Part shown: positions 1 to 45,673 of the stretch, in pieces
Layout of the letters: each line of letters begins with the position of its first letter
Numbering within the stretch: position 1 is the first letter of the stretch
Assembly (NCBI GenBank): GCA_002457595.1
Contig: NTJR01000003.1
Coordinates: 1-45,673, forward strand
Direction of reading: 5' to 3'
DNA: 45,673 bases
DNA from: Marine Group II euryarchaeote MED-G36
Lineage (GTDB): Archaea; Thermoplasmatota; Poseidoniia; Poseidoniales; Thalassarchaeaceae
Made by a program: the position numbers and the translations under genes
Notes under the pieces: model-generated
Database searches by the model: none
What the model saw: the letters and a program-made list of their open reading frames with translations, nothing else
What the model was told of the DNA's origin: nothing

Positions 1-1
1 A

Positions 2-1114
2 GACGACCCACTTTCTTCTCTCGATGCCGAGGCTCGAGCGAAGATTGAGAGGATGTTCGTCAATGTAGAAGAAGTCGTTGGAATTGATCACGTTGCCAAT
101 GCAATCTCCGGAGGTAATACTCACGGTGAAGATGGGGTGCTGAGAGCCTATATTGGCCTTGAGCCAAGTGGAAAAGCACATCTCGGTTGGGTAATTCTGG
201 CTGATTGTATCAAGAATATGCTGGCTGAGGGCGTCAACGTACTCGTACTGCTGGCCGACTGGCACGCTTGGGTCAATGACAAGTTTGGCCGTGATATGGA
301 GAAGATTTCCCTCGCTGGCGAATATATGACCGAGGTATTCCGAGTCCTTCTTGACTTTCCTGAGGAAGGAGATGGTGCGGGGCAACTTCGCTTTATGAGT
401 GCTAGTGAAGTGATGGATTCGGGCGAGTATTGGGAGCGCGTGCTCCGCTGTTCAAAGGGAATGAGCCTCAACCGTGCTCGTCGCACATTCAGCATCATGG
501 GTCGTTCTGAGGATTCTTCGGATGACGATCTTGCTGCTTTCTTCTATCCGCCAATGCAGGCGGCAGATATATTCGAGTTGAATGTGGATATTGCCTTTGG
601 AGGCATGGATCAGCGCAAGGCGCATATGTACATGCGAGAGGTAGCTGACCGCAATGGGTGGACCAAGGCAACTTGTATTCACACCCCTATGCTTTCGGGC
701 TTGAAGGGTCGAGGTGGAGGTCGTATGGACTCCTTTGACCACAAGATGTCGAAATCTGACCCAAATAATGCAATCTTCGTTCATGACACCCCCAAGAAGG
801 TCGAGAAGAAGTTCCGCAAGGCATTCCTAGAGGTAGGTAATCCTGCTTCTCCAGTATATGAGATAGCCCAACATATTGTATTGCCAGCTAATGGTGTGCT
901 ACGAGTCGAGCCGAAACCGGAATTTGGCGACCCCAGCGATTGGACTGACCTCGATTCTCTAATCGCTGCAGTGGGTGATGGTTCTGTCCACCCATTCGAT
1001 GCTAAGATGGCAGTTGCCCATGGCCTCAGTGTAGTCCTGGCTCCGGTTGCAAGTCATTTTGAGGAAAACCCGGCACTCCTAGATGCAGTTAATGAGTTGA
1101 CTGGCTCTCAGTGA
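2..1114 (+). CDS. tyrS: Tyrosyl-tRNA synthetase, 5' end cut by window edge
   Basis: This class I aminoacyl-tRNA synthetase charges tRNA-Tyr. The reading frame is open to the left edge, and the residues before the first ATG at 53 (AEARAKIERM) align with the N-terminal helix of archaeal TyrRS. The true start is therefore probably outside the window and the ATG at 53 is internal. The HIGH-like signature is PSGKAHLGW and the signature loop is KMSKSD. Between them lie the tyrosine-pocket stretches YPPMQAADI and GGMDQRKAH. No S4 domain follows, so the protein has the short archaeal/eukaryotic form. HMG-CoA synthase follows on the same strand after about 90 bases. The assignment is firm; only the start is missing. 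Confidence 0.95.
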   Translation, partial: DDPLSSLDAEARAKIERMFVNVEEVVGIDHVANAISGGNTHGEDGVLRAYIGLEPSGKAHLGWVILADCIKNMLAEGVNVLVLLADWHAWVNDKFGRDMEKISLAGEYMTEVFRVLLDFPEEGDGAGQLRFMSASEVMDSGEYWERVLRCSKGMSLNRARRTFSIMGRSEDSSDDDLAAFFYPPMQAADIFELNVDIAFGGMDQRKAHMYMREVADRNGWTKATCIHTPMLSGLKGRGGGRMDSFDHKMSKSDPNNAIFVHDTPKKVEKKFRKAFLEVGNPASPVYEIAQHIVLPANGVLRVEPKPEFGDPSDWTDLDSLIAAVGDGSVHPFDAKMAVAHGLSVVLAPVASHFEENPALLDAVNELTGSQ

Positions 1115-1203
1115 AGCGATTCCACTTCTGCGTTCAATACTGTTATTATTCCATAGGTATCATAACCCCCCTCTCACGGCGGCGAATTGTAGGAGATACA
1201 CCC

Positions 1204-2754
1204 ATGGCTGGCGTCGGAATCGATGATATTGCAATCTATTTTCCAAAGTTGTACTTTGACATGAAGGATTTTGCTGAATTCCGTGGTGCAGATTTTGGTA
1301 AGTTAAACAAAGGTCTAGGACTTGCCGCTATGGCAATTCCTGATGCTCATGAAGATACAGCTACTATGGGTGCTAATGCATGTGCTCGACTAATTGACAG
1401 AAATAACATAGATCCATGGAATATTGGTCGTATATATCTTGGAACTGAATCGGCTCTTGATGGTGCCAAACCCACTGCAACATACATCATGGATATGTTG
1501 GAGCAGCGTTACGATGATACTCATGGAAAAGATTGTTTCCGTAATTGCGATGTTGTTGACCTAACTTTTGCTTGCATCGGGGCTGTTGATGCGATGCACA
1601 ATACTCTCGATTGGGTAGCCCGTGGTGGCGAAGAAGAAGATAGGATAGGAATCGTTGTTTTCGCTGATAATGCCAAGTATGACTTGGGTTCCTCTGGGGA
1701 ATATACCCAAGGAGCAGGTGGTGGAGCAATTCTCATCCGCCATAATCCACGTTTGATTGAGATCCCAGATAACTGGGGCGTTTCTACAATGCCCGTTCAT
1801 GATTTCTTCAAACCGCGTCGAGAAGTTGAGATGAAGACGGTAGTTGAGAATGTCTTGGATCTAGCAGAGGAAGCTGGCGAACCAAAGAAGGAAGGATTGG
1901 TCGAAAAAATACTTGCGATACTGCCAAAATCGTCGAAAAAGGATGACATTATGTTCGAATCACATACCTTGAAGATACACAAAGACACTCCTGTTTTCGA
2001 TGGGCAGTTCTCCAATCGCTGCTACTCAGAATCTGTAAAGACGGCATTTGTTGACTTCCGTGCTAAGGCAATCAGAAGTGGCAGATATAGTCCCGAAAAT
2101 GATCAGATTCTAACCGAGCAGTGGAGTCGAATCATTGTTCACCTTCCGTACGCATTCCAGGGTAAGCGAATGTTCCCTGATGTTTTCCGTCATGACAGGC
2201 GACACCTTCCAATGTGGGAGAAGATTATCGAAGAAATCGGTATGGAACCGTTCCCTGAAGACTTTGACGACACCCCAGAGGGAATTGAGGAGTTCGAGAA
2301 GGCCAACGATACCTATCGGAGATTGATTTCAAAAACTGAGGAATTCAAGGTATTTTCAGAAAGCAGAATAGAGAAAACTCAGCGTGCTTCCAGCCTAGTT
2401 GGGAATCAGTATACTGGTTCTATATTCCTCGCCTTGATGTCGACAATGGAATCTGATTTCAAAGATGGTGTCGAAATGCAAGGTAAGAGAGTAGGTCTTT
2501 GCGGATACGGTAGTGGAGCTAAGGCTAAGGTTTTCGAAGGAATAGTTCAGTCTGAATGGAAAGAAGTTGCAAGCCGATTCAAATTGTTTGAGCGTCTCAA
2601 CAATCGAACTCCATTAGACAAAGATGTCTATGAGAGACTACACCGTGGTTCTCAGAAGGATTCAGTACTTTCTCCAAGCGCTGAGTTTGCGTTAGTAGCA
2701 GTTGGTGGAGAAGGGGTTCTAGAGGGCCAGCGCAAGTATGCTTGGTATGCTTAA
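1204..2754 (+). CDS. Hydroxymethylglutaryl-CoA synthase, long bacterial/eukaryotic type
   Basis: The enzyme condenses acetyl-CoA with acetoacetyl-CoA to HMG-CoA, the entry to the mevalonate route for archaeal lipid isoprenoids. The start is the ATG at 1204, behind an AGGAG at 1191; upstream in-frame codons do not look like family sequence. The catalytic triad is visible: Glu82 in LGTESALD, Cys124 in FACIGA and His313 in VHLPYAFQGKR. GNQYTGSIFLALMS and GLCGYGSGAKAKVF match the C-terminal half of the MvaS/eukaryotic HMGCS branch rather than the roughly 350-residue archaeal branch. At 516 residues it is long. The extra length includes a charged, Lys/Glu-rich segment at about residues 205-260. 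Its 3' end overlaps the convergent acyltransferase gene by 4 bases. HMG-CoA reductase is not in the window. Confidence 0.93.
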   Translation: MAGVGIDDIAIYFPKLYFDMKDFAEFRGADFGKLNKGLGLAAMAIPDAHEDTATMGANACARLIDRNNIDPWNIGRIYLGTESALDGAKPTATYIMDMLEQRYDDTHGKDCFRNCDVVDLTFACIGAVDAMHNTLDWVARGGEEEDRIGIVVFADNAKYDLGSSGEYTQGAGGGAILIRHNPRLIEIPDNWGVSTMPVHDFFKPRREVEMKTVVENVLDLAEEAGEPKKEGLVEKILAILPKSSKKDDIMFESHTLKIHKDTPVFDGQFSNRCYSESVKTAFVDFRAKAIRSGRYSPENDQILTEQWSRIIVHLPYAFQGKRMFPDVFRHDRRHLPMWEKIIEEIGMEPFPEDFDDTPEGIEEFEKANDTYRRLISKTEEFKVFSESRIEKTQRASSLVGNQYTGSIFLALMSTMESDFKDGVEMQGKRVGLCGYGSGAKAKVFEGIVQSEWKEVASRFKLFERLNNRTPLDKDVYERLHRGSQKDSVLSPSAEFALVAVGGEGVLEGQRKYAWYA

Positions 2755-4052
2755 GAATCCAGTTCTCCACTAATTTTAATCACAGGCTTCTGTTCTTTGA
2801 TTCCGAATAAAAACCGTGTCGCCTTAGTGCGACGCACTGCCTCAAAGAACACCCAGCATGTCATTATTACGAATAAGGTAGCAAAGATTACTGCAGGGTA
2901 GTTTTTGAGATTCAATTCTGTTGCCACTCTAAGTCCAGCGAAAGTAAGTGGCATGTGTACAATGTAGAATGGATAAACTCCTTGATTCAGATATGCTAGA
3001 TTCTCACTTGGTTTGTTGAGTAGATATGCCCCCCATGAGAAAACTGTTAGACACCAGAACCATGCATGAAAACTGTGAATAAAACAGGCAATAATTGTCA
3101 TTTTGTCATGTACAATATCATTCCCCAACCAGCCCCCATCAACATATGGAACACCTGTATTATGTTGCTTTAAACGCAACCATACAAAAGCCACAGTGAA
3201 AAGTAACGTAATTATGGTGATGTTCATTCGTCGTTTTTCTATAAATTCGTAGTATTGTTCCTTTGCAGTGATACACATGTAGCCAAATGCGAAGAAGATG
3301 AAGAACCAAAACCATTCGTATCCAACACCAATGTATCCTGGGAACCAGGGTTTGAATAGAATTTCAGTCAAGGTCAGAATCAATGGTAGAATTAATAGAA
3401 TTCCCAATCCCATAGGGATTGTAAAGAACGATTTAAGGAAACGTGCTATTCCTCCGCTAGGATTTGCACTCACATGGTGGAAAATCGGAGTCATCAATAA
3501 TGAATATTGAAACAAATTCCAAAGAAACCAAAGGTGACCTAGTGCTATCAATTTGCCGAAAATAGGTATCCAGAAAATTAGAGACCTCCAAAAGATTCCT
3601 AATAGAAAGGAAACAGAAAGACCAATTGGGCTCATATCTTCATTTCCAAGTATTACTGAGCCTGCAAAACCCATGGTCCATGCACCAAAAAACATTGGAA
3701 TTAGCAAACGTTGCGATCTCTCTTTGAGAAATATTTTCCAGGTTCTGCTTCTGAAAGCGAATGCTGTTCCCATCCCTGATATCATGAACAATGCTGCAAG
3801 TCTCCATTGGTGCATCCAATGTAAAATCATACTAGTTAACGTAACAGACTCAGCAGAGTAGTCATTACTTTCCTCTACAAATTCCAGTTGATCCCTTTCT
3901 CTAATTTCGTCAACATTCGGATTTATCTCAGTACCATAAGTGGACCAGTAAACACCAATTGCAACATGAAATGGAATCAATAACCCAAACAGGATGACTC
4001 GAAGCCAATCGATATCATGCCTTCTCGGAGGTTTGACTCTTTCGGATTCCAT
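2751..4052 (-). CDS. Acyltransferase-3 family integral membrane protein
   Basis: This 433-residue polytopic membrane protein resembles the acyltransferase_3 (OafA/YrhL/OpgC-like) family, which transfers acyl groups from the cytoplasmic side to glycans or other surface molecules. The N-terminus shows the family pattern HDIDWLRVILFGLLIPFH, with the Arg-x10-His arrangement typical of this fold. About ten hydrophobic helices follow, and a Thr/Arg-rich cytoplasmic tail closes the protein. The substrate cannot be read from the sequence. It converges with HMG-CoA synthase (4-base overlap) and lies 42 bases downstream of the acyl-CoA dehydrogenase gene on the same strand, so the two may be co-transcribed. 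The family call is fairly sure; the function is open. Confidence 0.8.
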   Translation of the reverse strand: MESERVKPPRRHDIDWLRVILFGLLIPFHVAIGVYWSTYGTEINPNVDEIRERDQLEFVEESNDYSAESVTLTSMILHWMHQWRLAALFMISGMGTAFAFRSRTWKIFLKERSQRLLIPMFFGAWTMGFAGSVILGNEDMSPIGLSVSFLLGIFWRSLIFWIPIFGKLIALGHLWFLWNLFQYSLLMTPIFHHVSANPSGGIARFLKSFFTIPMGLGILLILPLILTLTEILFKPWFPGYIGVGYEWFWFFIFFAFGYMCITAKEQYYEFIEKRRMNITIITLLFTVAFVWLRLKQHNTGVPYVDGGWLGNDIVHDKMTIIACFIHSFHAWFWCLTVFSWGAYLLNKPSENLAYLNQGVYPFYIVHMPLTFAGLRVATELNLKNYPAVIFATLFVIMTCWVFFEAVRRTKATRFLFGIKEQKPVIKISGELDS

Positions 4053-4094
4053 TACAATATCTCGATTCGAACTAGTTGTATTCTCTAATATCTA

Positions 4095-5267
4095 TCAAGG
4101 CTGAATCGATCTATTAATGACAATTCTCTGAACTTCTTGCGTCCCTTCATAGATTTGAGTAATTTTAGCATCTCTGAAGAATCTTTCAACAGGGAAGTCT
4201 GTAGTATATCCATAACCACCTAGGACCTGTACTGCACGTTCCGCAACCCACATTGCTGTGTCGCCAGCGAATAACTTGGCCATACTGGCTTCTTTCGTGT
4301 GTCGAGGTGCTCCTTCCTCGTAGTGGCGCTGCTTAGACCATGCAGCCTTGTAGACCATCATACGTGCTGCTTCTGTTTGTGTAGCCATATCTGCTAGATA
4401 ATTCCCAATACTCTGGTGATGAGCTATCGGCTTACCAAATGCTTGACGCTCATGTGCGTAGTTTAGTGCTGATTCATATGCACCTTGAGCGATTCCTAAT
4501 GCCTGTGCAGCAATCCCAATGCGAGAGTTGTCTAATGCGTTCATCGCAATTGGAAAACCATTACCCGCACCTTTGATTACATTCTCAATCGGTACTTTAC
4601 AATCGTCGAGTAGTAGAACACAAGTGTCAGAAGAACGAATGCCTAACTTTTCCTCTTTCTTCCCTACACTGAATCCTTCCATGCTTGAATCGACAATGAA
4701 AGCTGTAGTTCCTCCATGCTTCTTGACTCCATAATCTGGGTGATCAACATCCTTAGCGAAAAGAACATAAATCTCAGCACTCTTTCCATTGGTCACCCAC
4801 ATTTTTTCTCCATTGAGAATGTAGTGTGTGCCATCTTCACTGAGTTTAGCCCTGCAACCTAGCGCTGCAGCATCTGTTCCTGCGCCTGCTTCTGAGAGAG
4901 AATAAGCACCAATTTCTCCTTCTGCGAGGCGAGTTAAGTAACGCTGTTTTTGGTCCTCATTACCGTGTAGTGCTATGGTTTTGGAACAAAGTCCAACATG
5001 AACGCAGAACATTACTGAGAATGATGGGTCAACGCGAGCCAGTTCCTCAACAATAATCGCTTCACTAATATCATCAACAGGGCTACCTCCATATTCTTCG
5101 GGAATAGTAATGCCCTGTAACCCATACTCACAGAATGCTTTCCATTCTTCTAACGGAGGTGTTGCGGTCCTATCTCGCTCTAGACACGTAGGTGCTAAAA
5201 CTTCCTCGGCAAAGCCTCTGACCATCTCTCGAATCATACCTTGTTCTTCGGTCTCCATGAAGTCCAT
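4095..5267 (-). CDS. Acyl-CoA dehydrogenase
   Basis: This FAD-dependent flavoenzyme oxidises acyl-CoA to trans-2-enoyl-CoA in fatty-acid or branched-chain amino-acid catabolism and passes electrons to ETF. The full family architecture is present in 390 residues. There is an N-terminal helical domain with PEEYGG. The middle beta domain carries YSLSEAGAGTDAAAL and WVTNG. The C-terminal helices carry ERQAFGKPI and QVLGGYGY. The catalytic base is Glu374 in YEGTQEVQR, the position used by short-chain/butyryl-type enzymes. I chose the ATG at 5267, which has a GGTGAAAG sequence just upstream; a GTG at 5279 is possible. It diverges from the GcvH-like gene across about 120 bases. The subfamily and substrate are not certain. 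Confidence 0.92.
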   Translation of the reverse strand: MDFMETEEQGMIREMVRGFAEEVLAPTCLERDRTATPPLEEWKAFCEYGLQGITIPEEYGGSPVDDISEAIIVEELARVDPSFSVMFCVHVGLCSKTIALHGNEDQKQRYLTRLAEGEIGAYSLSEAGAGTDAAALGCRAKLSEDGTHYILNGEKMWVTNGKSAEIYVLFAKDVDHPDYGVKKHGGTTAFIVDSSMEGFSVGKKEEKLGIRSSDTCVLLLDDCKVPIENVIKGAGNGFPIAMNALDNSRIGIAAQALGIAQGAYESALNYAHERQAFGKPIAHHQSIGNYLADMATQTEAARMMVYKAAWSKQRHYEEGAPRHTKEASMAKLFAGDTAMWVAERAVQVLGGYGYTTDFPVERFFRDAKITQIYEGTQEVQRIVINRSIQP

Positions 5268-5324
5268 ACTTTCACCCACTGCGGCCGAGGTGGGAGCCGT
5301 TGTTAATCCCTGCTGGAGGGGTTT

Positions 5325-5340
5325 TTGGCATATTCGCCAA
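5325..5340. promoter_or_regulatory. Inverted repeat in divergent intergenic region
   Basis: TTGGC and GCCAA face each other across six bases (ATATTC) between the divergent acyl-CoA dehydrogenase and GcvH-like genes. The placement suits a shared operator or a core promoter with an AT-rich centre. No regulator is known; this is inference from symmetry and position only. Confidence 0.3.
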
Positions 5341-5388
5341 TCGAATCATTCAAATTAGAGGCCATTAGGGGCGCGTTCGGAGATTAAC

Positions 5389-5889
5389 ATGTCCGACTCC
5401 GATTACTTCGAATTTGGTATTGCTCACGACCGCCGCTACACATTGGAGCACCTTTGGCTCCAATTGTTAGATGAGAAAGACGGGACCGTCAAAATCGGGA
5501 TGTCGGAATTCATACGTGCCGACTTTGGAGATGTTGTCCGAGTCATTCTTCCACACCCGCAGGATACTAGTGAGTTTCTTATTGATGAGGAAGGTACTGA
5601 TGATGATGGTGAGGAAGATGAATCAAAGCCAAAAAAGCCTTCTTCTGGTGACGAAATAGGTATTGGTGAGCTATTAGTAACAATTAGAACAGTTTCAGAT
5701 AGAATCCTGATAAATTCACCATTTCCCTGCAAGGTACTTGAGTTGAATGGAGAAGTTGAGGATAATGCAGATCTTGCGAATGACGATGCATTTGGTGACG
5801 GTTGGTTCCTAATAGTAAAGCCTCATGAATTTGATGAAGATCAATTTTTAGATGCTGGAGAGTACATCGAGTATCTCAACGAGCTCTGA
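5389..5889 (+). CDS. GcvH-like protein lacking the lipoyl lysine
   Basis: This 166-residue protein has the H-protein fold of the glycine cleavage system. TLEHLWLQL, TVKIGMSEF, FGDVVRVILP, TVSD, SPFPCKVLELN and DGWFLIVKP follow the canonical order. In true GcvH a lysine in the motif [ES]-x-V-K-A-x-S-D carries lipoate. Here the aligned residue is Arg100 (ATIRTVSD-type context; codon AGA). A very acidic, Lys-tailed insertion occupies residues 61-86, before the lipoyl hairpin. The rest of the fold is intact, so this is not a decayed pseudogene. GcvT, GcvPA and GcvPB are 27-34 kb away in the same window; no other H protein is visible. It may be a non-lipoylated scaffold or regulator, or a paralogue beside a true GcvH elsewhere. 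Confidence 0.8.
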   Translation: MSDSDYFEFGIAHDRRYTLEHLWLQLLDEKDGTVKIGMSEFIRADFGDVVRVILPHPQDTSEFLIDEEGTDDDGEEDESKPKKPSSGDEIGIGELLVTIRTVSDRILINSPFPCKVLELNGEVEDNADLANDDAFGDGWFLIVKPHEFDEDQFLDAGEYIEYLNEL

Positions 5890-7143
5890 TTAAGGCCAAC
5901 TCAGCGCCGGCCAATTTTCAGGATTTTCGGTTTCCCACTCAATAGTTTTGAGTAAAGCAAGAACTTCATCAGCACTTTCGAGGTCATCCTCAATTTGACG
6001 TCTATGAAGCCACCCTTTGAGTCGCCCTAGTCTTCGATCAGGTTCTAGATTAGTTTCTTTGATTAATTGTTTTCCATTGATTAATGGTTTTCTTCCAGCT
6101 AAAGGTTCAGAAATTGCCGCGGCCTTAGAAATATAATCATCCCCCTCGACACCAAAATATGCTTGAAGGTCATCTTGCATAGATTTCGATAAAGAGATAT
6201 TGAATCTTCTAAGTGTAGCGGGACTGTCATCTGCCAAATCTATAAGTTCAACATTGTGTAGAAATTCAATTCGTTTTGCCTCATCATTTGAAAGACGCAA
6301 TGAGTTTTTCAATGACATGGCTAATTCTAATCCAGAGCGCTTATCATTTGAGCAAATTATTGCAAGGTCAACTGCCGGTTGATGTGAGAAATCTGAATCG
6401 ATATTAAGTTTGAAACCACTCAATATTTCCTTGAGAACGCCATGTTCGGACATAATTTGAAGGGTTGAATGGCTATTTTTCCCCTTGAAAATTTGCGATA
6501 GTTCGTTCCACTTTCTTTCAGCAGAAACCTTTTCCAGCATCCCTAAATTTACAGTAATTGCCTGACTTAGTGATTCATCAAGGTGTCGTAGACCCATTTT
6601 TCCAGCATCTAGAAATCTAAAGGCTCGCATAATTCTCAATCCATCTTCATTCAATCTTTCATGGGCTTCACCAACGGCTCTAACTACTCCTATTGACAAA
6701 TCCTCTTGGCCTCCAAAGATATCTATTAGCTCACTAGTTTTTGCATCTACTGCCATGGCGTTAATTGTGAAATCTCTGCGCGCCAAATCTTCTAAAATAT
6801 CCGTGCCAAAAGTAACCTCTTCTGGCCTTCTTCCGTCTATGTATTTTCCATCACTACGAAGTGTAGTGACTTCCCAAGAGAGGTTTTTTTCATTGTCTGC
6901 AAATAATCCTTCATCAGGTAAAACAATTACAGTTCCAAAGTGTTCACCAACCGGAATAGTTCGTGCGAATAATTCGGAAATTTCGTGTGGCTTCAGATTA
7001 GTTGCGATGTCAATTTCGGTAGGATTCAGATTAGAAATTGAATCTCGAACCCATCCGCCTACAATCCAAGCATTTCCAGATTGACATAGTCTCTGTAGAA
7101 CCCATCGGTCCGCATCACCGAGTCGCTCGCGTAGGTCCTCCAT
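5890..7143 (-). CDS. Class II (bacterial-type) CCA-adding enzyme / poly(A) polymerase family
   Basis: This nucleotidyltransferase would add or repair the 3' CCA of tRNAs. It belongs to the bacterial/eukaryotic class II family, not to the class I enzyme typical of archaea. The evidence is GGWVRD (residues 29-34), EIDIATN (43-49), RRDFTINAMA and the neck motif LNEDGLRIMRAFRF. A helical C-terminal region of about 200 residues follows. One oddity is the metal-binding DxD pair, which reads Glu43-Ile-Asp45, so the first aspartate is a glutamate. It abuts the GcvH-like gene tail to tail, with no gap, and diverges from the SerK-like gene with 74 bases between starts. A poly(A)-polymerase-like role cannot be excluded. 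All tRNA genes in this window already encode CCA, so a repair role is plausible. Confidence 0.85.
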   Translation of the reverse strand: MEDLRERLGDADRWVLQRLCQSGNAWIVGGWVRDSISNLNPTEIDIATNLKPHEISELFARTIPVGEHFGTVIVLPDEGLFADNEKNLSWEVTTLRSDGKYIDGRRPEEVTFGTDILEDLARRDFTINAMAVDAKTSELIDIFGGQEDLSIGVVRAVGEAHERLNEDGLRIMRAFRFLDAGKMGLRHLDESLSQAITVNLGMLEKVSAERKWNELSQIFKGKNSHSTLQIMSEHGVLKEILSGFKLNIDSDFSHQPAVDLAIICSNDKRSGLELAMSLKNSLRLSNDEAKRIEFLHNVELIDLADDSPATLRRFNISLSKSMQDDLQAYFGVEGDDYISKAAAISEPLAGRKPLINGKQLIKETNLEPDRRLGRLKGWLHRRQIEDDLESADEVLALLKTIEWETENPENWPALSWP

Positions 7144-7217
7144 ACTATGTCTTCAAACCTCTTAGCAATCAATCCCTCGGGCATCAGACCTATTGCGGAG
7201 ACACTATTCCGAGGTCC

Positions 7218-7631
7218 ATGGAGGTTGAGCTGATACCACTTGAAGTCCTCAGACCTCACGAACAAGTCATACCGAAAAAAGTAGATCAATTGGAGAAAAT
7301 GACTCATCGCTGGAATGCCTATACTAAGCCCCTTCTTCTTGATAGAAAGACAGGAACAATCCTCGATGGGCACCATCGATATCATATTGCTAAACGTTTG
7401 GGGCTGTTATGTGTCCCTTGCGTCTTAATTGATTATCTGAATGATAATTCGATTGAGTTAGACGTCTGGCCTAATTGTGGACGCGATTCTATATCAAAGC
7501 AGGAAGTCATTGACTCTGCACTATCTGGAAACTTGATGACACCTAAAACTAGTAGACACCGCCTATCCGATCATCTCCCTCCAATTGCCGTTTCACTTCA
7601 TAGACTTAGACAGCCGGCGGTTAGTAATTAG
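7218..7631 (+). CDS. ParB/SbnI-fold protein, possible L-serine kinase (SerK-like)
   Basis: A 137-residue protein starting at the ATG at 7218, immediately after the divergent intergenic region. It contains the ParB/Srx-fold signature: the N-terminal strand VELIPLEVLRPHE, then PLLLDRKTGTILDGHHR (Asp50-Gly-His-His-Arg54) and GLLCVPCVLIDY. This pattern is shared with the archaeal ADP-dependent serine kinase SerK and bacterial SbnI, which make O-phosphoserine, and with ParB nuclease-like domains. The small size and lack of a helix-turn-helix domain argue against a chromosome-partition ParB. It converges with the HEAT-repeat gene (4-base gap). The kinase reading is inference from the family; a general ParB-like domain protein is the fallback. 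Confidence 0.65.
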   Translation: MEVELIPLEVLRPHEQVIPKKVDQLEKMTHRWNAYTKPLLLDRKTGTILDGHHRYHIAKRLGLLCVPCVLIDYLNDNSIELDVWPNCGRDSISKQEVIDSALSGNLMTPKTSRHRLSDHLPPIAVSLHRLRQPAVSN

Positions 7632-7635
7632 TCAA

Positions 7636-8661
7636 TCACGAAATTTCTTCCATTAGATTGATTGCAGCATTGGAAAGTAACTCGTCATCCGAGTGTTGTA
7701 ATTTTGAGATGATTGAAAGAGTAGATTCTACTACAGGTCTCCCAATCAAGTCTTCAATAATCCTCGCTCTTAAATCAATATTTTTTTCTTCATTTTCTAG
7801 AATTGAATTCCTTACTCTAGTTGCTGCTAGACTCCTATCTCCTCGAATTACTCTAACACATAGATTATCAGAGGCAATCGTTGTTAGAGATGCCTCCATG
7901 CCTTCAATCAATGACCAATCTGAGTCTCGAAGTTGTCTAGAAAAGTGAGTTATAAATTCAGGATGTTGCTCTCTTGTAAACTCTATCACAATCTCTGAAA
8001 TCTCTTTACTTACAAGTGCTCTTTTTACAAATAGACCCGCAACTCGAGATTTTGTTGAGTAATCTGATTGATCTACAAAGCGGAGTAAATCTTCATCTAA
8101 GTGGCCGGAATCAAGATGTTCCGGTTGCGTGTATAGTAGAGAAATTCCTGAAGATCTAACAGATTCACTTTCATCGTTGAGAACTTTCTTCAAGAGTTCT
8201 AACGGCACTTCATCCCTCGATGCCATTCGATGTGCTGCTGCTTTGCGTACTGCTTTATCTTGTGAGTCAAGAGCTATATTGATTAAACTCGGTTCAAAAC
8301 TCATCTTTGATTCCCAAGCGGCTAATCTGACAATTCCTTCTTCATCTTCAGATAGATGAGATAGAATTTCCATTCCTGAGCGATTAGCCCTATTAGCAAC
8401 TCTTGCTGCCAACAATCTTTGCTCTTTTTCTTCCGACTCAGCCAACATCTGAAATAGATCTAAATCCTTACTTCCTGCCCATCTGATGACTGCCTCTTTT
8501 GCCTTTTCACGAAACCAAGGGTCATTGTCTTCAAGCAATTTGATGAATCCACTTAATGCCTCAGGGTCATTCATTTCAAACAGATGACGAATAGCTCTTC
8601 TGCGCTGTCGAACATCTCGATTGTGTAATTTCGCTAAAGCAGAACGTACACTCATTGTCAT
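7636..8661 (-). CDS. HEAT-repeat protein
   Basis: About 340 residues made almost entirely of tandem helical hairpins, for example AVRKAAAHRMASRDEVP, SVRSSGISLLY, WFREKAKEAVIRWAG and GIVRLAAWESKMS. These have the alternating Leu/Ala pattern and the D..VR..A signature of HEAT/PBS-lyase-type repeats. There is no signal peptide and no catalytic motif, so it is probably a cytoplasmic protein-binding scaffold. I chose the ATG at 8661; a TTG at 8667 and an ATG at 8655 are alternatives. It lies about 36 bases downstream of the PCMT-like gene on the same strand, suggesting co-transcription. The partner is unknown. Confidence 0.7.
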   Translation of the reverse strand: MTMSVRSALAKLHNRDVRQRRRAIRHLFEMNDPEALSGFIKLLEDNDPWFREKAKEAVIRWAGSKDLDLFQMLAESEEKEQRLLAARVANRANRSGMEILSHLSEDEEGIVRLAAWESKMSFEPSLINIALDSQDKAVRKAAAHRMASRDEVPLELLKKVLNDESESVRSSGISLLYTQPEHLDSGHLDEDLLRFVDQSDYSTKSRVAGLFVKRALVSKEISEIVIEFTREQHPEFITHFSRQLRDSDWSLIEGMEASLTTIASDNLCVRVIRGDRSLAATRVRNSILENEEKNIDLRARIIEDLIGRPVVESTLSIISKLQHSDDELLSNAAINLMEEIS

Positions 8662-8701
8662 GCCCAACTAAGAGGAAGACAAGAACGCTTTGCTGGTAAT
8701 T

Positions 8702-9697
8702 TCACGGCACGAGGTCCTCGTGACCTCCAACCATTGGTGTATCCTCATCATCCCAGTCTCCAGGATTTTCGAGATCAATTGAGAGTAGTTGTCCAAATAG
8801 GGGTAACATAGGAGATAGCCACTCCATCTCTGCCATCAGGAGTTCAACCACAGGATGCTCGATAATATCCTCTTCAGTTGCTTCCTCGTCAAGTTGTGGG
8901 ATGTCAGCAGGCATCCCGCGAAGTGATTCAACTAATTCTTCAATTCGTTCGACAGTCTCATCATCAATTTCTACAAGTCCTACTATTATTGATAATGCAT
9001 CTTCGATATGTTCAGCCAAAGTTCTAGGATCTAATGGGCCACGTTCTGCTTCATGCAAATCCATCGGTCCAAAAACCACGGGGCCTAGTTCAGTATCCAT
9101 CCATTGAACACCTTGGCGCTCTTTTTTCATCAATTGTTGCTGTATTGGCCCTCCAAAAGGTCCGAGTACGAAACCACCATCATCAACAAGTCCTGCAACA
9201 GAAAGAGGAATTTCTCTAATTGCACCAGTAATTAGAACTCTATCGACTGCTCTATTCAGTTCATCTTCACCGTCTAGAGAAATTGGCGTAATGACTCTAA
9301 TTGTTCCTTTGGATTCATGGAACTCAAGTCGTTCGGAACTATGTTCGAGTACCTGGGGATGCGGCTCGACAACAGTAACCATGCCGTCCTTGCCGATAAT
9401 GTAATCAATCAGGGCTGCGATATATCCTCCTTTGGCTCCAATAAGCAACACATGCTGTCCTTCTCGAAGCTCTAGGTGGTGTAGAAGAGTAACGATCATG
9501 TGTGGGGCAGAGACCGTCTTTGTTGCATCTGACTCAGTAATTAGAAAGGGTACAGGGCGGTCATGCCAAAATGGCTCTAATACGAAATCTGTGAAATAAC
9601 CAATGAATACATCCTTCATTGCTTGGGCGACTTCATTATTTACATGAATTCCATTTTCTTGGAGCCGTTCAAGCAGGTCATCCATGGGGTTCATCAT
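8702..9697 (-). CDS. Protein-L-isoaspartate O-methyltransferase-like protein with C-terminal extension
   Basis: The N-terminal 210 residues follow the PCMT fold. ESDATKTVSAPHMI matches the family's substrate-side QTISAPHM motif. VLLIGAKGGYIAALI sits where the SAM-binding glycine loop lies, VTVVEPHPQVLEHS is the post-I acidic strand, and VDRVLITGAI is motif II. The glycine loop is altered: canonical EIGTGSGY reads LIGAKGGY, losing the acidic residue and one glycine. A C-terminal extension of about 120 acidic residues (paired helices, ending DEDTPMVGGHEDLVP) is absent from standard PCMT. I prefer the ATG at 9697, preceded by AAGGTGAC, over a TTG at 9727. Protein repair activity is uncertain; it may bind SAM weakly or have another substrate. 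Confidence 0.7.
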   Translation of the reverse strand: MMNPMDDLLERLQENGIHVNNEVAQAMKDVFIGYFTDFVLEPFWHDRPVPFLITESDATKTVSAPHMIVTLLHHLELREGQHVLLIGAKGGYIAALIDYIIGKDGMVTVVEPHPQVLEHSSERLEFHESKGTIRVITPISLDGEDELNRAVDRVLITGAIREIPLSVAGLVDDGGFVLGPFGGPIQQQLMKKERQGVQWMDTELGPVVFGPMDLHEAERGPLDPRTLAEHIEDALSIIVGLVEIDDETVERIEELVESLRGMPADIPQLDEEATEEDIIEHPVVELLMAEMEWLSPMLPLFGQLLSIDLENPGDWDDEDTPMVGGHEDLVP

Positions 9698-9761
9698 GTC
9701 ACCTTGGGGAGGATATTCAACCGCCAATCATTTGAACACGTCGCGCCCGCGTTCTCTCTCG

Positions 9762-9837
9762 GGGCCCGTGGTCTAGGGGTTATGACGTCGCTCTTACAAA
9801 GCGAAGATCACCGGTTCAATTCCGGTCGGGCCCACCA
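9762..9837 (+). tRNA. tRNA-Val (anticodon UAC)
   Basis: A 76-base cloverleaf folds with a perfect 7-bp acceptor (GGGCCCG / CGGGCCC), an anticodon stem TCGCT/AGCGA with loop CTTACAA (anticodon TAC), and a T arm ACCGG-TTCAATT-CCGGT. The discriminator is A, and CCA is encoded at 9835-9837. No intron. A T-rich run (9869-9879) just downstream may end transcription. Confidence 0.96.
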
Positions 9838-9880
9838 ATAATCTTCCAATAAAAGGCATAATTGCTGTATTTTTCCTTTA

Positions 9881-9905
9881 GAAAGTTTCAATTTATTGAA
9901 AGTTT
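9881..9905. promoter_or_regulatory. Direct/inverted repeat upstream of pncC-like gene
   Basis: GAAAGTTT occurs twice (9881-9888 and 9898-9905), and the 16 bases from 9886 to 9901 form TTTCAAT-TT-ATTGAAA, an inverted repeat. It lies 44-68 bases before the GTG start of the PncC-like gene, where an archaeal promoter or operator would sit. No regulator is identified. Confidence 0.3.
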
Positions 9906-9948
9906 GCCTCTGTGAAAGAGTCAAGAAGGTGGGGCCAAGTCAAGAGTC

Positions 9949-10635
9949 GTGGTCGAAGAAACTGCTGCACTCGCTTCGAGGCTCAGTAGACGTCTTCGTA
10001 AACGTGGTTGGAGCATAGTAACTGCGGAATCATGTACGGGTGGACTTTTGTCTTCTACATTCACAGATATTTCAGGTGCATCACATTGGTTTGAGCAAGG
10101 TTGGATAACCTACAACAATGATGCCAAGATGCGTGAACTTGGCGTTGAGAAGAGTGCCTTTGGTGATGATGAAGCCGGAGCTGTATCTCACCAGGTAGCC
10201 CTCCAGATGGCTCGAGGTGCAAGATATCGCTCTGATGCCAATGTATCTGTAGCAATTACGGGAATTGCGGGTCCTGGCGGTGCAACTGCCACAAAGGAAG
10301 TAGGATTAGTTCATGTAGCAGTCACAGCAGGTGATCAATTTCTCGTTCGCAGACAGGATTTCGGTGGAAATGACCGACTTGATAACAAACGTTCTTTTGT
10401 GGCTTTTTCACTTCGTCTTGCTCTGGAGTTGATGGATAGAGTAGATGCTGACGATGCAAGATTGGCTGAAATGAAGAGTAGGGCAGGTCAAGAGTCTCAG
10501 TTAGATACATCTCATATGGATCCTAAATCAGAGCAGTGGGAAGGGAATTTTGCTTGGGCCGCGGAAGATACTAAAACAGTGGCTGAAGAAATCCAACAAG
10601 TTGATTTAGCTTCACTTACAGATTGGGATGAATAA
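9949..10635 (+). CDS. CinA C-terminal domain protein / nicotinamide-nucleotide amidase (PncC-like)
   Basis: This family deamidates nicotinamide mononucleotide to nicotinate mononucleotide in NAD recycling. The core of about 160 residues has every family signature: AESCTGGLLSS, GWITYNNDAK, GAVSHQVALQMARGAR and AITGIAGPGGATATKEVGLV. It is the stand-alone C-terminal domain, without the CinA N-terminal MoaB-like/COG1058 part. An acidic tail of about 60 residues (DARLAEMKSRAG to the end) extends beyond the usual domain and looks disordered. The start is a GTG at 9949; no ATG lies nearby in frame. The DP1 gene follows on the same strand after 71 bases. Confidence 0.88.
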   Translation: MVEETAALASRLSRRLRKRGWSIVTAESCTGGLLSSTFTDISGASHWFEQGWITYNNDAKMRELGVEKSAFGDDEAGAVSHQVALQMARGARYRSDANVSVAITGIAGPGGATATKEVGLVHVAVTAGDQFLVRRQDFGGNDRLDNKRSFVAFSLRLALELMDRVDADDARLAEMKSRAGQESQLDTSHMDPKSEQWEGNFAWAAEDTKTVAEEIQQVDLASLTDWDE

Positions 10636-10706
10636 TTTAAAATGAATTTCAATCGGAGTATCAGCCTGCGATATTATCATGAGCGGACTAACTGGACATA
10701 CGTAGT

Positions 10707-12320
10707 ATGTCTGCGGACGATTGGTCTGAGAAGCATCGGGCTCTTTCTGCTGCGGGGCTAGTCGTAATGGGTTCTGCAGCTCGAGAAAAAATACAAAATC
10801 TTTCAAACTTAATTCCTCTAATTGAAGCCGCTACATCATCTCAAACTAGAATGCTTACTAGCCAGAATATCGATGAATTACTGACTCTTGTACCAAATGA
10901 AGAGACGGTCGAAGTGATTCAGTCACCTTCTCCAGTTAGTCTGCAGTCTACTCTTGCCCGCCCTGAATCCGGCGAGGTAATTGGCAGAGTGCTTGCTCCA
11001 ATTACTACCTCAGAACCGTCTCCCGCACCCCGCCCACATGGTCTTGATCATTATCGCCTGGATGAGTTTCCAATGCAAGCTCGAGATGTAGATGCTGAAA
11101 TTGAGATACATTTCGACATTACTGGTTCTTCGAAAACAGAAGGAAAGATGTCAGACATGAAATCCTGCTTCTCCGATCGTCTCCGAAAAATCCGTCATAT
11201 GATGCTCGCAGGTCGTGCTCTGCCTCGTCGTCCGACTAGTGTTTCAGAGGCTTGGAGAAACCGTCAACGTCATTCAAGTCGTGACTATGAAGTTACATTA
11301 GTTGGTCTAGTCTCAGATTCAAGATGGACTCGATCTGGAAATTTGAGTTTCGTCCTTGAGGATGAAACTCAGAATGTTTTCTGCACATTGAAACCACCTT
11401 CTGGTGCATCTCCTTTGCATCCATCCTTGGATGGTCTGATGAATGATGACGTAGTGGGAATAAGCGGGCATTTCTATGAAAAGCGATTCAGTGTTTCAGA
11501 TATCCATTTACCTCCTTTGAATCAGCATTCTAAGGCCACAGCATCTGCCGATAGAGCTGTATCTGCGGCATTTCTATCTGATGTCCATGTGGGTTCGAAG
11601 ACTTTCCTTGAACCACAATGGGAGAAAATGATTGAGTGGTTCAATAATGATCCTCTGGCCAAGACTGTGAAATATTTTGTTCTGAGTGGAGATGGAGTAG
11701 ACGGGGTTGGTATTTATCCAGGTCAAGAAAGACATCTAGCGATTACTGATTTATTCAAGCAATATGGTGAATTAGCTCGACTTCTTGAAGGGTTGCCTGA
11801 TTGGGTTGATGTTGTGATTTTGCCAGGAAACCATGACGCTGTACGGCCTGCTGAACCTCAACCCGCCCTCGATCCGGAAGTTCAGCAAGACTACTCGGAT
11901 GCTGTTTTTGTGGGTAATCCATGCGAATTTAGTTTGCACGGAGTTCGTGTTCTTTCATATCATGGCAAAAGTATCGATGACTTTGTCGCAGGACTAAGAT
12001 CCGTCACTTATTCAAAACCTGAGATGGCAATGCGTGCGATGTTGGAACGACGACATCTTGCTCCCTCGTGGGGTGGCAAAACTCCGCTTTCACCCGAACC
12101 TGAAGATAGGATGGTTATCCAACAAGTACCAGATATTTTTGTCACAGGACATGTTCATGGGCATTTTGTTGGAAACCATAAGGGAACTACAATTGTTCAT
12201 TCTTCAACTTGGCAAAATCAGACAGATTATCAAAGAATGCTAGGATTTCAGCCAAAGCCCTGCATCTTGACAGTAATCAATTTACATACACATGCTACAG
12301 CTTCAATCCCATTCGCTTGA
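10707..12320 (+). CDS. polB: DNA polymerase D small subunit DP1
   Basis: This is the small subunit of the euryarchaeal replicative polymerase PolD, carrying the Mre11-like 3'-5' proofreading exonuclease. The N-terminal 190 residues are variable, with a Pro/Ser-rich linker. An OB-fold follows (YEVTLVGLVSDSRW to GISGHFYEKRF). The phosphoesterase domain carries FLSDVHVGS (Asp292, His294), SGDGVDG, ILPGNHDA, LSYHGKS and TGHVHGHF, which supply all expected metal ligands, so the nuclease should be active. At 537 residues it has normal DP1 length. The large subunit DP2 is not in the window. It converges with the HAD phosphatase gene with one base between stops. This is one of the clearest markers of a euryarchaeal host. 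Confidence 0.95.
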   Translation: MSADDWSEKHRALSAAGLVVMGSAAREKIQNLSNLIPLIEAATSSQTRMLTSQNIDELLTLVPNEETVEVIQSPSPVSLQSTLARPESGEVIGRVLAPITTSEPSPAPRPHGLDHYRLDEFPMQARDVDAEIEIHFDITGSSKTEGKMSDMKSCFSDRLRKIRHMMLAGRALPRRPTSVSEAWRNRQRHSSRDYEVTLVGLVSDSRWTRSGNLSFVLEDETQNVFCTLKPPSGASPLHPSLDGLMNDDVVGISGHFYEKRFSVSDIHLPPLNQHSKATASADRAVSAAFLSDVHVGSKTFLEPQWEKMIEWFNNDPLAKTVKYFVLSGDGVDGVGIYPGQERHLAITDLFKQYGELARLLEGLPDWVDVVILPGNHDAVRPAEPQPALDPEVQQDYSDAVFVGNPCEFSLHGVRVLSYHGKSIDDFVAGLRSVTYSKPEMAMRAMLERRHLAPSWGGKTPLSPEPEDRMVIQQVPDIFVTGHVHGHFVGNHKGTTIVHSSTWQNQTDYQRMLGFQPKPCILTVINLHTHATASIPFA

Positions 12321-12321
12321 G

Positions 12322-13002
12322 TCATCCCTGATTTGAGAAATCTTCACCAAAGATTGGATTCCAAATTTCTCGTAAGTCTCTACTCTCTATTACCGGAACT
12401 CCAGCTTTAGTGAATGCATCTTTTGCTCCTGCTCGTATTGGATTGAAGCCGACGAAACTTGAACCTTCAATCATCATGGATAGGTCTGGCCCCGAATCGC
12501 CCACAGAGACAATTGTTGAGGGGTCAAGTTGATTGATTCTAGCAAATTTCTCGACCATTTGTCCTTTGTCATGTGAGTTCACTATTGTCGGCATTCCACC
12601 TATCATCCAACCCTCTTCATTGAATTCGAATCCATTTGCAGCCCAGTCATCGACTTTTAGCATCTGGGCGATGGTACCAACCAATAGATCAACTCCTGAA
12701 CTTACGATTGCAACCATGATGCTGCGCGAATGTAATTCTTCCACAACTTCTCTAGCACCTTGCATCAACTTGACTCCTGAGTAACATCTCATTATGTCAT
12801 CTCGATGGATTTTCTCTTGTACAGACTTCCACAATCGCACATCATCGGCAACAAATTCTTCATCAGTAACTTCCTTACGAAGAAATCTAGCAAGCATTTC
12901 TTTGTTCTCAGTTCCAAAGTAATCGTGTATATTCTGCCACGAGGAGCCATTGTCCGCAAGCACTCCGTCACAGTCAAAGACCACTGCTCTGACCTCAGGC
13001 AT
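12322..13002 (-). CDS. HAD-family phosphatase, phosphoserine phosphatase-like
   Basis: This 226-residue HAD hydrolase has motif I VFDCDGVLAD (nucleophile Asp10, acid/base Asp12), motif II VAIVSSGVD, a motif III lysine in DKGQMVEKFA and motif IV VGDSGPDLSMM. The insertion between motif I and II is helical, like SerB-type phosphatases, so phosphoserine is a reasonable substrate. The usual DxDxT form is replaced by DxDGV. It diverges from the MoaD-like gene with an 82-base gap. A TATA-like box 25-33 bases from the ATG suggests a leaderless transcript. The SerK-like gene 5 kb away would give the reverse chemistry, a link that is only suggestive. Confidence 0.78.
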   Translation of the reverse strand: MPEVRAVVFDCDGVLADNGSSWQNIHDYFGTENKEMLARFLRKEVTDEEFVADDVRLWKSVQEKIHRDDIMRCYSGVKLMQGAREVVEELHSRSIMVAIVSSGVDLLVGTIAQMLKVDDWAANGFEFNEEGWMIGGMPTIVNSHDKGQMVEKFARINQLDPSTIVSVGDSGPDLSMMIEGSSFVGFNPIRAGAKDAFTKAGVPVIESRDLREIWNPIFGEDFSNQG

Positions 13003-13026
13003 GTCTTCAGTTACCCTTCGTTGAGC

Positions 13027-13035
13027 GTATATATT
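13027..13035. promoter_or_regulatory. TATA-like box between divergent genes
   Basis: GTATATATT lies between the HAD phosphatase and the MoaD-like gene. Its centre is about 29 bases from the phosphatase ATG (minus strand), the spacing expected if transcription starts at the start codon. It is near-symmetric, so it could also serve the plus strand, where the ATG is about 54 bases away. Confidence 0.45.
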
Positions 13036-13084
13036 CTGCCTAGAGAAGGGTTTGGTTCATTTTGTTGATTCACTTCGCTTGTCT

Positions 13085-13351
13085 ATGGAGGAGACCGCTT
13101 CGCCAGAACTTGGAATCAAAATCAAGATGCTATTCTTTGGCCCACTTGCAGAGAATATGGGCCAACGTGAAATTGAGGTTGCTCTTGTTATGGGTTCAAC
13201 CGCTAGAGATTTAATCCAGCGCTTTAGATTGACTCATTTGCTTGACACGGGTCTGCGAATCGCAATCAATGGCGAAATTGGTGCCGATATTGATGAATCT
13301 CTGAAAGATGCCAGTGAGGTTGCTTTCCTGCCGCCAGTATCCGGTGGCTGA
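13085..13351 (+). CDS. MoaD/ThiS-like ubiquitin-fold sulfur carrier or SAMP
   Basis: An 88-residue beta-grasp protein ending in VAFLPPVSGG. The terminal di-glycine and FLPPVSGG tail are the hallmark of MoaD and archaeal SAMP proteins. These are activated by an E1-like enzyme to carry sulfur (molybdopterin or tRNA thiolation) or to be conjugated to proteins. KMLFFGPLAENMGQREIEV is the expected first hairpin. I chose the ATG at 13085; upstream in-frame residues from a TTG are unlikely. The E1-like activator and MoaE are not in the window, so sulfur carrier and protein modifier cannot be told apart. TatA follows after about 80 bases. Confidence 0.85.
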   Translation: MEETASPELGIKIKMLFFGPLAENMGQREIEVALVMGSTARDLIQRFRLTHLLDTGLRIAINGEIGADIDESLKDASEVAFLPPVSGG

Positions 13352-13432
13352 ATATAACTGAGAAATCAGGGTTTTTCAGGTATAATGGCCGAAGCCTTTG
13401 AGTGATAGAGGCTGCACCTTGTCTTGATACGA

Positions 13433-13642
13433 ATGGCGTTTGGTCCGACTGAGATGGCAGTTCTTGTCATATTTGCTATATTCCTTTTTGGTGCTAAGAA
13501 GATTCCAGAACTGGCTAGAAACATTGGTCGTGCTAAAGGTGAATTCCAGGCAGGAGTCTCTGAAGCCGTCGCTCCTAGTAAAGCGGAAATGGACATGGAC
13601 CGCGGTGGAATGACCGAGGAAATTGCTGCTGAGAATGAGTGA
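13433..13642 (+). CDS. tatA: Twin-arginine translocase component TatA
   Basis: A 69-residue protein with one N-terminal transmembrane helix (MAVLVIFAIFLFGAKKIPEL), the conserved FG-x-x-KxPxL hinge, and an amphipathic helix (ARNIGRAKGEFQAGV), followed by a short acidic tail. This is the canonical TatA/B/E layout; TatA assembles the pore that exports folded Tat substrates. I chose the ATG at 13433 (a TTG lies nine bases upstream). TatC is not in the window. The gene converges with the NOB1 gene with no gap between stops. Confidence 0.92.
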   Translation: MAFGPTEMAVLVIFAIFLFGAKKIPELARNIGRAKGEFQAGVSEAVAPSKAEMDMDRGGMTEEIAAENE

Positions 13643-14140
13643 TTATCCAATTCTCTTCAATCGTAATGCTGAGCCGCAATCTGGACAGTTTCCATAGTCT
13701 GCACGGCGACGGCTAGGTGAATCGGGAGATGGTTTTGGTGTCTTGCACCCCATACAGCGTAGTTCCCATTTCCATGATTCTGTAATACCATCCTCCCCAA
13801 CCGACTTCCAAACTAGACCCATTAACTTTGCAATATTCTGCATTCGATAATCGTCAGTAACTAGAATTGCTGATTTTTCTTGAGCAAGAGCGATTAATGA
13901 TAGATCGATTTCTGAAAGACCGGCCATATCCCCTGTTTTCTTAGCGGCACCCCGAGTCAATTCGATTGCCGAATCACTAGGTTGCATGAAAATTACACCC
14001 AAAGTATCGAGTATAGCGCCTCTATCTGGCGAAATTCGTAGCAATTCATTCTGTTGTTCCGGAACAACCAGAGTGCCTGAAAGTTCTGAAATGGGCCAAG
14101 CGATTAGTGCAGATGTGTCGAGAACCACATCACCGGCCAT
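13643..14140 (-). CDS. nob1: Endoribonuclease NOB1 (16S rRNA 3'-end maturation)
   Basis: A 165-residue PIN-domain ribonuclease with a C-terminal zinc ribbon. The PIN acidic residues are seen in VVLDTSALIAW (Asp8), GLSEIDLSLIALA and LVTDDYRMQNIA. The ribbon is CMGC ... CPDC, followed by a basic end (ALRLKRIG). In archaea and eukaryotes NOB1 cuts the 3' end of small-subunit rRNA. The length is typical for archaeal NOB1. It faces tatA tail to tail and diverges from the DedA-like gene across about 100 bases. Confidence 0.92.
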   Translation of the reverse strand: MAGDVVLDTSALIAWPISELSGTLVVPEQQNELLRISPDRGAILDTLGVIFMQPSDSAIELTRGAAKKTGDMAGLSEIDLSLIALAQEKSAILVTDDYRMQNIAKLMGLVWKSVGEDGITESWKWELRCMGCKTPKPSPDSPSRRRADYGNCPDCGSALRLKRIG

Positions 14141-14239
14141 GGCCTATGCTGACGGCATCTGCCTTTCAGGGGTATTGTTGCTGCTCAAGTAACGTCTTGG
14201 ACGGGGAACGTTCATCTCAATCAGTTCAGCCGAGCAAAC

Positions 14240-14851
14240 ATGGTCAGTCTTGTCCCACAGGATTTGGTTGACTCTGCTATGGACTGGGCAGATGGACTAG
14301 GGTACCTTGGTTTGGCTATCCTAACTTCAACAGAAGCAGCCCTACAACCGATTCCTCCCGATCCTCTTGTATGGAAGATGATTATCGACGCTGATTCAGG
14401 AACTGGAATTGCATTGATAGTTCTCGTTGCTACATTATCCAGTGTAATTGGTGCGATTGGAGGTTACGGAATAGGTATGTATGGTGGTGGATGGTTGCTT
14501 GAGCGTTTTGTTTCAGACTCGAATGTGGCCCGATTGAATATTCTTGTAGAAAGATATGGAGCTGCTGGAATTTTCATTGCAGCCGTATCTCCAATTCCAT
14601 ACAAGGCCCTTGCATGGATTGCAGGAGCTGGACGAATGGACTTACGTCTATTCGTTGCGGCAGGGATTGTTGGTAGAGGCCTTAGATTCGGTATTCCTGG
14701 TGCTTTATTAGGTATTTACGGAGAGTCTATCAAGTCCTCAATGACAGGTATAGAAGGTGCGATAACATTCTCTATTGCTGCTTTGGCAGGTCTCATTTTT
14801 GTTATCCCCGCCGCTCGTTGGTGGAAAAATCTGCTAGACGATGATGAGTGA
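14240..14851 (+). CDS. DedA/YqaA-family membrane protein
   Basis: A 203-residue SNARE-associated (DedA/VTT-like) membrane protein. Features are an N-terminal amphipathic region, then LTSTEAALQPIPPDPLVWKM, a glycine-rich helix (GAIGGYGIGMYGGGW), the conserved VSPIPYKALAWIAGAGRM re-entrant segment and a C-terminal helix. It most resembles the YqaA subgroup. DedA proteins are implicated in lipid scrambling and undecaprenyl-phosphate recycling; the archaeal role is not defined. It is followed by tRNA-Glu. Confidence 0.85.
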   Translation: MVSLVPQDLVDSAMDWADGLGYLGLAILTSTEAALQPIPPDPLVWKMIIDADSGTGIALIVLVATLSSVIGAIGGYGIGMYGGGWLLERFVSDSNVARLNILVERYGAAGIFIAAVSPIPYKALAWIAGAGRMDLRLFVAAGIVGRGLRFGIPGALLGIYGESIKSSMTGIEGAITFSIAALAGLIFVIPAARWWKNLLDDDE

Positions 14852-14908
14852 TTTTGCTTCTACTTGACCCGATTTGATTATGTGGGGGTTGTATCTCGGC
14901 GGGCCATC

Positions 14909-14986
14909 GCTCCTGTGGTGTAGTACGGTCCATCATACCGGGTTTTCATCCCGGCGACCCGGGTTCAAATCCCGGCAGGAGCACCA
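14909..14986 (+). tRNA. tRNA-Glu (anticodon UUC)
   Basis: A 78-base cloverleaf with acceptor GCTCCTG / CAGGAGC, anticodon stem CCGGG/CCCGG with loop TTTTCAT (anticodon TTC) and T loop TTCAAAT. The discriminator is A, and CCA is encoded at 14984-14986. The stop codon of the convergent FMN reductase gene begins four bases after its last base. Confidence 0.96.
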
Positions 14987-14989
14987 ATT

Positions 14990-15487
14990 TCATCTTGCCA
15001 AACCATCTATCATTGCATCGATGGTATCTGGATTCGCATCCTTATTGCGCCCAGATTGACAAGACCTGCCGATCACATCTGCACCGATGAAAGAAAATTG
15101 TTGGCGCATTGCCATAATCACATGAGCACCACCTCCGCCACTATGAGTAGCGAGCCCAACTGGTTTACCAGTGCACATAGAGCGGAAGTTCTGCCAATCT
15201 CGTGACATCCATGCAATTGCATTGTTGAGTGTAGGGGGGTATGATCCATTATATTCTGGTGCGATAATTACCCATGAATCTGAATCCATCATTTTCTGAA
15301 TTAAACCAGAGATATCCGGAGTCTTCTCTGGGTCTTTGGAACGGGCCAAAGTGAACATTGGTAAATCTAATTCCGCCAAATCGACAATCTCTGCCTCATG
15401 CCCCTTTGCTTGAGCAGCATTAGAAAACATCACAGCTAAATCATGGTTAGTTCCAGAGGTTGCAGTAATCATCAGAAAGCGTGCCAT
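14990..15487 (-). CDS. NADPH-dependent FMN reductase family protein
   Basis: A 165-residue flavodoxin-fold reductase. The start MARFLMITATSGTNHDLA places the phosphate-binding loop at the N-terminus. LDLPMFTL and IAPEYNGSYPPTLNNAIAW are the family's flavin/NAD(P)H motifs, and GKPVGLATHSGGGGAH follows. It would reduce FMN, quinones or azo-type compounds using NAD(P)H, in the cytoplasm. I chose the internal ATG at 15487 because the upstream residues are not family-like. It follows the SLOG gene on the same strand at a short distance, so the two may be co-transcribed. Confidence 0.88.
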   Translation of the reverse strand: MARFLMITATSGTNHDLAVMFSNAAQAKGHEAEIVDLAELDLPMFTLARSKDPEKTPDISGLIQKMMDSDSWVIIAPEYNGSYPPTLNNAIAWMSRDWQNFRSMCTGKPVGLATHSGGGGAHVIMAMRQQFSFIGADVIGRSCQSGRNKDANPDTIDAMIDGLAR

Positions 15488-15529
15488 GTCTCTTGGAGAG
15501 GCTATCCGTATTTCAACCAAATAGTATCG

Positions 15530-15976
15530 CTAAACTTCTGTTATTGAGGTTTTAAGACCATTTTCTTCAGCCATTTTGATGACAATTCTTGTCCATTTAC
15601 TAGTTGATGATGGTAATGCCAAAACGTGACTTGCAGCATCTAGAATCTTCTTAGTCAAAGAATTCGCAGCTTCAGGCCTACCTGAATCTCTCAAACTTCG
15701 TTTTGGGTCACCCCATTCCTCTGTGAAAACTGCGATTGGGACGGTGTTGTTGTCAGCCCAACGCTCAGCCATATAGTCGACACCACTGGCTCCTCCGACA
15801 ATAATTAAATCAGGATATCCATTTTCTTCAACCCAATTTTCTATTGCGTTCTCAAATACCTCAAAATCGTAGAATCTACTGCTTCCAACAACTGCGAGAT
15901 TAATCACAGATCCATCTTTATTCAGGTCTTTTTGACCGAGCGCATCAACTACATCCTGTCCCGTAGACGCCACCAT
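15530..15976 (-). CDS. SLOG-domain protein (DUF2493/YspA-like)
   Basis: This protein has the Rossmannoid SLOG fold. INLAVVGSSRFYDFEVFENAI is split by the nucleotide-binding glycine/serine turn, LIIVGGASGVDYMAERWA is the second signature, and TKKILDAASHVLALPSSTSKWT completes it. SLOG proteins bind nucleotide-derived ligands; DUF2493 members often sit near stress or phage-related genes, but nothing of that kind surrounds it here. The start is unsure: the ATG at 15976 is preferred, with a GTG at 16024 possible. Its specific job is unknown. Confidence 0.7.
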   Translation of the reverse strand: MVASTGQDVVDALGQKDLNKDGSVINLAVVGSSRFYDFEVFENAIENWVEENGYPDLIIVGGASGVDYMAERWADNNTVPIAVFTEEWGDPKRSLRDSGRPEAANSLTKKILDAASHVLALPSSTSKWTRIVIKMAEENGLKTSITEV

Positions 15977-16101
15977 CAGACTTGTCAGGTTGGTCTTCAA
16001 CCATAAATGTCCCCCGAAAAACACGATTTAGAGTTCTCATGATAATGTTCGTGCGCTATTTGATAATGAATCATCATTTCGGAACATTTGGTTGAATAGG
16101 T

Positions 16102-17328
16102 ATGGCTCTCGACATTCAGTCAATTCGAGCGGATTTTCCCATTCTAGAACGTGTTCTACCAAATGGAAAGAAATTGGTTTATTTTGATAATGCCGCAACC
16201 TCACAGAAACCAAAAATTGTAATTGATGCTATGACTAAATTCTATGAACAATACAACTCAAATGCCCATAGGGCCAATCATACATTAGCGGAAGAGGCTA
16301 CAGCCGCCTTGGAACACTCCCGCTTGAGTATTTCTCGGTATTTTGGTACAAGTCCCGCTAACCTAATCTACACTAGTGGAGCTACTGAAGCAATCAACCT
16401 TGCAGCCTATGGCTGGGCTAGATATAATCTTGAGAGAGACGATGTTGTTGTGGTAACAGAAATGGAACACCACGCTGATATTGTACCTTGGCAGGAAATG
16501 AGCAAAGAGAAAGGTATTGAACTTAGATATGTACCAATTGATACCAAGACCTTCACGTTAGATATGGATGCTTTTGAAGTCGCGCTAGAAGGTGCAAAAC
16601 TGGTATGCGTGGTACATACAAGTAATGTTCTAGGAGTTCGCAATCCCGTAGAGGATATAATTGAGAAATCTCATGCAGTTGGTGCTAGAGTATTGATTGA
16701 TAGTGCACAAGGAGCGCCACATGAACGAATCTTCTTTGACAATTTAGGAGCTGATTTCGTAGCCATTTCAGCACACAAAATGGCCGGCCCGACTGGAATT
16801 GGTTGTTTGCTTGTTAAGTCGGAAGCCATGGAACAGATGGGGCCGTTCATGACAGGTGGTTCGATGATTCGTAGAGTCACAACCGAAGGTTCAGTCTTCC
16901 AAGAAGGACATGCAATGTTTGAGACTGGGACGCCAAGGATTGCAGAGGCTATTGGTTGGGGTGCTGCAGTAGAATGGCTGAGTCAGTTCGAAATGAGAGA
17001 AGTTCATGCTCATATCCAAGACATTGCATCTTGGACAGCAAATCAAATGCTTGAGATTCCCGGAATAAGAGTATTCGGCGACCCTAGTTTACCAGGCTCT
17101 AGCGGTGCTGTATCTTTCCTTCATGATTCAATTCAATCTCAGGATCTCGCATTTTTGCTAGATGAGGGTGGATTTGCAGTTAGAACTGGACATCATTGCG
17201 CTCAGCCTCTTATGGATGCTCTTGGCGTACCCTCAACTAATCGCGCCTCATTTTGGATTTACAATACACTCGATGAGGCTCAAGCATTTGTGTCTCATTT
17301 ACGCTATGTTTGTGAGCGATTCGCTTGA
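16102..17328 (+). CDS. sufS: Cysteine desulfurase SufS
   Basis: This PLP enzyme removes sulfur from cysteine and loads it as a persulfide for Fe-S cluster assembly. YFDNAATSQKP, the Schiff-base Lys226 in ISAHKMAGPTGIG, FETGTP and the active-site Cys366 in TGHHCAQPLM are all present. This is the group II (SufS/CsdA) type, with a short Cys loop that needs SufE. The 408-residue length is typical. sufE follows after 45 bases and the DUF59 gene after another 4, forming an obvious operon. The scaffold proteins SufBCD are not in the window. Confidence 0.96.
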   Translation: MALDIQSIRADFPILERVLPNGKKLVYFDNAATSQKPKIVIDAMTKFYEQYNSNAHRANHTLAEEATAALEHSRLSISRYFGTSPANLIYTSGATEAINLAAYGWARYNLERDDVVVVTEMEHHADIVPWQEMSKEKGIELRYVPIDTKTFTLDMDAFEVALEGAKLVCVVHTSNVLGVRNPVEDIIEKSHAVGARVLIDSAQGAPHERIFFDNLGADFVAISAHKMAGPTGIGCLLVKSEAMEQMGPFMTGGSMIRRVTTEGSVFQEGHAMFETGTPRIAEAIGWGAAVEWLSQFEMREVHAHIQDIASWTANQMLEIPGIRVFGDPSLPGSSGAVSFLHDSIQSQDLAFLLDEGGFAVRTGHHCAQPLMDALGVPSTNRASFWIYNTLDEAQAFVSHLRYVCERFA

Positions 17329-17373
17329 GATTAATGTGGGCATATTGAATAGAGTCAACGATTAGGGTTTATC

Positions 17374-17799
17374 ATGGCGGAGAGTAAATGGCCAGAGCAC
17401 CTCGATGCAGTAGTCGAGGATTTCAAAGCTTGCTTCGATGCAATGGAAAGGTATGAGTTGTTGTTTGAGTACGCAAAGAAGAATCCTTCACCACTACCTG
17501 AAGATGAATGGACTGATGAGAATCAAGTTCAAGGTTGCCAGTCTCGTGCTCATGTGATTTGTTTAGTAGATTCGAATGGCCACTTTCAAATGCGCGGTGG
17601 AGCCGATGCTCAGATTGTTCAAGGCTTGATTTCTATTACTGCAATGGCTGTAAATGGGCTATCTAAATCGGAAGTTTCTCAACTTTCACCCGAATTCGTC
17701 GAAGAGATGGGAATTCGAAATTCACTTACTCCAAGTAGAGCAAATGGATTTTTGAATATGTTTGAGCGAGTTCGTTCAGAAGCGGAGAACTTAGGGTGA
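17374..17799 (+). CDS. sufE: Sulfur acceptor protein SufE
   Basis: A 141-residue SufE-family protein that takes persulfide sulfur from SufS. The active cysteine is Cys55 in VQGCQSRAHV, matching the family's V-x-GCQSx-V loop. GGADAQIVQGLISI and the N-terminal YELLFEYAKK helix are also typical. It lies between sufS and the DUF59 gene in one operon. SufE is common in bacteria and less usual in archaea, in keeping with the bacterial flavour of this operon. Confidence 0.95.
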   Translation: MAESKWPEHLDAVVEDFKACFDAMERYELLFEYAKKNPSPLPEDEWTDENQVQGCQSRAHVICLVDSNGHFQMRGGADAQIVQGLISITAMAVNGLSKSEVSQLSPEFVEEMGIRNSLTPSRANGFLNMFERVRSEAENLG

Positions 17800-17803
17800 T
17801 CTG

Positions 17804-18106
17804 ATGGTTGATGAGTCAACAGTCCGTGCTTCACTAATCGAAGTTGAAGACCCTGAGATGAAAATTTCAGTCATCGATCTTGGTCTAATCTATGACGTGC
17901 GCATTGAAGAGAGCCATGCTGAGATTGATATGACTCTAACTAGCCCTGGTTGCCCTGTTGCTGCTGAACTCATGGCGGCAGTTCACAGAGCGGCCTTGAC
18001 CACTGAAGGAATAGATAGTGTTCATGTGAACTTGACATTCTCACCACTCTGGGATCCCAGAATTCATGCCACAGAGGATGGAAAGTTCGAACTAGGTGTT
18101 TTCTGA
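17804..18106 (+). CDS. MIP18/DUF59 Fe-S assembly factor (SufT-like)
   Basis: A 100-residue DUF59 (MIP18-family) protein. VEDPEMKISVIDLGLIYDV is the family core, and MTLTSPGCPVA carries the conserved cysteine of the TxPxCP motif. HVNLTFSPLWDP closes the fold. Related proteins (SufT, the CIA factor MIP18) help deliver iron-sulfur clusters to target proteins. It starts four bases after sufE stops, so translation is probably coupled. It converges with folD. Confidence 0.92.
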   Translation: MVDESTVRASLIEVEDPEMKISVIDLGLIYDVRIEESHAEIDMTLTSPGCPVAAELMAAVHRAALTTEGIDSVHVNLTFSPLWDPRIHATEDGKFELGVF

Positions 18107-18114
18107 GATTTGTT

Positions 18115-18990
18115 TTATTCTAGAGTCATCTCAGCAGCCTGAACTGTATTGGACATTAGCATGGCGATAGTCATTGGACCCACGCCTCCAGGGACTGGAG
18201 TCATGTACTCCGCCACTTCAGCCGCTTCAGGGTCAACATCCCCTGCTAGACGACTTCCACTTTCTCTCGATTCATCAGCAACCCTGTTTATCCCCACATC
18301 AATGACAGTCGCACCAGGCTTAATCCAATCTGCTTTCACTGTAGTTGGCTTTCCTATTGCCGCAATAACAAGATCAGCCTGCCGGCAAATTTCTGCTGCA
18401 TCTTTAGTACGAGAGTGAGCTATAGTTACAGTAGCATCAACTCCTTTCTGAGCTAACATGAGTGCTAGTGGCATCCCCACAATCCGAGACCTTCCTATTA
18501 CTACAGCATTGGCTCCTTGAAGATTTATTCCCGCATTTTCAATCATTGCCATAACACCCGCAGGTGTACATGGCAGAAGACCATCCGACTGCCCCATCAC
18601 TAGGCGCCCTAGATTCATTGGATGGAATCCGTCTACATCCTTAGCGGGGTGGATTGCCTCAGTTATCGAAAGTTCGTCGGTACTAGGTGGAGTGGGACTT
18701 TGAACAAGTATGCCATGGATTGAATTGTCCGCATTGAGGTCTGAGACAACCTGCATAAGTTCTTCCTGAGAAACCTCACTTGGTAGGTCTACTCGAGTGC
18801 TCTTTATTCCACATCTCTCACATGCTCGCTGTTTGTTCCTTACGTACACGTGACTGGCAGCATCGTCGCCAGCTAGCACAACTGCTAAATGAGGGTCCAC
18901 ACCTTTCGATTTTAGTGCCGCTACTCTTTCTACTAACGAATTTTCTATCTTAGAACCAAGAGCTTTGCCATCTAAGAGAGTAGCACTCAC
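18115..18990 (-). CDS. folD: Bifunctional methylene-THF dehydrogenase / methenyl-THF cyclohydrolase FolD
   Basis: This enzyme interconverts 5,10-methylene-THF, 5,10-methenyl-THF and 10-formyl-THF. YVRNKQRACERCGI holds the catalytic lysine. ILVQSPTPP, DVDGFHPMNLGRL, PCTPAGVMAMIE, VIGRSRIVGMPLALML and TPVPGGVGPMTIAML are the standard FolD signatures. At 291 residues it is complete. It begins with GTG. It implies a tetrahydrofolate-based one-carbon pathway, fitting the glycine cleavage genes further along. It is tail to tail with the DUF59 gene, and tRNA-Thr lies just upstream on the same strand. Confidence 0.96.
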   Translation of the reverse strand: MSATLLDGKALGSKIENSLVERVAALKSKGVDPHLAVVLAGDDAASHVYVRNKQRACERCGIKSTRVDLPSEVSQEELMQVVSDLNADNSIHGILVQSPTPPSTDELSITEAIHPAKDVDGFHPMNLGRLVMGQSDGLLPCTPAGVMAMIENAGINLQGANAVVIGRSRIVGMPLALMLAQKGVDATVTIAHSRTKDAAEICRQADLVIAAIGKPTTVKADWIKPGATVIDVGINRVADESRESGSRLAGDVDPEAAEVAEYMTPVPGGVGPMTIAMLMSNTVQAAEMTLE

Positions 18991-19057
18991 GTTATCGTCG
19001 TAGGCTAAACCACCCTTGACCTTTCCTCGTCAAGATACCAGAGATAGATGTGGGATT

Positions 19058-19134
19058 TGGAGCCCCAGGAGGGATTCGAACCCCCGGCCGTCTGATTACA
19101 AATCAGATGCTCTACCAGGCTGAGCTACTGAGGC
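19058..19134 (-). tRNA. tRNA-Thr (anticodon UGU)
   Basis: A 77-base cloverleaf on the minus strand. Acceptor GCCTCAG pairs with CTGGGGC (one G-U); the anticodon stem TCTGA/TCAGA has loop TTTGTAA (anticodon TGT). The T loop is TTCGAAT, the discriminator is T (U73) and CCA is encoded. No intron. Confidence 0.95.
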
Positions 19135-19230
19135 AGTATACCCCGCGGCTCGACTTCGATTCTTGAACCCTACACCTGCGATAGTACCCTCAAAGGGGCC
19201 AACTTCAATGGTTGAACCCCCCTCCAATGT

Positions 19231-19650
19231 TTGTTGTCAGTCCCCCTAAGCACACCTGCGTCCCATCTTCGGACAAACACTGTGATCGCTGCCTGGGCAT
19301 GTTTAGTCGTAGGAGCAGGTGTCATCCTAGGGGTTCCTGGAGATCCATTTGCTCTTGCATTAGGAGCCCCTCTTGCAGTTTCTGGAGCGATTTTGCTGTT
19401 CATCGGATTAGGAATGAATACACAATCGACAAACTCTCCCGAAGAGATTGCAGCCTGGTCGCCCGATGCTGTGAAAATGCCTGATGCTGGGCGGCCAATG
19501 TATCGTGTTGATACATCCCTTGATCCTCCAATTCGTAGCTCCATATTATGTGGGAGATGTGGTCATTTGGAATGGGTTGATGGGAGTAAACCTTCCTCCT
19601 ATGATTGTGTGGATTGTGAGACTCCGCTCTGGATTAAAGAAGAGGAATGA
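19231..19650 (+). CDS. Small membrane protein with C-terminal zinc ribbon
   Basis: I do not recognise this gene as a named family. It encodes about 139 residues: two adjacent hydrophobic helices (VIAAWACLVVGAGVILGV and ALALGAPLAVSGAILLFIG), a linker, and a four-cysteine zinc ribbon of the form CGRCG ... CVDC. The start is uncertain: there is no in-frame ATG before the helices, so a TTG at 19231 or a GTG at 19282 must be used. It lies just upstream of pheS on the same strand and may share its promoter. Confidence 0.6.
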   Translation: MLSVPLSTPASHLRTNTVIAAWACLVVGAGVILGVPGDPFALALGAPLAVSGAILLFIGLGMNTQSTNSPEEIAAWSPDAVKMPDAGRPMYRVDTSLDPPIRSSILCGRCGHLEWVDGSKPSSYDCVDCETPLWIKEEE

Positions 19651-19722
19651 GCCTATCAGAGTGGCTCTCAAGTGACAATAATGAAAGATAAGAGACTTGA
19701 GCGCGAAAGGCGAGGTGACCAT

Positions 19723-21216
19723 ATGGACTTAGGAAATAACGAGCGAAGGATGCTCAAGTCTATGCTCTCCGCCCCTTCTCGAAATTGGAATTTGAAAGAA
19801 TTACTTGATTCGACGGGATGGGGCGATCAAGTGCATGTTGCGGGTGCAGGAAAGTCCCTTTACGAACAAGGATTAGTAGAAATTTCGGAGACCTCAACGC
19901 GTACAGTAAATCTTGCTTTCGAGGGCCATAAAGCAGCCTCTGAAGAATTACTTGAAGATCGTATTTGGCAGTGGATGCAAAATGCGGATGAAGGAGAAAG
20001 ATCCATGCAGGGCTTGTTTGCAGCAGGATTTGAACGTCATGAGGCAGGACCGGGAATTGGTCTTCTCAAGTCCCTTGGTATCAAAATTGAAGATGGCTCT
20101 TTCGTCTTTAGCAATGCTTCAGAAGTCAGTGAAGTAATTGCAAAACGTTCAGAATTTATTGAGAAACTTTCGCAAGAACCAATCTCTGAAGACGAATTGG
20201 ATTCAGAACTTGTTTCTCATTTTGCAGGTCGCAAAAATCTAATTTCTATTGAAGAAACAACTAGCCGTACTTGGACTCTAACCAACAAAGGTTCTGGAGT
20301 CAAATCATCAGACCTTGGTGAAATTGAGCAGATTGGCCAGTTGACTCCTGAAATTCTTCAAGGAGAATCATGGAGAGAGGCAGAATTCAAACCATTTGAC
20401 GTAAATGCTCCAGCGCCCACTCCTGCAGGAGGACGCCCTCATCCTATGCTGGCATTGATAGAAAGGATTCGTTCAGTTTTCCTAGAGATGGGTTTTTCTG
20501 AGATTGAAGGAAATTATGTTCAATCAGCTGGATGGAATATGGATGCGTTATTCATTCCTCAATCTCATCCGGCTAGAACAATGCAAGATACCTTCTATCT
20601 GTCCGAACCGAACAAGGTTCAGGTTTCTCCTGAGATGCTTGACTTGTGGGCCAGCGTCCATGAGCATGGACATGATACAGGAAGTAGAGGATGGGGTGCT
20701 AAATTTGACAAAGAAGAAGCCCAGAAGGCATTACTAAGAACTCATACAACAGTCAATACAGTTCGTCATATCGCTGAAAATCCTGACGAACCCTGTAGAG
20801 TATTTGGCATTGGTCGAGTATTCAGGCAGGAAACTATTGATCGAACTCATCTCCCTGAATTCCACCAAATTGAGGGCATTATCCACGAACCTGATGCGAA
20901 CCTACCAATGTTGATTTCTACCCTCAAAACATTCTATGCCAAGATGGGTTATCCTGATGTCCGAGTTCGCCCAGCTTACTTTCCTTACACAGAGCCATCC
21001 GTAGAGATAGAAGTTTTCTGGCGTGGCCAATGGCTTGAGTTGGGCGGTTCCGGAATTTTCCGACCAGAGGTTACTGAGCCCTTGGGAACAGAATGGCCGG
21101 TGTGTGCTTGGGGTATGGGGCTCGAGAGACTTGCAATGCTTGTACTTGAATTGGATGATATCAGAGAGTTGTACCAACCGGATCTCGAGAGACTTCAGGA
21201 TATGCCGATTCTCTGA
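19723..21216 (+). CDS. pheS: Phenylalanyl-tRNA synthetase alpha subunit
   Basis: The catalytic subunit of the heterotetrameric class II PheRS. The N-terminal 200 residues contain winged-helix modules typical of archaeal/eukaryotic PheS (NNERRMLKSMLS). The core shows motif 1 around HPMLALIERIRSVFLEMGF, motif 2 PCRVFGIGRVFRQETIDRTH...EFHQIEG, and motif 3 WGMGLERLAMLVL. I prefer the ATG at 19723, preceded by GAGGTG; a GTG at 19672 and an ATG at 19681 are alternatives. PheT does not follow, so the two subunit genes are separated. The last 56 bases overlap the convergent YHYH-protein gene. Confidence 0.95.
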   Translation: MDLGNNERRMLKSMLSAPSRNWNLKELLDSTGWGDQVHVAGAGKSLYEQGLVEISETSTRTVNLAFEGHKAASEELLEDRIWQWMQNADEGERSMQGLFAAGFERHEAGPGIGLLKSLGIKIEDGSFVFSNASEVSEVIAKRSEFIEKLSQEPISEDELDSELVSHFAGRKNLISIEETTSRTWTLTNKGSGVKSSDLGEIEQIGQLTPEILQGESWREAEFKPFDVNAPAPTPAGGRPHPMLALIERIRSVFLEMGFSEIEGNYVQSAGWNMDALFIPQSHPARTMQDTFYLSEPNKVQVSPEMLDLWASVHEHGHDTGSRGWGAKFDKEEAQKALLRTHTTVNTVRHIAENPDEPCRVFGIGRVFRQETIDRTHLPEFHQIEGIIHEPDANLPMLISTLKTFYAKMGYPDVRVRPAYFPYTEPSVEIEVFWRGQWLELGGSGIFRPEVTEPLGTEWPVCAWGMGLERLAMLVLELDDIRELYQPDLERLQDMPIL

Positions 21217-23140
21217 GTCCGTTTGCTGCCACAACAGCCATTGCAAGTAACGATATTACAATAGCGCCACTATTTGGCGGTGTCTTGAACCAAGGAGAAA
21301 TAACAGGCAGTACTTCACTCGACTGTCCTTGACCTCCACCTGGTGGTGGGCCAGCGTCACAACCTTCTGGCGGTGGTCCTATTCCAGGGCCCCATACATC
21401 CCCATCTGGAGGTCCTCCTGCACAGGGGTCGTCATCTCCTCCTCCGCCTCCTTGTCCTGCGTCGCTATTACCTGCTTCCATGACACCTCTGTAACAGTAA
21501 ATGAAGTATGGAAATCCTAAGTCGCCTTCTCCATTTACCCAAGTTGAGTGATAATGGTAAATTCCTTCAGGGTAGTCTGGAGTAGGGCTGTATACTCCAT
21601 TGCAGGCATCTAAGTCACCTAGACCAGCAACATACTCGTAGTCGTCTATTCCATTGTAACCACTTTCGCCTTCCTTAAGTTTGTATGAAGAAGTCATTTC
21701 TTTGGTATCGCCATCCTCATCCCAACCTACAAATCCATAGATAGGGTAACCATCGAAAGCAAAGCCGATTATTGGCGAATGCTCACTAACTGTGCGCGAT
21801 GATTCCATATTGTAGTCAGCCCAAGTCTCTCCATTATCTTCATCGGCGTGCCAGTGCATACAGTTCGCATCAGCATGGTAGTGGTATTCCCCTCCTGGTC
21901 CAGAATGTGCGTGACAGATTCCTAACCAGACTTCTTGCCGATCTTCTTCGTACTCTCCCTCTTGGTTTGCCACAGCATCTCCTCCAGGGCCGTCTTCTGG
22001 TCCGAAGATAGGAACGCCATTTACTGCAACTGCAACAGGTCCTCTTTCTGGTGCTAGAGTGCATCCATCAGATGATGTTGAGGGGTCACAACCAGTTTGA
22101 TTTGTAGGCTCTAGTGGTAGAGTCCATTGGTGGTCCTCTTGAGCACTTGCACAACACCCTGGCCCTGATTCTAAGTCATGGTTGGGTAGTCCATTAGAGT
22201 CAATTTGAATATGAGTTTCATTTAGAGTGAAAGAAAGTTCACAGATGTGATTGTCGAATAAGGGGTCTCCATTCTCGTCAGTAGTATTGTAGTCGTCAAT
22301 TCCCTCAACCTGCTCCGTTGAGTCACAAAGTAGAACTTTTTCCCACCATTTCTGACTACCAGTAATTATTTCATCATCATCTTCATACTCGCATGAACCA
22401 TCATCTTCCTCAGCATTCTCGTCAAAGTTGTTAGCCTCAGAGTCGGTGCAACCACTAATTGGTGATGGATTTACTGTAAAGTTGACAACACTCGAATCTA
22501 TAGTAATGAAATTTATACCACAAGAAACTTCCATTGAAATTGAAACATTTTTTCTCATATTTTCTAGTGTCAATGAGAAATCTCCATTTTCTTCGAATGG
22601 TAAAATCAGTTTACTTTCTTCCAAATCTGTATCTGACCAAAAGAAATTACAACTTGAGATACTACTGTGTGAGACATTACCACTTAATTCTCCATTATCT
22701 CCATAATCTACAGTAGTAGGAAACGAATCAAGCGAAATTGTGGCGTTCTCTTCAGGTGGGAAAACAATAGTGAAATCTGTGAACCATCGTGTCTCTTGAT
22801 TGAGCTTATCAAAAGCAATAATATTCAGAGAGTGTGAACCAACTTCTAAATCACTGATGTCAATAGAAATCCCTCCCTCTTCATCGATTAAGTAATCCGA
22901 TACTACGTTACTGTTCAGACTAATGTCAATAATTAAATCTTCTAAATCTTCATCACTTATAGTAACTGAAATCGATTCGAGGGTCCCAATCTCAAATTGA
23001 CCTGGCTCATCTCCTGTGATCACCGGTGGCTGGTCGACTGGTGGCACTTGCTCGATATCGAAATACAGGATTCCGACCATTACGCTGCCAACCATAAGTG
23101 CTGCAAGAAATAGGCTACGCACCTGGTCTGCATTCTCCAT
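21161..23140 (-). CDS. Exported YHYH-domain protein, membrane anchored at both ends
   Basis: About 659 residues. An N-terminal hydrophobic helix (LFLAALMVGSVMVGILYF) acts as signal or anchor, and two beta-sandwich-like segments follow (residues 40-230). Next is a short Cys motif of the GCTDSEANNFDENA type, common in secreted proteins of aquatic microbes. A large YHYH-family domain (residues ~265-545) is rich in histidine: GICHAHSGPGGEYHYHAD, CMHWHAD, GIYHYHSTW. A Gly/Pro-rich linker leads to a C-terminal helix (GAIVISLLAMAVVAANG). YHYH domains have no settled function; the His clusters suggest metal binding. The last 18 codons are antisense to the end of pheS. It is the last gene of the minus-strand block that holds SCO and cupredoxin-like genes. 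The start ATG at 23140 is preferred to a TTG at 23149. Confidence 0.75.
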   Translation of the reverse strand: MENADQVRSLFLAALMVGSVMVGILYFDIEQVPPVDQPPVITGDEPGQFEIGTLESISVTISDEDLEDLIIDISLNSNVVSDYLIDEEGGISIDISDLEVGSHSLNIIAFDKLNQETRWFTDFTIVFPPEENATISLDSFPTTVDYGDNGELSGNVSHSSISSCNFFWSDTDLEESKLILPFEENGDFSLTLENMRKNVSISMEVSCGINFITIDSSVVNFTVNPSPISGCTDSEANNFDENAEEDDGSCEYEDDDEIITGSQKWWEKVLLCDSTEQVEGIDDYNTTDENGDPLFDNHICELSFTLNETHIQIDSNGLPNHDLESGPGCCASAQEDHQWTLPLEPTNQTGCDPSTSSDGCTLAPERGPVAVAVNGVPIFGPEDGPGGDAVANQEGEYEEDRQEVWLGICHAHSGPGGEYHYHADANCMHWHADEDNGETWADYNMESSRTVSEHSPIIGFAFDGYPIYGFVGWDEDGDTKEMTSSYKLKEGESGYNGIDDYEYVAGLGDLDACNGVYSPTPDYPEGIYHYHSTWVNGEGDLGFPYFIYCYRGVMEAGNSDAGQGGGGGDDDPCAGGPPDGDVWGPGIGPPPEGCDAGPPPGGGQGQSSEVLPVISPWFKTPPNSGAIVISLLAMAVVAANGLRESAYPEVSRDPVGTTL

Positions 23141-23178
23141 ATTGCTCAATGAAATCGCAACACCATTTCAAGATATAC

Positions 23179-23232
23179 CTGCAAATGTTTGCAATACTAT
23201 GCAAAACCTAGCAAATTCGCATTGAGCAGTGC
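23179..23232. promoter_or_regulatory. Cluster of GCAAA motifs upstream of YHYH gene
   Basis: Within 54 bases upstream of the YHYH-protein start there is an inverted repeat GCAAA-TG-TTTGC (23181-23192), then GCAAAA (23201), GCAAA (23211) and GTGCAATT (23229), at roughly ten-base spacing. This looks like a helically phased operator array, implying that the YHYH gene has its own regulated promoter. Inference only. Confidence 0.35.
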
Positions 23233-23240
23233 AATTCAAT

Positions 23241-24299
23241 TTATTCGTCAGCGAGAGTCTGTAAATCTACAACAAACCCTTCTAAATCCCAAGATGTGCC
23301 TGTATAAGCAATTCTCTTGCGCATTTCTTTGTCTAGGATGAAAGTGACTGTAGAATGCCCTACTTCGTAATTGCTGAGGCTTTCAGAGTGGGGGTTAGTG
23401 CCATTTTCTTCATCGGATGTTCCTTCAAGGACACAGGACAACCACTCGCCGTCTGGTCTTTCGTAACCGCCGTCACACATGCAGTGCGAATTACTACCTG
23501 AACCCATGACCCATCCTTTGCCATTGCAGTCTACTCCAACGGGTAACATCGAAAAGTTAGCATTTTGAGCAACCCAAGCAATATGTGTATTGTGATCAGC
23601 ATTTGAGTCCAAGAAACCATCTTCTGCCATTGTCCAACTCCAAGTATCGAGGTCCCATTTGTAAAGAGTCCAATTTACCTCAGAATCCAAGGTTAGATTG
23701 TTCTCCTCGCGAGCCATAGTATCAAGATCAGAAACCGTGCTGCTAAGACTCAGATTCTCAAAAGGATAGTCGATTTTGAAAGTTGAATTATTTTCGTTCA
23801 AAAGCAATACTCGATTTGTAGCGTCTTCTGGAGGCGAACTTGCAGCAATGTGTTCATTGTCTACAATAACATTCCAATCCCTGTAAATCTGAACCAATTC
23901 ACTCGATTGTTCCGAAGTTAAGTGTGCCCAATCATAATTCATCAATTCAGTCCATTCAGCCATATGCTCGACAGTATCACGTGCAGGATCAATTGTAATT
24001 GAAATAAATAGAACTGCTTCTTCGTACCCGTCTAAGTTTTCCTTAGCCCAAGCCATATTGGCCGAGATGGCAAGACAGATGTCTGGACATGCAGTGTAAA
24101 TGAAGGCTACAACAATGACTGTGCCATTGTGGTCAGAGAGAGTAAAACTCTCTCCATTCTGGTCTAGCAAAGTGAAGTCAGGTGCTATTGGAGGCTCTCG
24201 ATACTCGATACCATTGAACTCTAAATCATCTCCACCTTGTCCTAAGCAGCCAGAAATCATGATGGAAACAAGAAATAAGGAAATGAACGATTTTCGCAT
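23241..24299 (-). CDS. SCO1/SenC-family lipoprotein with large insertion
   Basis: An exported thioredoxin-fold protein of the SCO family, which delivers copper to cytochrome oxidase or acts as a thiol-disulfide reductase. A lipobox ends at Cys18 (MISGCLGQ). The copper/redox cysteines are Cys71 and Cys75 (ACPDIC), and ISITIDPARDT is the next conserved strand. The third ligand, His315, lies in YEVGHSTVTFILD near the C-terminus. Between them sits an unusual insertion of about 130 residues (~160-300) with four cysteines (VDCNGKGWVMG, HCMCDGGYERPDG, WLSCVLEG). At 352 residues it is far longer than normal SCO (about 200). It follows SCO-A after 4 bases. Confidence 0.87.
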   Translation of the reverse strand: MRKSFISLFLVSIMISGCLGQGGDDLEFNGIEYREPPIAPDFTLLDQNGESFTLSDHNGTVIVVAFIYTACPDICLAISANMAWAKENLDGYEEAVLFISITIDPARDTVEHMAEWTELMNYDWAHLTSEQSSELVQIYRDWNVIVDNEHIAASSPPEDATNRVLLLNENNSTFKIDYPFENLSLSSTVSDLDTMAREENNLTLDSEVNWTLYKWDLDTWSWTMAEDGFLDSNADHNTHIAWVAQNANFSMLPVGVDCNGKGWVMGSGSNSHCMCDGGYERPDGEWLSCVLEGTSDEENGTNPHSESLSNYEVGHSTVTFILDKEMRKRIAYTGTSWDLEGFVVDLQTLADE

Positions 24300-24303
24300 G
24301 ATT

Positions 24304-25035
24304 TCACTCTTCTAGTAGAACGCGGATGTCTTCCATAACCATCTCAGCATTCCAGTCTGTATCTGCCCACCAAACTCTCTGATTTAGACTCTTGTCAACT
24401 ATGATTGTTCCAGTCGTGTGGTCTACCCAATAACTCAGAGGATGATGTTTCACAGTAACATCTCCTTGTTCCTCTTGTTGCGTATCTAGCCCGCATCCAT
24501 CATCGTCTACAGACTCCCCTTCAGGAGTGTCTGCACATTGATCAAACCCGTCAGCTACACCATCTCCATCTTGGTCAGAGTCATAAGTTGTGAGACCTAC
24601 ATCGAAGTTCTGCCATACTGGTTCTATTTGTTCCAAGTCACCTGTAAGATGTGGCCAATCAAGGTCTCTTTCATCTGCATACTGATTTAGTACAGAAGAG
24701 TTGTCTGTCCAAGGGTCAACAGTAATTGAGATGATGGCTACTTTAGTTCCATAGAGGTCTCCAAGTTCATTGGAAACGTAGTCTAGATTTGCACTAACTA
24801 TTGGGCAAATATCAGGGCATCTTGTGAATAGAAATGCCACAACAATTACTTGTCCTTCTAATTCACTAAATTGGAATGCTTCGCCATTTTCATCAATAAG
24901 TGTGAAATCTTCTACAGGAACTGAAGGACTAATTTTTTCTCCGTAGAACTTACTATCTTCTTGACCCATACATCCACTAAAAAGAAATCCAAAAGTCACG
25001 AAAATGGTCAAAATTTGTCTTAACTTCTTTTTCAT
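24304..25035 (-). CDS. SCO1/SenC-family lipoprotein with thrombospondin type 3-like insertion
   Basis: A second SCO protein, in the same operon. The lipobox is FLFSGCMG (Cys22). The CxxxC pair is Cys73/Cys77 in TRCPDICP, ISITVDPWTDN follows, and the copper-ligand His206 is in YWVDHTTGTIIVDK. An insertion at residues 152-184 has the form DSDQDGDGVADGFDQC...DDDGCGLD, a calcium-binding thrombospondin type 3-like repeat placed inside the SCO fold, ahead of the His-bearing strand. This could make metal delivery or partner docking calcium-dependent. The start codon lies two bases after the stop of the cupredoxin-like gene, so translation is likely coupled. Confidence 0.88.
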   Translation of the reverse strand: MKKKLRQILTIFVTFGFLFSGCMGQEDSKFYGEKISPSVPVEDFTLIDENGEAFQFSELEGQVIVVAFLFTRCPDICPIVSANLDYVSNELGDLYGTKVAIISITVDPWTDNSSVLNQYADERDLDWPHLTGDLEQIEPVWQNFDVGLTTYDSDQDGDGVADGFDQCADTPEGESVDDDGCGLDTQQEEQGDVTVKHHPLSYWVDHTTGTIIVDKSLNQRVWWADTDWNAEMVMEDIRVLLEE

Positions 25036-25037
25036 CC

Positions 25038-25574
25038 CTATTCCTCCTTTACACGGCGATGGTTCCAGATAATTGCTGCAGCAGCAATGGAGAGCACTGC
25101 ACCTCCAATTAGAAGAGTCCCACTATCAATTCCGATATCCTCTGATTGTTGTTGCCCTCCAGATAGATTATACCCACTTGGTGGCAAGTTCTCAGTATGA
25201 TTGTCATTCATTATTTTCAGACTAATTAATCCCCATTCCTCCCCTTCTTGTGAAACTATTACGTTCAGTTCCTGACCGGTCCAATTTGCAGGATTCAACC
25301 AAAGTCGACATTCATCATCAACACTAGATGAATTGGATTCAGTAACATTGCAACTCCAGTCATTTACACCGTCCCCTTCGAGATCTATAGTCAACACTCG
25401 GCTTTGGTTTGCAACATTATAGAATACTAAAGTGTCATTTTGTTGAACGGTGGCCAGTTCTGGTTGTATTGATGAATTTCGTAAGATAAAAGAGAATGTA
25501 TCAGCACCGTGAGCAGTTACTGATGGTACCAATAGTAACGTCACCAATATAGCGGCAACGAACTTGATTCGCAT
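25038..25574 (-). CDS. Membrane-anchored cupredoxin-like protein with predicted N-terminal His (copy A)
   Basis: 178 residues. A signal peptide (MRIKFVAAILVTLLLVPSVTA) is predicted to be cut after Ala21, leaving His22 as the first mature residue, as in CopC and other histidine-brace copper proteins. A beta-sandwich follows (TFSFILR, TLVFYNVANQS, VLTIDLEGDG) with a likely disulfide (SCNV ... DDEC), then a Ser/Gly linker and a C-terminal helix (LLIGGAVLSIAAAAIIW) with a basic stop. The histidine that copy B has in its core strand is Arg here (NQSRVLTID), so the inner copper ligands look lost. It sits between the beta-propeller gene and SCO-A with gaps of 9 and 2 bases. The fold assignment is by pattern, not search. 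Confidence 0.65.
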   Translation of the reverse strand: MRIKFVAAILVTLLLVPSVTAHGADTFSFILRNSSIQPELATVQQNDTLVFYNVANQSRVLTIDLEGDGVNDWSCNVTESNSSSVDDECRLWLNPANWTGQELNVIVSQEGEEWGLISLKIMNDNHTENLPPSGYNLSGGQQQSEDIGIDSGTLLIGGAVLSIAAAAIIWNHRRVKEE

Positions 25575-25583
25575 CGCCTCACC

Positions 25584-27539
25584 TCATTCGTTCTCAATCG
25601 CTTCAGCCGACCATAGAGCAGGATAATCAAAGCGGGAATCATAATCTTCATCGAATTGAACTACATAGACTCCACTTACCATTTCGGAAATGTAGATGAA
25701 CCCACGCGGGTCATATTGTAAGCCCCAATCAAATGGTATCATGCAAGATGCCCAGCAATCAGCTAAATCATACTGCAAAGTTGCAGCGGGGTCTTCTATC
25801 CAAGTAGGCCCCGCTGGAAGGTAGTATCCTATAGTGTGAGTTTCTGCCAAACTCTCAATGGCCTGAAATCCTCTATCTGGTTCTGGATATCCATTTTCCC
25901 ATTCAATCTCATCCCATATTTTCCCATGATCAGTCACCCATGTTCCCGCATGGTAGTGAGCCCAGTATACATGACCATCCGCTCCAGTATCACCATTGTG
26001 AGGGCTGAATATGTAACCTCCAGGAATATAATGCTGAGGATGACTACTGCCATTTTCAAGAGTTCCTTCACCTGGCAATCGCCACTTGGATACAAGGAAT
26101 GGTTTGGTAGGGTCGGTCGTGTCGATTGTCCAGACATAACCCGTGTGATTAGCATTCGAACCGTATTCTGGGGCGATGTAAGTGAAATGTCTCCAATTGA
26201 TTCCAAATGTTGCATCATCTGGTCCCGAACCACAATTTTCTGGCCATGTTTCTATTGGGTCGATTTCACTTATTCCCGAACAGACAAGATTGTCCATTGG
26301 TACAGCGTAGTGTATGTTGTCGTTTCCTTGATTGGAATCTAACCATTCTTCGGGACTCATATTTGCGTGTCCGCCCCCATCAGGGCCATACCAGCCATCG
26401 TCAGCGGTCGGACACCCTAGCCAGCGACCAACCTCCGGCGGCCATGAAACTCCGAATGGGTCGGCTACGGTTGGTGGGTCACTAACATCGACTAGTCTGA
26501 GACCAGCTCCCCAGTATGAGACTACCAGAAGTTTCTGTTTTGTTATTGGATGTTCGAAGTAGACATTGTCATGATTGAAGATGGAACCTCCACAGGTAGT
26601 GTATGGTTCAGGAGTATAACCACCCCAGCGAATAATTTCACGGCTTGAGTTCTGTTGCTCATTGTTTTGATTAGGAAGCCAAGATTCTAGTCCCAGTGGC
26701 ACATAGAAAACTTGAGTGCCTTTGTAGAAAGTTCCTGAACTACCTTCGACCATCTCTGGGTAAGGGTCTGCTCCGAATAGGAATAGGCTACATTCCTCAC
26801 GAGGGTCTATCGCACCATCCCAGTCACAATAGACATGCAGGTCTTGATTGTGGAAGCCTGCAGGTGGGTTGTTCCATTCTGCAACTTTTACTGGGCTAGT
26901 TTTATCCCCAACATAGATGACATCTAGTCGATTCGTACCACTGTTAGCATCGTCGTCATTAGGAATTGGATCCAACTCACTATTGGTAAGTTCGTGGTTA
27001 ATCAAAACCCAGTTGTTGTCCGGGGTGACTTTGATGTCGATTATTCTGGCAACTTCGGCATAATATGTTGAGAGCATCTGGATATTGTTAGGTGAACTGA
27101 TATCGAGAATCTCAAATTGATTATAACTTGAAACATAAGCATAGCAACCTCCTGTTCCGTCAGCATAGATTTCACAATCTTCGTCGAAGTTTCCTTCTAT
27201 CGCTATCTCTGAGTTATCTCCGGGTGTTGGTCCAGTGTTCTTTGAGGATTCAAGACACGGCCTACCCATTGTGTCGTCAAATTCAGCAGGAGGTTTGACT
27301 TCTCCATCACAGTTTAGGTTATGATAATCAATAAGTTTGGTATTAGATGTTGATAGTCTATGAGAAAATAGGTCGCTATGAGAGTGGTTCTCATTTTCAA
27401 TTTCCATAACAGGGTCTACCCATCCTTCGTTAATCGAATCTGAACTATCTGGTTTGAAAATAGCAATACAGCCACTCATCGGTGCAGCAACCATCAGAAA
27501 AACCATAATTAGCATTGGAAATTGAGTAGTTCTGGTCAT
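25584..27539 (-). CDS. Lipoprotein with LVIVD-type beta-propeller (copy B)
   Basis: 651 residues from the ATG at 27539, which opens a lipoprotein signal peptide (MTRTTQFPMLIMVFLMVAAP, then MSGC). Repeated blades of the form WGAGLRLVDVSDPP, QFEILDISSPNNIQML and SGVYVVQFD identify an LVIVD-repeat propeller. Histidines cluster at blade edges: GFHNQDLHVY, FNHDNVYFEHP, HPQHYIPGG, FSPHNGDTG and WAHYHAGTW. Several recur at the same places in copy A, suggesting a metal site, perhaps like that of copper-dependent SBP56/methanethiol oxidase propellers. Starts further upstream (27575) would spoil the signal peptide. Fold confidence is good; the enzymatic role is inference. Confidence 0.72.
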   Translation of the reverse strand: MTRTTQFPMLIMVFLMVAAPMSGCIAIFKPDSSDSINEGWVDPVMEIENENHSHSDLFSHRLSTSNTKLIDYHNLNCDGEVKPPAEFDDTMGRPCLESSKNTGPTPGDNSEIAIEGNFDEDCEIYADGTGGCYAYVSSYNQFEILDISSPNNIQMLSTYYAEVARIIDIKVTPDNNWVLINHELTNSELDPIPNDDDANSGTNRLDVIYVGDKTSPVKVAEWNNPPAGFHNQDLHVYCDWDGAIDPREECSLFLFGADPYPEMVEGSSGTFYKGTQVFYVPLGLESWLPNQNNEQQNSSREIIRWGGYTPEPYTTCGGSIFNHDNVYFEHPITKQKLLVVSYWGAGLRLVDVSDPPTVADPFGVSWPPEVGRWLGCPTADDGWYGPDGGGHANMSPEEWLDSNQGNDNIHYAVPMDNLVCSGISEIDPIETWPENCGSGPDDATFGINWRHFTYIAPEYGSNANHTGYVWTIDTTDPTKPFLVSKWRLPGEGTLENGSSHPQHYIPGGYIFSPHNGDTGADGHVYWAHYHAGTWVTDHGKIWDEIEWENGYPEPDRGFQAIESLAETHTIGYYLPAGPTWIEDPAATLQYDLADCWASCMIPFDWGLQYDPRGFIYISEMVSGVYVVQFDEDYDSRFDYPALWSAEAIENE

Positions 27540-27600
27540 GCAAACACCTTGGTAGCGCTCCCGCTGACCTAGCACAGCAATTCAATGCAGCGGTCCGTAG

Positions 27601-27618
27601 CGCCCTCTAAAGAGGGCG
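27601..27618 (-). terminator. Perfect hairpin between the two propeller genes
   Basis: CGCCCTCT-AA-AGAGGGCG forms an 8-bp stem with a two-base loop, starting four bases after the stop of propeller copy A and ending 62 bases before the start of copy B. No T-run follows on the minus strand, so it may be an mRNA-stability or processing stem rather than a classical terminator. Confidence 0.5.
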
Positions 27619-27621
27619 TAT

Positions 27622-29370
27622 TTAGGACTCTAAAGGCATTCCATATGGGGAATCAATATCGAGTTGCACGATATAGAGTCCTGAGGTAATGCAAGAGAGA
27701 TAGGTGTATCCTTCATGGTATTCTGCCGCCCAAATGAAAGGAGTCCATCCGAATTCATAGTATGAACTATCTAGAGGGACTCCATCCATTCCGTGTGGTA
27801 GGTTGTAACCTATTGTGGCCTGCATATGAGCTACTGTTCGGTTCATATCTTCTTCTAATCCAAGCGCCATCAGTGTCTCGATATCAACAACCCATACTCC
27901 AGCGTGGTAACTTGAGAGGTAGATTCGGCCATCCCAAGCTCCTCCGTAACTATTGTCGGGAAGGCCAGGTAACCCAGTTTGGAAGATCTGAGTATCCGCA
28001 TTGTGAGGGCTGAAAAGCAACCATTCCTCACCACCAGGGATGTGGTGTAGTTCTGCGAAAGGCAACTCATAACCATGAATCAATTTTGGTTTGAATGTGA
28101 CCTTTCCATTTACACTTTCATATTCAGTTGTGTCAAGTAAGTACCCCATTCCAGTTCCTACACTAGTTTCTAGAACTTCAGTTGCAAGGAATGTCAGATG
28201 CATTTTTCCAGTAGGATATCCTAGATGTGATGCATCAACCATCTCATCGATTGGTTCTGCATAATGAATGTATGAGGCACGGCCTCCATTCTCATTACTA
28301 GTGCAGCCACAATCCATTTCGCCATCTCCATCTAAATCAGCGAATTCCATCCAAAGTCCTACTTCAGGTGCTCTCCAGTTGCATCCCAATTGGGTTCCAA
28401 ATGACCCTCTGCAAGCAGCTGCCACTGTTAGGTACTCTACCATGTCATTACCCGGATGAGGGACATCTGAAACATCGAAAATCCTTAGCCCTGCTTCCCA
28501 GTAGGCGCCGTAAACGTAGGTGCGTCCAAAACGTGGGTCATTTTGATCTTCTCCAGGCCAAGTCTGAACGGTCATGTCGTGAATGTAAATCCAGCCTCCC
28601 AAAGTAGTCTCCCAACTGACTTCGGCCTCGCCCACTTTGACGATTCGAGGAAGATCCCCATAAGCGGCGAAGTTGAGGTGAGCAATTGTGATACCACCAC
28701 AAGCATCTCCTTGACCAACATCACATTGTTCGTAGTCGGGGTTGGCCACAAAGATGTACCATTCATTGTCCATCATATGTGTGTAGAGATTGTGAGGTCC
28801 GCTTGGGTGGTCTGCATCATACCAAGCATCTACAAATTGAGGGTCAGTCTTGTCTGTAACATCTACTAAAGTCACGGTGACTTGAGCAGGGTCTCCCCAT
28901 TCACCTACGTTTGGATCAGCACTACCCGGATCTACTAATTGATTTTGAACAATAACATATTCTCGTCCATTGTATTCAAGATACTTCACATCCAAAACTT
29001 GAGTATTGGGGTCAATGTAGACTCCGGTAACGGTAGTATTAGCTGGGTTTGTGACATCGACAATGTGTAATTCGGACCATCCAGCAATGTAAGCATAGGT
29101 ATTGCCATCAGGAGAGTCTGCGACTTGAATTTCGGCATTCCCTGGTGCAGTTAATGGATTGAATGAAACTGGAACCAAGTTCTCAGTATACAATTCATGT
29201 TGGCTAGCATTTCTATGGTCATGCCCCTCTACATCGATTAGAGGGTCGACCATAATTTCAGAGGAGTTCGAATCGAGTGAATCTTCTGATGATAACATCA
29301 TCATTGCGACTCCACCAATCAAGAGAGTCAAGGCGAGTGCCCCTGCGATGACAGCCCGCTCGGTATCCAT
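27622..29370 (-). CDS. Membrane-anchored LVIVD-type beta-propeller (copy A)
   Basis: 582 residues. An N-terminal helix (VIAGALALTLLIGGVAMMML) anchors or exports the protein, followed by a Ser/Asp linker and a His-containing segment (VEGHDHRNASQHELY). Blades such as AGWSELHIVDVTNPAN, VTLVDVTDKTDPQF, YWEAGLRIFDVSDVPH and SGLYIVQLD are LVIVD repeats. Conserved His motifs shared with copy B are GPHNLYTHM, WIYIHDMTV, FSPHNADTQ and SSYHAGVWVVD. Cysteines CDVGQGDACGG and DGEMDCGCTS may form disulfides. It is the first gene of the minus-strand block and diverges from cupredoxin-like copy B with only 49 bases between start codons. It may be a metal-dependent oxidase or a binding protein. Confidence 0.75.
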   Translation of the reverse strand: MDTERAVIAGALALTLLIGGVAMMMLSSEDSLDSNSSEIMVDPLIDVEGHDHRNASQHELYTENLVPVSFNPLTAPGNAEIQVADSPDGNTYAYIAGWSELHIVDVTNPANTTVTGVYIDPNTQVLDVKYLEYNGREYVIVQNQLVDPGSADPNVGEWGDPAQVTVTLVDVTDKTDPQFVDAWYDADHPSGPHNLYTHMMDNEWYIFVANPDYEQCDVGQGDACGGITIAHLNFAAYGDLPRIVKVGEAEVSWETTLGGWIYIHDMTVQTWPGEDQNDPRFGRTYVYGAYWEAGLRIFDVSDVPHPGNDMVEYLTVAAACRGSFGTQLGCNWRAPEVGLWMEFADLDGDGEMDCGCTSNENGGRASYIHYAEPIDEMVDASHLGYPTGKMHLTFLATEVLETSVGTGMGYLLDTTEYESVNGKVTFKPKLIHGYELPFAELHHIPGGEEWLLFSPHNADTQIFQTGLPGLPDNSYGGAWDGRIYLSSYHAGVWVVDIETLMALGLEEDMNRTVAHMQATIGYNLPHGMDGVPLDSSYYEFGWTPFIWAAEYHEGYTYLSCITSGLYIVQLDIDSPYGMPLES

Positions 29371-29419
29371 ACTGTTCTTCGTGTCTGCGAGTCATGTTGA
29401 AGTCTTTGCTGCGCTACGA

Positions 29420-30031
29420 ATGGACATGGCGAGAGCGCACCTGCTTGCTGGAATCCTGTTAATCGGGATATTGTTTAGCCCCTCTGCCTATGCCCATGAC
29501 CAAAAAGAATACACAATAATTCTACACTCAGAGGGCTCTAATCCAGACGGTGTGAATGAAGGGATATTGGTGGATACTGATTCACTTTTCTTCAGAAATC
29601 ATGATTCTAGAGATGGCGCAATGCATCGTATCTTAGTCGATGCCAACTCTGATGACGAATTCGGGGGTGTCGATGATTTTGACTCTGGCTGGCTAAATAC
29701 AAATTGTGAGAAGAATGAAACTGGTGCTCTTGTTGATAGTGATTGTAAAACAGCCGCATTCATTGAACTCTCAGCGTCTAATGGGTTACTACCTGGAAAT
29801 ATTTCTATGATGCACCAAATTGATTTTGATGGCGTGGTTGAAGAATATTCATTCTATGCTAATTTTGCACTGGACGATCATTCAGTAAATTCAGAACCAG
29901 GAACTCCTTCAACGACTGATGACAACACAAAATCTTCTCGAGATTCAAATCTAAGGGCTGTAATTCTGTTTTCAGTCTTTGTCTCCCTTCTATTAATCGT
30001 TAAACTAACTAACCACAAAAACGATGATTGA
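29420..30031 (+). CDS. Membrane-anchored cupredoxin-like protein with predicted N-terminal His (copy B)
   Basis: 203 residues. The signal peptide (LLAGILLIGILFSPSAYA, perfect A-x-A) leaves His26 as the first mature residue. The mature protein parallels copy A: YTIILHSEG, SLFFRNHD, HRILVDANSDDE, a Cys pair (NCEKNETG ... SDCK), MMHQIDFDGVVEEYSF, a linker and a C-terminal helix (AVILFSVFVSLLLIVKL). Unlike copy A it keeps internal histidines (NHDS, AMHRI, MMHQI), so with the N-terminal His it could bind copper. The start is the ATG at 29420 or 29426; anything upstream overlaps the divergent propeller gene. The paired layout ties it to the block on the other strand. Confidence 0.65.
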   Translation: MDMARAHLLAGILLIGILFSPSAYAHDQKEYTIILHSEGSNPDGVNEGILVDTDSLFFRNHDSRDGAMHRILVDANSDDEFGGVDDFDSGWLNTNCEKNETGALVDSDCKTAAFIELSASNGLLPGNISMMHQIDFDGVVEEYSFYANFALDDHSVNSEPGTPSTTDDNTKSSRDSNLRAVILFSVFVSLLLIVKLTNHKNDD

Positions 30032-30089
30032 TTCCTTGCGTCTTAACGGTTGAACTCAAGAACCCCTTGCCTCTCGGCCGCTTCACAAA

Positions 30090-30166
30090 GGGCGCTTAGC
30101 TCAGCTTGGAAGAGCACCTGGTTTGCAACCAGGTGGCCGGGGGTTCAAATCCCCCAGCGTCCACCA
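30090..30166 (+). tRNA. tRNA-Ala (anticodon UGC)
   Basis: A 77-base cloverleaf. Acceptor GGGCGCT pairs with AGCGTCC (one G-U); the anticodon stem CCTGG/CCAGG has loop TTTGCAA (anticodon TGC). The T loop is TTCAAAT, the discriminator is A and CCA is encoded at 30164-30166. Confidence 0.96.
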
Positions 30167-30178
30167 TGATTACAAATT

Positions 30179-30209
30179 CCCCCCCTCTCGCCATGCTTCA
30201 GAGGGGGGG
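30179..30209 (+). promoter_or_regulatory. Perfect 10-bp hairpin covering the crtI start
   Basis: Seven C plus TCT (30179-30188) pair perfectly with AGA plus seven G (30200-30209) around an 11-base loop. The right arm includes the purine-rich region before the desaturase and the first G of its GTG start. In RNA it would be very stable and would hide the start. It also begins only 13 bases after tRNA-Ala, so it may instead end or process the tRNA transcript. Confidence 0.65.
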
Positions 30210-31753
30210 TGTCCACGAGCCGTGATGTGTTGATTGTTGGAGCAGGACCTGGTGGTCTGGCTTGCTCATTACTCTTAGCGAAAGCAGGTATCAAGGTGAC
30301 TATACTTGAGAAATCAGATGGCGTCGGTGGTCGGACACGAGTATTTGAGAAGGATAATTATAGGTTTGACACAGGGCCTACATTCTTTCACTATACAGAA
30401 ATCATTGAAGAAATATTTCAAGCAATAGGTCTTGATGCCCATGATGAATTGGGACTTATTCCTCTTGATCCAAATTATCGAATTATTTTCGGTGCAGGAG
30501 GAAGCCTTGACGCAACCACAAATCTAGATTCGATGACTGAACAGATAAGCCAGTTGTGTGGGGAAAAAGAGGCTAATGGGTTCCTATCATATATTGAGGA
30601 TAATAGAAGGAAACTTCGATTATCGAAGAATTGCCTTAACACTCCTTGGAGTGGCCCTTCCGATTTACTTAGCCGTAGGGCATTACGTGTCTCAAAGGTA
30701 CTAAGGCCATGGAGAAGTGTTTCATCTGACCTTTCCAAATCATTCACCGATGAGAGACTTCAGTTAGCGATGTCATTCCAAACAAAATATCTAGGCATGA
30801 GTCCATTCCAAGCTCCTAGTTTATTCACAATTCTAGCCTATCTTGAATATGAACATGGAATATTTCATGCAAAGGGAGGGCTAGGTACAATCACTGAAAA
30901 AATGGCTAAAATCGCGCGAGACATGGGTGTTGAAATAATACTGAATGAACCTGTTACAAAATTCATTTTTGATGGTAAGAAGGTAATCGGAGCAAGAACT
31001 GATAATGGTGATTATACTGCTGATAGATTTGTCATGAATGTTGATTTTGCGACTGGGATGAAAGGTTTGATTCCAGATGCCCTTCGTCGTCGATGGTCTG
31101 ATGAAAAATTGGAACAGAAGTCATATTCCTGTTCTACATTTATGCTTTATTTGGGGATAGACAAGAAGTTTGACACACCTCACCATCAGATATATGCCTC
31201 TAAGGATTACCAAGGAAATTTGCAAGATATTACTGAGCATAAAGTCACTTGGGATGACCCTTCCTTATACGTTCAAAACGCATGTGTCACTGACTCATCC
31301 CTAGCTCCAGAAGGCCATTCTACCCTCTATGTTCTAGTACCGATTTGTAACACACATCCTACTATAAATTGGAAAGAAATTAAGCATGAATATAGAGATT
31401 TAATAATCAGGCAGATGGAGAAATTGGGTTTCCCAAATCTCAATCAACATATTATTTCTGAAACCATCATTACTCCTGATGATTGGGCATCTAGAGATAT
31501 CTACAAAGGTGCTGTTTTCAATCTCGCACATGGGCTTGATCAGATGTTATGGCGTCGCCCGCAGAATAAATTTGAAGAATTAAATCAATTGTATCTAGTA
31601 GGTGGTGGCACTCATCCAGGCAGCGGCCTTCCAACTATTTTTGAAAGTGGCCGAATCTCTGCTAAGATGATTTGTGCGGATATGGGCGTTGAACCAGATT
31701 GGAATGGTGTTAACACTTGGTTTGATGAAATCCGAAAACCATCTTATAATTGA
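30209..31753 (+). CDS. CrtI-type phytoene desaturase / carotenoid oxidoreductase
   Basis: A 514-residue FAD-dependent amine-oxidase-fold enzyme. The dinucleotide-binding motif VLIVGAGPGGLACSLLLAKAG and EKSDGVGGRTR lie at the N-terminus, YRFDTGPTFF is next, and the CrtI C-terminal signature LYLVGGGTHPGSGLPTIFESG is complete. It would desaturate phytoene or saturate/isomerise related carotenoids, possibly toward retinal or membrane pigments. The start is a GTG directly in the G-run; a 7-base G tract sits at the start, and the ATG at 30193 would come into frame if one G were lost. No crtB or rhodopsin gene is in the window. The exact carotenoid substrate is open. Confidence 0.88.
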   Translation: MSTSRDVLIVGAGPGGLACSLLLAKAGIKVTILEKSDGVGGRTRVFEKDNYRFDTGPTFFHYTEIIEEIFQAIGLDAHDELGLIPLDPNYRIIFGAGGSLDATTNLDSMTEQISQLCGEKEANGFLSYIEDNRRKLRLSKNCLNTPWSGPSDLLSRRALRVSKVLRPWRSVSSDLSKSFTDERLQLAMSFQTKYLGMSPFQAPSLFTILAYLEYEHGIFHAKGGLGTITEKMAKIARDMGVEIILNEPVTKFIFDGKKVIGARTDNGDYTADRFVMNVDFATGMKGLIPDALRRRWSDEKLEQKSYSCSTFMLYLGIDKKFDTPHHQIYASKDYQGNLQDITEHKVTWDDPSLYVQNACVTDSSLAPEGHSTLYVLVPICNTHPTINWKEIKHEYRDLIIRQMEKLGFPNLNQHIISETIITPDDWASRDIYKGAVFNLAHGLDQMLWRRPQNKFEELNQLYLVGGGTHPGSGLPTIFESGRISAKMICADMGVEPDWNGVNTWFDEIRKPSYN

Positions 31754-31769
31754 GACGTCAATGCCATAA

Positions 31770-32789
31770 CTAGACTGCTGAAGGGTATAATTCATTGAGA
31801 ATCTTGAGCAGCCCTCTAAGGGTGACTTCACTAATCCCAGAAACCTTGCATACTTCACTTTGAGTACGTGGTGATGTACTTTCTTGTGAAGCTCTGTAAA
31901 GAATCACACCAGCAATACCGGAGGGCTTTTTGCCTTGCCAAGAAAGATTCTCTCCGACTTTCTTCCAAATGTCTCGAGTAGCTCCTAAAACTGAAGGAGG
32001 TAGCTGCAATTCTGAGTGAAATCTCTCAAAGTATTCTTCAGGACCAGTTATGTGATGTGTCCCTAAATTACGGGCAACCAATCGAATAGTCCGCTTCAAT
32101 TCCTTTTCTTCGACTTCACTTCGCATGTCAAATGCTTCGCCAATGTCTTCAATACGCCTCGGGATTTTCGCTTCTCTAGCAGCAATGTAAACACAAGCAG
32201 CAGAAACTCCACGAATACTTCTCCCAGTAACTAAGCCATTTTCTACCGATTTCCGATATAGAGAAGCCGCCTGCTGTTCGATTTGAGGCGGTAAGTTTCC
32301 ACGATCGCGGATAAATTGCATAGCCTTCGTCAAATTACGTGCCCTTGAATCACGAGTCTTACTACGCTGATCAATTCGCTGACGTCGCCTCCACTCTCTA
32401 GCTTGCTTCCCACTCATTCCATGACGCTTGGCAGCACCTGAAGTCAGGTCAATTCGACTAATTTCACTTGAGAGGCCTTTGTCTGAGAGAGTAAGTGTCG
32501 TGGGCGCTCCAACCCGGCTACGATCTGTACCTTGTGAGTGGTTGACCCATTCAGCACCGGGGTCAATCATATTCTCTGCAGCAACATATCCGCAAACTGA
32601 ACATGTGGTTTCACCACGGGTGACATCAGTATCCCATTCATCACTTGCACAAATTTTGCATGCACCAGACACAGCTTCGGTGTTTCGTGCACGAGATGGC
32701 CTAGAACTAGGAGAGAACTCTTCTCTCCTATTAGTGGCTGTAGAAGTGCTCTTCTTTCGTGCGCCCCGGCTCTTAGTACGTCTTTCCAT
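31770..32789 (-). CDS. tfb: Transcription initiation factor TFB (TFIIB-like)
   Basis: This factor bridges TBP-bound promoters and RNA polymerase. The zinc ribbon is CKIC ... CSVCG, followed by the B-reader/linker region (DPGAEWVNHSQ, RSRVGAPTTLT, DKGLSSEI), then two cyclin-fold repeats (RNLTKAMQFIRDRGNLP to ARNLG, and the second to LNELYPSAV). A Lys/Arg/Ser-rich extension precedes the ribbon. I list the ATG at 32789 (339 residues). Upstream ATG (32846) and TTG (32867) starts would lengthen that extension. It diverges from gcvT. Such genomes often have several TFBs, so this may be one paralogue. Confidence 0.93.
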   Translation of the reverse strand: MERRTKSRGARKKSTSTATNRREEFSPSSRPSRARNTEAVSGACKICASDEWDTDVTRGETTCSVCGYVAAENMIDPGAEWVNHSQGTDRSRVGAPTTLTLSDKGLSSEISRIDLTSGAAKRHGMSGKQAREWRRRQRIDQRSKTRDSRARNLTKAMQFIRDRGNLPPQIEQQAASLYRKSVENGLVTGRSIRGVSAACVYIAAREAKIPRRIEDIGEAFDMRSEVEEKELKRTIRLVARNLGTHHITGPEEYFERFHSELQLPPSVLGATRDIWKKVGENLSWQGKKPSGIAGVILYRASQESTSPRTQSEVCKVSGISEVTLRGLLKILNELYPSAV

Positions 32790-32934
32790 CTTATCAACTC
32801 GCAGTTGTATAGTAGGGCTTCTATTATTTAATACTAACTCCCTCATGTTTATTCCTCTTGTCTTCAAAATAATGATATTGAACCGAAGTTGTCTTCCCGA
32901 ACCATTCTTGCACCTGTTGTGGTTGGTTTAGTTC

Positions 32935-34086
32935 GTGACGAGCGGTAACCCGGTGCGCACAGCATTGTTTGATTGCCATGTGGAAGCGGGTGCGAAGCTC
33001 GTAGATTTCCATGGTTTTGAATTGCCGATTTGGTATTCTTCAATCCAGGAAGAACATCTCTCTTGCCGTTCTGCTGCAGGGATGTTTGATGTGTCGCATA
33101 TGGGTTTCTTCGCATTCAAAGGCTCCAAAGTCTCTGATTGGCTTGAGGATATTTCAACTCAGCGAATATCTTCCTTCACTCCTTCTCGTTGTGGCTATAC
33201 ACATTTCCTCGATCATGATGGTCGAATAATTGACGATATGATATTCGCTGTGAAATCGGATTCAGAAATACTTGGGGTTCCAAATGCCTCGATGATATCT
33301 ACTATGTGGGATTGGTTTCAAAAATTACTACCAAAGGATGGCTCTGTTGAGATTGTTGATTTGTCAGATCAAACCAGTATCATCGCAGTCCAAGGCCCTA
33401 CAGCACCTGCTATAATTGGTGAAGTCCTTGGCCAAGAAAATATGGTTGGCCGATTCAAATGTAGTGAGATTATGGTTAATGATTTGGGTGTAAGTGGATG
33501 GATTCAGGGTACTGGATATACGGGTGAGAAGGGTGTTGAGATTTTTGTTCCAAATGAACAGGCCCCTAAACTCTGGAGTGCTTTAATTGAGGGTGGAAAG
33601 TCACATGGGCTTGTTCCTGTAGGACTTGGAGCAAGAGATACTCTTCGGTTAGAAAAGGGATATTTACTATCGGGGCAAGATTTTCTCTGGCCCGGTTTGG
33701 GATTACATGAAGACGAATCTCTGCCCAGTAATTTCCTATCTCGTGACACAGCTGAGACCGCTGTTCCATTCGGTTTGGATATGGAGCATGATTTTGTAGG
33801 CCGTCAACGCGTTGCAGAATCTCTTGAATCTGGCTCACGTTGGCGTGGTCTGAAATGCCTTGATAGAGGTCCTTCTCCACGCCTTGGCCATCGCGTTTTA
33901 AAATCCGATTCTGATGATTCAATACTAGTTGGGTATGTAACAAGTGGAGGGCCGTCTCCATCTTTATCCAGAACTGGGATTGCTATGGCATATCTTGATG
34001 ATGTGCAAGTGGGCGATGAAGTTTGGATTCAGGCCAGTTCTCGCCGTAGAGTAAGGGCTGAAGTCGTACAACCTCCTTTTGTTTAG
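32935..34086 (+). CDS. gcvT: Glycine cleavage T-protein (aminomethyltransferase)
   Basis: GcvT takes the aminomethyl group from lipoylated H-protein, releases ammonia and makes 5,10-methylene-THF. TALFDCHVEAGAKLVDFHGF, GMFDVSHMGF, HDGRIIDDMIFAV (catalytic Asp), VQGPTA, GYTGEKGVEIFV, ARDTLRLEKGYLLSGQD and GYVTSGGPSPSL are the family's landmarks in order. 383 residues, complete, GTG start. It is separated from gcvPA by the EF-hand gene and the SDR-like gene. The gene order gcvT ... gcvPA-gcvPB, without a nearby standard gcvH, is notable. Confidence 0.95.
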   Translation: MTSGNPVRTALFDCHVEAGAKLVDFHGFELPIWYSSIQEEHLSCRSAAGMFDVSHMGFFAFKGSKVSDWLEDISTQRISSFTPSRCGYTHFLDHDGRIIDDMIFAVKSDSEILGVPNASMISTMWDWFQKLLPKDGSVEIVDLSDQTSIIAVQGPTAPAIIGEVLGQENMVGRFKCSEIMVNDLGVSGWIQGTGYTGEKGVEIFVPNEQAPKLWSALIEGGKSHGLVPVGLGARDTLRLEKGYLLSGQDFLWPGLGLHEDESLPSNFLSRDTAETAVPFGLDMEHDFVGRQRVAESLESGSRWRGLKCLDRGPSPRLGHRVLKSDSDDSILVGYVTSGGPSPSLSRTGIAMAYLDDVQVGDEVWIQASSRRRVRAEVVQPPFV

Positions 34087-34158
34087 TAATTATTTTTACA
34101 ACGGTGACGGCGTAATGCTATTGGGTAGAAGGGTATACAGAACATCGGAGAAGTAGTC

Positions 34159-36105
34159 ATGGCAAGCCGAAATTTCGAAGCAGTTGCTATCAAAAAGCTT
34201 CAGGAAATTCTAGCAGATAAGGGATATACTGCAGAAATGGTATTTGAAAAGTATGATGCCGATGGAAACGGTTCTCTAGATCTTCAAGAATTTCGAACAG
34301 CATTATCTGCGATTACAGGACAAAGTGCTCCAGAACCAATAATTCGTGCTGTATTTGGTGTTCTAGATGGTGACAATAATGGTTCTCTAGAATTAGCAGA
34401 ATTGTACGCATTAATCGATCGGGGGGATTCTCCTGTGGCTGAAGGAGAAGTTGGCGGCATACAAATTTCAGGTCATTCTAATCCGGCCTACAATGGTTCT
34501 TATTCGAGACAATCAGACCTGATAAATGGCATGCCGTGGTTCAAGAAATCAAATGGTAATCGAATGTATTTCACAAATGCTAATACTTCAGCTAGTTCTT
34601 GGAATCTTGATGACCGTGAACAAGATGGCCACAACGATTGGTATCGTGGTGGATGGACTAGAGCATCAGGTGGAAAAATTCCAATTGGAACTAGAAGATG
34701 GGTTGGAGTTGGACAATTAACAATTAGTATGACTGGAGATGAGCCAACCGTCAGCCCCTCAGAAGCTAGTGATGAAAATACATCCGCAATTCGCCTTGAA
34801 ATCGCCAAATCTAACTTTTATTCTAATGAAGAAATAGTCCTTGATTTCACAGTCCCTGAGATGTCTCATGATGCTTGGATTGGGGTCATTCCTGCTGAAA
34901 TTCCACATGGTGATGAGGCTGTGAATGACGAGCATGATGTTAGTTACAAGTACCTTCAAGGGGCAACAATTGGAGAATTTTCATTCCCTAATCCAGGGTT
35001 GGGTGATTGGACTATTAGACTTCATGACAAGGATGAGGGTGGGAGTGAGTTGGCATATGTGGAATTCAATGTGGTGCCTCTTCTTGCTCCAGTTGAATCA
35101 TTGAATGAGAATTTTTCCGAAGAGAATTTTGTCAGTGATATTGCATTAAGAGTGGAGGCAGTGGCTAATAATCCTGAATTAACCATACAAGAGGCGAGGC
35201 AAGTTGCTGATTTCCATGTCGAAGAAAGAATCCAAAAACTCCCCTTCTTTATGCAAGCATCAGCACGGAATATTTGGGCTGAAAAGGCAGAAGAAATGGT
35301 ATTGGCTACGCGAGCTCATATACCCGAAGCGGCAGATTTGGCTAAGGGGGCCGCAGTAGCGGGTCTTGTTGGAGGGACAACTGCGGCGATTGTTGCGAAT
35401 TCGACAAGCATAGACATGCAGACGCCTCAGGAAGCTGCAGTTGATGCTGTGATTAGAAATGTTGCTGATCGAACTGTTGAAACAGCAGTCGGAGAAATCA
35501 GAGGCAGCGCGGAATCTAGATATCAATCCTCTCAGGAATGGCATGATACTCATAAGGTAGAAACTCCGAGTCAGGAATCATCATCTGAGTGGCATAATGA
35601 ACATCACGTAGAAACTCCAGATCGAGTCAATGTCCCTGATCGCGTTTCGGTTCCCGATTCTCCCGAGGTTTATTCTCGCAGCAAATCGAGACAAGAAGTC
35701 ACGGGTTCTTCTGTATCAAGTTCTGTAATTTCTGAAACACCTGATCCCTCCACTTCTGTAGTATCTGAGGCCTCTTCACTGGACCTTTCACAAGTTTCTA
35801 CTATCCTCAATGAAGCTAGATTCTTGAATGACCAACAGGCAATTATTGCTGAAACAGAAGGTAAGGAAACTTCTGTTATGTTACAAGTTGAAAAAATAGA
35901 GAGGACCTTTTCAATTGGTCTTGATGATGCATATCGAGGCGGTCAAACTGTTATTGGAAAGATAGACGGAGTGGGTGAAGTCGAGATTCACTTGAAACCA
36001 GATTATGACGTCAGTGATATTCGCTCACATAGTGAACTTGCAATAGTTGTTAGTGTTCACAAATGGAATGGGATTCGCAAAAGACTAGAGCTTAACGCTC
36101 AGTGA
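34159..36105 (+). CDS. Large multidomain protein with EF-hands (unrecognised architecture)
   Basis: 648 residues without a signal peptide, so probably cytoplasmic. Two canonical EF-hand loops lie at residues 33-44 (DADGNGSLDLQE) and 70-81 (DGDNNGSLELAE). Residues 100-190 form a Trp/Gly-rich domain (NPAYNGSYSRQSDLINGMP, MYFTNANTSASSWNL, WYRGGWTRA) that resembles small beta domains of protists. Residues 208-306 look like a SKICH/immunoglobulin-like sandwich (DAWIGVIPAE, YKYLQGATIGEFSFP). A helical segment with a glycine-rich hydrophobic stretch (398-413) follows, then a disordered linker with two EWH-x3-H/K-VETP repeats (460-487) and a C-terminal beta domain (580-645). Calcium-dependent scaffolding is a guess. 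It lies between glycine cleavage genes, 72 bases after gcvT. Confidence 0.75.
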   Translation: MASRNFEAVAIKKLQEILADKGYTAEMVFEKYDADGNGSLDLQEFRTALSAITGQSAPEPIIRAVFGVLDGDNNGSLELAELYALIDRGDSPVAEGEVGGIQISGHSNPAYNGSYSRQSDLINGMPWFKKSNGNRMYFTNANTSASSWNLDDREQDGHNDWYRGGWTRASGGKIPIGTRRWVGVGQLTISMTGDEPTVSPSEASDENTSAIRLEIAKSNFYSNEEIVLDFTVPEMSHDAWIGVIPAEIPHGDEAVNDEHDVSYKYLQGATIGEFSFPNPGLGDWTIRLHDKDEGGSELAYVEFNVVPLLAPVESLNENFSEENFVSDIALRVEAVANNPELTIQEARQVADFHVEERIQKLPFFMQASARNIWAEKAEEMVLATRAHIPEAADLAKGAAVAGLVGGTTAAIVANSTSIDMQTPQEAAVDAVIRNVADRTVETAVGEIRGSAESRYQSSQEWHDTHKVETPSQESSSEWHNEHHVETPDRVNVPDRVSVPDSPEVYSRSKSRQEVTGSSVSSSVISETPDPSTSVVSEASSLDLSQVSTILNEARFLNDQQAIIAETEGKETSVMLQVEKIERTFSIGLDDAYRGGQTVIGKIDGVGEVEIHLKPDYDVSDIRSHSELAIVVSVHKWNGIRKRLELNAQ

Positions 36106-36944
36106 CCTGCGAATTCAAATGCTTCTTCAATCATTTCATCGAGACTAATCTGAGGGGAGAACCCCAATCTCATTTCTAAATCTCTAGCGTCAACAACTCC
36201 GAAAACCTCTTGTGACTCGTCCTGTGCTAATTCGGTTTCACAGCCGGTTTTTTGATTGTAAATTGCCGCTAGATCTAGCATTGATATTCCTTTTCCAGAA
36301 CCAACAGACATGCTCTCTCTAGTAGGAGGGGGGTTTTCTAAGACGGCACCAATAACTGCAACCAAATCTTGTACATGAACAAAATCTTTGATTCCGTTTC
36401 CGTCACCAGGGACATTTACCCATCCCATCATTGATTCCATAGACCATCTGTGCAGAAGTCCATTAGCCTCAGAGCCATCCAATAATACTCCTTGTACATT
36501 TGATGCCCGAATGATACTAACTGGCCGTTCTGCCTGTGCTCTCTCGAGAGCCGCTTCTTCCATCCATAATTGTCCCTCGGCTGCTACATCTCGTGGTGCA
36601 AGGGTTGAGTCGTAACCATAGTAGGGTTCGCCAGGTGTCCATTGTGGGTGAACTCTGAGTGTTCCAACGATGATTAGGTGCAACTCACCATGCCTGTTTA
36701 CTGCTTCAAGAATAGGCCGTGATTGTTCTCTCATTTTCAGAAGAATTTCTCGGTCATCTCTACCAAGTGAGCCATCTGCTGGCTTTGAGTTAATGTGGAT
36801 AATCGCATTACAAGAAGTGAGCAATGCATCTAGAACAAGAGTGTTTTCCATTGCCTCTGCAGTGATTGGAACGGCAGAGTCTCCAAGCATCTCCATGATG
36901 TACGGAGCAACAAAGTGGTCGGGGGCGCTGACTGCTACCTTCAT
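36099..36944 (-). CDS. NAD-dependent epimerase/dehydratase-fold protein, degenerate
   Basis: 281 residues with the extended SDR outline: NAIIHINSKPADGS after the Rossmann half, LIIVGTLRVHP, SIIRASNVQGVLLDG, DFVHVQDLVAVIGAVLENP and SVGSGKGISMLDLAAIYNQKTG. The usual N-terminal GxxGxxG is missing (MKVAVSAPDHFVAPYIMEML), and there is no clear Tyr-x-x-x-Lys pair (GEPYYGYDST then AAEGQLW). NAD binding and catalysis are therefore doubtful; it may be a non-catalytic sensor such as NmrA-like proteins. It overlaps the convergent EF-hand gene by 7 bases. Confidence 0.72.
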   Translation of the reverse strand: MKVAVSAPDHFVAPYIMEMLGDSAVPITAEAMENTLVLDALLTSCNAIIHINSKPADGSLGRDDREILLKMREQSRPILEAVNRHGELHLIIVGTLRVHPQWTPGEPYYGYDSTLAPRDVAAEGQLWMEEAALERAQAERPVSIIRASNVQGVLLDGSEANGLLHRWSMESMMGWVNVPGDGNGIKDFVHVQDLVAVIGAVLENPPPTRESMSVGSGKGISMLDLAAIYNQKTGCETELAQDESQEVFGVVDARDLEMRLGFSPQISLDEMIEEAFEFAGH

Positions 36945-37074
36945 TCCATCACTAATACTCTCTCCTTCTTCAGACCTAAGAGTGTTTCTGGTGAAGGTGT
37001 TGATTTGCTCGTAGAACTATTGAAGCACTCGTTATGCCACAGAGGACTCGCCTAAGGCGCTCAGGTGCTCTCTC

Positions 37075-38442
37075 ATGGACCAACTTCCGAATCTAGGTCG
37101 CGAGAATGAGATGCTGAAAGAGATGGGTCTTTCATCCATTGATGATTTATTCTCGGACATCCCTGAGGAGGTTCGCAGAACTGAAGTTCTTCCATTACCC
37201 GAGCCTCAATCAGAGGAGGAAATTCTAGCTGATGCACAACGTTTGTTGGGGGTAAACATCGACTTAGATTCACGCCCATCATTTCTATCAACTGGATTGG
37301 CTCGAAACTTTGTTCCTACTATGGTTGGGATGTTAGCCACTAGAGGAGAGTTCCTTACGGCTTACACTCCTTACCAACCAGAAGTATCTCAAGGAATGCT
37401 ACAGGCTATGTGGGAGTTCCAAACAATGATTTCAGAATTAGTTGCTCTTCCTGTATCCAATGTCTCGATGTATGATGCCAGCACATCAGCCGCAGAAGCA
37501 ATCACCTGTGCGGTCAGAGTCAAGGGTCGTAAGGCCGAGCAAAAAGGAGTTGTTTATGTTTCACAGTTTGTACCACCTCACCGATTTTCAGTGATTGAGA
37601 ATTACACACAAGGCGGTGGAATTGAATTGCGTATTCTTGAGCATGGCGAAGACGGCCAAATTGATCTTGAGGCTGCACATGTTGCAGCCGGTGCTTGCGC
37701 TGTATATGTTGAGCAGCCCAATGCCTTTGGCCAGTTAGATGAGGGAATCACACAATTGAAGGAAATCATAGGAGAGCATACCGCGTTAATCGTTGGTGTT
37801 GATGCGGTATCGCTAGGTATTGTTGAGGCACCTGGGAATTATGGGGCGGATATTGTTGTTGGAGAGGGCCAGCCTTTCGGAATCGGTCCAACCGCTGGTG
37901 GGCCAATTTACGGATTATTCGCCTGTAATATGGAGTACCTTCGCCAGATGCCCGGTCGTATTGTTGGAAAGACTCTGGATGAGGATGGACGTGATGCTTT
38001 CACACTGACTCTTTCAACACGTGAACAACATATTCGTCGTCATCGTGCAACTTCAAACATTTGTTCTAATGAAACATTAATCGCTTTGATGGGTGCTATG
38101 CACATGGCTCTCTTAGGACCCGAAGGTCTAGAGCGTCTAGCATTACGTGTGGCAGCATCCACAGAGGCAGCAAAGAAAGCAATTTCTTCAATTGAAAATG
38201 TCGAACTAGTATCTCCTAGTATGCCTAATTTCAGAGAATTTTCTGTCAAATTACCAGGTCTCGCCAGTGATGCTCTATTATTCATGGATGATAGAGGAGT
38301 TCTGGGTGGCTTCGATATTGGAGAATGGTGGAACTCGAAGTCTTCACACCTTCTAATTGGTTGCGATGAAAGAACTAGTAAGTCAGATATTGATGCATTA
38401 GTTGATGCACTCAGTTCTTGGATTGAGGAGGTGGTTTCTTGA
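37075..38442 (+). CDS. gcvPA: Glycine dehydrogenase (decarboxylating) subunit 1, GcvPA
   Basis: The N-terminal half of the split P-protein. SFLSTGLARNFVPTMVGML, TAYTPYQPEVSQGMLQAMWEFQ (written in two parts, with YQPEVSQG the hallmark), NVSMYDASTSAAEAI, GEGQPFGIGPTAGGP and TLSTREQHIRRHRATSNIC are conserved. 455 residues. With GcvPB it forms the PLP enzyme that decarboxylates glycine and hands the aminomethyl group to lipoyl-H protein. The gene ends in an overlapping stop/start (TTGA) with gcvPB, so translation is coupled. Confidence 0.95.
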   Translation: MDQLPNLGRENEMLKEMGLSSIDDLFSDIPEEVRRTEVLPLPEPQSEEEILADAQRLLGVNIDLDSRPSFLSTGLARNFVPTMVGMLATRGEFLTAYTPYQPEVSQGMLQAMWEFQTMISELVALPVSNVSMYDASTSAAEAITCAVRVKGRKAEQKGVVYVSQFVPPHRFSVIENYTQGGGIELRILEHGEDGQIDLEAAHVAAGACAVYVEQPNAFGQLDEGITQLKEIIGEHTALIVGVDAVSLGIVEAPGNYGADIVVGEGQPFGIGPTAGGPIYGLFACNMEYLRQMPGRIVGKTLDEDGRDAFTLTLSTREQHIRRHRATSNICSNETLIALMGAMHMALLGPEGLERLALRVAASTEAAKKAISSIENVELVSPSMPNFREFSVKLPGLASDALLFMDDRGVLGGFDIGEWWNSKSSHLLIGCDERTSKSDIDALVDALSSWIEEVVS

Positions 38443-39923
38443 GCGATATCTACGAATTCAATGGAGCGGCTGGAAGTGGGTGGTCTCAGCCCCCTCCTAT
38501 GTTTGAAGGCGCAGAAAAAACAATCCCAATTTCTCTACGCAGATCAAAACTTCCTGAATGGCCAAGGGCTAGTGAACCGGAACTCGTCAGGCACTATACA
38601 TGGCTTTCACAGAGAAACTTCGGAATAGATACAGGTTTCTATCCATTGGGTTCGTGCACAATGAAACACAACCCCAGAGTTAACGAGAGAATTGTTAACC
38701 TTCCAGGTATTGATCGGATTCATCCATTACAACCAGAGCATCAAATCCAAGGTTTGCTCGCTATCTTCTTTGAGATGCAAGAGATGCTTGAGATATGTGC
38801 TGGAATGGATCAAGTCACGTTGCAACCAGTTGCTGGCGCTCAAGGCGAGTTTGCTGCAATTAGATGTATTCAAGAATACCACCGTGACATTGGTGAGGGT
38901 CATAGAGACAAAGTCATCGTTCCTGATTCTGCTCACGGAACTAATCCCGCATCTGCAGCAATGTGCGGATATGAGGTAATTGAGATACCAAGTGGATCTG
39001 ATGGCCGGTTAGACTTGGATGCTTTGGGAGCTGCAGTTGGGGATGATACTGCCGCGATGATGGTTACCAATCCTAACACATTAGGGATATTTGAGCCTGA
39101 GATTGCACAAGCTGCTGAGATAGTTCACGCTGCCGGTGGTCAAATGTATTACGACGGAGCCAACTTCAATGCGATACTTGGCAAAACAGATCCCGGCCGG
39201 ATGGGATTCGATGCGGTACACTACAATCTTCACAAAACCTTCAGTCAGCCTCACGGAGGAGGTGGTCCTGGTAGTGGACCGATAGGTGTCAAGTCACATC
39301 TCGCAGCATACCTACCTGCTCCTGTGGCTGATCGTGAGGAGACTGAAGGAGGGGGTATTGTTGGAAATGGGTTCCGTTACTTCTGGAGAACTCCTGAAAA
39401 AAGCATCGGCAAGGTTCAACAATGGCATGGGAATGCCGGCGCAGTAATCCGTTCTTGGGCCTTCTATCGTAGGTATGGACGTGAACTAGAGAAGATGAGC
39501 GAACATGCTGTCCTCAATGCGAATTACCTCCGTCACCGGATAATGCAGGGCGCTGAAGGAGTCCATGCAATGCCATTAGATGGAGCGCCAGCAGATGTAG
39601 TGAAACATGAATTCACGTTGTCCATGACTCCTCTGAAGGATGCTGTAGGAGTTTCAGGTAAAGATGTAGCAAAAAGATTGCTCGATTATGGCTACATGTC
39701 TCCAACTCTGTATTTCCCAATGATAGTTCCGGAGTGCCTAATGATTGAACCAACTGAGACTGAATCAAAGGAAGTTTTAGACAAATTCGCGAAAGATTTT
39801 CTCACAATTCTGGCAGAAGATCCAGAAATTGTCACAACAGCACCACACGACACTAAGGTTCGTAGAGTTGATGAAGTTCTAGCTGCTAGAAGTTTAGTGC
39901 TTCGCCATCCACTTACTGACTGA
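38439..39923 (+). CDS. gcvPB: Glycine dehydrogenase (decarboxylating) subunit 2, GcvPB
   Basis: The C-terminal half of the P-protein, with the PLP lysine Lys266 in YNLHKTFSQPHGGGGPGSGP. PLGSCTMKHNPRVNE, GAQGEFAAIRCI, PDSAHGTNPASAAMCGYE and NTLGIFEPEI are standard. 494 residues. The start is a TTG at 38439, behind a strong GGAGGTGG eight bases upstream, overlapping the gcvPA stop. The complex needs lipoyl-H protein, and the only H-like protein here has Arg at the lipoyl site. The stop overlaps an ATG (TGATG) that seems to be the original start of the next gene. Confidence 0.96.
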   Translation: MSDIYEFNGAAGSGWSQPPPMFEGAEKTIPISLRRSKLPEWPRASEPELVRHYTWLSQRNFGIDTGFYPLGSCTMKHNPRVNERIVNLPGIDRIHPLQPEHQIQGLLAIFFEMQEMLEICAGMDQVTLQPVAGAQGEFAAIRCIQEYHRDIGEGHRDKVIVPDSAHGTNPASAAMCGYEVIEIPSGSDGRLDLDALGAAVGDDTAAMMVTNPNTLGIFEPEIAQAAEIVHAAGGQMYYDGANFNAILGKTDPGRMGFDAVHYNLHKTFSQPHGGGGPGSGPIGVKSHLAAYLPAPVADREETEGGGIVGNGFRYFWRTPEKSIGKVQQWHGNAGAVIRSWAFYRRYGRELEKMSEHAVLNANYLRHRIMQGAEGVHAMPLDGAPADVVKHEFTLSMTPLKDAVGVSGKDVAKRLLDYGYMSPTLYFPMIVPECLMIEPTETESKEVLDKFAKDFLTILAEDPEIVTTAPHDTKVRRVDEVLAARSLVLRHPLTD

Positions 39924-39965
39924 TGAGTACTTCCAACCAAATATGAGCAGGCTTACCGACAATAT

Positions 39966-40829
39966 GTGCAAGCGGCTCGCGATTCAGAATGGTTGTGTGG
40001 TGAATCACACTGGTTTCCTAATCACGATTCCGCTCCTGACTACATCAAAGGAGAGGTAGAACCACCCTCTTCTTGGAGTTCTACTACTAATCGAAAAGGC
40101 GGTCGTGGTTGGATTCGTCAACGCCTCTCTCCTCTCGGACCAATGATTCTCTACACAACGGCTTGGGCGCCATTTTTCCTTATCGCTTCGTCATTTCCTC
40201 TTGCATTTCCTGGACGAACTCCTGATGATCAGAATGTAGCCTTGGTTCTATTTCTAATTAGTTGGTTGTTACTCATAGTACCATTTTCTCGTCTTAGAGA
40301 CGGCTTAGTTAATCGTGCACGTTCTGGATTCTTTGATACGTTTCCATTTGAATTTCATCTGATTATATTGGGTACTGTAGTGTTCTTCCTTCATGTCTTA
40401 ATTGACCCTCTCGTTGGTTGGTTGGCCTATCTTATTTTTGGATTTGCTCAGTATAGAACAATTTCCAATATCACAGAATGTGTAGGCCATAATTCAGCCC
40501 GTTGGTTACTTCCAATAAATCGTAAAGACATCTCGGAAGATTTCCTTGGTGATGGTTGGGAAAGAGATTCTAGAACATTCCGAAATGGACCAATTGCACA
40601 TTGGGAATTACTCCTTCCCGGATACGCCGCTACCTTAGTTGGAGTTACAAGAGGAAAGGACTCATTCATCGCCTTCACTTTGAAGCATAGGGGTGGTACT
40701 CTTCACGACCCTTTCTCTGAAGAAATTGTATCTGACGAGAGATTTGCGTCAATTATTGAAAACCCCCCTGTAAAAATCTCAGGAGAGATGTGGCCGACAC
40801 GTTTTCTAGATATGGATGAGGAAGAGTGA
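39966..40829 (+). CDS. Multi-pass membrane protein of unknown function (start probably displaced)
   Basis: I do not recognise this family. From a GTG at 39966 it has 287 residues: an aromatic N-terminal region (SEWLCGESHWFPNHDSAPDY), a basic stretch, then four hydrophobic segments (MILYTTAWAPFFLIASSF, VALVLFLISWLLLIVPF, FHLIILGTVVFFLHVLI, LVGWLAYLIFGF) and a soluble C-terminal half. In-frame codons upstream of the GTG still look coding (YEQAYRQYVQAARD) but lack a start. The ATG at 39923, overlapping the gcvPB stop, is one base out of frame. Removing one A of the AAA at 39939-39941 would give a protein starting MSTSNQYEQAYRQY. Confidence 0.7.
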   Translation: MQAARDSEWLCGESHWFPNHDSAPDYIKGEVEPPSSWSSTTNRKGGRGWIRQRLSPLGPMILYTTAWAPFFLIASSFPLAFPGRTPDDQNVALVLFLISWLLLIVPFSRLRDGLVNRARSGFFDTFPFEFHLIILGTVVFFLHVLIDPLVGWLAYLIFGFAQYRTISNITECVGHNSARWLLPINRKDISEDFLGDGWERDSRTFRNGPIAHWELLLPGYAATLVGVTRGKDSFIAFTLKHRGGTLHDPFSEEIVSDERFASIIENPPVKISGEMWPTRFLDMDEEE

Positions 40830-40915
40830 TTATCCTTTTTTGCGTCTAAAATTGCTATGTGATTTTGAGTTACTGCCTACGGCAGGCATTTGTACCGGCC
40901 GCAATCCGCCGAAGC

Positions 40916-41389
40916 ATGGACATCTGTGTTGTTCTAGGTTCGAAGTCCGACTTACCCATTGCTGAGAAGTGCCGTTCTGTACTAGATCAATTCGATGTAG
41001 ATTATGAAATCAGAGTTGCTTCCGCTCACCGAGCACCGAAGTATCTCGAAGGAATTGTTGAGTCGGCAGAGTCTTCTGGCTGCAAAGTTTTCATTGGGAT
41101 GGCCGGAGTTGCAGCAGCACTTCCAGGGGTGATTGCCTCAATGACTAATCTACCTGTAATAGGAGTTCCAGTTGGTGGCAAGGTCCCTCTTGATTCTCTA
41201 CTTTCGATAGTTCAGATGCCACCCGGAATGCCAGTTGCTACCGTAGGTGTCGATCGGGGAGACAATGCAGGAGCATTGGCTGTGCAGATTTTGGCAGTTA
41301 ATGATTCAACCCTTGCTTCAGCTTATTCAGAATACAGAGCCAAAATGACTGCGAAAGTTATCGCTGATGATGAATCAATACAGGGATGA
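40916..41389 (+). CDS. purE: N5-carboxyaminoimidazole ribonucleotide mutase PurE
   Basis: This purine-synthesis enzyme converts N5-CAIR to [16 protein letters not shown] and the catalytic [10 protein letters not shown] motif identify class I Pur[25 protein letters not shown] and [12 protein letters not shown] complete the fold. 157 residues from the ATG at 40916, the normal length; upstream residues are not family-like. No PurK is nearby. It lies seven bases before guaAb, so two purine genes share an operon. Confidence 0.95.
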
Positions 41390-41395
41390 AGCCAA

Positions 41396-42340
41396 ATGCA
41401 AACCCAGATGCTCATTGATGAGGCTATAGAGGCCTTACAGTCTAAGATAGATGATACTGCAATCATTGCTTGTTCAGGAGGAATAGACAGCACGGTTGCT
41501 GCAATCTTGGCTCACCGTGCTGTCGGCAGTCTGCTACACTGCGTCTATGTTGATACTGGATTCATGCGTAAGGGTGAAACAGAAGAAGTAAGAGAAATGT
41601 TCGCTGAAATGGGAATAGAACTCAAAGTAGTTGATGCCTCAGAACGCTTCTTCACTCATTTAGAGGGTGTAACTGAGCCAGAGGCCAAGCGCATGGTAAT
41701 CGGTGAACAATTCATTCGGGTTTTCGAAGAAGAGCAGTCTTATTGCGGAGCTAAATTCCTAGTTCAGGGAACTATCGCACCAGACTGGATTGAATCTGGA
41801 GGTGGCGAAAGAGATGTTATCAAGAGTCATCACAATGTTGGTGGCCTTCCTGAAGATGTAGACTTGACTATTGTCGAACCACTGCACGAATTCTACAAGG
41901 ATGAAGTCAGAGAAATCGCACGTGAATTGAATATCAAGTCTAGTGAACGCCAGCCATTTCCTGGCCCTGGTCTTGCCGTACGTGTTTTGGGCGACTTAAC
42001 TCGTCCACGAGTAGAAGCCTGCCGTGAAGCCTGCCATATTGTTGAAACTCATCTTCAAGAGGCGGCAGCAGAAGGGGAATGTGACTTGCCGTGGCAATAT
42101 TTTGCTGCTTTATTGCCAGTCAGATCAGTCGGAGTTCATGGAGATGCCCGTGTGCATGGTGAGACTATTGTTGTACGAGCAGTCGCCAGTCTAGATGGCA
42201 TGAGTGCCAGATATTCCCCAATCCCTCATGATGTTCTTACGAGAATCAGTACTGAGATTTCCAATACCTTGAAGGGGCAGGTCAACAGAGTTGTATATGA
42301 CATAACTCACAAACCACCCGGCACAATTGAGTGGGAGTGA
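41396..42340 (+). CDS. guaAB: GMP synthase subunit B (ATP-pyrophosphatase)
   Basis: This is the synthetase half of GMP synthase, converting XMP to GMP with ammonia from a separate amidotransferase subunit. The P-loop is IACSGGIDSTVAA. Further motifs are VYVDTGFMRKGE, FLVQGTIAPDWIES, KSHHNVGGLPED, RQPFPGPGLAVRVLG and the C-terminal dimerisation end VNRVVYDITHKPPGTIEWE. 314 residues, with no glutaminase domain, is the split archaeal form. The glutaminase subunit is not in the window. Gene order purE-guaAB-alkyltransferase looks operonic. Confidence 0.95.
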   Translation: MQTQMLIDEAIEALQSKIDDTAIIACSGGIDSTVAAILAHRAVGSLLHCVYVDTGFMRKGETEEVREMFAEMGIELKVVDASERFFTHLEGVTEPEAKRMVIGEQFIRVFEEEQSYCGAKFLVQGTIAPDWIESGGGERDVIKSHHNVGGLPEDVDLTIVEPLHEFYKDEVREIARELNIKSSERQPFPGPGLAVRVLGDLTRPRVEACREACHIVETHLQEAAAEGECDLPWQYFAALLPVRSVGVHGDARVHGETIVVRAVASLDGMSARYSPIPHDVLTRISTEISNTLKGQVNRVVYDITHKPPGTIEWE

Positions 42341-42350
42341 TTACATCGAG

Positions 42351-42611
42351 ATGGAAGGTACAGCTTTCCAACTAAAGGTTTGGGAACAACTTACGTTGAT
42401 TCCACGTGGAGAGACTCGAACCTACAAGCAAATCGCCGAGGCAATTGGTCATCCAAATTCAGCTAGAGCGGTGGCAAATGCGTGCGCTGCTAACCCCGAT
42501 GCTCCTGATGTACCGTGCCATAGAGTAATTCGTAGCGATGGCACATTGGGTGGATACAGTGCTGAGGGCGGAATTGCTGCCAAACAGCGATTACTCGATT
42601 CTGAGTCTTGA
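42351..42611 (+). CDS. Methylated-DNA--protein-cysteine methyltransferase (minimal catalytic domain)
   Basis: This protein repairs O6-alkylguanine by moving the alkyl group onto its own cysteine. 86 residues cover only the C-terminal DNA-binding and catalytic domain. FQLKVWEQLTLIPRGETRTYKQIA is the family opening (20-residue core FQLKVWEQL...TYKQIA), ARAVANACAANP is the recognition helix and VPCHRVI holds the acceptor Cys56. Cys is retained, so it is not an alkyltransferase-like (Trp/Ala) protein. I chose the ATG at 42351; a GTG at 42327 would overlap guaAB. It resembles the short form seen in some archaea. Confidence 0.88.
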   Translation: MEGTAFQLKVWEQLTLIPRGETRTYKQIAEAIGHPNSARAVANACAANPDAPDVPCHRVIRSDGTLGGYSAEGGIAAKQRLLDSES

Positions 42612-42658
42612 CATTACAGCCGATTCGTTCATGAAGGGGAGAACCGGCGCAGGGCTGG

Positions 42659-42734
42659 GCCGACATAGCTTAGTTGGTGGAGCGGTGGACTGTTAATCCA
42701 CAGGTCGCAGGTTCGAGTCCTGCTGTCGGCGCCA
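42659..42734 (+). tRNA. tRNA-Asn (anticodon GUU)
   Basis: A 76-base cloverleaf. Acceptor GCCGACA pairs with TGTCGGC; the anticodon stem GTGGA/TCCAC has loop CTGTTAA (anticodon GTT). The T loop is TTCGAGT, the discriminator is G and CCA is encoded at 42732-42734. The stop codon of the convergent surface-protein gene begins on the very next base. Confidence 0.96.
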
Positions 42735-45518
42735 TCATTCAATTCGTCTTCTAGCTACTAGCATAGCTGACAATATTGCTAGAGTGCCTAGAATAGCCCC
42801 AAATCCAGGAGTCTCATCTGGGGCTACATAATCAGGTCCATCTGTATTGTCTGAATCTAAAGAATCACAAATTCCATCACCATCAATGTCATCTGGGATG
42901 GATGATGAATCCAGTGAATTTGACCCACAGGAATCTTCATCTGAATCACTCCAAGAATCGTTATCATCATCTGTATCTGCATTATCTCCTGTGCCATCTG
43001 AGTCGAAGTCACTCCATTCTGTAGAATCTCTTTCAAATGCGTCGTCAGCATCTCCGAATCCATCTCCATCATCATCAGGATCTTGCAGATCACACATTCC
43101 ATCATTATCCAAGTCATCGGGAATAGAATTGCTATCAAGAGTATCAGATCCGCAGTTTGTTTCTATATCATCAGGCCACGAGTCACCATCGTCATCGGCA
43201 TCTTGTGAATCACACAAATCATCGTTATCTGTATCAAGCCAATAATTTGCATCAAGAGGTGCACAATCATCTCCATCATCATAGCCATCTCCGTCATCGT
43301 CTACGTCAGTTGAGTCACATTCTCCATCCGTGTCTGAGTCTAATGGTAATGAGGAACTATCTTTTGGATCCGATGCACAAGCAATTTCGTTAACATCTGA
43401 AACACCATCTCCATCATCATCGTCATCTTGACCGTCACAAATTTGGTCGTTGTCAGTATCATCCCAATCGCTGACATCTAGAGGTGCGCAATCGACACTG
43501 TCGTCTACCCCGTCACCATCATCATCGTCATCTTGGCCGTCACAAATTTGGTCGTTGTCAGTATCATCCCAATCGCTGGCATCTAGAGGCGCACAATCGA
43601 CACTATCTTCTACGCCATCTCCATCATCGTCAGTGTCAGCATTATTTCCAATATCATCATCGTCAGTATCGGTATCTTCAGTATTGTCTAGAGGGAAAGC
43701 ATCATCCAAATCGGGAACGTTGTCGTTATCATCATCATCATCTAGAACATCACACAGTCCATCATTATCATAATCTGCTGGAATACTACTTCCATCTCGA
43801 GGGTCGCTACCACAATTAGTTTCCATAGTATCTTCTACACCATCTCCATCGTCGTCGGTGTCAGCATTGTTTCCAATGCCATCACCGTCAGTATCTGCAG
43901 ATTCTGTGTAGTCACGCGGAAATGCATCATTTACATCGAGTACTCCATCACCATCGTCATCAGTATCTTGGTTGTCACCGATTGCATCTGCAATACATTC
44001 AGTTGTACAGGATGCATCTGTGTTATTCCATTCCGTAGGGTCAGAAGGAAAAGCATCCTGTGAGTTGATGTATCCATCTCCATCATCATCAAGATCTAGT
44101 GAATCACAAATTCCATCTCCGTCAGAATCTGCTGGAATGCTGTTTCCATCTAGCGGATCAGTTCCACAATCTGCTTCTTCTAGATCAGTCCACGAATCAC
44201 CATCGTCATCATCATCATCAACGTCGCAAATTCCATCATTATCTGTATCAATTGCCTTGCTTCCGTCTAAGGGTGCACAATCATTAGCGTCACTGGTGCC
44301 ATCTCCGTCATCATCATCATCCAAGGCATCACAATTCCCATCATTGTCGGTATCCATAGGAATACTGCTTCCATCCATGGGGTCACTTCCACAGGCAATT
44401 TCAGTTGAGTCGGATGAGCCATCATTGTCATCATCAGTGTCTTGACCATCACAGATTCCGTCACCATCATTGTCCGAACTCTCACTTGAGTCAAGAGGTG
44501 CGCAATCACTAGAATCGTCTATTCCATCTCCGTCATCATCATTATCGAGGGAATTGCATGTTCCATCGGTATCTGTGTCAACTGGAGTTGATGAATTATC
44601 TAGAGAATTAGTATTACATGCAGCTTCATCTAAGTCACTCCATCCATCATCATCATCATCTAAATCCTCAATTAGAGTAGTACTTCCAGTTCCACCCCCG
44701 CTACTGCTTGAGAAAGTAACATTATCGATGTAGACTGATTCACTGCCTGAATTAGAAGTGAATTCAAATTCTAAATTACCTTGGCCAAGCGAGCTAATGT
44801 TCGAAGTGAAGCTAGTCCAAATTCCCATGTAGGGAGCAAAACCACCGTTATTGCTGGATCCAGTAGCGCCGGTTACATTTACCAGCTCAAGTGTCGAGGA
44901 ACCTCCTACAAATCTGATGATTAGATTGTCTGCGTTCTCGTAGCTATTGGGATTACTACCGCTACCTGTACCTTGAACATAAACATCGAAAGTCATTGAA
45001 TCCGCTGTAACATCGTCAAGAGTCAAGGTTGCAGTTCCATCAACATCACTCATCTGGTATCCTTGTGTTCCTTGACTGAAATTCCCAACCGTTCCAGTGT
45101 AGTTCACCGTTCCAAAGTAGTCGCCATCAGTCAATCCCACTCCACCGGTGGACTCGTAGTACAGTGAGAAACCCATTTCAGAGCCAGTGGATTGGTTATG
45201 AGCGACATGAGGTTCGTTGATATTATTCCAGAGATACCGGTCTACATTCTGGTCACCAGTGTCTGTATAATACATATTGGAGATTGTAAACGGGTCTTCA
45301 AAAGAAGTGTATGATACTACTCCTCCAGACCCGGGGCAACTAATCGAATCAGGCATTCCATCACCATCTGTGTCAGTATCTGCACAAGGGTCATTGGGAA
45401 AAGCATCGTTTGAATCGTCTACCCCATCCCCATCCGAATCATCCGCCAAAACAGTTGGTGGAATCATCACTAGAAGTAAGGCAATTAGTAGAGTCAGGGG
45501 CTTCGCAGAACCGTTCAT
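42735..45518 (-). CDS. Giant exported Ca-binding (TSP type 3) surface protein with PGF-CTERM anchor
   Basis: About 927 residues from the ATG at 45518, which opens a clear signal peptide (AKPLTLLIALLLVMIPPTVLA). A first Asp-rich repeat is followed by a roughly 220-residue beta-rich domain (SYTSFEDPFTISNMYY to SVYIDNVTFSS), probably a lectin/MAM-like sandwich. Then come some 20 thrombospondin type 3-like repeats of the form DTDNDGxCDxxDxDDDGDG with regular CGSDPxDxSSIP spacers. The end is TPGFGAILGTLAILSAML plus RRR: a PGF-CTERM sorting signal that an archaeosortase would cut for lipid anchoring. The repeats should be stiff and calcium-loaded. No archaeosortase is in the window. A start at 45557 would spoil the signal peptide. 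Confidence 0.87.
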   Translation of the reverse strand: MNGSAKPLTLLIALLLVMIPPTVLADDSDGDGVDDSNDAFPNDPCADTDTDGDGMPDSISCPGSGGVVSYTSFEDPFTISNMYYTDTGDQNVDRYLWNNINEPHVAHNQSTGSEMGFSLYYESTGGVGLTDGDYFGTVNYTGTVGNFSQGTQGYQMSDVDGTATLTLDDVTADSMTFDVYVQGTGSGSNPNSYENADNLIIRFVGGSSTLELVNVTGATGSSNNGGFAPYMGIWTSFTSNISSLGQGNLEFEFTSNSGSESVYIDNVTFSSSSGGGTGSTTLIEDLDDDDDGWSDLDEAACNTNSLDNSSTPVDTDTDGTCNSLDNDDDGDGIDDSSDCAPLDSSESSDNDGDGICDGQDTDDDNDGSSDSTEIACGSDPMDGSSIPMDTDNDGNCDALDDDDDGDGTSDANDCAPLDGSKAIDTDNDGICDVDDDDDDGDSWTDLEEADCGTDPLDGNSIPADSDGDGICDSLDLDDDGDGYINSQDAFPSDPTEWNNTDASCTTECIADAIGDNQDTDDDGDGVLDVNDAFPRDYTESADTDGDGIGNNADTDDDGDGVEDTMETNCGSDPRDGSSIPADYDNDGLCDVLDDDDDNDNVPDLDDAFPLDNTEDTDTDDDDIGNNADTDDDGDGVEDSVDCAPLDASDWDDTDNDQICDGQDDDDDGDGVDDSVDCAPLDVSDWDDTDNDQICDGQDDDDDGDGVSDVNEIACASDPKDSSSLPLDSDTDGECDSTDVDDDGDGYDDGDDCAPLDANYWLDTDNDDLCDSQDADDDGDSWPDDIETNCGSDTLDSNSIPDDLDNDGMCDLQDPDDDGDGFGDADDAFERDSTEWSDFDSDGTGDNADTDDDNDSWSDSDEDSCGSNSLDSSSIPDDIDGDGICDSLDSDNTDGPDYVAPDETPGFGAILGTLAILSAMLVARRRIE
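43402..43611. repeat. Near-identical 105-base tandem duplication inside the TSP3 region
   Basis: Two adjacent 105-base units (35 codons) differ at only about seven positions by eye. They encode the same TSP3 block around CAPLDxSDWDDTDNDQICDG. Other repeats in the gene are far more diverged, so this pair is a recent duplication. Confidence 0.8.
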
Positions 45519-45624
45519 GGGCGAGGAAGTGAGGCGGGATTGAAATAATTCACCCACATTGACTCTGTAATTTCCCTGAAGGTTGAACCAACATCCTCTT
45601 TGACCTAATGCTCAAGCAGAGGGT

Positions 45625-45673
45625 ATGAATCCTCATGAACAAGCTACTGCAGTTCAAGAAGCGGTCGAGGCTT
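45625..45673 (+). CDS. Start of an unidentified gene, cut by right edge
   Basis: An ATG at 45625 after a purine-rich AAGCAGAGGG opens a frame MNPHEQATAVQEAVEA that runs off the window. It diverges from the surface-protein gene. Sixteen codons are too few to name it. Confidence 0.45.
   Translation, partial: MNPHEQATAVQEAVEA

Follow-up and report, generated by a model that had tools for sequence, protein, structure and literature searches.

A lysine-less paralogue of the glycine cleavage H protein is encoded next to a short-chain-type acyl-CoA dehydrogenase in Poseidoniales archaea

The window, by which we mean the whole analysed stretch of 45,673 nucleotides, encodes a 166-residue paralogue of the glycine cleavage H protein (GcvH), which we name H. 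Its reading frame is intact and has the boundaries given in the original prediction. H is transcribed divergently from a neighbouring acyl-CoA dehydrogenase gene, whose product has 4l1f as its closest solved relative and further butyryl- and short-chain acyl-CoA dehydrogenases among its matches. Visual comparison across the loci of f1, one of the two Poseidoniales families sampled, reveals two short blocks, ATTAACAAC and CGAATCATTCAA, within the shared intergenic region, and these are candidate promoter elements. Genes of the canonical glycine cleavage system occur further along the window and are listed for context only (Table 1).

Table 1. Features of the H locus and related genes, in window coordinates.
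Feature	Position	Strand	Basis or remark
Divergent acyl-CoA dehydrogenase, short-chain type, Bcd/SCAD-like	4095..5279	-	Pfam; Met start about 5267 also possible
Shared divergent intergenic region	5280..5388		Blocks kept in f1; visual comparison across f1 loci
Block ATTAACAAC, candidate promoter element	5299-5307	-	Kept in many f1 divergent intergenic regions
Block CGAATCATTCAA, GAAT-N-ATTC dyad, candidate promoter element	5342-5353	+	Kept in many f1 divergent intergenic regions
H, lysine-less GcvH paralogue, 166 aa	5389..5889	+	Pfam GCV_H; orthologues in almost every Poseidoniales relative sampled; dN/dS about 0.05
Leu22 codon; a conserved Glu in the HEW motif (Glu14 in E. coli H)	5452..5454	+	L 50, V 2 of 52 rows
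Acidic insertion, residues 57-86	5557..5646	+	Alignment; pLDDT <50 at 57-86; mean dN 0.32
Hairpin, residues 95-109; bears the lipoyl-lysine in true GcvH	5671..5715	+	Predicted strands 95-101, 105-109
Arg100 codon, residue named in the original prediction; pairs with Glu61 of ESVK	5686..5688	+	Alignments
Ser103 codon; pairs with the lipoyl lysine, K64, in canonical GcvH	5695..5697	+	Alignments; column without Lys in 52 rows
GcvT	32935..34086	+	PF01571 and PF08669; context only
GcvPA and GcvPB	37075..39923	+	NF001696 and NF003346 above cut-off; context only

The GcvH fold proposed for H is supported both by Pfam, in which the GCV_H domain scores 56.3 bits (cut-off 22.2), and by an AlphaFold2 model built from the orthologue alignment (mean pLDDT 71). 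The top PDB matches of this model in Foldseek are glycine-cleavage H proteins, the first being that of T. thermophilus (1onl; E 3.8e-9, TM 0.80 on the target). The acidic insertion described ahead of the hairpin is also present, with a span of residues 57-86 in the alignment rather than 61-86. It is the fastest-evolving part of H, is probably disordered judging by the low model confidence there, and is limited to f1 (Thalassarchaeaceae-type) members, those of the second family, f2, having no insertion. The predicted pI of H is 4.05, and a role as a DNA-binding regulator is unlikely by charge, although most proteins in the window are likewise acidic.

In canonical GcvH of Poseidoniales, the hairpin carries the motif ESVKSVSEI.AP. 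The segment from Gly93 to Pro111 of H has the same length as its canonical counterpart and aligns to it ungapped: GELLVTIRTVSDRILINSP (H) vs. MDACGSVESVKSVSEIFAP (canonical). Thus, Ser103 pairs with the lipoyl-lysine K64, and Arg100 with E61. The same register for Ser103 is obtained in a MAFFT alignment with 17 canonical sequences and in a profile-profile alignment. In the H model, a strand (95-101) is followed by a turn (102-104) and a second strand (105-109), with Ser103 at the hairpin tip. One further MAFFT run, in which one canonical GcvH was added to 80 orthologues, aligned Arg100 with K64 instead (R 44, T 32, L 2, M 2 in that column; no Lys), which we read as an artefact since some H orthologues have 4-residue insertions in the hairpin. 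The original prediction was thus right that the lipoyl lysine is missing, and its substitution of Arg100 for that lysine was off in register by three residues; the register rules out Arg100 as the lipoyl-lysine site despite the one alignment in which it appears there.

The loss of the lysine is genuine and no sequencing error: Lys is found at the K64 column in 0 of 52 aligned rows, which include the window protein and represent both Poseidoniales families. Lysine-bearing orthologues, named along with the original prediction as a ground for refuting it, thus did not turn up. The site is hypervariable, with E, S, D, N, Y, F and other residues among the orthologues. H is therefore almost certainly a non-lipoylated paralogue. 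A shift of the modification to another lysine of the hairpin, at least in f2, would leave H a modified protein, and a Lys does stand two residues past the tip in 14 of 16 f2 rows (as in TAEEK), the same position being Arg in most f1 rows and Lys in a few. However, the window protein, nearly all f1 rows and two f2 members (L041 and L042) lack this lysine, and in the model of an f2 orthologue, which is of low confidence (mean pLDDT 58), the lysine starts the second strand instead of lying at the tip. The ESVK motif and the glutamate that binds the lipoyl arm are gone as well, and we consider a displaced modification very improbable.

The surroundings of the site are also remodelled. Glu-14 of the E. 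coli H protein binds the aminomethyl-lipoyl arm (PMC7733448), and its position in H is occupied by Leu in 50 of 52 rows and by Val in the other two. We looked at three arm-holding residues, namely: E. coli Glu12, Glu14 and Ser67. This set is not kept in H; in the 52 aligned rows, Val, Leu or Ile predominate at the Ser67 site, and the Glu12 site is still mostly acidic. Also lost are the lysine-adjacent E61 and S62, together with A32, Q33 and E15. Seven residues found throughout GcvH are retained (Y17, H21, W23, G37, N120, W139 and Y159), and a further set of positions has become nearly fixed in H (E8, F9, R15, G47, R51, G121, E158 and L163).

H is under strong purifying selection, the median within-genus dN/dS being 0.055 over 18 pairs. 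Pseudogene decay or an error in sequencing could account for the loss of a catalytic residue and for a fast-evolving insertion, but intact orthologues without the lysine occur in two families at a dN/dS of about 0.05, and this explanation is discarded.

H coexists with the gene set of a complete, lipoylated glycine cleavage system. In its own genome (57% complete), another contig encodes a canonical GcvH with the motif ESVKSVS, and LipA and an LplA/LipB-type enzyme are encoded as well. Both of the checks suggested along with the original prediction, for a second, lysine-bearing GcvH and for lipoylation genes, thus returned what was sought. LipA and LplA/LipB-type enzymes are found in all 6 genomes tested, canonical GcvH in 56 of the 59 genomes searched and GcvPB in 55. 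These finds in its own and related genomes rule out that canonical GcvH or the lipoylation enzymes are missing. Since canonical GcvH, LipA, LipB, GcvT, GcvPA and GcvPB occur in the same genome, H is an extra paralogue. One genome, G013, has two canonical GcvH copies (L057, i.e. G013:C250, and G013:C33), the C250 copy grouping with the f2-type sequences and perhaps lying on a contaminating contig.

H is found in 58 of 59 genomes at E 0.001. In a search of 390 genomes of the phylum, 152 pass E 1e-15, of which 127 belong to f1 and f2. The window has its relatives among uncultured Thalassarchaeaceae (MGIIb); from the family names of PMC6336850, we infer that this family is f1 and that f2 is Poseidoniaceae (MGIIa). 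The 25 passing genomes outside the order comprise one in f3, a sister group of the same class, and 24 elsewhere. Matches outside the order were retrieved from 13 genomes: 7 of these 25, plus the remaining six f3 genomes searched. For all of them, the canonical profile outscores the H profile, and the Lys is present within ESVK, ESIK or a similar motif. With 7 of the 25 outside matches read, H thus appears to be recognisable solely in Poseidoniales among the 390 genomes, and a phylum-wide H family is unsupported by the matches read, which are ordinary lysine-bearing GcvH. The named records among the best 80 matches in public genomes are likewise Thalassarchaeaceae, Poseidoniales and Marine Group II.

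In the tree, H forms one clade (support 98/96, stem length 0.78) apart from canonical GcvH. Joining H to the canonical GcvH of Poseidoniales gives a tree that the test does not reject (p-AU 0.15), the program warning of long branches, and by these sequences a duplication inside Poseidoniales is a possible origin of H. An origin beside the dehydrogenase in the sister group is rejected, as the f3 genomes searched are without H. Three lysine-bearing GcvH-related proteins, L104 (QSAKW), L105 (ESGKW) and L106 (ETAKA), in G078, G061 (f3) and G138, form long branches in the same tree.

The one neighbour of H that stays constant is the dehydrogenase. The gene for this enzyme (78-99.6% identity) lies adjacent and divergent at 79 of 80 H loci from separate genomes, taken from the best 80 matches, and at the remaining locus the contig begins inside H. 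A second set of loci, overlapping in species with the first, shows the same divergent pair wherever the contig reaches. The f1 genome G029 has neither H (at E 1e-15) nor a close orthologue of the dehydrogenase, although a single gap in the assembly may explain why both are missing. For comparison, the near-complete f2 genome G036, of which 2.0 of 2.06 Mb were read, preserves 14 of the window's 33 near-neighbour gene pairs, so a single conserved gene pair means little; a pair kept across many genomes while both of its flanks change is weightier. Beyond the pair, the genes differ by clade (CCA nucleotidyltransferase, HMG-CoA synthase, phosphoribosyltransferase or EF-hand protein), and in f2 the pair is inverted relative to the CCA nucleotidyltransferase gene and still unbroken. 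The dehydrogenase is the sole neighbour of H common to f1 and f2. The two proteins evolve at different rates, the dehydrogenase slowly and H fast, with about 79% and 34% identity to their G036 counterparts, respectively. An orthologue of the dehydrogenase (70-73% identity) occurs in the sister group f3, where H is missing, so the enzyme is not dependent on H in every lineage. At three of the five f3 loci (L304, L305 and L306), the dehydrogenase gene is flanked by an alanine dehydrogenase/PNT-type gene on one side and by NAC-domain and pelota-like genes on the other.

On its other side, H is followed in f1 by the CCA nucleotidyltransferase gene, usually convergent, or by that of HMG-CoA synthase, and at most f2 loci by a co-directional phosphoribosyltransferase or diphthamide-synthesis gene at short distance. 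In most f2 loci (e.g. L050:4377-6592), the same-strand order is H, phosphoribosyltransferase, then diphthamide-synthesis, Cdc6-like, ribosomal S6e and eIF2-gamma genes; the mostly short spacing suggests co-transcription of f2 H with the genes downstream. H might thus serve another partner or pathway, for example these translation-related neighbours, with its place beside the dehydrogenase due only to a shared promoter or to a gene order passed down by descent, as the background synteny of 14 in 33 pairs would allow. However, the f2 context is absent in f1, where the next gene is usually the convergent CCA nucleotidyltransferase, and the dehydrogenase alone is common to both families; we regard a different pathway as rather unlikely.

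With no lipoate-bearing residue at the usual site and other residues nearly fixed, H is likely to work by binding a partner. We propose that H has kept the GcvH fold, has lost the chemistry of a lipoyl carrier and would act as an adaptor, assembly or regulatory subunit. Being the sole constant neighbour of H, the dehydrogenase is the best candidate partner, and the shared intergenic region would keep the two in step; we name it as the partner tentatively, at somewhat below even odds. As a whole, the preferred reading is that H is an old, vertically inherited, non-lipoylated GcvH paralogue of Poseidoniales with a binding or regulatory role, possibly on the dehydrogenase, and to this joint statement we assign a probability of about 0.45. 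More speculative, and improbable as it stands, is that H, derived from a disarmed H protein, is a dedicated regulatory or electron-transfer-related subunit of the dehydrogenase and connects the oxidation of acyl-CoA to glycine and one-carbon metabolism in MGII.

The main rival to this reading is that H regulates glycine cleavage itself, as an inactive look-alike that occupies the GcvH site of GcvT or of GcvPA/GcvPB and competes with GcvH or docks beside it. The retained fold and several GcvH-wide residues fit such a role, as does the canonical system found alongside H in nearly all genomes. Against it, E61, S62, A32, Q33 and E15 are lost, and H has no conserved linkage to the gcv genes, which in G036 (gcvT/gcvP) lie about 770 kb away; we judge it unlikely, although less so than a role with the f2 neighbours. 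Of the partners first suggested for H, the glycine cleavage proteins, encoded in the same window, are thus weakly tied to it by gene position, and the neighbouring dehydrogenase is better supported. The more general suggestion of a non-lipoylated paralogue with a new role agrees with the order-wide loss of the lysine, the remodelled arm pocket, the purifying selection and the coexisting GcvH, LipA and LipB, the exchange of lysine for arginine being the detail that fails.

Compared with GcvH (PF01597/TIGR00527), H shares the fold, many core residues and a Pfam match above cut-off, but it differs in having no lipoyl lysine, in the loss of ESVK, in the change of the arm-binding Glu to Leu and in forming a separate clade; with the TIGR00527 equivalog it scores 58 bits, below the cut-off of 115.85. 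Matches to the chlamydial GcvH-like family TIGR03077 (34.7 bits, cut-off 144.05) and to the GcvH-related family NF045810 (24.9 bits, cut-off 150) are weak and also below cut-off. GcvH-L of Streptococcus (5a35), a Foldseek match, has a GcvH-like fold in common with H; it is reportedly lipoylated and tied to sirtuin/macrodomain operons, whereas H is without the acceptor lysine. The eukaryotic protein ABITRAM/Simiate is described as a GcvH-like fold without lipoylation. LbpA of Hdr-like sulfur oxidation is, like H, a GcvH-like protein outside glycine cleavage, but in LbpA a lysine is strictly conserved and two cysteines are mostly present, and its gene lies in hdr clusters (PMC6067878). The conserved lysine of LbpA is missing from H, and no hdr genes are among the identified neighbours of H. 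In literature searches of open-licence papers, we found no published description of a lysine-less H paralogue.

Pfam labels all 16 scanned f2 members of H 'Glycine cleavage H-protein', and by that label alone automated annotation could count H as a working H protein. The host group, the Marine Group II Poseidoniales, is common in the ocean. A carrier protein that persists throughout an order of abundant marine archaea without its cofactor-bearing residue offers a clean case of a repurposed enzyme subunit.

Other genes of the window are of separate interest. A ParB-like ORF overlaps the CCA nucleotidyltransferase gene in antisense (7038-7143), and the two are still neighbours in many f1 and f2 loci. 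On the minus strand, a 940-aa ORF (42735-45557) has no Pfam match at E 0.001, and a 648-aa protein encoded on the plus strand (34159-36105) carries EF-hands at its N-terminus.

Follow-up and report, generated by a model that had tools for sequence, protein, structure and literature searches.

Several described enzymes and metal-binding proteins resemble parts of the locus reported here. Nitrous oxide reductase is a His-rich seven-bladed propeller with CuZ and copper chaperones, and the carotenoid oxygenases are four-His iron propellers. SCO proteins have thioredoxin folds, and the mtoX loci of bacteria carry MauG, for the proposed TTQ cofactor. Bacterial methanethiol oxidase is copper-dependent, and its propeller gene is paired with an SCO gene at mtoX loci (PMC5739008). 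A smaller copper protein, PfCopC, binds Cu(II) via His1, Asp83, and His85 (PMC7529816).

The locus lies in the window, the whole 45,673-nucleotide stretch of Marine Group II euryarchaeote MED-G36 that was analysed (contig NTJR01000003.1). The source genome is partial (888 kb, 57% complete), its nearest relatives belonging to families with genomes of 1.3-2.1 Mb; because the genomes used for comparison are likewise incomplete MAGs, absences are treated throughout as weak evidence. The families compared are the window's own (f1), a sister family of the same order (f2), and a further family of the same class, Poseidoniia (f3). Seven open reading frames were found at positions 21161-30031 (Table 1). 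Their positions bear out the layout given by an earlier, sequence-only reading, with gaps of 4 bp between SCO-B and SCO-A, 2 bp between SCO-A and Cup-A, and 9 bp between Cup-A and PropB, and with one copy diverging across 49 bp; the LVIVD, SCO, and YHYH assignments of that reading agree with Pfam (PF08309 twice, PF02630 twice, and PF14240 once). Read directly from the sequence, all seven products look extracytoplasmic and membrane-tethered: PropB, SCO-A, and SCO-B by a lipobox, PropA by an N-terminal helix, the YHYH protein by a helix at each end, and Cup-A and Cup-B by a signal peptide and a C-terminal helix each. The combination had been put forward as one that matches no described system, and a search of the open-licence literature indeed found no description of an LVIVD/YHYH/SCO1 combination or of Marine Group II copper propellers. 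The propeller/Cup/SCO set of these uncultured ocean archaea is apparently undescribed, and it looks like new copper-dependent surface machinery.

Table 1. Features of the seven-gene island, in window coordinates.
Feature	Position	Strand	Description	Pfam match
YHYH protein	21161..23149	-	662 aa, predicted N- and C-terminal membrane anchors	PF14240, E=4.9e-36
SCO-B	23241..24299	-	SCO1/SenC lipoprotein, CPDIC + GH[ST], C-terminal extension	PF02630, E=9.7e-25
SCO-A	24304..25035	-	SCO1/SenC lipoprotein, CPDIC + DHTTG	PF02630, E=1.2e-26
Cup-A	25038..25574	-	178 aa, signal peptide, mature N-terminal His22, beta domain, D124-x-H126, C-terminal anchor	
PropB	25584..27575	-	LVIVD propeller lipoprotein	PF08309, E=2.3e-5
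PropA	27622..29370	-	LVIVD seven-bladed propeller, N-terminal membrane helix, HDH-x5-H	PF08309, E=3.8e-8
PropA/Cup-B intergenic	29371..29419		49 bp, divergent layout conserved across the class	
Cup-B	29420..30031	+	203 aa, signal peptide, mature N-terminal His, beta domain, D-x-H, C-terminal anchor	

Other features of the window were noted in passing. Past the tRNA-Ala beside the island lies a flavin amine-oxidase-type gene resembling phytoene desaturase (CrtI; 30209-31753, plus strand); as a candidate partner of the island, this carotenoid-type flavin oxidoreductase was dismissed, being absent from the flanking sequence of every relative examined. Membership of the locus in an anti-phage defence family was also checked and excluded. 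At 42735-45557, on the minus strand, a 940-aa Asp-rich protein with a signal peptide, many thrombospondin type-3-like DxDGDG repeats, and a C-terminal anchor is encoded, which is likely a calcium-binding surface protein.

The two window propellers are about 31% identical and score 33 and 24.1 against PF08309, for which the curated cut-off is 20.2; the start of PropB is probably the ATG at 27539, giving the lipobox MSGC. PF08309 was matched by 48 of 50 PropA/PropB members, LVIVD and EPTP being the only families matched in this Pfam scan. The AlphaFold model of PropA is a beta-propeller (pLDDT 78, pTM 0.82), for which Foldseek returned generic propellers only, LGI1 being the best, and identified no metal fold. 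The matching His motifs ascribed to the two propellers proved to be real: ten invariant His are common to PropA and PropB in alignment A1, and nine of them are robust to the alignment method (H50, H52, H58, H193, H264, H369, H391, H456, and H489 in PropA numbering), H442 having been left out because it depends on that method. When predicted strands were set against the LVIVD pattern, E80, D127, H193, H264, H369, H456, and W547 each opened the innermost strand in one of a series of successive blades, a placement that should set them in a circle around the central channel's mouth. These observations support the view that the propeller His are family-defining and are probably placed where a channel site would be.

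Most of these residues (H50/H52/H58, D127, H193, H369, E398, H456, and H489) are also present in propeller homologues from other Thermoplasmatota MAGs and from haloarchaea, although no SCO or Cup gene was detected near these homologues at the loci examined. Thus, the His site appears to predate the link to SCO, which weakens the case for copper as the only possible metal; the site may bind another. The one copper-type neighbour seen at these loci outside Poseidoniia is a YHS/heavy-metal P-type ATPase adjoining one such distant homologue (L172). Separately, in two species of the haloarchaeon Haladaptatus, the gene of a His-type LVIVD homologue immediately follows one for an S8 serine peptidase (L210 5021-8467, L211 5008-8455).

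Compared with known propellers, PropA and PropB share with the LVIVD/choice-of-anchor B surface proteins the PF08309 repeats, the beta-propeller, and a lipid or membrane anchor, but differ from them in an additional HxH-x5-H stretch, channel His, SPHN and YHAG motifs, and dedicated SCO and Cup partners. With nitrous oxide reductase and the carotenoid oxygenases they have in common, as judged from established knowledge of those enzymes, seven blades and His at the inner strands, yet they match neither in Pfam family and lack a CuA-type partner motif. The likeness to the mtoX locus (SBP56 - SCO1/SenC - mauG) lies in an extracytoplasmic propeller with His coordination, putative in the archaea, that is encoded beside an SCO chaperone, an adjacency that recurs in 29 of 34 PropA loci of f2 and throughout f1. 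In contrast to the mtoX product, however, the archaeal propellers belong to LVIVD rather than SBP56, have Cup and YHYH proteins as partners, and contain many more invariant His.

Both SCO proteins retain the features read from them at the outset, namely a CxxxC motif and a later His: the two are kept in all 46 aligned rows of SCO-A homologues, and in SCO-B as well. In a tree of 54 sequences, SCO-A forms a clade with the PropA-linked and YHYH-linked SCOs of f2 (97/97), apart from the COX2-linked SCOs of that family, which are encoded at a separate locus about 4.5 kb from COX2. Because SCO-A stands apart from the latter by both tree and locus, its type is not simply a cytochrome oxidase factor in f2; it probably serves specifically in maturing the propeller/YHYH set. 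SCO-B groups with the COX2-linked SCO of genome G043 (96/90) and would be an SCO of oxidase type that ended up in the f1 island. The SCO adjoining PropA in the f3 genome G001 is of another type in the tree. Both window proteins resemble the SCO1/SenC chaperones of CuA cytochrome oxidase in family (PF02630) and in CxxxC plus His, and SCO-B also groups with a COX2-linked SCO, whereas SCO-A falls in a separate clade, its linkage being to propeller and YHYH genes instead of COX2.

Two further observations on SCOs came from these comparisons. The COX2-linked SCOs of f2 are unusually long, with open reading frames of about 510 aa and a long C-terminal extension (L064, L066-L068, L071, L073, L074, L076, L078, L079, L081-L086, L088, L089, and L092). 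Genus g15 (L070, L075, and L090) has tandem pairs of short SCO genes, which form a clade of their own (100/99) and are of neither the propeller-linked nor the oxidase-linked type.

Cup-A and Cup-B belong to one family (alignment A2), and neither matches any Pfam or NCBIfam model. The sequence-only reading had predicted that these small proteins begin with His, and this holds across the family, a His following the signal peptide directly in 40 of 41 homologues. After the last strand stands a D-x-H motif (Asp in 38 of 41, His in all 41), and C75 and C89, both nearly invariant, are the sole conserved Cys in the alignment, from which the Cys-His-Met loop of type-1 copper proteins is absent. A cupredoxin-like fold is at most a possibility for the pair, and the blue-copper site is missing. 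The Cup-B model (pLDDT 92, pTM 0.83) gave fold matches all below a TM of 0.5, with the EfeO cupredoxin domain at 0.49 and laccases at about 0.40, and phage baseplate proteins ranked higher than these; a single Cup member of the 41 matches PF13473, weakly (E=0.019).

Another likeness is to CopC and X325/Bim1, which share with the Cup proteins a mature N-terminal His, an internal His with Asp at position -2, and a small extracytoplasmic beta-sandwich. Unlike CopC, the Cup proteins place D-x-H right after the last strand and have a disulfide of their own and a C-terminal membrane anchor; Pfam matched none of the 41 members to a CopC model, and CopC is not among the best results of the fold search. 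To judge by the residues conserved, Cup would be histidine-brace-like (H1 plus D-x-H) rather than a blue-copper cupredoxin, and a Cu(II) site in it is plausible.

The His-rich character claimed for the YHYH protein is evident in its sequence, in which the YHYH motif occurs twice (at 422 and 531) alongside HWH. The 3' end of its gene overlaps that of the convergent PheS gene by about 56 bp (21161-21216), and f1 relatives show the same arrangement of neighbours, with PheS and FolD at the same flank position. The ties of the YHYH family are to the island in f1 and to SCO-A-type neighbours in f2 (L136, L061). The family also occurs in genomes without propellers, and its bacterial neighbourhoods on plasmids contain no clear copper genes.

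Matches to the island's families are widespread among the 146 genomes of the class: PropA in 119, PropB in 113 (the weak ones partly cross-hits to PropA), SCO in 139, Cup in 114 with Cup-B as query, and YHYH in 79. A divergent Cup gene lies within 600 bp of PropA in 97 of 102 long PropA genes. One of the five exceptions is at a contig edge and one has a more distant Cup, while in the remaining three an SCO gene intervenes or the gene is on an f3 contig of such a layout. A closer look at f2 and f3 loci found the divergent Cup beside PropA in 40 of 40, a set that overlaps largely with the 102 genes and is not an independent sample. A co-directional SCO-A gene adjoins PropA in 29 of 34 f2 loci, typically about 12 bp downstream, and all 29 cases among the 40 loci are from f2; SCO-A downstream of PropA was not found in f3 genomes, and the second-type PropA genes of genera g14, g15, and g17 are without an SCO. 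Some PropA/Cup loci lacking an SCO have another set of partners, large M28-peptidase lipoproteins (PF04389) flanking PropA (L205 5260-6981 and 9654-11240; L207 882-2564). PropB, too, is paired with a divergent Cup, in 19 of 22 f2 PropB genes.

Members of f1 retain the gene order Cup-B <-> PropA - PropB - Cup-A - SCO-A - SCO-B - YHYH at comparable spacing (for instance, L123, L124, L127, L129, and L130). The same families form dispersed modules in f2, namely Cup <-> PropA -> SCO-A, Cup <-> PropB, and YHYH with an SCO-A-type SCO (L136, L061); in f1, the propeller modules, YHYH, and a cytochrome-oxidase-type SCO are united in one island. The synteny across planktonic archaea that the sequence-only reading had looked to is thus conserved at the level of sub-modules (Cup/PropA/SCO-A, Cup/PropB, and YHYH/SCO), but in f2 the seven families do not share a single locus. 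The independent scattering that would have spoken against a system is seen in part, in the dispersal of f2 and in the YHYH genes of propeller-less genomes. With about 100 genomes showing it, the arrangement lies far beyond chance, and a conserved functional unit is supported.

We tentatively favour, at somewhat less than an even chance, a surface copper-propeller system specific to Poseidoniia with dedicated SCO and Cup proteins, in which the propeller would be the catalyst, akin to methanethiol oxidase without being a member of its family. In this scheme, the paralogues PropA and PropB, seven-bladed LVIVD propellers anchored on the outer side of the membrane, would bind a metal (most probably copper) at a His-rich channel mouth formed by H193, H264, H369, and H456, with H391, H489, D127, and E80 as further putative residues; the HxH-x5-H stretch just after the anchor is a second putative metal site. 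The copper is most probably inserted by SCO-A, whose gene is presumably transcribed together with PropA, and Cup, through its N-terminal His and D-x-H, most likely holds Cu(II) and gives it to the propeller, or alternatively takes copper or an electron from it. The loaded propeller would most likely work as an oxidoreductase on some small substrate outside the cell, the YHYH protein and oxidase-type SCO-B having joined the same island in f1. This proposal draws on the divergent pairing of PropA and Cup and on SCO-A following PropA in f2, where the locus is otherwise dispersed and the COX2-linked SCOs are of another type; on the invariant His of both paralogues, the CxxxC and His of SCO-A, and the CopC-like ligands of Cup; and on the heavy-metal P-type ATPase beside L172 and the precedent of methanethiol oxidase (PMC5739008). 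Against it count the distant homologues that have most of the His but no SCO or Cup detected nearby, the generic matches of the PropA fold and the weak ones of Cup, the f3 PropA genes that lack SCO-A, the different type of SCO in G001, and the SCO-free genes of g14, g15, and g17.

Other explanations share parts of this evidence. The same proteins may instead form a hub for copper acquisition and delivery, in which the propellers and Cup scavenge or buffer surface copper and pass it to the SCOs for loading cuproproteins, among them cytochrome oxidase and halocyanins, with no catalysis by the propellers. Such a hub, which is possible though on balance doubtful, would fit the finding that in most f1 genomes the only SCOs detected are the island pair, one of them of COX-linked type, as well as the resemblance of the HxH-x5-H tail to a metal-capture segment and the ligand pattern of Cup, since CopC is a strong Cu(II) chelator whose copper ascorbate does not reduce (PMC7529816). 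In f2, however, the propeller-linked SCO-A is separate from the COX2-linked SCO, and a propeller core about 60% identical across the class, with many invariant non-His residues in the channel, seems excessive for a buffer. Persistence of the His set in homologues without SCO or Cup raises the question of whether copper is involved at all: the propellers could be surface binding or structural proteins with another metal or none, and the SCOs could handle disulfides of Cup, with its two nearly invariant Cys, and of the many-Cys PropB, as their thioredoxin fold would allow. The haloarchaeal homologues, which adjoin S8 peptidase genes rather than copper genes, point the same way, but SCO-A retains the copper-site His as well as CxxxC, and the N-terminal His and invariant D-x-H of Cup are hard to explain in a metal-free protein; we regard this alternative as unlikely.

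The pairing of propeller and SCO as at mtoX (PMC5739008), in a marine habitat with methylated sulfur, might also suggest a new archaeal methanethiol oxidase, that is, a diverged SBP56 member with its SCO. This is very improbable, as SBP56 (PF05694) was matched by none of the 50 PropA/PropB members and in 0 of 146 class genomes, and MauG (PF03150) in 0 of 60, results that mostly refute membership. The parallel drawn earlier with methanethiol oxidase accordingly stands as the closest functional one, linked through SCO, but not as common family or cofactor machinery. A chance cluster of unrelated exported genes would accommodate the independent variation of YHYH and propellers in f2, yet it is refuted by synteny, given the linkage, the conserved gaps, and the order kept throughout f1, and scarcely deserves credence.

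Returning to the copper-propeller system, a stronger form of the proposal would make PropA/PropB and Cup a new class of copper oxidoreductase, composed of a His-lined LVIVD propeller, a histidine-brace partner, and an SCO clade of its own. We consider this form conceivable but rather doubtful; if true, it would represent a surface activity of Marine Group II/III outside the known enzyme families. Few uncultured archaea in surface seawater are as abundant as the Poseidoniales, and to our knowledge little of their extracellular biochemistry has been described. The locus offers a case of modules that are dispersed in one family and fused into a single island in another, and through it the Cup, His-type LVIVD, and YHYH families gain a joint, testable context. 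If the copper-propeller system is real, this class-wide set would indicate that seawater hosts a copper-dependent reaction, or a route of copper handling, that has gone unrecognised.
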